Assembly: GCF_003426775.1 (NCBI RefSeq)
Contig: NZ_QJUG01000070.1
Coordinates: forward strand, 1 to 36,647
Direction: 5' to 3'
Length of the DNA stretch: 36,647 bases
Source of the DNA: Allorhizocola rhizosphaerae
GTDB taxonomy: Bacteria; Actinomycetota; Actinomycetes; Mycobacteriales; Micromonosporaceae
A model generated the notes under the pieces. It worked only from the letters and a program-made list of their open reading frames with translations, made no database searches and was not told the origin of the DNA. Within the stretch, counting starts at the first letter, position 1. The number at the start of each line of letters is the position of its first letter. Position numbers and translations under genes: made by a program. Shown piece after piece: positions 1 to 36,647 of this stretch.

Positions 1-192
1 CGGTTCCGCCGCGCGGTCAACGCCCGTGGGCACTTCCCGACCGAGCAGGCCGCGCTCAAGGTGCTCTACCTGACCGTGCTCAGCCTCGACCCCGCCGGCA
101 AGGGCCGCGCCCGCTGGTCCAACAGATGGAAAGCCGCTTTGAACGCCTTCGACATCACCTTCGACGGCCGCGTCAGCGCCGGCCGCCACTAA
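1..192 (+). CDS. IS256-family transposase, C-terminal fragment
   Basis: The window opens inside a reading frame that continues from before base 1 and ends at TAA 190-192. The 63 visible residues read RFRRAVNARGHFPTEQAALK and continue through SLDPAGKGRARW and NRWKAALNAFDITFDGR, which is the conserved C-terminus of IS256-type (Mutator-like DDE) transposases. The catalytic residues would lie upstream, outside the window. I could not identify the right terminal inverted repeat because the left end is not visible. Whether the element is intact cannot be told from here. It shows that the left edge of the window is a mobile-element boundary. Confidence 0.85.
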   Translation, partial: RFRRAVNARGHFPTEQAALKVLYLTVLSLDPAGKGRARWSNRWKAALNAFDITFDGRVSAGRH

Positions 193-315
193 TATCGACG
201 ACACTCCACATTAGACACAACCACCGAAGAAATCTTCCACCACTTACTTGACACACCCGGCAGGGCGCGGCGCTTACGCCAGTGCGCCGATAGGCCCCCG
301 ATGGGCCCTCCGCGC

Positions 316-372
316 GATCATGAAGTTAGTGTCGCGGCGCACCGTCGAGAATGGACATAAGTTCATTATCGA
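316..372 (+). repeat. Palindromic intergenic element, copy 1
   Basis: This 57-bp segment aligns without gaps to 21666-21722. Both begin GATCATGAAGTT, share CGTCGAG and ATGGAC in the middle, and end AAGTTCATNATCNA. The outer arms are inverted (GATCATGAAGTT against AAGTTCATTATCGA), so the element can fold on itself. This copy has more arm mismatches than copy 2. It lies between the transposase remnant and the ABC ATPase and has no plausible coding content. An equivalent dispersed repeat family elsewhere in the genome is an inference. Confidence 0.7.
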
Positions 373-399
373 CGCAAATGGGCGCGGCCTAGCTGTGGG

Positions 400-405
400 T
401 AGGGT
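400..405 (+). promoter_or_regulatory. -10 box TAGGGT of a leaderless ABC ATPase transcript
   Basis: TAGGGT fits the actinobacterial -10 consensus TANNNT and is followed by exactly 7 nt before GTG 413. The transcript would therefore begin at or beside the start codon. No clear -35 hexamer is visible. The same geometry recurs at several other genes in this window. Confidence 0.5.
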
Positions 406-412
406 TGGGGTG

Positions 413-1165
413 GTGAGCGGTGTGTTGCGGGTGGCTGGGGTGCGCAAGGTTTTTCGGGGGAATGTTGTCCTTGACGACTTGTGGTTGGAGGTGGGCGAGC
501 ACGAGGTCGTGGTGCTCATCGGCGCTTCGGGGTCGGGCAAGTCGACGTTGCTGCGCTGCGTGAACCTGCTGGAGAGCATCGACGACGGCACGATCCACCT
601 CGACGGCGTGGACATCACCGAGCCTGGTGCGGACGCTGACGAGGTACGCAAAAAGATAGGTTTGGTTTTTCAGTCGTTTAACCTGTTTCCGCACCTTTCC
701 GTCCTGGACAACATCACGCTGGCGCCGCGCCGGGTGCACCGGCTCGACCGGGCCACTGCCGAGGCGAAGGCCTTGGCCCTGCTGCAAAAGGTTGGCCTGG
801 CGGAGCGGGCGCGTGACTACCCCGATCGGCTGTCGGGCGGGCAGCAGCAGCGGGTGGCGATCGTGCGCGCACTGGTCAACGAGCCGCGCCTGATGCTGCT
901 GGACGAGGTCACGTCGGCGCTCGATCCCGAGCTGGTCGGCGAGGTGCTCGCGCTGATCCGCAGCCTCAAGGCCGACGGCATGACCATGCTGATCGCCACG
1001 CACGAGATGGGTTTCGCCAGGCAGGTCGCCGACCGGGTGTGCTTCCTCCACAATGGACAGATCTTGGAGGAGGGCCCGCCGCACCGGGTGCTCGACGACC
1101 CGACCGAACCGCGGACGCGCCAGTTCTTGCGGCTGATGGAATCCAGCGGGCGGCTCGGCGGTTGA
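413..1165 (+). CDS. Amino-acid-type ABC transporter ATP-binding protein (orphan)
   Basis: This 250-residue protein is the cytoplasmic ATPase of a polar amino-acid uptake ABC transporter (GlnQ/HisP-like by sequence style). Visible motifs are Walker A GASGSGKST (residues 37-45), the Q-loop VFQSFNLFPH, the signature LSGGQQQR starting at residue 140, Walker B LMLLDEVTSALDP and the H-loop ATHEMGFA. I chose GTG 413 because it gives the usual family length and sits 7 nt after a TAGGGT box; an in-frame ATG at 248 would add about 55 unrelated residues and read through the palindromic element. No permease or binding-protein gene is adjacent, so its partners are encoded elsewhere or were lost when the insertion sequence arrived. 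The gene is followed after 7 nt by the DUF427 gene. Confidence 0.9.
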   Translation: MSGVLRVAGVRKVFRGNVVLDDLWLEVGEHEVVVLIGASGSGKSTLLRCVNLLESIDDGTIHLDGVDITEPGADADEVRKKIGLVFQSFNLFPHLSVLDNITLAPRRVHRLDRATAEAKALALLQKVGLAERARDYPDRLSGGQQQRVAIVRALVNEPRLMLLDEVTSALDPELVGEVLALIRSLKADGMTMLIATHEMGFARQVADRVCFLHNGQILEEGPPHRVLDDPTEPRTRQFLRLMESSGRLGG

Positions 1166-1172
1166 CGCCGAT

Positions 1173-1913
1173 ATGACTGACGTTGTGCAGACGCGCGGGC
1201 GCGTCCGGGTCGAACGGGGCGCCAAGCGGGTGCGGGCCTTCCTCTGCGGGCAGGCCGTCGCCGACACCACCCGACCCGCACACGTTTGGGAGTCCCCCTA
1301 CTATCCGACCTACTACTTCCCGATCGAGGATGTGCGCGCCGAGTTGGAGCCGACCGGCAGGACGCACCACTCGCCCAGCCGCGGCGATGGCGAGATCTAC
1401 GATGTGCGAGTTGGCGATCGCGTCGCCGAAGGGGCCGCGACCCGCTACGCCGACTCGCCGATCGAGGCCCTGCGCGACCTGGTCCGGCTCGACTGGAAGG
1501 CGATGGACGCCTGGTTCGAGGAGGACGAGGAGGTCTACACGCACGCACGCGACCCATACACGCGCATCGACACCCTGCCCAGCTCGCGCACCATCCGGGT
1601 GGAGGTCGACGGCGTGGTCGTTGCCGAGTCGAGCCGACCCATCCTGCTGTTCGAGACCGGGCTGCGCACCCGCTACTACCTGCCCAAGACCGATGTGCGC
1701 ATGGATCTGCTTGTGCACACCGACACCGTCACGCACTGCCCCTACAAGGGACAGGCCGAGTACTGGTCGATCCGCACTCCGGCCGGCCTGCGCGAGGATC
1801 TGGCATGGTCCTATCGCACGCCGCTGCCTGAGAGCCAGCGCATCGCCGGGCTGATCGCCTTCTACAACGAAAAGCTCGACATCTATATCGACGGGATTCG
1901 CGAACAGAGGTGA
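1173..1913 (+). CDS. DUF427 domain-containing protein (two domains)
   Basis: The 246-residue protein contains two tandem copies of the DUF427 fold. The first starts near residue 10 (RVRVERGAKRVRAFLCGQAVADT, with WESPYYPTYYFP) and the second near residue 135 (RTIRVEVDGVVVAESSRP, with ETGLRTRYYLPKTDVRMD and CPYKGQAEYW). The repeated YYxP and CPYKG-type motifs are typical of the family. DUF427 proteins are small beta-rich cytoplasmic proteins without an assigned reaction. The ATG lies 7 nt after the ABC ATPase stop and shows no strong Shine-Dalgarno sequence, so co-transcription and translational coupling are likely. There is no signal peptide or membrane segment. Confidence 0.88.
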   Translation: MTDVVQTRGRVRVERGAKRVRAFLCGQAVADTTRPAHVWESPYYPTYYFPIEDVRAELEPTGRTHHSPSRGDGEIYDVRVGDRVAEGAATRYADSPIEALRDLVRLDWKAMDAWFEEDEEVYTHARDPYTRIDTLPSSRTIRVEVDGVVVAESSRPILLFETGLRTRYYLPKTDVRMDLLVHTDTVTHCPYKGQAEYWSIRTPAGLREDLAWSYRTPLPESQRIAGLIAFYNEKLDIYIDGIREQR

Positions 1914-1982
1914 TCCGGCCGGGCCCCGGCATGCGTAATGACGGTTGGGATGGGACTCACCGAAGGCGGGGGGAGGTTGCTC

Positions 1983-2486
1983 ATGCCTGCCATCTGGTAC
2001 GTGTACGCGATTGTCGAGGCTTCGGCCGTGCCCGGTCTGGAGCTTCCGTCGGGCATCGACGATGTCCGGCCGTCGCCTGTCGTCGCGGCGGGCGGTCTCG
2101 CCGCGATCGCGGCGCAGGTCGATCCGGCGGGCCTGGCCGTGGCGCGGGCGGATCACGCGTTGGCCGCGCATGACCGGGTGATTCAAGAGATATTTTTCCA
2201 GGGGGTACCGGTTCTGCCCCTGCGCTTCGGCGTCGTCCACGCCAGCCGGGCGGCGGTCGTGACGCAGCTGGTGACGCAGCGCTCATGGATGCGCGCCGAG
2301 CTCGACCGCGTCCGCGACGCCGCGCAGTGGTCGGTGCGCATCGCCTCCGACGCCTGGCTGGAACGCCAATCCCCGCAGGAATCCGTTGAAACCGTTGCCT
2401 GGCAAGCGGCGCGCATCTACGACGGCCGGATCTATCTCGCGCGACAAGTGCGGCTGCCCTCACGCGATCCGCTTCTGTCAATTTGA
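1983..2486 (+). CDS. GvpF/GvpL-like gas vesicle protein, short and orphan
   Basis: The 167-residue protein resembles the N-terminal half of GvpF/GvpL. It has WYVYAIVE at the start, an AAGGLAAIAAQV strand-helix, and HDRVIQEIFFQG followed by VLPLRFGVV. ATG 1983 is preceded by GGGAGG at 1971-1976, an ideal ribosome binding site, so in-frame ATGs upstream are not used. GvpF/L proteins are usually roughly 230-270 residues and belong to gvp clusters with gvpA, gvpJ or gvpK. Here the C-terminal part is short and no other gvp gene is in the window. It may be a relic or have a function unrelated to gas vesicles. Identification of the fold is firm; the role is not. Confidence 0.75.
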   Translation: MPAIWYVYAIVEASAVPGLELPSGIDDVRPSPVVAAGGLAAIAAQVDPAGLAVARADHALAAHDRVIQEIFFQGVPVLPLRFGVVHASRAAVVTQLVTQRSWMRAELDRVRDAAQWSVRIASDAWLERQSPQESVETVAWQAARIYDGRIYLARQVRLPSRDPLLSI

Positions 2487-2926
2487 TGCCCGTCGCTGGC
2501 CCATGGCGTGAGCGGCAAGTTGGGTGCTCAACATCCCGGAGGCACGGCCAGGTCGCGCCTGCGGCGCGGGCTGGCCTCGCTCGCCGATCGCCTTGTGGCG
2601 GAAGGCATCATCGAACGCTGAAGCTCTTGCGGCGTCAGCGCGGCCCAGTGGCGCAGCATCCAGCCCGCGACGAGCGAGCCGGGGCGGCCCGACCGGACCG
2701 TCGGGCGGGCGGACTCCCGGCAGTGGGGCGTAGGTGAGCGCGAACGCCTGTCTTGGCCATGTCCAGCCCCGCCATCCCGTCCGGCTCGACCATGGCCCAT
2801 GAGGCGATCCCAGGCGATGGCCGGGCGGGTCGGCTCGTGTGTGACCCACGCGGTGACCAGGGACGCGCTGCCGAACACGAGCACGACTGCGCTGGCGATG
2901 CCACGGACACGCGAAGCGAGGGGCAT
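2481..2926 (-). pseudogene. Decayed hypothetical gene with several frameshifts
   Basis: On the minus strand, protein-like stretches occur in three different frames in the same order. They are a hydrophobic start (MPLASRVRGIASAVVLVFGS, then AWVTHEPTRPAIAWDRLMGH), then MVEPDGMAGLDMAKTGVRAH, then ALTYAPLPGVRPPDGPVGP, then SLVAGWMLRHWAALTPQELQ, and finally FDDAFRHKAIGERG. Joining them would need about four frame changes. That suggests an ancestral membrane-anchored or secreted protein of about 130-150 residues that has decayed. I do not recognise the family. The alternative is chance coding resemblance in GC-rich DNA. An 11-bp direct repeat (2929-2939 and 2968-2978) lies at its upstream edge. Confidence 0.3.
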
Positions 2927-2980
2927 CCGGCCACCGTAGGCCCGACGCCCCTCGCGCACCTCTCGGTGGCCACCGTAGTT

Positions 2981-4315
2981 TTACCGTCCCTGCAGCGCCC
3001 TCACGTTGTCGCCGAAGGTCCAGTTGCGCGAGCCGTCCCAGTTGACGGACCACGTCATCAGGCCCTTGAGGTTGCCGTTGAAGCTGTTCCAGCACTGGGC
3101 GACCAGTGCCGGGGTCATGTAGCCGCCGCCCGCGCCCGACTGTGCGGGCAGGCCCGGTACCTGCTTGTCAAACGGGACTCGAATAGTCGTCCCCTGGATG
3201 ACCAAGCCCTGGTTGAGACAGTTGGTCTGGGCGACGAAGCCCTGCACGGTTCCGGCGGAGTAGGAGTCGCCCGAGCAGCCGTACATGCTGCCGTTGTAAT
3301 ACTGCATGTTCAACCACCACAGGCGCCCGTTGTCAACGTATCGCTTGATAATCGGCAGATATGCGCCCCAGATGGAGCCGTACGTGACGCTGCCGCCGGT
3401 CACATAGGCCGTCTCCGGAGCCATCGTCAGCCCGAAGTTCGACGGCATCTGGGCGAGCACGCCGTCGATGATGCGCACGAGGTTCGCCTGCGAGGTGGAC
3501 AGCGCATTGATGTTGCCGCTGCCGGTCAGCCCGGTCTCGATGTCGATGTCGATACCGTCGAAGTTGTACCGTTTCAGGATCGGCACAATCGTGGCGACGA
3601 ACCGGTCGGCCACGGCGCTGGAGCTCAGATCGATGCCCGCGGTCGCGCCGCCGATGGACATCAGGATGGTCAGGCCCGCCGCCTTCGCCTGGCACATCTC
3701 GGTCGGGGTGGCCACGCGCACGGTCGCGTCCATGCCGTCCTCCCACAGGACCGTGCCGTCGGAGCGGATGACGGGGAACGCCGCGTTGATGACGTTGTAT
3801 CCGTGTTGGCGGATGAGCGGGTTGGTGATCGGGGTCCAGCCGAACGGCGGGTGCACGCCATTGGACGCGCCGTCCCAGTTCTCCCAATAGCCGTGCAGCA
3901 CCTTGCCCGCCGGCCGCGACTTGACGGCACACGTCGCACCGGTCGGCGGCCGCGAGGTGGTTGGCGGCCGCGAGGTGGGCGAGGCCGAGGTGGGCGGCCG
4001 CGTCGTAGTCGGGGGCGCAGAGGTCGGCGGTGTCCCGTCACACGCGCCGATGTCCTTCCACAGCGACGGTGTCGCGGCCGGATTCCATCCCGCGCCCGGG
4101 TGCGCGGTGTGGGTGACCAGCGCCTGGTAGAGCCGGTTCTGGTAGGTGACCTGCGTTCCGGCGGTGTAGGTGCGGCCCTGCGCCCACGCCGGCGCGGTGC
4201 ACACGACCGCCTCACTGGGCGTGGGAATGAGCACGAGCGCCGTCACGAAGCTCATCGCGACGCCGGTTACCAAGGCGACCAGCCAGCGCCGGGATTTAAA
4301 CATGTCGTTCCGCAT
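2981..4315 (-). CDS. Secreted GH18 chitinase with N-terminal CBM5/12-type module
   Basis: This 444-residue endo- or exo-acting chitinase would hydrolyse beta-1,4 GlcNAc bonds outside the cell. In order there is a positively charged signal peptide (FKSRRWLVALVTGVAMSFV, cleavage near SEA-V), and a chitin-binding module at about residues 40-92 (APAWAQGRTYTAGTQVTYQN, and W-NPA-W). A Pro/Thr-rich linker follows at about 94-135, then the GH18 barrel. The barrel carries LMSIGGATAG and the catalytic DxxDxDxE motif DGIDIDIE, with Glu260 the expected acid/base. It ends with MTWSVNWDGS. ATG 4315 is the longest start; an in-frame ATG at 4303 (MFKSRR) is equally plausible. The upstream DNA is unusually AT-rich. 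It is a single-gene unit, transcribed in the same direction as the nar operon but separated from it by 312 bp. Confidence 0.95.
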   Translation of the reverse strand: MRNDMFKSRRWLVALVTGVAMSFVTALVLIPTPSEAVVCTAPAWAQGRTYTAGTQVTYQNRLYQALVTHTAHPGAGWNPAATPSLWKDIGACDGTPPTSAPPTTTRPPTSASPTSRPPTTSRPPTGATCAVKSRPAGKVLHGYWENWDGASNGVHPPFGWTPITNPLIRQHGYNVINAAFPVIRSDGTVLWEDGMDATVRVATPTEMCQAKAAGLTILMSIGGATAGIDLSSSAVADRFVATIVPILKRYNFDGIDIDIETGLTGSGNINALSTSQANLVRIIDGVLAQMPSNFGLTMAPETAYVTGGSVTYGSIWGAYLPIIKRYVDNGRLWWLNMQYYNGSMYGCSGDSYSAGTVQGFVAQTNCLNQGLVIQGTTIRVPFDKQVPGLPAQSGAGGGYMTPALVAQCWNSFNGNLKGLMTWSVNWDGSRNWTFGDNVRALQGR

Positions 4316-4627
4316 GGCTAATTATTAAGAAAGCTTACTTTAAATGTCCACACCCATCCCCTTAAGGTTCGCTTCAGATACGATCTTCGGCTGGGACGAC
4401 GCGCTGGACGCCAAACTTGTCACTGAGATCCCCACACAGGACCATCGCGTTGCTCATGAGAGCTCGCCATCACGGCTGGAGGTCCGTCGACATGGTGTCG
4501 TGACAAGAGCAAGGGCTTCGCACGAGCACTGGTGACGAACCTTTGCCCATCGCCCGAAGGCCCAACCATGTCTTTCTACCTTGCCGCCGGCCGAATGGGG
4601 CCAACTCGACTACCCACACAAGCCCGG
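4316..4627. other. Intergenic region with AT-rich chitinase promoter area
   Basis: I see no credible gene here. The segment nearest the chitinase start (about 4318-4345) is strikingly AT-rich for this genome. On the minus strand it contains TAATAAT just upstream of ATG 4315, a plausible -10 region. I looked for the 12-bp direct repeats described for some Streptomyces chitinase promoters and did not find them. The remainder toward narK has weak GC-rich inverted repeats but no convincing terminator. Confidence 0.4.
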
Positions 4628-5944
4628 CTAGACCTTGGCGAAGGCAAGGCTGGGCAAGCGGGAGGCGAACGCGCGCCGCAGGTAGAACCACCACGTTATC
4701 GCGAGGAACACCGCGTACCCGGCGAAGAATACCAGCAGTGCCAACGCGATCGAGCCGGTGTGCACAATGGATATGCCGAATCCGCGTGGGATGAGGAATC
4801 CGCCGAACGCGCCGATGGAGGATGCCAGCCCGATCACGGCCGCCGCTTGGATGCGCGCGTGGGCGAGCGCGGCCGGGTCGGACTTGCGTTCCGCGATCGC
4901 CCGGTAGATGGCCGGAATCATGCGGTAGGTCGAGCCGTTGCCGACCCCGCTCACCACGAACAAAACCAGGAACGAATTCAGGAAAAGCCAGAAGCTCGCG
5001 AGATTGAGGCTCAAAAGCACCCCGCCGGTCCCCCACGCCAGCATCACGAACGTCGCGGCCGTCACCTTGGCGCCGCCGACGCGGTCGGAGAGCCAGCCAC
5101 CGAACGGGCGCGACAGCGAGCCCACGAGCGGGCCGAGAAAGGCGAAGTATTGCCCGCGCACCCCGGCGAACTGCGATTGGATCAGAAGCGGGAACGCCGC
5201 CGAATAGCCGATGAACGACCCGAACGTTCCAATGTAGAGCACCGACATCACCCACGCGTGCTTGTCGCGTAACACGGTCAACTGCTGGCGCACCGTCGCC
5301 CGCGCCACCGTCAGATTGTCCATGAACAGCCACGAGCACGCGATCGCCGCGACGATCGGCACCAGATAGACCAGCGCCACGTCGCTCACCATCACGCCCG
5401 CCACAATCGCCAGCGGCACAACGATTTGCACCACCGCCACGCCGATGTTGCCGCCCGCCGCGTTGATGCCCAGCGCCCAACCCTTGTCCCGCTCAGGATA
5501 GAAGTACGAGATGTTGGCCATGCTGGAGGCGAAGTTGCCGCCGCCGACACCCGCAAAGCCGGCCGCGATCAAAAACATCCAATATGGTGTACCGGGCGAA
5601 GCCACGCAGTAATACAACAACCCCACCGGCACCACCAGCGCCGTGGTCGTCACGACCGTCCAATTGCGACCGCCAAATCGCGCGACGGCTGCCGTGTAAG
5701 GGATGCGCAGCGCCGCCCCCACCAAGTTCGGCAGGGCAACAAGCCAGAACAGCTGATCGGCCCCGAACCGGTACCCGGCAAGCGGCAGGCTCACCACGAC
5801 CGCGCTCCACATCAGCCACACCGAGAATCCCAGGTGCTCGGCGAAAATCGAGAACACGAGATTGCGCCGGGCGATCCGCCGGCCCGTGGCGCGCCAGAAG
5901 CCCTCGTCCTCCGGATCCCATCGGTCAATCCATTGCCCGCGCAC
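4628..5944 (-). CDS. narK: Nitrate/nitrite transporter NarK (MFS)
   Basis: The 438-residue, roughly 12-helix major facilitator imports nitrate and/or exports nitrite for the reductase encoded upstream. The N-terminus IDRWDPEDEGFWRATGRRIA is typical of actinobacterial NarK. The nitrate signature is present as GVGGGNFASSMANISYFYP and ALGINAAGGNIG, and a second glycine-rich segment lies in the C-terminal half (VVSGVGNGSTYRMIP). The ATG overlaps the 3' end of narI by 20 bp, so it is translationally coupled and is the last gene of the nar operon. Whether it works as proton symporter or as nitrate/nitrite antiporter cannot be decided from sequence alone. Confidence 0.95.
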   Translation of the reverse strand: MRGQWIDRWDPEDEGFWRATGRRIARRNLVFSIFAEHLGFSVWLMWSAVVVSLPLAGYRFGADQLFWLVALPNLVGAALRIPYTAAVARFGGRNWTVVTTTALVVPVGLLYYCVASPGTPYWMFLIAAGFAGVGGGNFASSMANISYFYPERDKGWALGINAAGGNIGVAVVQIVVPLAIVAGVMVSDVALVYLVPIVAAIACSWLFMDNLTVARATVRQQLTVLRDKHAWVMSVLYIGTFGSFIGYSAAFPLLIQSQFAGVRGQYFAFLGPLVGSLSRPFGGWLSDRVGGAKVTAATFVMLAWGTGGVLLSLNLASFWLFLNSFLVLFVVSGVGNGSTYRMIPAIYRAIAERKSDPAALAHARIQAAAVIGLASSIGAFGGFLIPRGFGISIVHTGSIALALLVFFAGYAVFLAITWWFYLRRAFASRLPSLAFAKV

Positions 5945-6608
5945 GGCTCGCCTCCCTGCTGCGGTAGACGATGTACGGTCGGGTCAGGTAACCCAGTGGC
6001 AGGCTGAACGCATGCACGAGCCGCGTGTACGGCCAGGCGGCGATCAGTGCCCACGCCACCAGCGCGTGCAGCTGGAACCCGAACGGCGCCTGCGCGATCG
6101 CATCCACGGACGGCTGGAGCACGAAAATCGACCTGAACCAAGGCGCGACGGTCGCGCGGTAGTCGTGGCCGTTGCCGGTCAACGTGATCGCCAGTCCCAT
6201 CAGGATGGTCGTGCCCAGCAGCACATACATGACCAGATCGCTGGCGAGGCTCGCCCGGCCCACCGCGCGCACGGTCAGCCTGCGATAGACGAGAATCGCG
6301 AGCCCGGTGACCGTCATCACCCCGGCCATCCCGCCCACTCCGAACGCGACGACGCGGTAGAGCCCGTCGCTCAGGCCCACCGCCCGGGTCCAGCCCGCCG
6401 GGATGAGCAGGCCCATGGCGTGGCCGCCCGCGGTCAGCAGAATCCCGTAGTGAAACAGCGGGCTGCCGAGGGCCAGCAGCCGCCGCTCGTGCAGCTGGCT
6501 CGAACGCGCCGTCCAGCCCGCTTTGTCGTACCGGTACCGCCACGCGAGCCCGATGACGAAGCTCGCCAACGCCAAGTACGGCAACACACCCCAAACCGCG
6601 AGTCTCAT
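5925..6608 (-). CDS. narI: Respiratory nitrate reductase gamma subunit (cytochrome b)
   Basis: The 227-residue membrane subunit oxidises quinol and passes electrons through two b-type haems to NarH. Five hydrophobic segments are visible. Histidines in FHYG, GGHAMGL, FQLHAL and LVHAFS match the positions expected of the four axial haem ligands. Length is normal for the family. Its ATG overlaps the narJ stop by 4 bp (ATGA), and its own 3' end overlaps narK. Confidence 0.95.
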   Translation of the reverse strand: MRLAVWGVLPYLALASFVIGLAWRYRYDKAGWTARSSQLHERRLLALGSPLFHYGILLTAGGHAMGLLIPAGWTRAVGLSDGLYRVVAFGVGGMAGVMTVTGLAILVYRRLTVRAVGRASLASDLVMYVLLGTTILMGLAITLTGNGHDYRATVAPWFRSIFVLQPSVDAIAQAPFGFQLHALVAWALIAAWPYTRLVHAFSLPLGYLTRPYIVYRSREASRARAMD

Positions 6609-7129
6609 ATCCCCACCATCTCCACGGGTGGTCCCTCCTGTGCCAGTGCGCGTGCGGCCGCCAGGTCTGCCGGGCCGGGCCGGGGCAGCGCTGCCCGCAC
6701 GGCTCCGACGACCGACGCGTATGGCGAGCCAAGCCCGTCAAGCGCCTGCCACAACAACTCCAGCCCGGCTCGGTGTGCGACAAGCAGTTCCATCGCCGCG
6801 TCGTAGTTGCCCGCCGCCGAGAACTCCAATACCACCGCGAGATGGTCCGGCAGCTCCTCGTCGGTCACGACGAGTCCGGCCCGCTGGTATGCCTGCCGAA
6901 ACTTCAGCAGCGCCACGCCCCTCCGGCGCGTGTCGCCATGCGTGTAGTAGGTCAAATACAGGCAGCACCGCTTGCGCATGTCGAACGTCTCGACATAGTG
7001 TGCCTGCGCGACTGACAAGGGTGTGCGCTCCAAATAGGACTCGAACTCCGGCAACACACCCCACAGCACAGCGCGCGACTCCGGATAGGACAGCGCAATC
7101 GACGCCGCCTTGTGCAAAACACGGCTCAT
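6605..7129 (-). CDS. narJ: Nitrate reductase molybdenum cofactor assembly chaperone
   Basis: NarJ binds apo-NarG and is needed for insertion of the molybdenum cofactor and for timed membrane attachment; it is not part of the final enzyme. The 174-residue protein shows the helical TorD/NarJ pattern with HYVETFDMRKRCCLYLTYYTHGDTR split around the conserved YVETFD and LTYY-GDTR segments, and ELPDHLAVVLEF further on. It is somewhat shorter than enterobacterial NarJ. It overlaps both narH and narI by 4 bp. Confidence 0.95.
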   Translation of the reverse strand: MSRVLHKAASIALSYPESRAVLWGVLPEFESYLERTPLSVAQAHYVETFDMRKRCCLYLTYYTHGDTRRRGVALLKFRQAYQRAGLVVTDEELPDHLAVVLEFSAAGNYDAAMELLVAHRAGLELLWQALDGLGSPYASVVGAVRAALPRPGPADLAAARALAQEGPPVEMVGI

Positions 7130-8586
7130 GACGCGCGCACCTTAGGCATCGGCAGCATGACACGACCACTGTCCTGTACCGAACACCCGTCGTTGAACGC
7201 CTCAGTCGTCGGCTCCCGATGGGCGTGCGGGATGACATACCGATCCTCGGCCTTGGCGATGGCCAGCAACCGGTACATGTCATACATCAGCTCACCCGTC
7301 ATACCGACCGACGCGGGGATCGACTCGTCCGGCTCCCTGCCCAGCGTGATGTCGCGCATGAACGCCCGCATCGCCGCGAGCTTGCGCAGGACATCGCGCA
7401 CGGGCGCTGGGTCACCGGCCGTGAACAGCGATGCCAGATAGCCGATCGGGATGCGCAGCGAATCCACCGCCGCGAACAGGTTTTCGGCGTCCTCACCGTC
7501 AAACCCCGTGTCGCGCACCGCATCGACGACCGGCGAGAGCGGCGGGATGTACCAGACCATAGGCAGCGTCCGATACTCGGGATGCAGCGGCAGGGCCAGC
7601 CCATAATCGAAGATGAGCGAATACACCGGCGAACGCCGTGCCGCCTCAAGCCATTCCTCCGAGATGCCACTTGCCAGGGCGGCCTCCACAACGGACGGGT
7701 CACGAGGGTCGAGCAACACTCGCTTCTGCGCCTCGATGAGCGAATGCTCGTCACGCACGCTCGCCGCCTCCAGCACCCGATCCGGGTCATAGAGCACAAT
7801 GCCGATGTATCGCAGCCGTCCGACACATGTCTGCGCGCACACCGTGGGCATGCCCAGCTCAATGCGCGGGAAGCAGAACGTGCATTTCTCCGCCTTGCCC
7901 GTCTGATGATTGAGGAAAATCTTCTTGTACGGGCACCCGCTCACACACATCCGCCAGCTGCGGCACGTGTCGGAGTCGACGAGCACGATGCCGTCCTCCG
8001 TGCGCTTGTAAATCGCGCCCGACGGGCACGCCGCCACGCACGACGGGTTGAGGCAGTGCTCGCAAATCCGGGGCAGGTAAAACATGAACGCCTGCTCGAA
8101 CTCCAGCCGCACCCGCTCGGACATCGTCTTGAGCACCGGGTCGTGCTGCGCGAGCTCGGGCCCGCCGCCCAGGCTGTCGTCCCAATTGGCGCTCCACACG
8201 ATCGGCGCGGTCGGCTTCGCCGTGGGCAGGTCGTCGCCCGCCGGTGCGGTGATGAGGTTTTGATAGTCGTAGGTCCATGGCTCGTAATAGTCGGACAGCT
8301 TCGGCAGGTGTGGGTTCGAAAACAGGGAGAGCAGCCGGCGCAACCGCCCACCCGAGCGCAGCTTGAGCCGCCCGCGCCGGTTGAGCGCCCACCCGCCGCG
8401 CCACCGCTGCTGGTCCTGATAGGTGCGCGGATATCCCTGCCCCGGCCGGGTTTCCACATTGTTGAACCACGCGTACTCGACCCCACCCCGATTCGTCCAC
8501 GCCTGTTTGCACGTCACCGAACACGTGTGACAGCCGATGCACTTGTCCAGATTCATGACCATCGCCATCTGTGCGAGGACACGCAT
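7126..8586 (-). CDS. narH: Respiratory nitrate reductase beta subunit (iron-sulfur)
   Basis: The 486-residue electron-transfer subunit carries four iron-sulfur clusters between NarI and NarG. The first Cys group is CIGCHTCSVTCKQ near residue 16. The second half has CEHCLNPSCVAACPSGA, CRSWRMCVSGCPYKK and CTFCFPRIELG, then CAQTCVGRLR. In the CRSWRMC group Trp takes the place of one Cys ligand, as in known NarH proteins where that site holds a [3Fe-4S] cluster. Its ATG overlaps the last base of the narG stop codon (TGATG), so it is tightly coupled to narG. Confidence 0.96.
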   Translation of the reverse strand: MRVLAQMAMVMNLDKCIGCHTCSVTCKQAWTNRGGVEYAWFNNVETRPGQGYPRTYQDQQRWRGGWALNRRGRLKLRSGGRLRRLLSLFSNPHLPKLSDYYEPWTYDYQNLITAPAGDDLPTAKPTAPIVWSANWDDSLGGGPELAQHDPVLKTMSERVRLEFEQAFMFYLPRICEHCLNPSCVAACPSGAIYKRTEDGIVLVDSDTCRSWRMCVSGCPYKKIFLNHQTGKAEKCTFCFPRIELGMPTVCAQTCVGRLRYIGIVLYDPDRVLEAASVRDEHSLIEAQKRVLLDPRDPSVVEAALASGISEEWLEAARRSPVYSLIFDYGLALPLHPEYRTLPMVWYIPPLSPVVDAVRDTGFDGEDAENLFAAVDSLRIPIGYLASLFTAGDPAPVRDVLRKLAAMRAFMRDITLGREPDESIPASVGMTGELMYDMYRLLAIAKAEDRYVIPHAHREPTTEAFNDGCSVQDSGRVMLPMPKVRAS

Positions 8587-11500
8587 CAGTAGTCGACCTC
8601 CTGTGAACGGCGGCGGATCGTCGTGACCTCGTCGCGCTGGTTGCCGGTCGGCCCAAGGTAGTTGAAGGCAAAGGAAAGCTGGGCGTAGCCGCCGATCAGG
8701 TGGCTGGGCTTGATGAGCACGCGGGTGAGCGAGTTGTGTGTGCCGCCGCGCTTGCCGCTGGTCTCACTCTTGGGCACGCCGATCAGGCGGTCCTGCGCGT
8801 GGTAGAGATACACGGTCCCTTCCGGCATGCGGTGTGACACGGTTGCCCGCGCCACCACGACACCGTTGCGGTTGACCGCCTCCACCCATTCGTTGTCGGC
8901 CACACCGATCCGCGCCGCGTCCGCCGGGCTCATCCAGATGGTCGGCCCGCCGCGCGACAACGTCAGCATCACCAGGTTGTCCTGGTACTCGGAATGAATC
9001 GACCACTTCGAGTGCGGTGTGAGGTAGCGGACGGCCAGGCCCAGCTCGCCCTGCTCGCCGATCGCGGGCTCGCCGAACAATTTGCTCATCGACAGCGGCG
9101 GCCGGTACACCGGGAGCTGCTCGCCCATCTCGGCCATCCAGTCGTGGTCGAGGAAGAAGTGTTGCCGACCGGTCAGTGTGTGCCACGGCTTGAGCCGCTC
9201 CACGTTGAGCGTGAACGGGCTGTAGCGCCGCCCGTCCTTCTCGATGCCGGACCACTCCGGCGACGTGCCGACCGAAACCGGCCCCTGCTGCGTGTCGGCG
9301 AAGGTCACCCTCCTGTGCTCGGCCAAATCCTTTAGTGGTACGCCCGTACGCCGCTCAAGGTCGGCGAAGCCCGCAGCCGCCACTTCGCCGTTGGTCGTGC
9401 CCGACAACGCCAGGATCGCCTCGCACATGTCGGTGTCGCGCGCAAGGGATGGACGGCCCCGTGCGCTTCCCTCCCGGACCACCCCGTTACGCCCGCGGAG
9501 ATATTCCACCTCTTTGGACAGTTCAAACCGGACACCCTTGGTCATCGCGCCCAGCCGCTCGACCAGCGGGCCGAGTGCGGCCATCCGTTCAGCGACGGCC
9601 GGATAGTCTCGCTCGACGACGACCAGGCGGGGCATGGTGACACCCGGGATCGGGGTGCTCCCGTCCTCGCGCCAGTCGTGCACGATCCCGTTGACCGTGG
9701 CCAGTTCGTCGGGCGTGTCGTGCATCAGCGGCGCCGCGACGATGTCCTTGCGCACGCCGAGGTGGGTCTTTGCCATGACGCTGAACGATTTCGCGATCGC
9801 CGTGAACGCGGCGAAGTCGGTGCGGGTCTGCCAGGGCGGCGCGATGGCCGGGTTGAACGCGTGCACATACGGATGCAGATCGGTGCTCGACAGGTCATGC
9901 TTCTCATACCACGTCGCCGCCGGGAGCACGATGTCGGCGAACATGGTCGTGCTCGTCATCCGGAAGTCCAACGCCATCAACAGATCCAGCTTGCCCTCGG
10001 GCACATCCCCATCCGGCTCCGCGCGCACCGCCGAATCGGCCCCGAGCAGATGCCGCAGGAAATACTCGTGTCCCTTGCCCGACGACCCCAGCAGGTTGGC
10101 CCGCCACACGGTCAGCGCCCGCGGCCAGTTCTCGGGCGCGTCCGGTTCGTCGGCGGCAAAACGAAGACTCCCATCCTGAAGCGAGGCAACGACATGCGCG
10201 ACCGGGTCGGCGGACTCGTCGGCCAGATCCAGCGGGTTGCGATTGAACGTCGGATACGACGGCATCCAACCCAATCGGGCCGACTGCGCGATGAGGTCCG
10301 CCACCGACTTGCCCGCAAACCGTTGCTCCGCAAGCGGTGACGCGAATGTGTCGGCCGTGAACGTGTCATAGCGCCACTGGTCGGTGTGCAGGTACCAGTA
10401 CGGCGTCGCCGCCTGCTGCCGGGCCGGCCGCGCCCAGTCGAACCCGAACGCCAGCTGTGCCCAGCCGGTCAGCGGGCGCACCTTCTCCTGCCCCACATAG
10501 TGCGCCCACCCGCCACCATTGACCCCCTGGCAACCCGTCAGCTTCAGCAGCGCGAGGAAGGAGCGGTAAATCGTGTCGGCGTGGAACCAGTGATTGCAGC
10601 CCGAACCCATGATGATCATTGATCGGCCACCGGACTGCTCCGCATTGCGGGCGAACTCGCGCGCCACGCGGATCGCCTTCTCCGCCGGAACCGACGTGAT
10701 GCTCTCCTGCCACGCGGGCGTGTAGGGCTCAGCGGCGTCCGAATAGGACTCCGGCCACGCGCCCGGAAGCCCGGCCCGCCCCACGCCATACTGCGCCAGG
10801 ACGAGATCGAACACGGTGGTCACCAGCTGATCGCCCACGCGCACGACAGGCACGCCGCGATTCAGGACACCCTCGACGTCAAAGCGCGGCAGCCTCACCT
10901 CGACCGTCTCCGCCGACTCCCCATAAAGCGTCAGCAACGGGTCGATGTCGCCCAGGTCCAGGTTCCACTTGCCCATCCCCGACTCGGCGAACCGGAACCC
11001 GAGCGTGCCGTTCGGCGCGACCGGGCCTTTCCCCCGGTCGAACACCATCGGCTTGAAGCTTTCCTCGGTCAGGAACTTGTCGGCCACATAGGACCCGCCA
11101 TCCGCGCGCAACGTCACCAGGAACGGCAGATCGGTGAAACGCTCCGCATACTCCACAAAACGCGGCACCTGACGGTTCACATAGAACTCCCGCAGGATCA
11201 CGTGGCCCATCGACATCGCGAGCGCGGCATCCGTACCAGGCTGGGCTGGAAGCCATTCATCGCCGAGCTTGACCGTGTCGGAGTAATCCGGGGACACCAC
11301 GACGACCTTCTGCCCGCGATAACGGGCCTCTACCATCCAATGTGCATCGGGCGTGCGTGTGACCGGCACATTCGAGCCCCACACCAGCAGATAGGTCGCG
11401 TCCCACCAGTCGGCCGACTCCGGCACGTCGGTCTGGTCGCCGAACACCTGCGGCGAAGCCACCGGCAGATCGGCATACCAGTCGTAGAACGACAGCATGG

Positions 11501-12185
11501 CCGCGCCGATGAGCGAAAAGAACCGGCTTCCCGCCGCATACGACGCCATCGACATCGCGGGAATCGGCGAGAAACCCGCGATCCGATCCGGCCCAAACCG
11601 CTTCACAATCGACACATGCGCCGCGGCGGCCATCTCCACGGCCTCATCCCACCCAGCGCGCACGAATCCGCCTTTACCGCGTGCATGGTGATATGCCCGC
11701 CGTTTCAACGGATCGCCGGTCACGCTCTCCCAGGCGAGCACCGGATCGCCGAGCTCAGCCCTTGCCGCGCGGTACATTTCCAGCAGCACGCCGCGCACAT
11801 ACGGATATCGCACCCGCGTCGGCGAATACGTGTACCACGAAAACGCCGCCCCACGCGGGCACCCACGCGGCTCATACTCCGGCCGGTCCGGCCCGGTGCT
11901 GGGATAGTCGGTCTGCTGCTCCTCCCAGGTAATGATCCCGTCCTTGACATACACCTTCCACGAACACGAACCCGTGCAATTCACCCCATGCGTCGAGCGC
12001 ACCACCGCATCGTGACTCCACTGCCCGCGCTGAAACGCGTCCGAGTCACGCCCACCCACGCGATAGACGGCGCGCAAATCAGCCGACGTCTCTGCCCGGC
12101 GCAAATACCGCCCAGCCCGCAACAATGCTTCTGAAACCGCGCCATCCATGCCCAGCGCATCCCCGTTCGGTGTTGACCCGAACAT
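8586..12185 (-). CDS. narG: Respiratory nitrate reductase alpha subunit (molybdenum)
   Basis: The 1199-residue catalytic subunit reduces nitrate to nitrite at a molybdopterin-guanine-dinucleotide site on the cytoplasmic side. The FS0 cluster motif is His66-x3-Cys70-x3-Cys74 (HGVNCTGSC), followed by Cys109 (RGCPRG) with the same spacing as in Escherichia coli NarG. Other conserved blocks are VFGDQTDVPESADWWDATYL, WGSNVPVTRTPDAHWM and NYLGPTGNQRDE at the C-terminus. I placed the start at ATG 12185 because GAGGT lies 6 nt upstream; in-frame starts further out lack such a site. It is the first gene of the five-gene operon narGHJIK. Confidence 0.96.
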   Translation of the reverse strand: MFGSTPNGDALGMDGAVSEALLRAGRYLRRAETSADLRAVYRVGGRDSDAFQRGQWSHDAVVRSTHGVNCTGSCSWKVYVKDGIITWEEQQTDYPSTGPDRPEYEPRGCPRGAAFSWYTYSPTRVRYPYVRGVLLEMYRAARAELGDPVLAWESVTGDPLKRRAYHHARGKGGFVRAGWDEAVEMAAAAHVSIVKRFGPDRIAGFSPIPAMSMASYAAGSRFFSLIGAAMLSFYDWYADLPVASPQVFGDQTDVPESADWWDATYLLVWGSNVPVTRTPDAHWMVEARYRGQKVVVVSPDYSDTVKLGDEWLPAQPGTDAALAMSMGHVILREFYVNRQVPRFVEYAERFTDLPFLVTLRADGGSYVADKFLTEESFKPMVFDRGKGPVAPNGTLGFRFAESGMGKWNLDLGDIDPLLTLYGESAETVEVRLPRFDVEGVLNRGVPVVRVGDQLVTTVFDLVLAQYGVGRAGLPGAWPESYSDAAEPYTPAWQESITSVPAEKAIRVAREFARNAEQSGGRSMIIMGSGCNHWFHADTIYRSFLALLKLTGCQGVNGGGWAHYVGQEKVRPLTGWAQLAFGFDWARPARQQAATPYWYLHTDQWRYDTFTADTFASPLAEQRFAGKSVADLIAQSARLGWMPSYPTFNRNPLDLADESADPVAHVVASLQDGSLRFAADEPDAPENWPRALTVWRANLLGSSGKGHEYFLRHLLGADSAVRAEPDGDVPEGKLDLLMALDFRMTSTTMFADIVLPAATWYEKHDLSSTDLHPYVHAFNPAIAPPWQTRTDFAAFTAIAKSFSVMAKTHLGVRKDIVAAPLMHDTPDELATVNGIVHDWREDGSTPIPGVTMPRLVVVERDYPAVAERMAALGPLVERLGAMTKGVRFELSKEVEYLRGRNGVVREGSARGRPSLARDTDMCEAILALSGTTNGEVAAAGFADLERRTGVPLKDLAEHRRVTFADTQQGPVSVGTSPEWSGIEKDGRRYSPFTLNVERLKPWHTLTGRQHFFLDHDWMAEMGEQLPVYRPPLSMSKLFGEPAIGEQGELGLAVRYLTPHSKWSIHSEYQDNLVMLTLSRGGPTIWMSPADAARIGVADNEWVEAVNRNGVVVARATVSHRMPEGTVYLYHAQDRLIGVPKSETSGKRGGTHNSLTRVLIKPSHLIGGYAQLSFAFNYLGPTGNQRDEVTTIRRRSQEVDY

Positions 12186-12222
12186 CAGCGACCTCTTGAC
12201 TCTCATGTGGACAGTCACGCGC

Positions 12223-12228
12223 AAGCTA
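12223..12228 (-). promoter_or_regulatory. narG: Possible -10 box of the nar operon (TAGCTT)
   Basis: On the minus strand TAGCTT fits TANNNT and lies 37 nt upstream of the narG ATG, leaving room for the GAGGT ribosome binding site. I see no good -35 hexamer and no clear FNR/CRP-type TTGAT-N4-ATCAA site in 12186-12364. A TGACGTCA palindrome at 12303-12310 is the only short symmetric sequence nearby. This assignment is weak. Confidence 0.25.
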
Positions 12229-12354
12229 ACAGGCAGCCGTGCCCGTCCGCTACGCCTCCGACGCGGATCCGCCACATCCAGGCAGATCAACGCACATCAC
12301 TATGACGTCAAGAATGGACTGATTCCAGATTTAAGTCAATAGATCCGCCGGGGA

Positions 12355-12378
12355 CGAAAAACCCTTAAGGGATTTTCG
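12355..12378 (-). terminator. Palindromic terminator at the end of the GNAT gene
   Basis: The 24-bp sequence is a palindrome with one mismatched pair, centred on CCCTTAAGGG and flanked by A-rich and T-rich arms. Read on the minus strand it ends GGGTTTTTCG, so it gives a short GC stem followed by a U run. The TAA stop of the GNAT gene lies inside it. It would separate GNAT transcription from narG. Confidence 0.5.
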
Positions 12379-12940
12379 GCGACTCGTGCCGCATGACCCA
12401 AATGCTGAGGCCATCGACGGCCGCCGTGGCCGTGACCTCCCAGCCGACCCCGCGATACAGCTCGACGTTGGCGGGATTGGTGGTCTCAAGGTGAGCGGGC
12501 AAGCCGGCAGCCGTCGCACTCTGCGCGCCGGCCCGCATCACCGCGCGGCCCAAGCGACGCCCGGCGCTGCCCGGATGGGTGGCGACCACCCCGAGATACC
12601 AGTGCGAATCGGCCGGAAGCGCCTCGTGAACGGCCGACTCGTAAGCCTCCAGCCGGGCGAGCGTCGCGGCGGGCAGCTCCAGCTCGGTGCCGCCGTCGGC
12701 CGCCGCCGCACGCGGCGCATCCCACATCGCGACCGCCGCGCCGCCGTCGATGACCCAGACAGTGCCTTCCGTGACCCTTTTATCGAAGAGGTACCCGGCG
12801 AAGGTCGCGGCCTGTTCGTCAAACGCGCCACCGTCGCGGAAGAAATAGCGGAACGCCGGATCGGTCGCGAACGCCGCCACGACCGTCTCCACGACCCGGG
12901 CACGGGCATGCGGCGTCGCGCGGATCACCTCGGGATGCAT
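12365..12940 (-). CDS. GNAT family N-acetyltransferase
   Basis: The 191-residue protein has the GNAT acetyl-CoA fold. It has VVETVVAAFATDPAFRYFF at the N-terminus, WYLGVVATHPGSAGRRLGRA as the beta4/alpha3 acetyl-CoA loop (R/Q-x-x-G-x-G/A type, here GSAGRRLG), and LETTNPANVELYRGVGWEV in the C-terminal half. The substrate cannot be predicted. ATG 12940 was chosen because longer in-frame starts would run into the upstream gene and show no ribosome binding site; GTG 12943 is an alternative. It lies 19 nt after the upstream small gene and is probably co-transcribed with it. Confidence 0.85.
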   Translation of the reverse strand: MHPEVIRATPHARARVVETVVAAFATDPAFRYFFRDGGAFDEQAATFAGYLFDKRVTEGTVWVIDGGAAVAMWDAPRAAAADGGTELELPAATLARLEAYESAVHEALPADSHWYLGVVATHPGSAGRRLGRAVMRAGAQSATAAGLPAHLETTNPANVELYRGVGWEVTATAAVDGLSIWVMRHESPKIP

Positions 12941-12959
12941 CACTGCCTGCACGATACCG

Positions 12960-13277
12960 TCACGCGACGGCGGCACCCCACCGATTTGGCGTGGCCGCCC
13001 GCAGCTCCGCATCGCTGAACGGGCGTTGCTCGGCATGCCACACCGCGGTCAACGGCACGCCGAACGGGAACTCCAGCTGGGTACCATCCGCGAAAGAGAT
13101 CACCACGTGGGTGTCCGGCCCGGCCGGATGGTTGTCGTCCCGATGCACGTGCTCCACCGTCGCGGTGAGCGCCCCCTCCGGCCCGACCAGCCGGTATCCC
13201 TCGTCGACGGCTTGCGAAACCACCGGAACCAACACCGGCCCGCGCTTGGCCGCCCGCTCGTCGCGGTGATACTTCAC
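12960..13277 (-). CDS. Hypothetical protein, 105 aa
   Basis: I do not recognise a named family. The protein is soluble and rich in charged residues at the start (KYHRDERAAKRGP). Its central part looks like a small beta-barrel or sandwich (TATVEHVHRDDNHPAG, HVVISFADGTQLEFPFG, PLTAVWHAEQRPF). The start is GTG 13277, placed 6 nt after a TAGGGT -10 box, with no Shine-Dalgarno. It precedes the GNAT gene by 19 nt, so the two form a likely two-gene unit. Confidence 0.65.
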   Translation of the reverse strand: MKYHRDERAAKRGPVLVPVVSQAVDEGYRLVGPEGALTATVEHVHRDDNHPAGPDTHVVISFADGTQLEFPFGVPLTAVWHAEQRPFSDAELRAATPNRWGAAVA

Positions 13278-13644
13278 GGCACGACCCTACCCAGGCCGAA
13301 GACCGGTCATCACGGCCGCCGACGCGACGGCCCCCGTCTGCACCGCCATCGCGGCGGCGGCCGGCGACAGCACGAACTGCCACACACGAACCGCCGAGTC
13401 CGCATGTGCGCAAGATGCCACCGGCGGCGCGGTCCCGCCAAGGGTTTCGACGTACACCAAAACCCAAAGGTCACGAGCGCAGGCAGCGCCGGCTGGTCGC
13501 TATCCGAGGTAAGGCGTGCGGCGTTGTTCGGTTGGCGGGTGAAGACGTCGATATTGGCCGATATTGGACGCGGTTTCATTTGACTGACTGTGGCCGGTCG
13601 GCGCCGGGAGCGGGCGGGTTGACGTGGTGGGCCATCATGGACAC
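13278..13644. other. Intergenic region, no credible gene
   Basis: Apart from the leaderless promoter at its left end, I find no supported gene. A direct repeat of CGATATTGG (13549-13567) is visible near the right end, in a locally less GC-rich patch. Longer open frames here have low-complexity, Arg/Pro-rich translations typical of non-coding GC-rich DNA. Confidence 0.5.
13284..13289 (-). promoter_or_regulatory. -10 box TAGGGT for the 105-aa protein / GNAT unit
   Basis: On the minus strand TAGGGT is followed by 6 nt and then GTG 13277. GATGAC lies 16 nt upstream and could serve as -35. The position predicts a leaderless mRNA. Confidence 0.5.
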
Positions 13645-13854
13645 ATGGGGATCATGTTTCGCCGGACGCTTCGCCTCGGCCCGCTGCGCCTGCACTTCAC
13701 CCAGCGTGGACTGTCCTCGTGGAGCATCAAGCTGGGCGCGTGGTCATGGAACTCGCGGGCCCGAGCCCACCGCGTCGACCTGCCCGGCCCGTTCTCGTGG
13801 AAGCAGGACAAGCACCACAGGCAGCACCACCAGCGGCGCAGGCGCCACCGCTGA
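13645..13854 (+). CDS. Small DUF4236-like protein
   Basis: The 69-residue basic protein reads MGIMFRRTLRLGPLRLHFTQ followed by RGLSSWSIKLGAWSWNSRAR. This matches the style of short DUF4236-type proteins (FRKxxxLGPxRxxxxxxGxSxSxG). It ends in a His/Arg-rich tail (KHHRQHHQRRRRHR) that could bind nucleic acid or metal, which is inference. Start ATG 13645 is uncertain; ATG 13654 also fits and no strong ribosome binding site is present. The function of the family is unknown. Confidence 0.6.
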   Translation: MGIMFRRTLRLGPLRLHFTQRGLSSWSIKLGAWSWNSRARAHRVDLPGPFSWKQDKHHRQHHQRRRRHR

Positions 13855-13902
13855 TAAGAGGTTCGGTGCCCGCCACGATGCACCGGCGGCTTGTCTTCGC
13901 GC

Positions 13903-13908
13903 TACGTT
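13903..13908 (+). promoter_or_regulatory. -10 box TACGTT ahead of the lectin gene
   Basis: TACGTT fits TANNNT and is 5 nt from ATG 13914, with no ribosome binding site in between. It suggests a leaderless transcript, though the spacing is on the short side. Confidence 0.35.
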
Positions 13909-13913
13909 GATGC

Positions 13914-14144
13914 ATGACCATTTCTCGACGGCTTGCGGCGGTCGCGGCCCTGCTCGCGATGCTCTTCGTCGGCTCGACCGCGCAAGCGGCGCTCCAGCAG
14001 GAGCAGTCGCAGGCATTCATCAGCAAGTTCGCCGGGCGCTGCCTGGACGCCGCCTACGACGATCTCGGCTCCAACGGCACGCCGGTCGTGTGGTGAGACT
14101 GCTACGGTCCTGGCCAGCTCAACCAGCAGTGGCGCGAGCAGTGA
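13914..14144 (+). pseudogene. Secreted single-repeat ricin-type lectin with in-frame TGA
   Basis: The frame starts with a clear signal peptide (MTISRRLAAVAALLAMLFVG, cleavage after AQA). It then shows one ricin-type beta-trefoil repeat: FAGRCLDAAYDDLGSNGTPVV. A TGA at 14094-14096 stops translation after 60 residues. The same frame continues DCYGPGQLNQQW, the exact remainder of a QxW lectin repeat, to a second TGA at 14142-14144. A single TGG-to-TGA change would explain this, since Trp is common at that position. A complete beta-trefoil has three repeats, so even the restored 76-residue protein would be a single subdomain. Its 3' end overlaps the convergent DUF2332 gene by 26 bp. Carbohydrate binding is inferred from the family. 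Confidence 0.7.
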
Positions 14145-15084
14145 GCCGGCCGAACCAGGTGATCGACTGCCCGTGCCCCGCGGTCCAGGCCAGCGGCGTA
14201 CCGTCCAGCCCGAGCACGTTGTGCAACTGTTCCCGCGGCGGCTCGGGCAGCCCGGCATAGGGCACGACATCGGCCGCCTCATTGGACACCCAGTGCCCAG
14301 GCAGCCCGCGCACCAGATCCAGGAACGCCTCCCGCCGCGCCTGCGGCACCTGATACAGCACGGACGTGTGGAACACCACCAGCGTCGCACCCGCCGGGGC
14401 CTGCGCGGCCAACGCGGGCAGGTCGTCCACCAGATCGCCGCGCACCAGCAACGGCGGCTCGGCGGCGGCGATCGCAGCCGCGGCGCGCAGCCGGGTCCGG
14501 CGGTGCCCGTGTTCCGGCCAGATCAGCGCCTCCAGCCACGCCACATCGCCCGGGTCGGTCACGTCGAGCGGGTTGAGGTCCAGCCCAGCGCGCCACACGA
14601 CTTCCGGCCGCCCGGCGGGCGGGACCATCCCGCCGGCCACGCACTCCAGCACCGGTTCACGTCCGCCGGAGCCGATCGTGTGATCGCCGTAGCGGTAGGC
14701 GTACCGGTCGGGATAAAGACAGAGCCCCGCAGACGCCCCAACCTCAAGCAGCGCAAGCGGTTGCGGCAGCTCGGCAAGCACGGGCAGCAGCACCGCGCAC
14801 CGCCCGGCCTCGTTGGTCTGCGTCGCGCGGGTCAGCATCTGCTCCGCGATCGCGGGCCAATTGTCCACCACGTAGCCGTGGAACGCATCCGGGTCGACCG
14901 GCCCACCGAGCAGGCGCACCACGCCGAACAGCAGGTTGGGCTGGCGTTTGGCGGGCGGAAGCGTGTCGAGCAGGGTGAGCACCTGCGCATCGTCGGCCAC
15001 CGCCGACGACAGACGTTCGTAGGTGGGCGAAACGCCTCGCGCCTCCCGTGCGGCGAACCATCCATATTGCGCGGCAGTTGTCAT
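14119..15084 (-). CDS. DUF2332 family protein
   Basis: The 321-residue cytoplasmic protein matches DUF2332. It has YGWFAAREARGVSPTYERLS at the start, PPAKRQPNLLFGVVRLLGG, then LALLEVGASAGLCLYPDRYA and LVVFHTSVLYQVPQ, and finally GHWVSNEAADVVP. The LEVGASAGLCL segment resembles a methyltransferase-like glycine motif, but no reaction is established for the family. I chose ATG 15084; it diverges from the beta-glucosidase with 7 nt between the two start codons. There is no Shine-Dalgarno sequence. Confidence 0.9.
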   Translation of the reverse strand: MTTAAQYGWFAAREARGVSPTYERLSSAVADDAQVLTLLDTLPPAKRQPNLLFGVVRLLGGPVDPDAFHGYVVDNWPAIAEQMLTRATQTNEAGRCAVLLPVLAELPQPLALLEVGASAGLCLYPDRYAYRYGDHTIGSGGREPVLECVAGGMVPPAGRPEVVWRAGLDLNPLDVTDPGDVAWLEALIWPEHGHRRTRLRAAAAIAAAEPPLLVRGDLVDDLPALAAQAPAGATLVVFHTSVLYQVPQARREAFLDLVRGLPGHWVSNEAADVVPYAGLPEPPREQLHNVLGLDGTPLAWTAGHGQSITWFGRLTARATAG

Positions 15085-15091
15085 ACCAACG

Positions 15092-16483
15092 ATGATGAAC
15101 GATGTGTTCCCCCGCCGAACCGTACTCACCATGCCCCTGCTGGCTGCGCTGGCGGCGTGCACCCGCGATACGCCGGTGCCTGAACCGCCGCGCCGCTTTC
15201 CGGAAGGCTTCGTGTGGGGCTCGGCGACGTCGGCCTATCAGGTGGAGGGGGCGGCCCGAGAGGATGGGCGTGGACCGTCCATTTGGGACACCTTTTCCGG
15301 TACCCCCGGAAAGACCAGAAATGGAGAGACTGGGCTGATCGCGGCCGACCACTACCACCGCTACGCCGAAGACGTCGAGCTGATGGCGTCGCTGGGCCTG
15401 CGGTCCTACCGGTTCTCCATCGCCTGGCCGCGCATCCAGCCGACCGGCGCCGGCCCGGCCAACCCCAAGGGGCTCGACTTCTACAAGCGTCTCGTGGAGG
15501 CGTTGCGCGCCAAGGATATCGCGCCTGTGGCCACGCTGTTCCACTGGGATCTGCCGCAGGCGCTGCAGGACGCGGGCGGCTGGGAGGCGCGCGACACCGC
15601 CGCGCGCTTCGCCGATTACGCGACCATCATGTATGAGGCACTGGGCGACATGGTGCCCACGTTTCTGACGCTCAATGAGCCGAAAACCGTCGTGCAAGTT
15701 GGGTACCTGTGGGGTGCGCACGCGCCCGGCTTCCGCTCACCGCAGAAGGCCTGGGTGGCCGCACACCATCTGATGCTCGCGCATGGCATGGCCGTGCAGG
15801 CGTTGCGCGCCACCGGCAAACCCGCGAAGGTCGGGCCCGCGCTCAACCTCGCACCCGTCTATCCGGCCAGCGACACGGACGCCGCACGGGCCGCCGCGCA
15901 CCTGCGCGGCGGGATCGAGAACCGCTTCTGGCTCGATGCCGTGCTGCGCGGCTCCTACCCTTCGGACGTGCTGTCCTCGATCGGTGTTGAGGTGCCGGTC
16001 CGGCCGGGTGACATGCAGACCATCGCGAGCCCGGTGGATCTGTTGGGCATCCAGTACTACAACCCGCTGTTCGTGACCGACAGCGGGCCGGACTCGATAG
16101 TGACCAAACTGCCTACGTCTCAGGCGGATTGGCAGCAGATCCACCCGGACGGGCTGTATGACATTCTCACCTGGGTGAAACGGGAATATGGCGATATCCC
16201 ACTGGTCATCACTGAAAACGGCATCCCGGTCGTGGAGGCGTCCGACGACAAGGAGCGCATCGAGTTTCTGCGTGGCCACTTCATCGCCGCCCATCGGGCG
16301 CTTGAGGCGGGCGTGAGGCTGACCGGATACCACGTATGGTCTCTTTTGGACAATTTCGAGTGGGCCGAGGGATACAGCCAACGCTGGGGACTGGTCTATG
16401 TGGACTATCCCACCCAAAGGCGCATACCCAAGGCTTCCGCCCATTGGTACGCAGAAGTGATACGCACCAACGAGGTACGGTGA
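15092..16483 (+). CDS. GH1 beta-glucosidase, predicted Tat-exported lipoprotein
   Basis: The 463-residue glycoside hydrolase has both catalytic motifs: TLNEPKT with acid/base Glu196 and VITENGIP with nucleophile Glu375. It also has the family-typical start FVWGSATSAYQVEGAARE and YHVWSLLDNFEWAEGYSQRW near the end. It would release glucose or related sugars from beta-glucosides. Unlike most GH1 enzymes, which are cytoplasmic, it begins with PRRTVLTMPLLAALAAC. This has an RR pair, a hydrophobic stretch and a LAAC lipobox (Cys23), predicting Tat export and lipid anchoring. Start is ATG 15092 or 15095. The upstream DUF2332 gene diverges within 7 bp, so promoter elements must overlap coding sequence. 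Confidence 0.93.
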   Translation: MMNDVFPRRTVLTMPLLAALAACTRDTPVPEPPRRFPEGFVWGSATSAYQVEGAAREDGRGPSIWDTFSGTPGKTRNGETGLIAADHYHRYAEDVELMASLGLRSYRFSIAWPRIQPTGAGPANPKGLDFYKRLVEALRAKDIAPVATLFHWDLPQALQDAGGWEARDTAARFADYATIMYEALGDMVPTFLTLNEPKTVVQVGYLWGAHAPGFRSPQKAWVAAHHLMLAHGMAVQALRATGKPAKVGPALNLAPVYPASDTDAARAAAHLRGGIENRFWLDAVLRGSYPSDVLSSIGVEVPVRPGDMQTIASPVDLLGIQYYNPLFVTDSGPDSIVTKLPTSQADWQQIHPDGLYDILTWVKREYGDIPLVITENGIPVVEASDDKERIEFLRGHFIAAHRALEAGVRLTGYHVWSLLDNFEWAEGYSQRWGLVYVDYPTQRRIPKASAHWYAEVIRTNEVR

Positions 16484-16517
16484 CAACAGTCACTGGTTAA
16501 CCATGTGCACGTGTCCA

Positions 16518-16523
16518 TACGAT
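16518..16523 (+). promoter_or_regulatory. -10 box TACGAT ahead of the GSDH-like gene
   Basis: TACGAT fits TANNNT and lies 7 nt before ATG 16531. It overlaps the alternative ATG at 16522 and so favours 16531 as the start of a leaderless mRNA. The palindromes GTGAC-AACA-GTCAC (16480-16493) and TGGTTAACCA (16494-16503) lie just upstream, about where a -35 element or operator would be. Confidence 0.45.
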
Positions 16524-16530
16524 GCCTCGC

Positions 16531-18711
16531 ATGAGGACGCGTGTCGCGTGGGTGGTCAGTGCGCTGTTGCTCGGCGCTCTCTTCGTGGTGGTGCAGCCGG
16601 CCGGAGCGGCCATCGTGCCCAGCGGGTTCCAGGAACAGATCGTGTTCAGCGGGCTGAGCCAGCCGACCAACATCGAGTTCGCACCCGACGGGCGGGTCTT
16701 CATCGCCGAAAAGGGCGGCGTGATAAAGGTTTTCGACAGCATCGCCGACCCGACCCCGACCGTGTTCGCCAACCTGTCCGCCAACACGCACAACGTGTGG
16801 GACCGGGGCATGCTGGGGTTGGCGGTCGGCGGATCGTCGGTCTACGTCCTCTACACCTATGACGCCCCACCGGGACAGACCGCACCATACTGGAACGACA
16901 ACTGCAACACGGCCGTCGGTGGAGCCAACGGTGGCAACTGCGTCGTGACCGGGCGATTGTCGCGATTGGACGCGCGCGGCAACGAAACGGTGCTCATTCA
17001 CGATTGGTGCCAGCAATATCCCTCGCACTCGATCGGGGACCTGCACTTCGGCGCCGATGGCATGCTGTACGTTTCGGGCGGCGACGGTGCGAGCTTCAGC
17101 GCGGTGGATTACGGCCAGCACGGCGCACCGGCGAATCCGTGCGGCGACCCGGCCAACGAGGGCGGCGCGCTGCGCTCGCAGGATGCACGGTCCACGGCCG
17201 ATCCCACCCAGCTGGGCGGGACTGTCTTGCGGCTCGACCCCGCCACCGGCCTTGCCGCGCCGGGCAATCCCAACATCGGCTCGCCCGATGCCAACCAGCG
17301 GCGCATTGTCGCGTTAGGGCTGCGCAACCCGTTCCGGTTCACGATCCGGCCGGGCACCAATGAGGTGTGGCTCGGCGATGTCGGCTGGGGCACGTGGGAA
17401 GACATCGAGCGGCTGGTCAACCCGACCGCGCCGATGACGAACTTCGGCTGGCCTTGCTATGAGGGCGCGGGGCGGATGGCAAGCTACGACAACGCCAACC
17501 TGCCGCTGTGCGAGTCGCTGTACTCGGGGGCGGGGCAGACCGCGCCGTTCTTCACCTACAACCACGCCAATGCGATCGTGCCCGGGGAGCAGTGCGCGGC
17601 GGGCGGGGATTCCATCTCCGGTCTGGCGTTTTATCCGACCGGCGGCGGGCCCTATCCGGCGTCATATGCGGGCGCGCTGTTCTTCTCCGACTATTCGCGC
17701 GGGTGCATCTGGTCCATGAACACGGCCACGCGGGCGGTGACGACCTTCGTGCAGCAGGCGGCCGGGCCGGTGGACCTGGCGATCGGGCCGGGCGGTGAAC
17801 TGTACTATGTGGACCTGGGCGGGACGGTGCGGCGCGTCCGGTACTTCCCGGCCAACCAGCCGCCCGTCGCGCACATCGCGGCCAGCACGACCACCGGGCA
17901 GGTCCCGCTCACCGTCAACTTCAGCGGCGCCGGATCGAGCGATGCCGACCCGGCCGACCAGGGGCGCCTGACATACCAGTGGGATTTTACGAATGATGGT
18001 ACGTTTGACGCCTCCGGTGTGACGGCCTCGTTCACCTATTCGACCGTCGGCACATATTCGGCGCGGCTGCGGGTGACCGACACGCTCGGCGCGTTCGACG
18101 AGGAGACGGTGACCATCCAGCCCGGCAACGCGGCGCCGACGGCGTTCATTGACACTCCGGTCGCGGGCACGATGTGGCGGGTCGGTGAGACGGTTTCCTT
18201 CACCGGACGCGCGACAGACCCCCAGCAGGGCACGCTTCCGGCTTCGGCGCTCAGTTGGCAGTTGCGCATGCAGCACTGCGCGAGCGCGGGCAACTGCCAC
18301 ACGCACGTCGTGCAAAACTGGGCTGGAGTCGCTTCGGGCTCATTCGTGGCACCCGACCACGAATATCCGTCCTATTTGGAGCTCGCGCTGACGGCCACCG
18401 ACGCGCAGGGGTTGTCGCACACGGTGGTGCGCAGGCTCGACCCGCGCACGGTCCGGCTCACGTTCGCGTCAGACCCGGCGGGCGTCCAGCTCACGGTGGG
18501 CTCGTTCACGGGCGCGGCCCCGTTTGTGCGGGAGGTCATCCAGGGCTCGACCAACACGGTGAGCGCACCTGCCACGTACACCTCCGGTCTTCAGAAATAT
18601 CAATTCGATCGCTGGTCGGACGGTGGAGCGCGCGCCCACGTCATAGTGGCCCCAGCGACCGACACGACCTACACGGCGATCTACCGGGCGTGCGTGCTCA
18701 TACTGTGCTAG
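16531..18711 (+). CDS. Secreted glucose/sorbosone dehydrogenase-like protein with PKD domain
   Basis: The 726-residue exported protein starts with a signal peptide ending near PAGAA. Residues of about 30-430 form a GSDH-type beta-propeller (PQQ-dependent soluble sugar dehydrogenase family). It contains LSQPTNIEFAPDGRVFIAEK, HSIGDLHFGADGMLYVSGGD, LGLRNPFRFTIRPGTNEVWL and GWGTWEDIE. A PKD domain follows (PPVAHIAAS to WDFTNDGTFDASG), then beta-rich C-terminal modules ending in TDTTYTAIYRAC. Substrate and use of PQQ are inferred from the family; no pqq genes are here. ATG 16531 is preferred over ATG 16522 because of the -10 spacing. It lies 47 nt downstream of the beta-glucosidase on the same strand. 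Confidence 0.88.
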   Translation: MRTRVAWVVSALLLGALFVVVQPAGAAIVPSGFQEQIVFSGLSQPTNIEFAPDGRVFIAEKGGVIKVFDSIADPTPTVFANLSANTHNVWDRGMLGLAVGGSSVYVLYTYDAPPGQTAPYWNDNCNTAVGGANGGNCVVTGRLSRLDARGNETVLIHDWCQQYPSHSIGDLHFGADGMLYVSGGDGASFSAVDYGQHGAPANPCGDPANEGGALRSQDARSTADPTQLGGTVLRLDPATGLAAPGNPNIGSPDANQRRIVALGLRNPFRFTIRPGTNEVWLGDVGWGTWEDIERLVNPTAPMTNFGWPCYEGAGRMASYDNANLPLCESLYSGAGQTAPFFTYNHANAIVPGEQCAAGGDSISGLAFYPTGGGPYPASYAGALFFSDYSRGCIWSMNTATRAVTTFVQQAAGPVDLAIGPGGELYYVDLGGTVRRVRYFPANQPPVAHIAASTTTGQVPLTVNFSGAGSSDADPADQGRLTYQWDFTNDGTFDASGVTASFTYSTVGTYSARLRVTDTLGAFDEETVTIQPGNAAPTAFIDTPVAGTMWRVGETVSFTGRATDPQQGTLPASALSWQLRMQHCASAGNCHTHVVQNWAGVASGSFVAPDHEYPSYLELALTATDAQGLSHTVVRRLDPRTVRLTFASDPAGVQLTVGSFTGAAPFVREVIQGSTNTVSAPATYTSGLQKYQFDRWSDGGARAHVIVAPATDTTYTAIYRACVLILC

Positions 18712-18810
18712 AGCTTTTCCTCGGGTGCGGTCATGGACGCGGCCGTCGGGCCATCCGTCCAGGCGATCGGGCCGTCCGCCCGGTTGCCCGTTGAGCTGCG
18801 CGAACGGTGG

Positions 18811-18833
18811 TTGTCGGACCCATGGGGTAGTTT
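18811..18833 (+). promoter_or_regulatory. Promoter TTGTCGGAC-N8-TAGTTT of the sigma factor gene
   Basis: TTGTCGGAC, 8 nt and TAGTTT reproduce the layout of the actinobacterial RecA-NDp/PafBC-type promoter (TTGTCRGTG-N8-TANNNT), with the last two bases of the upstream box differing. The -10 box ends 7 nt before ATG 18841, so the mRNA would be leaderless. Control by the DNA-damage regulator PafBC is a hypothesis. The element may also be a general promoter of this host. Confidence 0.45.
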
Positions 18834-18840
18834 CTCGGGC

Positions 18841-19800
18841 ATGAGCGACCTTGCGACGACCGATGTTGCGCTGATGCTTGAGCGGCACCGGGTGGAGCTG
18901 ACCGGATATTGCTACCGCATGCTCGGCTCCGGATTCGAGGCCGAAGACGCGGTGCAGGAGACCTTTGTCCGCGCCTGGAAGGCCTATGACAAGTTCGAGG
19001 GCCGCGCGTCCGTGCGCTCCTGGCTCTACCGCATTGCCACCAACGTGTGCCTGGACATGCTCGACGCGAGCCAGCGGCGGGCCCGTCCGATGGAGCTCGG
19101 CCCGTCGTCGTCGCCGACTGCGGCCGTGCCCGAGCCGCTCGCCGAAAATGTGTGGCTCGGGCCGGTGCCCGACGGGCGGGTGCTGCGCGAGGAGGCCGAC
19201 CCGGCCGAGATGGCGGTGGCGCGCGAGTCGGTCCGGCTCGCTTTCGTGGCCGCCCTGCAGCACCTGCCGGCCAAGCAGCGCGCCGTGCTGATCCTGCGCG
19301 AGGTTCTGGCGTGGTCGGCGCAAGAGGTGGCCGAGCTGCTCGACACGAGCGTGGCCTCGGTCAACAGCGCGCTGCAGCGGGCCCGGGCCACCCTGGCCTC
19401 CAGCGACGTCAGCACCGATACGTTGCGCCCCATGGATTCCGACCAGCTGTCGCTGCTGGCCCGCTATGTGCAGGCGTTCGAGGCCTATGACCTCGACTCG
19501 CTGCTCTCGCTGCTGCATGAGGACGCGACGCTCAACATGCCTCCGCTGTCGCTGTGGCTGCGCGGCGTGGCCGACATCCGGGGCTGGATGACCGGCACGG
19601 GTTGCGGCTGCGAGGGTTCCCGCTTGGTGCCCGTGGTGGCCAACGGGCATCCGGCCTTCGGGCAATACCGGCAGGGCGGGGCTCAGCCGTGGGCCCTCAT
19701 CGTGCTCGAGATCTCCGACGGCCGCATCGCCACGGTCAACAACTTCCTCGACACCGAGCGCCTGTTCCCGATGTTCGGCCTGCCACCCGTGCTCAACTAG
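18841..19800 (+). CDS. ECF sigma factor with SnoaL-like C-terminal domain (SigX5/SigJ type)
   Basis: The 319-residue protein has sigma region 2 at about residues 12-78 (RHRVELTGYCYRMLGSGFEA, DAVQETFVRAWKAYDKFEG, SWLYRIATNVCLDML). Region 4 lies at about 130-180 (HLPAKQRAVLILREVLAWSA, then EVAELLDTSVASVNSALQRA). A SnoaL/NTF2-like extension covers about 190-319 (LARYVQAFEAYDLDSLLSLL, MPPLSLWLRG, RLFPMFGLP). Such C-terminal extensions control the sigma factor in place of, or in addition to, an anti-sigma protein. ATG 18841 is chosen over an upstream in-frame ATG (18733) from domain content and the promoter. The gene converges with the STAS gene, overlapping it by 8 bp. Confidence 0.93.
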   Translation: MSDLATTDVALMLERHRVELTGYCYRMLGSGFEAEDAVQETFVRAWKAYDKFEGRASVRSWLYRIATNVCLDMLDASQRRARPMELGPSSSPTAAVPEPLAENVWLGPVPDGRVLREEADPAEMAVARESVRLAFVAALQHLPAKQRAVLILREVLAWSAQEVAELLDTSVASVNSALQRARATLASSDVSTDTLRPMDSDQLSLLARYVQAFEAYDLDSLLSLLHEDATLNMPPLSLWLRGVADIRGWMTGTGCGCEGSRLVPVVANGHPAFGQYRQGGAQPWALIVLEISDGRIATVNNFLDTERLFPMFGLPPVLN

Positions 19801-20272
19801 GTCCTTCCCGCTGGGCAGGCCCATCGCGCACCTGGTGACAGGGCTCGTCCGGGGGAGGCACTTCGCGCGCCTGGTGACAGGACTCGCCCGGGGGAGGCAC
19901 TTCGCGCGCCTGGTGACAGGACTCGCCCGGGGGAGGCACTTCGCGCGCCTGGTGACACGGCTCCCCCAGGGCGGGCGCTTCGTAAGAAGGCTCTCCCAGG
20001 GCGGGCACGAGCACCAGGGCCAGGCCGGTCATGACGATCAGCTCCATGAGGCGGCTGCCGGGGCGGTGGAACCGCACCCGGCGGCCCCGTCTTCGGGCCG
20101 TCAGGTGGAGACGCAGCAGTGCCTCCACGGTGGCCATGTCGGGCTCGGTAAGCGTGCTGACGTCGCATTCGACATCGCAGTCGCCGGACTGTAACAAGGC
20201 GTCGAGCCGGTCACACAGGGCGGGGATGTCCGCCCGCCTGATGACCGGCCCGATGGCCCAGCGAGTGCTCAT
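19793..20272 (-). CDS. STAS-domain protein with Cys-His tandem-repeat tail
   Basis: Residues 1 to about 92 of this 159-residue protein look like a STAS domain of the anti-sigma-factor-antagonist kind. They contain ADIPALCDRLDALLQSGDCD, CDVSTLTEPDMATVEALLRL, and RRGRRVRFHRPGSRLMELI ending in a hydrophobic GLALVLVPA. The conserved phosphorylatable Ser/Thr is not obvious; LTEPD occupies the usual position. The tail consists of 13-residue repeats of the form GESCHQAREVPPP, each with one Cys-His pair, encoded by 39-bp DNA repeats. I know of no family with this arrangement. ATG 20272 gives a domain-complete start, without a clear ribosome binding site. It could bind metal or form disulfides through the repeats, which is inference. 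Proximity to a sigma factor is suggestive only. Confidence 0.6.
   Translation of the reverse strand: MSTRWAIGPVIRRADIPALCDRLDALLQSGDCDVECDVSTLTEPDMATVEALLRLHLTARRRGRRVRFHRPGSRLMELIVMTGLALVLVPALGEPSYEAPALGEPCHQAREVPPPGESCHQAREVPPPGESCHQAREVPPPDEPCHQVRDGPAQREGPS
19831..19986. repeat. 39-bp tandem repeat, four units
   Basis: Units start at 19831, 19870, 19909 and 19948. Units 2 and 3 are identical, unit 1 differs at a few bases, and unit 4 is clearly diverged. The period is a multiple of three, so copy-number change keeps the STAS protein frame and adds or removes 13-residue modules. Confidence 0.9.
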
Positions 20273-20280
20273 GTGAAGTT

Positions 20281-20598
20281 AGACCGCTCCCGCGCGGCGA
20301 ATTCATCGCCCGACCGCGACTCCGCCCCGAAAGCCCTGCGAGGCCTCGACTTAGAACGCCCCGCGCGGCCCGGCCCCAGAACCCAACCCCGCCCCGCTCC
20401 CGGACACCGCGCGGCACGGCCCGGCCCATAGCCGCTCCGCTCCAGAGCCCGCTACGGAAGCCCGCGCAGCCAGCCCGGCTCCAGAAACCCACCGCCGCTC
20501 CGCTCCCAGAAACCCGCGCGGCCCGGACCGGAAGGCTCGCGGCGCTCCGCTACGAAGCTCGTAGGGCTCGCCCGCAGGGGCGGTCTGTCCCGGCTGTG
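20281..20598. repeat. GC-rich degenerate repeat region between STAS and mdh
   Basis: No gene is credible here. The DNA is built from imperfect modules such as CCGCTCCGCTCC (about 20431 and 20493), CCCGCGCGGCCCGG (about 20370 and 20514) and GCTACGGAAGC (about 20449 and again at about 20598). The modules are interspersed with CCAGAAACCC. The arrangement looks like decayed tandem or shuffled repeats rather than one hairpin. It lies downstream of mdh, where transcription must end, but I see no single clear terminator. Confidence 0.5.
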
Positions 20599-21597
20599 CT
20601 ACGGAAGCAGGTGCTTGACCAGGTCGCGCTCCTGCAGGAGCTCGTCGGTGGTCTTGCTGATCTTCTCTCGGGCGAAGTCGGAGTGCTCGACGCCCTCGAC
20701 CACCGACCAGGTGCCATCGGCCTTGGTGGCCACCGGATAGCCGAACACCAGGCCCTCGGGCACACCATATTCACCCTTGCTGATGACGGCCAGCGAGGTC
20801 CAGTCGCCCTCGGGCGTGCCATCGAGCACCGACTTGACCGAGTCGATCGCGGCCGAGGCGGCGGAGGCGGCCGATGACAGGCCGCGAGCGGAGATGATGG
20901 CCGCCCCGCGCTTCTGCACGGCCGAGATGAACTCGCCGTTGACCCATTCTTCGTCACCGATCACGTCGGTGGCGCGGCGCCCGCCGATGCGGGCGTTGTA
21001 AGCGTCCGGGTATTGCGTTGCCGAGTGGTTGCCCCAGATAGCGAGGTTGCTCACCTCGGCGACGGGCACGCCGGCCTTCTTCGCCAGCTGCGACTTGGCC
21101 CGGTTTTCGTCCAGCCGGGTCATCGCGAACCACCGGTCGGCCGGGATGTCGGGGGCGTGCCCGGAGGCGATCAGCGCATTGGTGTTGCACGGGTTGCCGA
21201 CCACGAGCACGCGGATGTCGCTCGCCGCGTTCTTCTGGATCGCCTCGCCCATCGGGCCGAACAGGCCACCGTTGGCCGAAAGCAGGTCGCCGCGCTCCAT
21301 GCCCTCTTTGCGGGGCATCGCGCCGACGAGCAGCGCCCAACTGGCGCTGTCGAACGCCTCCTGCTGGTTGGAGGTCAGGACCAGGCCCGCCAGGGTCGGG
21401 AAGGCACAGTCATCGAGCTCCATCGCGACGCCCTCAAGCGCCTTCATCGCGGGCTCGATCTCCAGCAGCCGCAGCACGACGGGCTGGTCGGGACCGAAGA
21501 CCTGGCCGGAGGCGATCCGGAACAGGAGCGCGTAGCTCACCTGCCCCGCGGCTCCAGTCACCGTTACATGCACCGGGTTACGGGCAACATCCACCAT
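20599..21597 (-). CDS. mdh: Malate dehydrogenase
   Basis: This 332-residue cytoplasmic TCA-cycle enzyme converts malate and NAD+ to oxaloacetate and NADH. The Rossmann glycine motif is [20 protein letters not shown]. Substrate and catalytic segments include [48 protein letters not shown] and [12 protein letters not shown], with the catalytic His in GNHS. This is the group of MDH closest to the cytosolic eukaryotic type. I place the start at ATG 21597 because a TAGCAT -10 box ends 7 nt upstream; ATG 21606, which lies inside that box, would add three residues. It is a single-gene unit. Confidence 0.96.
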
Positions 21598-21604
21598 GCC
21601 CGCC

Positions 21605-21610
21605 ATGCTA
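21605..21610 (-). promoter_or_regulatory. mdh: -10 box TAGCAT of mdh
   Basis: On the minus strand TAGCAT fits TANNNT, and its last base is 7 nt from ATG 21597. It includes the alternative ATG at 21606. A leaderless mdh transcript is predicted. No convincing -35 is visible because a strong hairpin occupies that position. Confidence 0.45.
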
Positions 21611-21621
21611 ACGAGCAGCGA

Positions 21622-21645
21622 AACGCCCCGGTTCGCCGGGGCGTT
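21622..21645. terminator. 10-bp GC-rich hairpin with TTCG loop upstream of mdh
   Basis: AACGCCCCGG, TTCG and CCGGGGCGTT form a perfect 10-bp stem with a 4-nt loop. It ends 12 bp before the mdh -10 box. It could terminate transcripts coming from the DUF998 gene, or shape access to the mdh promoter. The U run after it is weak on the minus strand (GTTTCG). Confidence 0.45.
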
Positions 21646-21659
21646 CGCGCCTCCCCTTC

Positions 21660-21726
21660 TCGGTTGATCATGAAGTTGATGCGGCGACACGCCGTCGAGC
21701 ATGGACTTAAGTTCATGATCAACCGG
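21660..21726. repeat. Palindromic intergenic element, copy 2
   Basis: The core 21666-21722 matches 316-372 base for base over most of its length. Here the ends form inverted arms of 17-18 bp with one internal mismatch (CGGTTGATCATGAAGTT against AAGTTCATGATCAACCG). The arms are separated by about 31 bp that contain CGGCGACACGCCGTCGAG. It is non-coding, sits between mdh and DUF998, and is close to the TTCG hairpin. Confidence 0.75.
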
Positions 21727-21764
21727 AAAGGGCGACCGTGGAAAGGCAGCCGCGGGAGGGGCAG

Positions 21765-21784
21765 CCGGGAGGCGGCCCTCCCGG
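21765..21784. terminator. Hairpin downstream of the DUF998 gene
   Basis: CCGGGAGG, CGGC and CCTCCCGG form an 8-bp perfect stem about 145 bp past the DUF998 stop. The CCCTCCCGGAG part is repeated once more immediately to the right. There is no U tract. It is a weak terminator candidate in a purine-rich stretch (21727-21860) that otherwise shows no gene. Confidence 0.3.
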
Positions 21785-21929
21785 AGACGGCCCTCCCGGA
21801 GGAGCAGCCGGAAAGGGGGCGGCGGGAAGGGAAGGAGGGGTTAGCAGTTCGCCCGCCGATGCGGGACCCTGACTGGGTCAAAAGCCGCCCGGCACATGAG
21901 GGCGAAACGGTCCAGATTGGGGCGGCACA

Positions 21930-22547
21930 TCAGGGGCGGGGGGTGTAGTGGGCGGTGATGAGGGAGACCCAGATCCAGAGGGCTGCGCCGCCGGCGAGTT
22001 GGATGCGGAAGTCGCCGAGTGGGAAGGAGGCCGTGGCGAGGACGAGATACAAAACCAGCGTGATGATGGTGTACCACATCCAGCCCCGCTTGGCCTCGGC
22101 TGCGAACCGGCGGGCGAAGATGACGGCCGCCGCGATGAGGGCGATCCCCGCGACGACCGGGGCCAGAGCGTGCAGGATCCCGTGCCATGAAAGCTGGACG
22201 TTGTCGGTGCCGAGCGGGGTGCCGACCGGGTATCCATCTATCGGATCGGCGACGAACACACCACCCCACACCAGCGCCAGACCATAGGCCCCGATCAGGA
22301 TGGGGCCCCATTTCGACCCGCGCCCATCGGCCAGCACACGGCGCAGGCCGAACGCCGAGACAAAGGCGAGCAGTCCACATAGGACAAAGTTGGTGATCTG
22401 GATCCAGCCCAGTTCGCCCAGGCTGAGCAGGCTCAACGGGTGGCGTTTTGGATCGAAGCCGGCACGCGTGAACATCTGCGCGACGACGGTGATGACGAAC
22501 AGCGGTCCGGCGATGACGCCCGCGCTAAGCAGTGTCTTGGTGTTCAT
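21930..22547 (-). CDS. DUF998 family membrane protein
   Basis: The 205-residue integral membrane protein has about six hydrophobic helices. Features typical of DUF998 are the first helix with VAGPLFVI-like sequence (here AGVIAGPLFVITVVAQ), FDPKRHPLSLLSLGELGWIQ right after it, and FVADPIDGYPVGTP in a loop. The function is unknown. ATG 22547 lies inside the 3' end of the WYL regulator gene (23-bp overlap), so the two are translationally coupled and the regulator probably controls this gene too. Confidence 0.92.
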   Translation of the reverse strand: MNTKTLLSAGVIAGPLFVITVVAQMFTRAGFDPKRHPLSLLSLGELGWIQITNFVLCGLLAFVSAFGLRRVLADGRGSKWGPILIGAYGLALVWGGVFVADPIDGYPVGTPLGTDNVQLSWHGILHALAPVVAGIALIAAAVIFARRFAAEAKRGWMWYTIITLVLYLVLATASFPLGDFRIQLAGGAALWIWVSLITAHYTPRP

Positions 22548-23499
22548 GCCGGGTTAGACGGGGGCCGCCCGCGAAACTCATCGCTCGCCGGAAACGGTCG
22601 GCCTTGACCCCCAATTCGCGGGCCAATTCCGAATCGGGGTCGACGTCGAAGTCCACGTCGAGCGCGGCCAGGAGAAAGGCCAGACTCGCCGGGCTGTCCG
22701 AGCCCACGTGGTAGAGACATGTCGCGTCATCGATCGGCTCGATTCGCCCGTATGAGCCGTATGCTTGCGCCGCAACGGATTCGGCGGAGGCGTGCAGACG
22801 GATCGTCGCCTGGTATGGCCAGGCACTCGCGACGCTCTGCGCCACGAAGGCGGCCGCGTCGAGCGTGCGCGGCTCGAAGCGCGGGCCGGTCGGGACGCGC
22901 GGGCTGAGCCGGTCGACCCGAAACGTGCGCCACGCGTCGCGGTCGAGATCCCAAGCCACCAGATACCACCTTCGACCCCAGTGCACCAGCTCGTGCGGCT
23001 CTGTGCTCCTGACGTCGCCGCGATAGTCGAACCTGAGCCGTTGATGGTCGCGACACGCGGTGGCGACGGCCGCCAGCACGCCGGCATCCACATCGGACTC
23101 CGTGAAAGGCGTTGGCACCGTGGAGATGTTCATCGCCGTGACGCGGTGGCGCAGCCGCGACGGGAGCACCTGTTCGAGTTTGACCAACGCGCGCAGCGCT
23201 GTTTCGCCGATGCCCGCCACGCTTGAGCCGGCGGCAGTGCGCAACGCGATCGCGAGCGCCACCGCCTCGTCGTCGTCGAGCTGAAGCGGGGGCAGCTCAG
23301 CGCCGGAGCTCAACCGGTACCCCCCAGCAATGCCTTTAAATGCTTTTATCGGGTACCCGAGAGAGCGCAGTTTATCGATATCCCTGCGGACGGTCCGCGT
23401 CGTCACCCCGAGCCGGTCGGCCAGCTCGGCGCCGGACCACTCCCGCCGCGTCTGCAGAAGCGTGAGCAGGCGCAACAGCCGGGCCGAGGTTTCCTTCAC
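22525..23499 (-). CDS. YafY/DeoR-type HTH and WYL-domain transcriptional regulator
   Basis: The 324-residue regulator has an N-terminal winged helix (ARLLRLLTLLQTRREWSGAE, LGVTTRTVRRDIDKLRSLGY) and a YafY-type linker (GYRLSSGAELPPLQLDDDEA). A WYL domain follows (HELVHWGRRWYLVAWDLDRD, then FRVDRLS), with a C-terminal extension. GTG 23499 is the start, because the HTH begins immediately after it and a TATACT box ends 7 nt upstream. WYL domains sense a ligand or nucleic acid. The gene diverges from the epoxide hydrolase, and a shared inverted repeat between them is the likely operator. Confidence 0.9.
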   Translation of the reverse strand: MKETSARLLRLLTLLQTRREWSGAELADRLGVTTRTVRRDIDKLRSLGYPIKAFKGIAGGYRLSSGAELPPLQLDDDEAVALAIALRTAAGSSVAGIGETALRALVKLEQVLPSRLRHRVTAMNISTVPTPFTESDVDAGVLAAVATACRDHQRLRFDYRGDVRSTEPHELVHWGRRWYLVAWDLDRDAWRTFRVDRLSPRVPTGPRFEPRTLDAAAFVAQSVASAWPYQATIRLHASAESVAAQAYGSYGRIEPIDDATCLYHVGSDSPASLAFLLAALDVDFDVDPDSELARELGVKADRFRRAMSFAGGPRLTRHEHQDTA

Positions 23500-23506
23500 A
23501 GAAATC

Positions 23507-23512
23507 AGTATA
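23507..23512 (-). promoter_or_regulatory. -10 box TATACT of the WYL regulator
   Basis: TATACT on the minus strand is the closest match to TATAAT in the window. Its last base is 7 nt from GTG 23499, so the mRNA would be leaderless. It abuts the GGAC-N7-GTCC inverted repeat. Confidence 0.55.
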
Positions 23513-23527
23513 GGACCGAACATGTCC
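23513..23527. promoter_or_regulatory. Inverted repeat GGAC-N7-GTCC, candidate WYL operator
   Basis: The repeat lies exactly between the two divergent -10 boxes (23507-23512 minus and 23539-23544 plus). It covers the -10/-35 spacer of the regulator gene and the -35 region of the epoxide hydrolase gene. A protein bound here could control both directions. That the WYL regulator is that protein is inferred from adjacency. Confidence 0.4.
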
Positions 23528-23538
23528 GCTACTGCCCT

Positions 23539-23544
23539 TAGCGT
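23539..23544 (+). promoter_or_regulatory. -10 box TAGCGT of the epoxide hydrolase
   Basis: TAGCGT fits TANNNT, with 7 nt to ATG 23552. An ATGTCCGCT sequence 8 nt upstream of the box has the same position as TTGTCGGAC at the sigma factor promoter. A leaderless mRNA is predicted. Confidence 0.5.
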
Positions 23545-23551
23545 GGTCGGC

Positions 23552-24649
23552 ATGAACGAGATCACCATCCGGATCCCGCAGTCCGACCTCGACGACCTGC
23601 ACGCCCGCCTCGACCGGACCCGCTGGCCAGCGTCCGTCACCGACGACTGGAGCCGCGGCACGCCGGTCGCGCACGCCCGGGAGCTGGCCTCCTACTGGCG
23701 CGACGGCTTCGACTGGCGGGCGCAGGAGGCGCGCCTGAACGAGCTGGCCCATTTCACCACCACCATCGACGGGCAGAAGATTCACTTCGCGCACGAGCGG
23801 TCGAGCAACCCCGACGCCATGCCGCTGATGCTGCTGCACGGCTGGCCCAGCTCGTTCGTCGAGTTCCTGGACGTGATCCCGTTGTTGCGCAACGACTTTC
23901 ACCTCGTCGTCCCGTCGCTGCCGGGCTTCGCGTTCTCGTCGCCGCTCGCGTCGCCCGGGTGGACACCCAAGCGCATGGCGCAGGCCCTGACCAAACTCAT
24001 GGCGGAGCTGGGCTATGAGCGTTATGGCGTGCAGGGCGGCGACACGGGTGCGTTCGTGGCACCCGAGATGGGCAAGCTCGCACCGGACAGCGTCATTGGC
24101 ATCCACCTCAACGCGATTCTGTCATTCCCCTCCGGCGACGAGCCCGCCATCCTCTCCGAGGACGAACAGTCGCGCTGGGACGCACTCGAAGCCTCGAACG
24201 ACGGATACTTTCACATCCAGTCGAAGTCGCCCGCGACCCTCGCGTTTGGACTGAGCGACTCACCGGCCGGGCAGTTGGCGTGGATCGCGGAGAGCTTCCA
24301 TCGCTGGGCCGGGTCACCCATCGACCGCGACCGCTTCCTGACCAACGTGAGTCTGTATTGGTTCACCGGCACGGCCGGGTCGGCGGCCATGGTTTACTAC
24401 GAACACGTGAACGACTGGTCCTACAGCGAACGCGGAACCGTGCCGACCGGTGTGCTGCTGGCCGCCACCAACGAATACGCGATCCGGCCATACGCCGAGC
24501 GCGACCACAACATCGTGCACTGGTCGCAAAAAGACGTCGGCGGCCACTTCTTCGCGCTGGAGCAACCGCACGAGTTCGCCTCAGACATCAACGCATTCTT
24601 CGGCAGCGGGTGTGCTCGGGCCGCTGCACGGCCGAGCACACCCGCGTAA
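23552..24649 (+). CDS. Epoxide hydrolase, alpha/beta fold (EHN family)
   Basis: The 365-residue enzyme begins with the epoxide-hydrolase N-terminal domain (IRIPQSDLDDLHARLDRTRW). It continues into the alpha/beta hydrolase fold with the oxyanion motif HGWP (96-99). The nucleophile elbow is GGDTG, with Asp164 the expected nucleophile; GGDWG is more usual. The catalytic His lies in VGGHFFALEQP. It would open an epoxide to a diol in the cytoplasm; the natural substrate is unknown. The C-terminus (GCARAAARPSTPA) is not family-like: it is the translation of a terminator hairpin, so the original stop codon may have been lost. It is divergent from, and probably controlled by, the WYL regulator. Confidence 0.93.
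   Translation: MNEITIRIPQSDLDDLHARLDRTRWPASVTDDWSRGTPVAHARELASYWRDGFDWRAQEARLNELAHFTTTIDGQKIHFAHERSSNPDAMPLMLLHGWPSSFVEFLDVIPLLRNDFHLVVPSLPGFAFSSPLASPGWTPKRMAQALTKLMAELGYERYGVQGGDTGAFVAPEMGKLAPDSVIGIHLNAILSFPSGDEPAILSEDEQSRWDALEASNDGYFHIQSKSPATLAFGLSDSPAGQLAWIAESFHRWAGSPIDRDRFLTNVSLYWFTGTAGSAAMVYYEHVNDWSYSERGTVPTGVLLAATNEYAIRPYAERDHNIVHWSQKDVGGHFFALEQPHEFASDINAFFGSGCARAAARPSTPA
24608..24643 (+). terminator. Strong hairpin overlapping the end of the epoxide hydrolase gene
   Basis: GGGTGTGCTCGG (24608-24619) and CCGAGCACACCC (24632-24643) are perfect 12-bp inverted arms around a 12-nt loop, ending 3 bp before the TAA stop. There is no U tract, as is common for GC-rich actinobacterial terminators. 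It separates the epoxide hydrolase from the winged-helix gene. Confidence 0.6.
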
Positions 24650-24679
24650 GAGCACGGCTTGGCCTGAACGGAGTCTCAC

Positions 24680-25654
24680 ATGCGTCCCATGACCATGCTG
24701 GGGTTGAACCGGGCCACCCTGTTCCGGCAGTTCCTGCTGGACGGGGTGGACCTTCACGTGTCCACTGTGGACGCCGTGCATCGCTTGGCGGGCCTCAATG
24801 CCCAGGATCGTGGCGGTGCTTCGCTTTCCGCTGCGGCGCGCGGGCTTGCGGCCGAGGTGGACGCCAACCTCCAAGCCCGCACACTGGTCCGAGCTCCGCT
24901 CCTGCGCGGCACGCAGCACATCGTCACCGCGCAGGACTACCTGGCGTGGTGGCCGGTGCTGCGGCCCGTGCTGGCTCGCACGCAACGCTTCTTCGGGCAG
25001 GTCCCCGGCGAGCTGACGTCCGCGGCGACCGACATCCTCGCCGAAGGCCCGTTGACCCGCACCGAACTCGCCCAGCGCCTGGCCCGACGCTGGCCCGACC
25101 ACGACCCCAAAGCGCTGGCCTCGTCCGTGCAGTTCCTGGTCCCGATCGTCCACCCACCCGGCCCCGGCTCGCGGACCGTGCTCGCGTTGGCGGAGGACTG
25201 GCTCGGGCAACCCGTGCAAGCGGACACAGACCCAAAACCCTTGATAGCGCGCTATCTTGCCGCGTTCGGCCCGGCGACGGTCAAGGACATGCAGGCATGG
25301 TCGGGCCTGACCCGGTTGCGTGAGCACGTGGCACAGATGCCGCTTCACGAGCTCGAAGGCGGGCTATACGACCTGCCTGACGCGCCCCTGCCCGACCCCG
25401 ACACGCCCGCGCCGACACGCCTGCTTCCGTACGTCGACAACCTGCTGACCGCGCATGCCGACCGGACGCGCATCATGGACCCAGACGTGCAAAGGCGCGT
25501 ATGCATTGGCGCGGTCGTCAAGGCCACCGTCCTGCACGACGGCCGTGTCGTCGGCACGTGGTGGGTCGAGCACGGCGACCTCCAGCTCGACCTTTTCGTC
25601 CCTGTGCCAGGCCTGGAGTTGGTGCCCCCAGTCGCCCATTACCCGCGCTATTGA
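24680..25654 (+). CDS. Winged helix DNA-binding domain protein (HTH_42/YcaQ-like)
   Basis: The 324-residue protein matches the PF06224 family of tandem winged-helix proteins, which includes the interstrand-crosslink glycosylases AlkZ/YcaQ. Visible family blocks are AVHRLAGLNAQDRGGASLSA, LVRAPLLRGTQHIVTAQDYL, GPLTRTELAQRLARRWPD, FGPATVKDMQAWSGL and LPYVDNLLTAHADRTRIMDP. Many members of this family are of unknown function, so a DNA glycosylase role is only possible. ATG 24680 has GGAG 8 nt upstream, unlike many genes here that appear leaderless. The gene ends just before the MetRS leader. Confidence 0.87.
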   Translation: MRPMTMLGLNRATLFRQFLLDGVDLHVSTVDAVHRLAGLNAQDRGGASLSAAARGLAAEVDANLQARTLVRAPLLRGTQHIVTAQDYLAWWPVLRPVLARTQRFFGQVPGELTSAATDILAEGPLTRTELAQRLARRWPDHDPKALASSVQFLVPIVHPPGPGSRTVLALAEDWLGQPVQADTDPKPLIARYLAAFGPATVKDMQAWSGLTRLREHVAQMPLHELEGGLYDLPDAPLPDPDTPAPTRLLPYVDNLLTAHADRTRIMDPDVQRRVCIGAVVKATVLHDGRVVGTWWVEHGDLQLDLFVPVPGLELVPPVAHYPRY

Positions 25655-25678
25655 AAAGACTCGCGCTGCCCAAGCTGC

Positions 25679-25684
25679 TATCTT
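25679..25684 (+). promoter_or_regulatory. -10 box TATCTT for the MetRS leader transcript
   Basis: TATCTT fits TANNNT and is followed by 6 nt and ATG 25691, the start of a short leader ORF. No clear -35 is seen; TTGAAA at 25651-25656 is too far away. The geometry is the same as at the other predicted leaderless genes in this window. Confidence 0.5.
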
Positions 25685-25690
25685 GTCCGC

Positions 25691-25741
25691 ATGCATGCGT
25701 CCTCGGTCCGCGCGATGATGCCCCGCCTTCGGGGCTGTTGA
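25691..25741 (+). CDS. Leader peptide with tandem Met codons upstream of MetRS
   Basis: A 16-codon frame reads MHASSVRAMMPRLRGC and ends at TGA 25739-25741. Codons 9 and 10 are consecutive ATGs (25715-25720), and the initiator makes three Met codons in all. It starts 6 nt after a TATCTT -10 box. The stop codon is immediately behind the first hairpin (25720-25735). Placed 139 nt before a methionyl-tRNA synthetase gene, it has the layout of a ribosome-mediated attenuator that senses charged tRNA-Met. It is too short for statistical gene detection, and the call rests on arrangement and context. I know of no described example for MetRS. Confidence 0.5.
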   Translation: MHASSVRAMMPRLRGC

Positions 25742-25783
25742 CGCTGGACGGATGACGTTCAGAGGCCCCAGATCCGGGGCCTC
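25720..25783 (+). promoter_or_regulatory. Candidate transcription attenuator of the MetRS gene
   Basis: Hairpin 1 is GCCCCG/CGGGGC (25720-25735, CCTT loop). Hairpin 2 is GAGGCCCC/GGGGCCTC (25762-25783, AGATCC loop), an 8-bp perfect stem followed by GACGTGTTTATG. The 3' arm of hairpin 1 (GGGGC, 25731-25735) can pair instead with the 5' arm of hairpin 2 (GCCCC, 25765-25769), so the two folds exclude each other. A ribosome stalled at the tandem Met codons would block hairpin 1 and leave its 3' arm free to disrupt hairpin 2. A ribosome reaching the leader stop would cover that arm and let hairpin 2 form. I found no T-box or SAM riboswitch consensus. Confidence 0.5.
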
Positions 25784-25829
25784 GACGTGTTTATGGGTCG
25801 GAGCCCCCAAACCTTCCAAGGAGGTTCCG

Positions 25830-27353
25830 ATGCCCGATCGGTTCTACGTCACCACGACCATCCCGTTCGTCAACGCTCGCCCGCACCTGGGATTCGCTCT
25901 GGAGCTCGTGCAGGCCGACGTGCTGGCCAGGCACCGGCGGCAGCGCGGCGACGAGGTCCGGTTCCTCACCGGCACGGACGACAACTCGCTGAAGAACGTG
26001 CTGGCCGCCGAGGCCGCGGGCGTGCCGACGCGGGAGCTGGTCGATCGCAATGGCGACGCGTTCGAGGCACTGCGCCGACCGCTGGACATCTCCCTCGACG
26101 ACTTCATCCGCACCAGTCGCGACCCCCGCCACCGGCCGGGCGTGGAACGCTTCTGGCGGGCCTGCGCCGCGTCCGGCGACATCTACCGCAAGCACTACCA
26201 AGGGCTGTACTGCGTGGGGTGCGAACAGTTCTTCACGCCGGGCGAGCTGCGCGCCGGCCGCTGCCCCGAGCACGGCACCGCGCCGGAGCTCGTCACGGAG
26301 CAAAACTGGTTCTTCCGGCTGTCCCGCTACCAGGACCGGCTCTACGAGCTCATCGAGAGCGGTCGGTTGCGCGTCGAACCGGCGGTCCGCCGCAACGAGG
26401 TCCTCGGCTTCATCGCGGCCGGGCTGGAGGACTTCAGCATCTCCCGCTCGCACGCCCGCGCCCGCGGCTGGGGCATCCCCGTGCCCGACGATCCCGACCA
26501 GGTCGTCTACGTCTGGTGGGACGCACTTGGCAACTACATCACCGCCCTCGGCTACGCCAACGACGGCCCCGACTACCGGCGCTGGTGGGTGGACAGCACC
26601 CGGCGGGTGCATCTGCTCGGCAAGGGAGTGCTGCGGTTCCACGCCGTGTACTGGCCGGCGATGCTGCTGTCGGCGGGCGAACCGCTGCCGACCGACATCG
26701 TCGTGCATGACTACCTCACGGTCGACGGCGGCAAAATCAGCAAGTCGGCGGGAACCGCGGTCGACCCTGTCGAGCTCGTCAGCCGGTTCGGGACCGATCC
26801 GGTGCGCTGGTGGCTGCTGCGCGAGGTGCCGCGGGTCGGCGAGGTGGACTTCACCGTCGACCGGCTCATCGCCCGCACGAACGGCGATCTCGCCGACGAT
26901 CTGGGCAACCTCATCTCCCGCGTCGTCGCCATGGTGCACCGCTATCGCGACGGCCGGCCACCGGCCGGCACCCCGCAGCCCAACGCGGAGGCGCACCGGC
27001 TGACGAACGCCTGCCTACAGGCACCGGTCCTGGTGGCGGCGGCCCTGGACGCCTACGACTTCCGTGGCGCCACGGCGGCGATCTGGAGTGTTGTGGAGGA
27101 GGCCAACCGCTACGTCGAGCAGGTCCGGCCATGGCACCTGGCCAAGGCCGAGCGTGACGGCGATATCGAGGCCACGGCGCGCCTCGACGACGCTCTGGAC
27201 TTGCTCATCCGCGCCTGCCGGACGCTGGCCGAGGAGATCCGGCCTTTCCTGCCCGGCACCGCGGACCGGATCACCGCCCAGTGCACGGCGTCGGCCAGAC
27301 GGCTGCCCCGTCCGGAACCGCTGTTCCCGAAGATCCCGGCCGGGACGGCGTGA
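25830..27353 (+). CDS. metG: Methionyl-tRNA synthetase, short form
   Basis: This 507-residue class I synthetase charges tRNA-Met with methionine. The HIGH-type motif is HLGF (19-22), with Phe in place of the second His. The KMSKS-type motif is KISKS (302-306). The single zinc knuckle has Cys128, Cys131, Cys145 and His148 (CVGC and CPEHG). VYVWWDALGNYITALGY and the helical anticodon-binding domain follow, with no C-terminal dimerisation domain. ATG 25830 has AAGGAGGT 5 nt upstream, one of the best ribosome binding sites in the window. This clade may be a second MetRS rather than the housekeeping copy; that needs the rest of the genome. Regulation by the leader attenuator is proposed. Confidence 0.92.
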   Translation: MPDRFYVTTTIPFVNARPHLGFALELVQADVLARHRRQRGDEVRFLTGTDDNSLKNVLAAEAAGVPTRELVDRNGDAFEALRRPLDISLDDFIRTSRDPRHRPGVERFWRACAASGDIYRKHYQGLYCVGCEQFFTPGELRAGRCPEHGTAPELVTEQNWFFRLSRYQDRLYELIESGRLRVEPAVRRNEVLGFIAAGLEDFSISRSHARARGWGIPVPDDPDQVVYVWWDALGNYITALGYANDGPDYRRWWVDSTRRVHLLGKGVLRFHAVYWPAMLLSAGEPLPTDIVVHDYLTVDGGKISKSAGTAVDPVELVSRFGTDPVRWWLLREVPRVGEVDFTVDRLIARTNGDLADDLGNLISRVVAMVHRYRDGRPPAGTPQPNAEAHRLTNACLQAPVLVAAALDAYDFRGATAAIWSVVEEANRYVEQVRPWHLAKAERDGDIEATARLDDALDLLIRACRTLAEEIRPFLPGTADRITAQCTASARRLPRPEPLFPKIPAGTA

Positions 27354-27382
27354 ATGTGCGGCGTCACGGGTACCGGATAGGA

Positions 27383-27649
27383 ATGAAGACCACATGGAAA
27401 CCGCATGAGAAGCATGGGGAGCTGACCGAGCGGTCCGACCTGCCCGACAGCGTGTTCGCCTTCCCGGACAAGCGCAAGGAGCCGCTCACGGACGCCGATC
27501 ATGTGCGCAACGCGCTGGCCCGCTTCGACCAGGTAGAGGACGTCACCGACAAGGAGCGTGACCAGGCGTTCGCCAACATCCAGAAGGCGGCCAAGCACTA
27601 CGATGTCGAGATCGAGGCGGAGAACTGGCACGAGCTCGGCAAGCCGTGA
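27383..27649 (+). CDS. DUF6582-like small protein
   Basis: The 88-residue soluble, charged protein has the conserved pattern LPDSVFAFPDKRKEPLTDAD, HVRNALARFDQVEDV and AFANIQKAAKHYDVEIE. This is found in small actinobacterial and phage-associated proteins of the DUF6582 kind. These are often described near capsid or protease genes, but here the neighbours are MetRS and LigD. No function is assigned. ATG 27383 lacks a good ribosome binding site. The 3' end abuts the LigD phosphoesterase remnant. Confidence 0.7.
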   Translation: MKTTWKPHEKHGELTERSDLPDSVFAFPDKRKEPLTDADHVRNALARFDQVEDVTDKERDQAFANIQKAAKHYDVEIEAENWHELGKP

Positions 27650-27831
27650 GCACGCCAAATTCCGGCTCGACGGCAAGAAGTTTTCGGGTGGATGGGCGCT
27701 CAACCGGTTCCGAGTCCGCCCGGAACCGTTGTGGTTGCTCGTAAAGTTGAAGGACGAGCACGCCGGCGGGCCACGCCGAACGTGACGACGCGTCGGTGAA
27801 AACCGGTCGCACGCTTGAGGAAGTGTCGCAT
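27648..27831 (+). pseudogene. Remnant of a LigD 3'-phosphoesterase domain (frameshifted)
   Basis: Right after the DUF6582 gene, one frame reads HAKFRLDGKKFSGGWALNRF and LWLLVKLKDEHAGG, then stops at 27783-27785. The +1 frame then reads DDASVKTGRTLEEVSHAG up to the ligD start. Together these are the C-terminal end of a LigD phosphoesterase domain (LxGxxxxGxWxLxRF, W-L-x-K-x-x-D-x-x-A, S-V-x-x-G-R-T-L-E-E). The N-terminal, catalytic part of the domain is absent, and a frameshift separates the two pieces. The remnant supplies the ribosome binding site (GAGGAA) for the polymerase gene. Confidence 0.65.
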
Positions 27832-28678
27832 GCGGGTAGAAGTCACACGTCCCGATAAGGTGCTTTTCCCGGACGACGGCGTGACCAAGGCCGATCTGGT
27901 GGGCTATTATCGCGACATCGCGCCGCTCATGCTGCCGCACCTGCGCAAGCGGCCGCTCGTGATGTTCCGCTACCCGGATGGCGTGGGCGGCAAGGCCTGG
28001 GTGCACAAGGATATCCCCGACTACTTCCCCGGCTGGATTCATCGCGTGGAGGTGGCCAAGGAGGGCGGCACGGTCACCCACGTCGTGTGCGATGACGCGG
28101 ACACGCTGGCATACCTGGCCAATCAGGCCTGCATCAGCCCGCACGTGTGGCTGTCCAAAATAGACAAGCTGGACCACCCCGACCGGCTCGTCTTCGATCT
28201 CGACCCGGCCGGATCCTTCGCCACGGTGAAGACGGCCGCACTGCGGCTGCGCGAGCTGCTCGACGAGCTCGGCCTGCCGTCGCTGCCGATGACCACCGGC
28301 TCGCGCGGCCTGCACATCATCGTGCGCCTGGACCGCAGCGCCGGCTTCGACCAGGTGCGCGCCTTCGCCCGCGACGTGGCCGACCTGCTTGCGGCACGCC
28401 ACCCCGCCACGCTGACCACCGAGGCGCGCAAAGCCAAGCGCGGCAGGCGACTCTATCTCGACGTGGCGCGCAACGGCTATGCGCAGACCGCGGTCGCGCC
28501 GTTCGCCGTGCGGGCCCTGCCCGGCGCGCCCGTGGCCGCCCCGATCGAATGGTCGCAATTGGACTCGCTCAAGAGCGCCCGCGACTTCACCGTCCGCAAG
28601 CCTCCCGCGCCTTGGCCGGACACGCCGAGGGGCCGCTCACTGCGAGCAGCCCACAAGCGGCTCAAAGCGCTGGCTTAG
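27830..28678 (+). CDS. ligD: LigD-type DNA primase-polymerase (POL) domain protein
   Basis: The 282-residue stand-alone polymerase domain of bacterial non-homologous end joining fills gaps and adds (ribo)nucleotides at double-strand breaks. Motifs are RPDKVLFPDDGVTKADLVGY at the start, KRPLVMFRYPDGV, WLSKIDKLDHPDRLVFDLDP with catalytic Asp123 and Asp125, TGSRGLHIIVRL and RGRRLYLDVARNGYAQTAVA. ATG 27830 has GAGGAA upstream. No ligase domain or Ku gene lies in the window, so partners must be encoded elsewhere. The phosphoesterase remnant directly upstream suggests descent from a longer PE-containing protein. Confidence 0.93.
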   Translation: MRVEVTRPDKVLFPDDGVTKADLVGYYRDIAPLMLPHLRKRPLVMFRYPDGVGGKAWVHKDIPDYFPGWIHRVEVAKEGGTVTHVVCDDADTLAYLANQACISPHVWLSKIDKLDHPDRLVFDLDPAGSFATVKTAALRLRELLDELGLPSLPMTTGSRGLHIIVRLDRSAGFDQVRAFARDVADLLAARHPATLTTEARKAKRGRRLYLDVARNGYAQTAVAPFAVRALPGAPVAAPIEWSQLDSLKSARDFTVRKPPAPWPDTPRGRSLRAAHKRLKALA

Positions 28679-28745
28679 CTTCCGGATCGGACGTCCTTTG
28701 GACGGTGTTCGTACAAATCCGGACGATGCCGAACAGCGTTAGCCG

Positions 28746-28775
28746 TTGTTGCCCATGCGACACCCTGCTTATATC
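28746..28775 (+). promoter_or_regulatory. Possible promoter of the small secreted protein gene
   Basis: TTGTTG (28746-28751) and TATATC (28770-28775) are 18 nt apart in a locally less GC-rich stretch upstream of the secreted protein. The assignment is tentative. The rest of 28679-28858 contains only a 5-bp stem-loop (28692-28704) that may be the ligD terminator. Confidence 0.3.
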
Positions 28776-28858
28776 TATGAGCATCAGATCGATCCTTGGC
28801 CAAGCCACAGTCACCACCCATGTGGGAAAGGCCGCTTCAGGCTGGAAGGAAGAAGATA

Positions 28859-29266
28859 TTGAAACGTAAGAGCATTCCGGCAATGCTCGTGGCGCTGTTG
28901 ATGGCCACGGGCACCATCATTCTGGGGTCTGCCCCAGCACATGCCGCAGGGTGGCAAGCCTGGGGAGCATGGAAGTCGTTCGGAAACGGCACCTTCCAGT
29001 GCCGCAATTATGTCGACGCCACCACGGTGGGCTCAAGGCTGCTCATCAGCGGCTCGGTCAACTGCACCAAGCAGACATCAATAGCCATGTATGTCACCTC
29101 GGCACCGGGCGGAACCCGTTCCAAGTGGTGCCAGCAGACCACGCAGGCGTGTTACATCTCGTTCTATGTGAACAACCCGGCGGGCACGCAAAACTGGGAC
29201 GCCCTCACCACCTCCAATATCGGCGGAGAAGCCATTCCGGCAGCCGTAATCCATTACAGAATTTGA
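28859..29266 (+). CDS. Small secreted protein, unknown function
   Basis: The 135-residue precursor has a textbook signal peptide (KRKSIPAMLVALLMATGTII, cleavage near AHA-A). A mature part of about 105 residues follows with four cysteines (QCRNYV, VNCTKQ, KWCQQT, ACYISF) likely forming two disulfides. The beta-strand pattern and WQAWGAWKSFGNGTFQCR resemble small secreted actinobacterial proteins of unknown role. I choose TTG 28859 because AAGGAAGAAG lies just upstream. The in-frame ATG at 28796 would put 21 residues ahead of the signal peptide, and no ATG lies close to its start. Confidence 0.7.
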   Translation: MKRKSIPAMLVALLMATGTIILGSAPAHAAGWQAWGAWKSFGNGTFQCRNYVDATTVGSRLLISGSVNCTKQTSIAMYVTSAPGGTRSKWCQQTTQACYISFYVNNPAGTQNWDALTTSNIGGEAIPAAVIHYRI

Positions 29267-29294
29267 GCCCTCCGCACATTCGGTGAACGCTGAA

Positions 29295-29338
29295 CCCCGC
29301 TGATCCACGATCCGTTCGGCGCGGACTGGACAGCGGGG
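29295..29338. terminator. Bidirectional terminator between convergent genes
   Basis: CCCCGCTG (29295-29302) and CAGCGGGG (29331-29338) form an 8-bp stem enclosing a smaller TCCG/CGGA stem-loop. It lies between the secreted protein (plus) and the VWA gene (minus), where both transcripts must end. Confidence 0.5.
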
Positions 29339-29354
29339 CTCGAATCCGTGCCGG

Positions 29355-30500
29355 TCACCGCAGTCCGCACGCCGCCAACACATCGCGCCGCTCGATGGCC
29401 GCGGCCATCATGTCGCCGAACCTGTCCGGCGTGCAGGCGAACGCCGGAATGCCAAGCGCCGCAAGGGCTGCCGCGTTGTCATGGTCGTAGGCCGGCTTGC
29501 CCTCATCGGACAGCGCCAGCAGCACGATCACTTGCACCCCCGCTGCCTGCAGGGCGGCCATCCGGCGCAGCATTTCCTCCCGTACCCCACCCTCATAAAG
29601 ATCGCTGATGAGCACGAAGATGGAGTCGCGCGGTCGGGTGATCAGCCCCTCACAGTAGGCGATGGCCCGATTGATGTCGGTGCCGCCGCCCAGCTGGGTG
29701 CCGAACAGCACCTCCACCGGGTCGTGCAAATGCTCGGTCAGGTCGACAACCGCGGTGTCAAACACGACCAGCGACGTGCGCAACGTCTTCATCGACGCGA
29801 GCACCGCGCCGAACACTCCACTGTAGACAACCGAGGCCGCCATCGACCCCGACTGGTCCACGCACAGCACCACATCGCGCTGCACGGCCCGCGAGCTACG
29901 GCCATATCCCACCAGCCGCTCGGGCACGATGGTCCGATGCGCCGCCTGGTAGTGCTTCAAATTCGCTTTGATGGTGCGATTCCAGTCGATCTCGTGATGC
30001 CGGGGCCGGCTGATCCGCGCGGCCCGGTTGAGCGCCCCGGTCACGGCCGCCCGGGTTCGCTGCGCCACCTTGCGCTCCAGATCGGCGACCACTTTGGACA
30101 CTACCTGCCGGGCCGTGCTGCGCGCCTTTTCCGGCAGCACGTTGCCCAGCGACAGCAGTGTGCCCACCAGATTGATGTCGGGCTCGACCGCTTGCAGCAT
30201 CTCGGGTTCCAAGAGCAGCTGGGTCAGGTTGAGCCGATCGATCGCGTCGGCCTGCATCACCTGCACCACCGACGACGGGAAGTATTGCCGGATGTCGCCC
30301 AGCCACCGCGCCACGTTGGGGGCCGATGCGCCGAGCCCGCCCTTGCGCTGACCGCTGCCGCCCCCGCCGCCATACAGCGCCGACAGTGCGCCGTCCATCG
30401 CCTGATCGTCGCCCTGCAGTTCGAATCCGGTGCCGTCCTGCCCGTCCTCGCCACCGAGGACCAGCCGCCACCGCCGTAGTCTCTCCTCGTCATCGGACAT
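29355..30500 (-). CDS. VWA domain-containing protein of the MoxR cluster
   Basis: The 381-residue cytoplasmic protein has a helical N-terminal region (about 60-200), including VARWLGDIRQYFPSSVVQVM and EIDWNRTIKANLKHYQAAHR. A C-terminal von Willebrand A domain has the complete MIDAS start DQSGSMAAS (Asp215, Ser217, Ser219), GGGTDINRAI and LISDLYEGG. VWA proteins paired with MoxR ATPases act as metal-dependent adaptors for a client protein. Its 5' end overlaps DUF5682 by 11 bp, and it is the last gene of the cluster. Confidence 0.92.
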   Translation of the reverse strand: MSDDEERLRRWRLVLGGEDGQDGTGFELQGDDQAMDGALSALYGGGGGSGQRKGGLGASAPNVARWLGDIRQYFPSSVVQVMQADAIDRLNLTQLLLEPEMLQAVEPDINLVGTLLSLGNVLPEKARSTARQVVSKVVADLERKVAQRTRAAVTGALNRAARISRPRHHEIDWNRTIKANLKHYQAAHRTIVPERLVGYGRSSRAVQRDVVLCVDQSGSMAASVVYSGVFGAVLASMKTLRTSLVVFDTAVVDLTEHLHDPVEVLFGTQLGGGTDINRAIAYCEGLITRPRDSIFVLISDLYEGGVREEMLRRMAALQAAGVQVIVLLALSDEGKPAYDHDNAAALAALGIPAFACTPDRFGDMMAAAIERRDVLAACGLR

Positions 30501-32640
30501 CGAGCAACACCTTCAACGTGGGCAGTATGAGGGAAACCCGATCGAAATCCAGATCTTCTGTCGCTTGTGGACGGCGTGCGCCCGGTTGCCGCAGCCGCTC
30601 CCCGATCGCCCGCCGTTCCGGCCCCGCGAACTCCGAAAAAGTTCGTCGCAGCAACGGAAGCGTGGCGCTGAAGCTTTCCGCCGGAAGCGCGCTCACCCAC
30701 CGATCAATAAGACTTAAGAGCTTTTCATCGTGTACCAGCAGGAGGCCCCCACCGCTCAGGAAGCCCTCCACAAACGCGGCCGCCTGCGCCGGCGGCACGC
30801 CGATCGACAGCACGCGGGCCAGGCGCAGCTCGACCTCGTCGAACGTCAACCCGCCCTCGTCGCGCAGCAGCCGGGTGAGCCGCCCGGCCAGCAGGCCCGG
30901 CAGGTCGGGCCGGTCCACCAGCCCGCGCAGCGCCTGCAGCCACTCGTCGCGCAGCGGCAGCAGATCGGCCAGCAGCCGGATCGACTCGTGCACGCGATCC
31001 AGCACGCCCGCGAGCTCCTTGGCCGCCTCCTCGGCCACACCCGTGAGCGCGCCCGGGAGTCCGATTTGGACGCGCTGGACGAGACCGGTCAGCACGGGGG
31101 CGAGGTCGGCCAGATCGGTGCGGCGCACGTCTCCGTACCGCAAAGTTCTGGCAAGGGGTGGGATCGCGGCCATCAGGTGGACGATGTCGGCATCGAGCGC
31201 GGCTCGCTGGTCGAGCGCGCGGAGCACCGTCTCCTGCGCCTCGGGCAGCTGGGCCAGCAGACACGACTCGACCAGCTCGGTGAGCGCGGGCAGGTCGCCG
31301 CTCCCGCTGACCTCGATCACCTTCGCGGTCGCCGCCGCCTCAACGGAGGTCCCGTATGCGCTCGCGACGATCAGGTCGACCGCGAACTCCGGCTGCCACA
31401 GCACATGCCACGACTCCCAGAAGGTGCCGCGCCCGCCCTGGTGTTCCTGCGGCGTGCCCCAGCCGATGCCGAGCAGGCGCAGCCGGTGCAGCAGCTGGCT
31501 GCGCGCCAGATCGTTGGGCTTGCGCAGATCCAGGTTGACGTCTCGCCCGACGGCCTGCGGCGGAAAGCGCAGCCGCCGTTGCGCCGCCTCGACATCGCGC
31601 ACCAGCGGCACGGACGGCGTCTCGTCGGGCACGGTGCCGAGCTGCTCGCCCACGACCACCTTGCGCTGCACCAGTTTCAGGCGGGTCTCGTCGCCGTCGC
31701 ACAGCACGGCCCGGGTCGCCTCCGTCACCTCGGACAGGCCCGCGTGCGGACGCCCACGCAGCACGGCCAGCGCCTCCGCCAACCGGGTGGCCTCGATGAC
31801 GTGTGCGCTCGACACGGGCAGGTCGTCTTCGCGCAGCACCCCGGCCACGCCCACCAGCCAGCGCTCGATGACCCGGTCGTGCACGGTGAACAGGTGGTGA
31901 TACCACCCCGGGGACGCGACACCGGCGCCATATCCGGTCCACCACGCCAGGCGGCCGTGCGTCCACGGCACCCACGTCATCGAAACCTGTTGCTTGGCAA
32001 GCCCTTTGAGCAACGCCGCATCGCTCGCGGCCGACGGTAGCGGCCCGATCAGTGCCGGCGCGTGCCAGGCCCCGCACACCACGGCGATCCGCTCGAACCC
32101 CTCCTTGATGGCCTTGCGCAACACCTGGCGCATGTACGCTTCCCGCACCAGGTCGTAATGCTTGGCCGGATGCGACGCCCGCACGACCACCATCGCCTCC
32201 GCCACGGCCTCAAACGGCGGCGTGCCATCCCGCTGGTGCTCGATCACATCCTCCCACCAGCGCTCGGGGTCGTCGTATCCGGCCGCGTCGGCCAGGCTCG
32301 CGATGGGGTCGATTCCGTCCTCTTTGGACTGTCCGGTGACCCGTTGCCCTGCGGGCAGGTCGCAAAACCTCAACGGCACGCCCTCGCGCAGCGAATACCG
32401 GATGGCCTGCCATTCGGGCGAAAACACGGCGAACGGCCAGAACGACGACGACTTCTCGGTGTATGCCAGCAGCGCCACGGGCGGACGCATCTGCGGGCTC
32501 CCGGCCAGCGCCACCAGCCCGTCGGCCTCCGGCGGCCCCTCGACCAGGATGACGTCGGGCTTCAGCTCGTCCAGCGCGCGCACCAGCGCCCGCGCCGATC
32601 CCGGCCCGTGATGCCTGATCCCGAACACCCGCAGTTGCAC
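30490..32640 (-). CDS. DUF5682 family protein
   Basis: The 716-residue protein matches DUF5682. It starts MQLRVFGIRHHGPGSARALV, then DVILVEGPPEAD, and later AVVCGAWHAPAL. The order GIRHHGPG, VEGPPE, GAWHAP resembles the motif order of the TraB/TIKI/EreA-ChaN superfamily, suggesting a metal- or haem-binding hydrolase-like N-terminal domain of about 250 residues; this is my inference. The rest is mostly helical with many Leu/Ala/Arg repeats (PALTELVESCLLAQLPEAQE) and no membrane segment. It lies 10 nt after the APC permease gene and overlaps the VWA gene. Confidence 0.88.
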   Translation of the reverse strand: MQLRVFGIRHHGPGSARALVRALDELKPDVILVEGPPEADGLVALAGSPQMRPPVALLAYTEKSSSFWPFAVFSPEWQAIRYSLREGVPLRFCDLPAGQRVTGQSKEDGIDPIASLADAAGYDDPERWWEDVIEHQRDGTPPFEAVAEAMVVVRASHPAKHYDLVREAYMRQVLRKAIKEGFERIAVVCGAWHAPALIGPLPSAASDAALLKGLAKQQVSMTWVPWTHGRLAWWTGYGAGVASPGWYHHLFTVHDRVIERWLVGVAGVLREDDLPVSSAHVIEATRLAEALAVLRGRPHAGLSEVTEATRAVLCDGDETRLKLVQRKVVVGEQLGTVPDETPSVPLVRDVEAAQRRLRFPPQAVGRDVNLDLRKPNDLARSQLLHRLRLLGIGWGTPQEHQGGRGTFWESWHVLWQPEFAVDLIVASAYGTSVEAAATAKVIEVSGSGDLPALTELVESCLLAQLPEAQETVLRALDQRAALDADIVHLMAAIPPLARTLRYGDVRRTDLADLAPVLTGLVQRVQIGLPGALTGVAEEAAKELAGVLDRVHESIRLLADLLPLRDEWLQALRGLVDRPDLPGLLAGRLTRLLRDEGGLTFDEVELRLARVLSIGVPPAQAAAFVEGFLSGGGLLLVHDEKLLSLIDRWVSALPAESFSATLPLLRRTFSEFAGPERRAIGERLRQPGARRPQATEDLDFDRVSLILPTLKVLLDVR

Positions 32641-32650
32641 ACGCGCGACT

Positions 32651-34015
32651 CTAGCGTGACGCGGCCAAACGCTGGAACAGCCGGTTGACGGCCCACAGCA
32701 CGGTGCCGCCCAGCAGCAGCCACAGGGCGAGCAGATAGATCGGCAGCTCGCGCACGAACGGCAGCAGGAACACCGCGGACACGACGGCCCCGAGGATCGG
32801 CACGATCGTCGGCGCGCGGAAGTGCCGGTGCTCCACCCGCTCCCGGCGCAGCACCAGGGCCGAAATGTTCACGAGCAAGAACACGCCCGTGAGCAGGAGC
32901 ACCGTGGTATCCGACAGGGACGTCAGGTCATCGACGGTCATCAGCAGCAGGATGGACAGGGCCGTGGTGAACACGATCGAGAACCACGGCGTGCGGCGCG
33001 GCGACAGCACGGCGAACGGGCGCGGCAGCACGTCGCGCTTGGCCATGCCGTACAGCAGCCGGGAAGCCATCAGCATGTTGATCAGCATGGTGTTGGACAC
33101 CGCGATCATCGAAACGGCCGAGAAGACGCGCGAGGCGGGAAGGTCGGGCGCGCCGATGCGCACCACCTCCAGCAGCGGCCCGCTGGACGCCGTGAGCACA
33201 TCGAGCGGCACCGTCATGGCGGCGGTGAACGCGACCAGCAGGTAGATGATGCCCGCGACGGCCAGCCCGGTGATCATGGCGGGCGGGAAGTCGCGCGACG
33301 GATTGGTGGTCTCCTCGGCCAGGTTGACCGAGTCCTCAAACCCCAGAAACGCGTAGAAGGCGGTCGCCGCACCGGCCAGGAGCCCGGTGGCGACACCGAA
33401 TCCGGTGCCCGAGAAGTCGAACGCGGCCGCGGGATCGCCCTGCCCGCGGGACAGCACCCACGCCCCGATCCCGATGATGAACAGCAAACCGGTCAGTTCG
33501 ATACAGGTGACGACAATGTTCACCTTGATCGACTCGGACACACCCCAGTAGTTGATCGCCGCGACAAGGAGGATCGCGAGCGCGCCGATCAGGACCATCG
33601 GCGGGTTCTCCACGCCGGTGAGCCCGGTGAAGTAACGCCCGCCGACCCGGGTGGCGGCAAAACTCGCCGACGTCACCCCGGACGCCATGATGGCGAACGT
33701 CACCAGGAAGCTCAGGAACTTGATCTGGAACGCCCGGTCGCAGTAGAGCGCTCCGCCCGCGGCCTGCGGATATTTGGTCACCAGCTCCATGTAGGCGAAC
33801 GCGGTCAGGAACGCCAGCAGAAACGCGATCAGGAACGACGCCCAGATCGCACCCCCGGCGTTCCGGCCCACCTGGCCGGTCAGCGAGTAGATGCCGGCAC
33901 CGAGGATGTCGCCCAGAATGAAGAAGATCAGCATTGGGCGCGTGATCACCCGGCGCAGCCCGTGCTCGAACTCGCCGGGCACGCGCGTCACAGGAATCGA
34001 AACATCGCCGCCCAT
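32651..34015 (-). CDS. APC family amino acid permease
   Basis: The 454-residue membrane protein has about 12 helices. Its first helix carries the APC signature FFILGDILGAGIYSLTGQVG, followed by FAYMELVTKYPQAAGGALYC and GFEDSVNLAEETTNPSRDFP. The latter is typical of amino-acid/polyamine transporters. The substrate is not predictable. It lies between the MoxR ATPase (29-nt gap) and DUF5682 (10-nt gap) in the same direction, so it is probably in one operon with them, which is unusual for a MoxR-VWA module. AAGGGCGGCGG upstream of ATG 34015 is a possible ribosome binding site. Confidence 0.92.
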   Translation of the reverse strand: MGGDVSIPVTRVPGEFEHGLRRVITRPMLIFFILGDILGAGIYSLTGQVGRNAGGAIWASFLIAFLLAFLTAFAYMELVTKYPQAAGGALYCDRAFQIKFLSFLVTFAIMASGVTSASFAATRVGGRYFTGLTGVENPPMVLIGALAILLVAAINYWGVSESIKVNIVVTCIELTGLLFIIGIGAWVLSRGQGDPAAAFDFSGTGFGVATGLLAGAATAFYAFLGFEDSVNLAEETTNPSRDFPPAMITGLAVAGIIYLLVAFTAAMTVPLDVLTASSGPLLEVVRIGAPDLPASRVFSAVSMIAVSNTMLINMLMASRLLYGMAKRDVLPRPFAVLSPRRTPWFSIVFTTALSILLLMTVDDLTSLSDTTVLLLTGVFLLVNISALVLRRERVEHRHFRAPTIVPILGAVVSAVFLLPFVRELPIYLLALWLLLGGTVLWAVNRLFQRLAASR

Positions 34016-34044
34016 CCGCCGCCCTTACCCCGGCGGGGACGGTC

Positions 34045-35340
34045 CTATTCGGCCTCGCGGGCCGCGCGGTAGAAGTCCTGCCAGCCCTCGCGCTCGCGCA
34101 CCACCGTCTCCAGGTATTCACGCCAGATCACCGCGTCGGAAACCGGATCGCGCACCACCGCGCCGCGGATGCCCGCCGCCACATCGGCCGCGCGCACCAC
34201 CCCGTCGCCGAAGTGCGCGGCCAACGACACCCCGCTGGTCATCACCGAAATGGCCTCGGCCGTGGACAGCGTGCCGCTCGGCGTCTTGAGCTTGGTCCGC
34301 CCGTCGGCCGTCACGCCCTCCCGCAACTCGCGGAAAATCGTCACCGCACGGCGAATCTCCACAATTGAATCGGGCACCTCCGGCAGCTCCAGCGCGCGGC
34401 CCATCTCGGTCACGCGCCGCGCCACGATGTCGACCTCTTCGTCGGCCGATGCCGGTACCGGCAGAACCACGGTGTTGAAGCGGCGCCGCAGCGCGCTGGA
34501 CAGCTCGTTGACCCCACGGTCGCGGTCATTGGCGGTGGCGATGACGTTGAACCCCTTGACCGCCTGCACCTCGTCGCCGAGCTCCGGCACGGGCAGCACC
34601 TTCTCCGACAGGATCGTGATGAAGGTGTCCTGCACGTCGGACGGCACCCGGGTCAGCTCCTCCACGCGCGCGATCGTTCCCGTGCGCATCGCGCGCATGA
34701 CCGGGCTCGGCACCAGCGCACCCGCCGACGGCCCCTCCGCCAGCAGGCGGGCGTAGTTCCACCCGTAGCGGATGGCCTCCTCGGGCGTGCCGGCCGTGCC
34801 CTGCACCAGCAGCGTGGAATCCCCCGAGATGGCCGCGGCGAGATGTTCTGAAACCCAAGTCTTTGCGGTACCGGGGACGCCAAGCAAGAGCAGTGCCCGA
34901 TCGGTGGCCAGGGTCGCCACCGCGACCTCGATGAGCCGGCGCGGCCCGATGTATTTCGGTGTGATCGCGTCGCCATCGCCCAGCAGGTAGGTCACGACGG
35001 CCTGCGGCGAGAGCCGCCAGCCCGGCGGTCGGGGCAGATCATCGCGCTTGGCCAGCATCGCGAGCTCATCGGCGTAAAGCTGCTCGGCGTGCGGCCTGAG
35101 CACGGCACCGCCCTGACCCACACCGGACGCGGCCCCTTGCGCCGCAGCCCTATCCGTCGCAGCCCCTTGTGTCGCAGGCCCCTGCGTCGCGGCCCCTTGC
35201 GTCGCGGCCCCTTGCGCCGCAGCCCCTTGCGTCGCAGCCCCTTGCGCCGCAGCCCCTTGCGTCGCAGCCCCTTGCGTCGCAGGCCCCTGCGTCGCGGCCC
35301 CATCCGTGGCGGCGCCTTGCGTTTCGGCAGTCATGGTCAC
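34045..35340 (-). CDS. MoxR-type AAA+ ATPase with repetitive N-terminus
   Basis: The 431-residue AAA+ ATPase has Walker A GVPGTAKT (154-161) and a Walker-B-like IARVEELTRVP, with Glu where the Asp of the DE pair is usual (family-typical here). Sensor 1 is FNVIATANDRDRG, followed by LSSALRRRFNTVVLP. MoxR ATPases act with VWA proteins as chaperones that activate or assemble client complexes. Residues 7-71 are a low-complexity tail of 13 pentapeptides (TQGAA and variants), which looks disordered. An alternative start after this tail is possible, but the repeats keep the frame. The 5' end overlaps DUF5691 by 4 bp. Confidence 0.92.
   Translation of the reverse strand: MTMTAETQGAATDGAATQGPATQGAATQGAAAQGAATQGAAAQGAATQGAATQGPATQGAATDRAAAQGAASGVGQGGAVLRPHAEQLYADELAMLAKRDDLPRPPGWRLSPQAVVTYLLGDGDAITPKYIGPRRLIEVAVATLATDRALLLLGVPGTAKTWVSEHLAAAISGDSTLLVQGTAGTPEEAIRYGWNYARLLAEGPSAGALVPSPVMRAMRTGTIARVEELTRVPSDVQDTFITILSEKVLPVPELGDEVQAVKGFNVIATANDRDRGVNELSSALRRRFNTVVLPVPASADEEVDIVARRVTEMGRALELPEVPDSIVEIRRAVTIFRELREGVTADGRTKLKTPSGTLSTAEAISVMTSGVSLAAHFGDGVVRAADVAAGIRGAVVRDPVSDAVIWREYLETVVREREGWQDFYRAAREAE
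35128..35322. repeat. 15-bp coding minisatellite, 13 units
   Basis: The DNA repeats with a 15-bp period (unit such as GTCGCAGCCCCTTGC on the plus strand) and encodes the TQGAA pentapeptides of the MoxR N-terminus. Units differ at one to three bases. Because the period is a multiple of three, unit gain or loss changes tail length without frameshift. Confidence 0.9.
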
Positions 35341-36647
35341 AGGAACTCCTGACGGATCTCGTGGCGAATCTGTAGCAGTGAAGCCAATTGCTCCAGGGCG
35401 GCACGATGACTGTCGTCATCGGACGCTTCGGCGAGCGCGCGGACGCGCGGCAGCGCATCGGGCGACAGGCCGGTCTCGGCGAGGTAGGTGAGCGTGGACC
35501 AGCCACCGCGCTGGCGCTGCGAGGGCTGGCTAAGGTAACCAAGCACGATCTCGGCCACCTCTGCCGACCACGGTCGGGGCAGGGCGGCCAGCAGCTCGTT
35601 CATCCGGCCGGGGCGCCCGCGCACCGCGTCCTGAGCCACCTCGACCGCGTCTTGGGGCGCGAGCAACGACACCAGTTGCGGCAGGGACGGCGGCGCGTGT
35701 TCGAAGCCGCACCGGTACAGCGCCAGGGCCCAGCACCGGTCCTTCTGCAGCAGCGCGGCCCGCGCCCAGCCTTGCAGCAGCGTGGGCCGCCAGTCGTCGT
35801 TTGCCTTGCGAGCCAGCAAATCTTCGGGGTGGGCGTCCAATGAGGACCAGCACTCCAGCGGCGCGGACGACACGATCTGCAGCAGCAGCCACGCCCGCTC
35901 GCCCAGCCCATAGGGCGGCCGGTTGGTCAGCCCATCGCGGCGCAACGACGCGTCAAGCTCCGCCGGCGGCACGATCTGGAGCCGATTCGGCCCGTCGGCC
36001 CGCACGCACGCCAGCGCCCGCTCGGCCATGCGCAGCCGCCACGACGAGGACGGCAGCGCAGCCAGCAACTCGGCTGCGGCCTCGCGCACCTGCGCTCGCC
36101 GGTCGTCGAGCGCCTTCTCCAGCCACGCCTCGTCGTCGTCGGACAGGCCGGTCAGGCACACCCGGATGAGCGCGGCCAGGTCGGCGGCCCGCTCCTGCGC
36201 CCATGTCTCGGCCAGCAGCTCGCGCCCGGCGCCCGGGTCTGCCGCCCGAATCCGGTGCAGGTGGCGCGTGCGCACGTCCAGCGTGCCCATCTGCCAGCCG
36301 CCCTCGCCGCCCGCCTGCAGCTCGTCGGGGAACACCCAGGCCCACCGCCCGGGGCCGTGGGAGGCGAGCCAGGCCAGGCGCTCACCGCCGACCGCACGCA
36401 CCAGCGGGCGCAGGGCCACCTCGGAGGTGGCCATCTCCGCCAGGCCGACCAGAACCCGTGGCGGGGCAAGCAGATCGCGCTCGGCGGCCAGCTCCAGCCA
36501 CTCACGCACCAGCTCCCGCTTGGTGCGCCGGTCGGTGAACCCGTCGGCGTCGGACAGCAGCCGCGCCAGCCGCGCCCCGGCACCGCGCGAGGCGACCGCG
36601 CGCTGCTCGGCCGGTGCCAGTATCGGCTCAAGCCCGCGCACCGGCCG
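35337..36647 (-). CDS. DUF5691 family protein (5' end outside window)
   Basis: At least 434 residues are visible and the frame stays open to the window edge, so the N-terminus is probably missing. The protein is helical and HEAT-like (EAWLEKALDDRRAQVREAAA, ELLAALPSSSWRLRMAERAL). It has DUF5691 blocks such as RPPYGLGERAWLLLQIVSSA, DWRPTLLQGWARAALLQ and MNELLAALPRPWSAEVAEIV. No catalytic motif is visible; it may act as an adaptor or scaffold for the MoxR ATPase encoded next. The stop codon overlaps the MoxR start by 4 bp. Confidence 0.85.
   Translation of the reverse strand, partial: RPVRGLEPILAPAEQRAVASRGAGARLARLLSDADGFTDRRTKRELVREWLELAAERDLLAPPRVLVGLAEMATSEVALRPLVRAVGGERLAWLASHGPGRWAWVFPDELQAGGEGGWQMGTLDVRTRHLHRIRAADPGAGRELLAETWAQERAADLAALIRVCLTGLSDDDEAWLEKALDDRRAQVREAAAELLAALPSSSWRLRMAERALACVRADGPNRLQIVPPAELDASLRRDGLTNRPPYGLGERAWLLLQIVSSAPLECWSSLDAHPEDLLARKANDDWRPTLLQGWARAALLQKDRCWALALYRCGFEHAPPSLPQLVSLLAPQDAVEVAQDAVRGRPGRMNELLAALPRPWSAEVAEIVLGYLSQPSQRQRGGWSTLTYLAETGLSPDALPRVRALAEASDDDSHRAALEQLASLLQIRHEIRQEFL

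Follow-up and report, generated by a model that had tools for sequence, protein, structure and literature searches.

Leader attenuation of a second tryptophanyl-tRNA synthetase gene has reportedly been tested by experiment in Streptomyces coelicolor. The locus described here resembles the Trp synthetase-gene attenuation named in a title cited in PMC4787780, in that a leader would likewise attenuate a second synthetase gene, the amino acid being Trp there and Met here. Candidate trpS and leuS attenuators have also been proposed in Streptomyces (Seliverstov et al. 2005, PMC1262725) and, as excerpted, share with our locus a leader open reading frame (ORF) whose codons match the synthetase's amino acid, together with antiterminator and terminator hairpins, but are for Trp or Leu rather than Met; excerpts of the same 2005 survey report that methionine operons are not preceded by any conserved RNA structure. 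Excerpts of a study of Streptomyces lividans TK24 (PMC8079986) give leader peptides ahead of leuS, trpS, thrS, alaS, and metNIQ, of which those of leuS, trpS, thrS, and metNIQ are described as leaderless and some as lacking a U run, as here. The leader ahead of the Met importer genes metNIQ is there called methionine-dependent and has scattered Met residues (CMCRRMC), in contrast to the tandem Met found here, and the leader-peptide table in these excerpts has no entry ahead of a methionyl-tRNA synthetase (MetRS) gene. Leaderless polycysteine short ORFs of mycobacteria attenuate downstream genes, according to a title (Canestrari et al. 2020, cited in PMC13236596); they too use the codons of one amino acid, but this is cysteine and the genes are operonic.

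MetRS is not mentioned in the excerpts of PMC13236596, PMC2965389, and PMC4833913, and the titles and abstract openings of the full-text matches listed, a coverage outside which most subscription journals fall, contain no MetRS leader peptide. The initial annotation considered a leader-peptide attenuator for MetRS on a leaderless mRNA to be new. The pairing of Met with MetRS does appear to be so, but synthetase leader attenuators, leaderless ones included, are already published for trpS and leuS (excerpts of PMC1262725 and PMC8079986); only this pairing is new here, extending a known mechanism to another amino-acid specificity.

Layout of the leader region

The element lies on the forward strand of the window, by which we mean the whole 36,647-nucleotide stretch of Allorhizocola rhizosphaerae DNA that was analyzed. 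The gene upstream, previously annotated as a winged-helix gene, codes for a Pfam AlkZ-like protein, and the gene downstream (25830-27353) codes for a MetRS of 507 amino acids that is of the leader-bearing type, scores above the NCBIfam TIGR00398 cutoff, and has solved MetRS relatives. An extended-type -10 box of a leaderless-type promoter (TATCTT, 25679-25684, in the pattern TGnTAnnnT) is followed after 6 nt by the ATG at 25691 of a leader ORF (25691-25741) consisting of MHASSVRAMMPRLRGC and a TGA stop codon. Two tandem Met codons (ATGATG, 25715-25720) are the predicted sensing codons. Hairpin 1 pairs GCCCCG (segment 1, 25720-25725), which begins on the final base of the second Met codon, with CGGGGC at 25730-25735 within segment 2 (25730-25736). 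Hairpin 2 has eight Watson-Crick pairs between GAGGCCCC (segment 3, 25762-25769) and GGGGCCTC (segment 4, 25776-25783, the predicted terminator stem), and is followed by a T-enriched stretch without a T run, GACGTGTTTA, at 25784-25793.

Segment 3 has an alternative partner in segment 2, through GGGGCT (25731-25736) with GGCCCC (25764-25769), and the predicted pairings 1:2, 2:3, and 3:4 exclude one another. A further 7-bp helix, CTGGACG with CGTTCAG, is possible between segments 2 and 3 (25744-25762). Read letter for letter, every coordinate initially given for this layout is borne out, including the ATG 6 nt behind TATCTT, the tandem Met codons, and the 8-bp second hairpin; the leader stop codon (25739-25741), placed immediately behind hairpin 1 in the initial annotation, is indeed behind it, at a distance of three bases.

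The MetRS start at 25830 is favored by its Shine-Dalgarno sequence (AGGAGG, 25819-25824) and by alignment from residue 1 with L007 and L008. The Shine-Dalgarno sequence is overlapped by GGTTCCG (25823-25829), which can pair with CGGAGCC (25799-25805); this pairing (25799-25829) is a possible second level of control, with no switch predicted. We note that the longest MetRS frame (533 amino acids, 25752-27353) begins with an in-frame ATG that lies between the leader and hairpin 2, and that longest-frame gene calling would extend the MetRS start across hairpin 2. The genome codes for a second MetRS on another contig, 28 to 32% identical in two matched stretches. Elsewhere in the window, on the minus strand (30490-35340), genes for a DUF5682 protein, an amino acid permease, and an AAA-domain ATPase lie in a row, and the permease seemed out of place between the other two.

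Conservation of the leader ORF

We compared 81 upstream regions, namely the window and the best 80 of more than 500 related loci from a public genome scan, using a search blind to reading frame for TAnnnT followed after 6 to 7 nt by ATG or GTG and, separately, for ATGATG. A short Met-bearing leader ORF is present in 65 of the 81 loci and absent from 16. The promoter pattern with its start codon occurs in 64 regions, giving 63 leaders once L038, in which the frame continues for 103 codons, is removed. In 53 of the 81 loci it is accompanied by the tandem ATG, which is in frame in all 53 even as its distance from the start varies over 5 to 9 and 12 to 15 codons; the remaining ten leaders have at least one Met without such a tandem, and L034 and L057 have an ORF with tandem Met and no TAnnnT. 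The complete layout, from TAnnnT through the start, in-frame ATGATG, and stop, has no other occurrence across 1,188,382 strand-bases of these loci. Sequences that share ancestry do not count as independent events, and the conservation counts should therefore not be read as probabilities. Relatives from at least eight named families keep the short Met ORF, the leaderless-type promoter, and both arm pairs, and Met is retained while neighboring residues and leader length change. The alignment of DNA upstream of metG that the initial annotation had proposed thus finds the short Met-codon ORF and both arm pairs conserved, with compensatory changes in hairpin 1.

All 12 Nonomuraea leaders (L044-L046, L051-L053, L055, L056, L061, L063, L070, and L081) end in Pro-TAG, with the TAG located within or next to the hairpin 1 loop. 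Release after Pro is slow, and such a delay at this Pro-stop could keep the ribosome where it represses.

Distribution among genomes and MetRS phylogeny

An independent sample of 394 genomes drawn evenly from the class includes at least 37 with this MetRS type among the matches listed, the window genome included (57% identity or more, the other matches listed being at 41 to 46% and G059 a split match). In 37 of these at least 37 genomes, a short leader ORF containing one or more internal Met residues was found, with TAnnnT at 6 to 7 nt in 36 and tandem ATG in 31 (the G226 leader was read by eye); ORF and promoter were checked in all 37, and hairpins in the 16 matched by a covariance model of the leader. 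The other MetRS type, present in some 200 genomes, has no leader in the four upstream regions read. In the window's own genome the covariance model has one match. Across the 394 genomes it finds 25 places in 24 genomes: 16 ahead of this MetRS, one Trp leader, and eight weak places (E values of 4e-5 to 7e-4) that by eye are unlike such leaders. It missed 21 of the 37 MetRS leaders and is thus of limited reach. With regard to use of the same leader ahead of other genes, the model yielded just the Trp leader and the eight weak, unlike places.

The window genome's other MetRS is matched at an E value of 1e-40 or below in 23 of the 37 genomes, its own included. The 14 genomes without such a match are G180 and 13 of one genus, the latter having the leader type of the named Frankia loci, and a family search in five of the 14 found one MetRS above the cutoff in each.

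In a tree of 82 MetRS rows, all 65 leader-bearing rows fall within one supported set of 72 (100/99). The seven rows of this set that lack a leader are from Kutzneria, Actinophytocola and kin, and Amycolatopsis nivea; the leader is also missing from nine rows outside the set, of which seven belong to other phyla. Class-2 leaders, those of Frankia, Crossiella, and others, cluster in a single group (94/81). A single gain of the leader followed by a few losses is the simplest reading of this tree, the root of which is the midpoint on a very long branch.

Arm pairing and covariation

Pairing was counted in an alignment of 53 class-1 leaders, with eight class-2 leaders, L026, and L071 left out. RNAalifold picked a shifted register on this alignment, with a covariation term of only -0.18, and the structure counted was therefore written from the window's own pairing. 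Hairpins 1:2 and 3:4 are paired in 89.1% of cells, compared with 60 to 69% when slid by one column, a control that favors the window-derived structure, and two-sided changed cells number 26 versus 12.5 ± 2.8 in shuffles. The clearest compensatory changes are within Nonomuraea, where L045, L046, and L051 have GGCCCC/GGGGCT, GACCCC/GGGGTC, and GAGCCC/GGGCTT, respectively, the residue after Met being Ala, Thr, and Ser with pairing kept. The alternative pairing 2:3 is possible in 92.7% of cells of the same alignment, with no two-sided change found there, the arms being too constant. Swapping segments 2 and 3 between the classes did not weaken 2:3 and revealed no specificity (native class 1, -13.9 kcal/mol; native class 2, -10.0 kcal/mol; swaps, -14.4 and -9.1 kcal/mol, with the wrong stretch taken as segment 2 in L066 and L072, two of the eight class-2 rows). 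The case for 2:3 is thus one of conservation and geometry, not of covariation.

Predicted folding and ribosome position

Folding was modeled for 58 leaders (L022, L026, L062, L064, and L071, in which the second hairpin was unplaced, were dropped) with the ribosome assumed to cover 12 nt, starting at the first base of the A-site codon. With the transcript ending at segment 3, upstream pairing of this segment is predicted in 53 of the 58 when the ribosome occupies the last Met codon, compared with 3 when it occupies the stop codon and 4 without a ribosome. Met codons occupy permissive ribosome positions in 111 of 122 cases, against 53.6 ± 4.9 when shuffled within leaders (maximum of 75 in 2000 shuffles). 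In this model, the predicted sensing codons are so placed that a paused ribosome would free segment 2, and the stop codon is not.

Once the leader extends through segment 4, the minimum-energy fold contains 3:4 in 51 of the 58 and 2:3 in four, even though the ribosome is still at the last Met codon. The mean stability of the 2:3 state is lower by 2.2 kcal/mol, but this state is at least as stable in 17 of the 58; the window is among these, its predicted antiterminator (2:3 plus the CTGGACG/CGTTCAG helix) being at -18.1 versus -17.4 kcal/mol. The mutually exclusive hairpins proposed at the outset accordingly need qualification, as the alternative pairing is predicted only for transcripts that still lack segment 4, and in the complete leader 3:4 is mostly the more stable. 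Because 3:4 prevails at equilibrium even when the ribosome is paused, the switch has to be kinetic, and induction requires that 2:3 form first and last while the polymerase passes.

The Trp leader found by the covariance model, MFALSIQNWWWTAHPAAH, is at L098 1521-1620 and is close to the S. lividans TrpL1 peptide in excerpts of PMC8079986; the T tail of its hairpin is similarly poor. In this one case, the same folding model predicts a stronger antiterminator (-21.7 versus -15.8), which in the complete leader is kept for one of three Trp codons, the other two reverting to 3:4.

Promoter and termination

Pattern scans found no canonical sigma-70 promoter and no canonical U-run terminator. Among the 63 leaders with TAnnnT at 6 to 7 nt, a TG lies one base before the -10 box in 26 (5.6% at random places), a -35 element is not above chance (3 of 63 versus 8.8% at random), and a Shine-Dalgarno-like sequence precedes 6 of the 63 leader starts (12.8% at random). 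In excerpts of the S. lividans start-site map, TAnnnT lies at a mean of 6.3 nt and 17% of transcripts are leaderless (PMC8079986). These patterns suggest that the leader mRNA may start at its own start codon and be leaderless.

Behind hairpin 2, in 59 leaders (L026, L062, L064, and L071 being left out here and in the Shine-Dalgarno access counts below), T accounts for 3.4 of the first 10 nt versus 0.9 of the 10 that follow (Wilcoxon P = 5.5e-10, without correction for kinship), and 3 of the 59 have a run of at least four T residues. Canonical terminators are scarce in some actinobacteria (excerpts of PMC2965389), and leaders lacking U runs are described in excerpts for S. lividans (PMC8079986). 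Hairpin 3:4 is a putative transcription terminator. No Rfam family reaches its gathering score in the window, and a search for a riboswitch or T-box of any Rfam family gave no sensible match, the two senseless ones in 25600-25900 having E values of 3.4 and 4.5.

A predicted attenuator and its alternatives

We think it probable that the element is a ribosome-mediated leader-peptide attenuator that senses elongator Met-tRNA and controls the MetRS gene. The attenuation reading made initially draws support from the conserved Met ORF, the leaderless-type promoter, and the paired arms with compensatory changes, together with the reading frame, the positions that Met and stop codons occupy with respect to the segments, and the tie to this MetRS lineage; it supposes that the leader is translated, that ribosomes pause on it, and that 2:3 is held kinetically. 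Transcription would begin at the leader's own start codon, with the ribosome trailing the polymerase. When Met-tRNA is scarce, the ribosome would pause at the Met codons and cover segment 1, leaving segment 2 to pair with segment 3 once this is made, and 2:3 would hold off hairpin 3:4 during passage of the polymerase, and transcription would continue into MetRS. With ample Met-tRNA, the ribosome would instead reach the stop codon and cover segment 2, hairpin 3:4 would form, and transcription would end.

The absence of a U run behind hairpin 2 also fits translational control, in which 3:4 is no terminator and a relay of the erm type, 2:3 with 4:5 versus 3:4 with 5:6, gates the MetRS Shine-Dalgarno sequence. 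An upstream segment can indeed pair over that sequence, with co-changing arms in single cases (GGAAGC/GCTTCC in L069, GGAACC/GGTTCC in L021, and GGTCCC/GGGACC in L022), and native pairs are better than swapped ones in 71% and worse in 24% of 1341 pairs, with a mean z of -1.1 versus shuffles (class-2 leaders, L026, and L071 being left out); the MetRS start codons were chosen by their Shine-Dalgarno sequences, which makes the later count of such sequences at these starts circular. The stalled fold of L035 has 2:3 together with 4:5. Against such a relay, predicted Shine-Dalgarno access with the ribosome at the Met rather than the stop codon is higher in 3 and lower in 13 of 59 leaders, a local hairpin in the window hides the Shine-Dalgarno sequence in the stalled fold too, and the T enrichment behind 3:4 is left unexplained; we regard this form of control as unlikely.

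It is less likely still that the leader senses some other signal, such as an antibiotic-stalled ribosome or slow release at Pro-stop, with the Met codons incidental. Upstream ORFs sensing ribosome-targeting drugs are known (excerpts of PMC12121999) and the Pro-stop ends of the Nonomuraea leaders are in keeping with this idea, but it is Met that is kept while its neighbors and the leader length vary, the Met codons occupy the permissive positions, and the downstream gene is that for MetRS. As to a chance arrangement in a GC-rich spacer, each piece taken alone in a single sequence is not very rare, since dinucleotide shuffles contain a hairpin of at least 8 pairs in 23 of 1000 and ATGATG in 54 of 1000. 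Conservation, reading frame, and Met-codon placing all speak against it, and with the frame-blind layout in 53 of 81 regions ahead of MetRS and nowhere else, the comparison settles the reality of the observation; the comparative counts already refute chance for practical purposes.

Implications for MetRS regulation

With attenuation as the preferred reading, a Met leader faces a special problem from which leaders for other amino acids are free, in that the same synthetase charges the initiator tRNA needed to start the leader. No other MetRS was found in G180 and the 13 genomes of one genus with the Frankia leader type, so that the leader there would autoregulate the only MetRS. This would work only if elongator Met-tRNA is depleted before the initiator tRNA becomes limiting on a leaderless start. 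We tentatively suggest, as a possibility that we rate well below even, that the leader reads the balance between the two Met tRNAs in autoregulating a sole MetRS, and may also act at the MetRS Shine-Dalgarno hairpin.

With this element, kept across many actinobacterial families, methionine is added to the amino acids for which the synthetase seems to be under leader-peptide control. A shortage of Met-tRNA is predicted to induce this MetRS, as may MetRS-inhibiting drugs where a second MetRS exists, and the question of initiator versus elongator tRNA becomes testable with a reporter.
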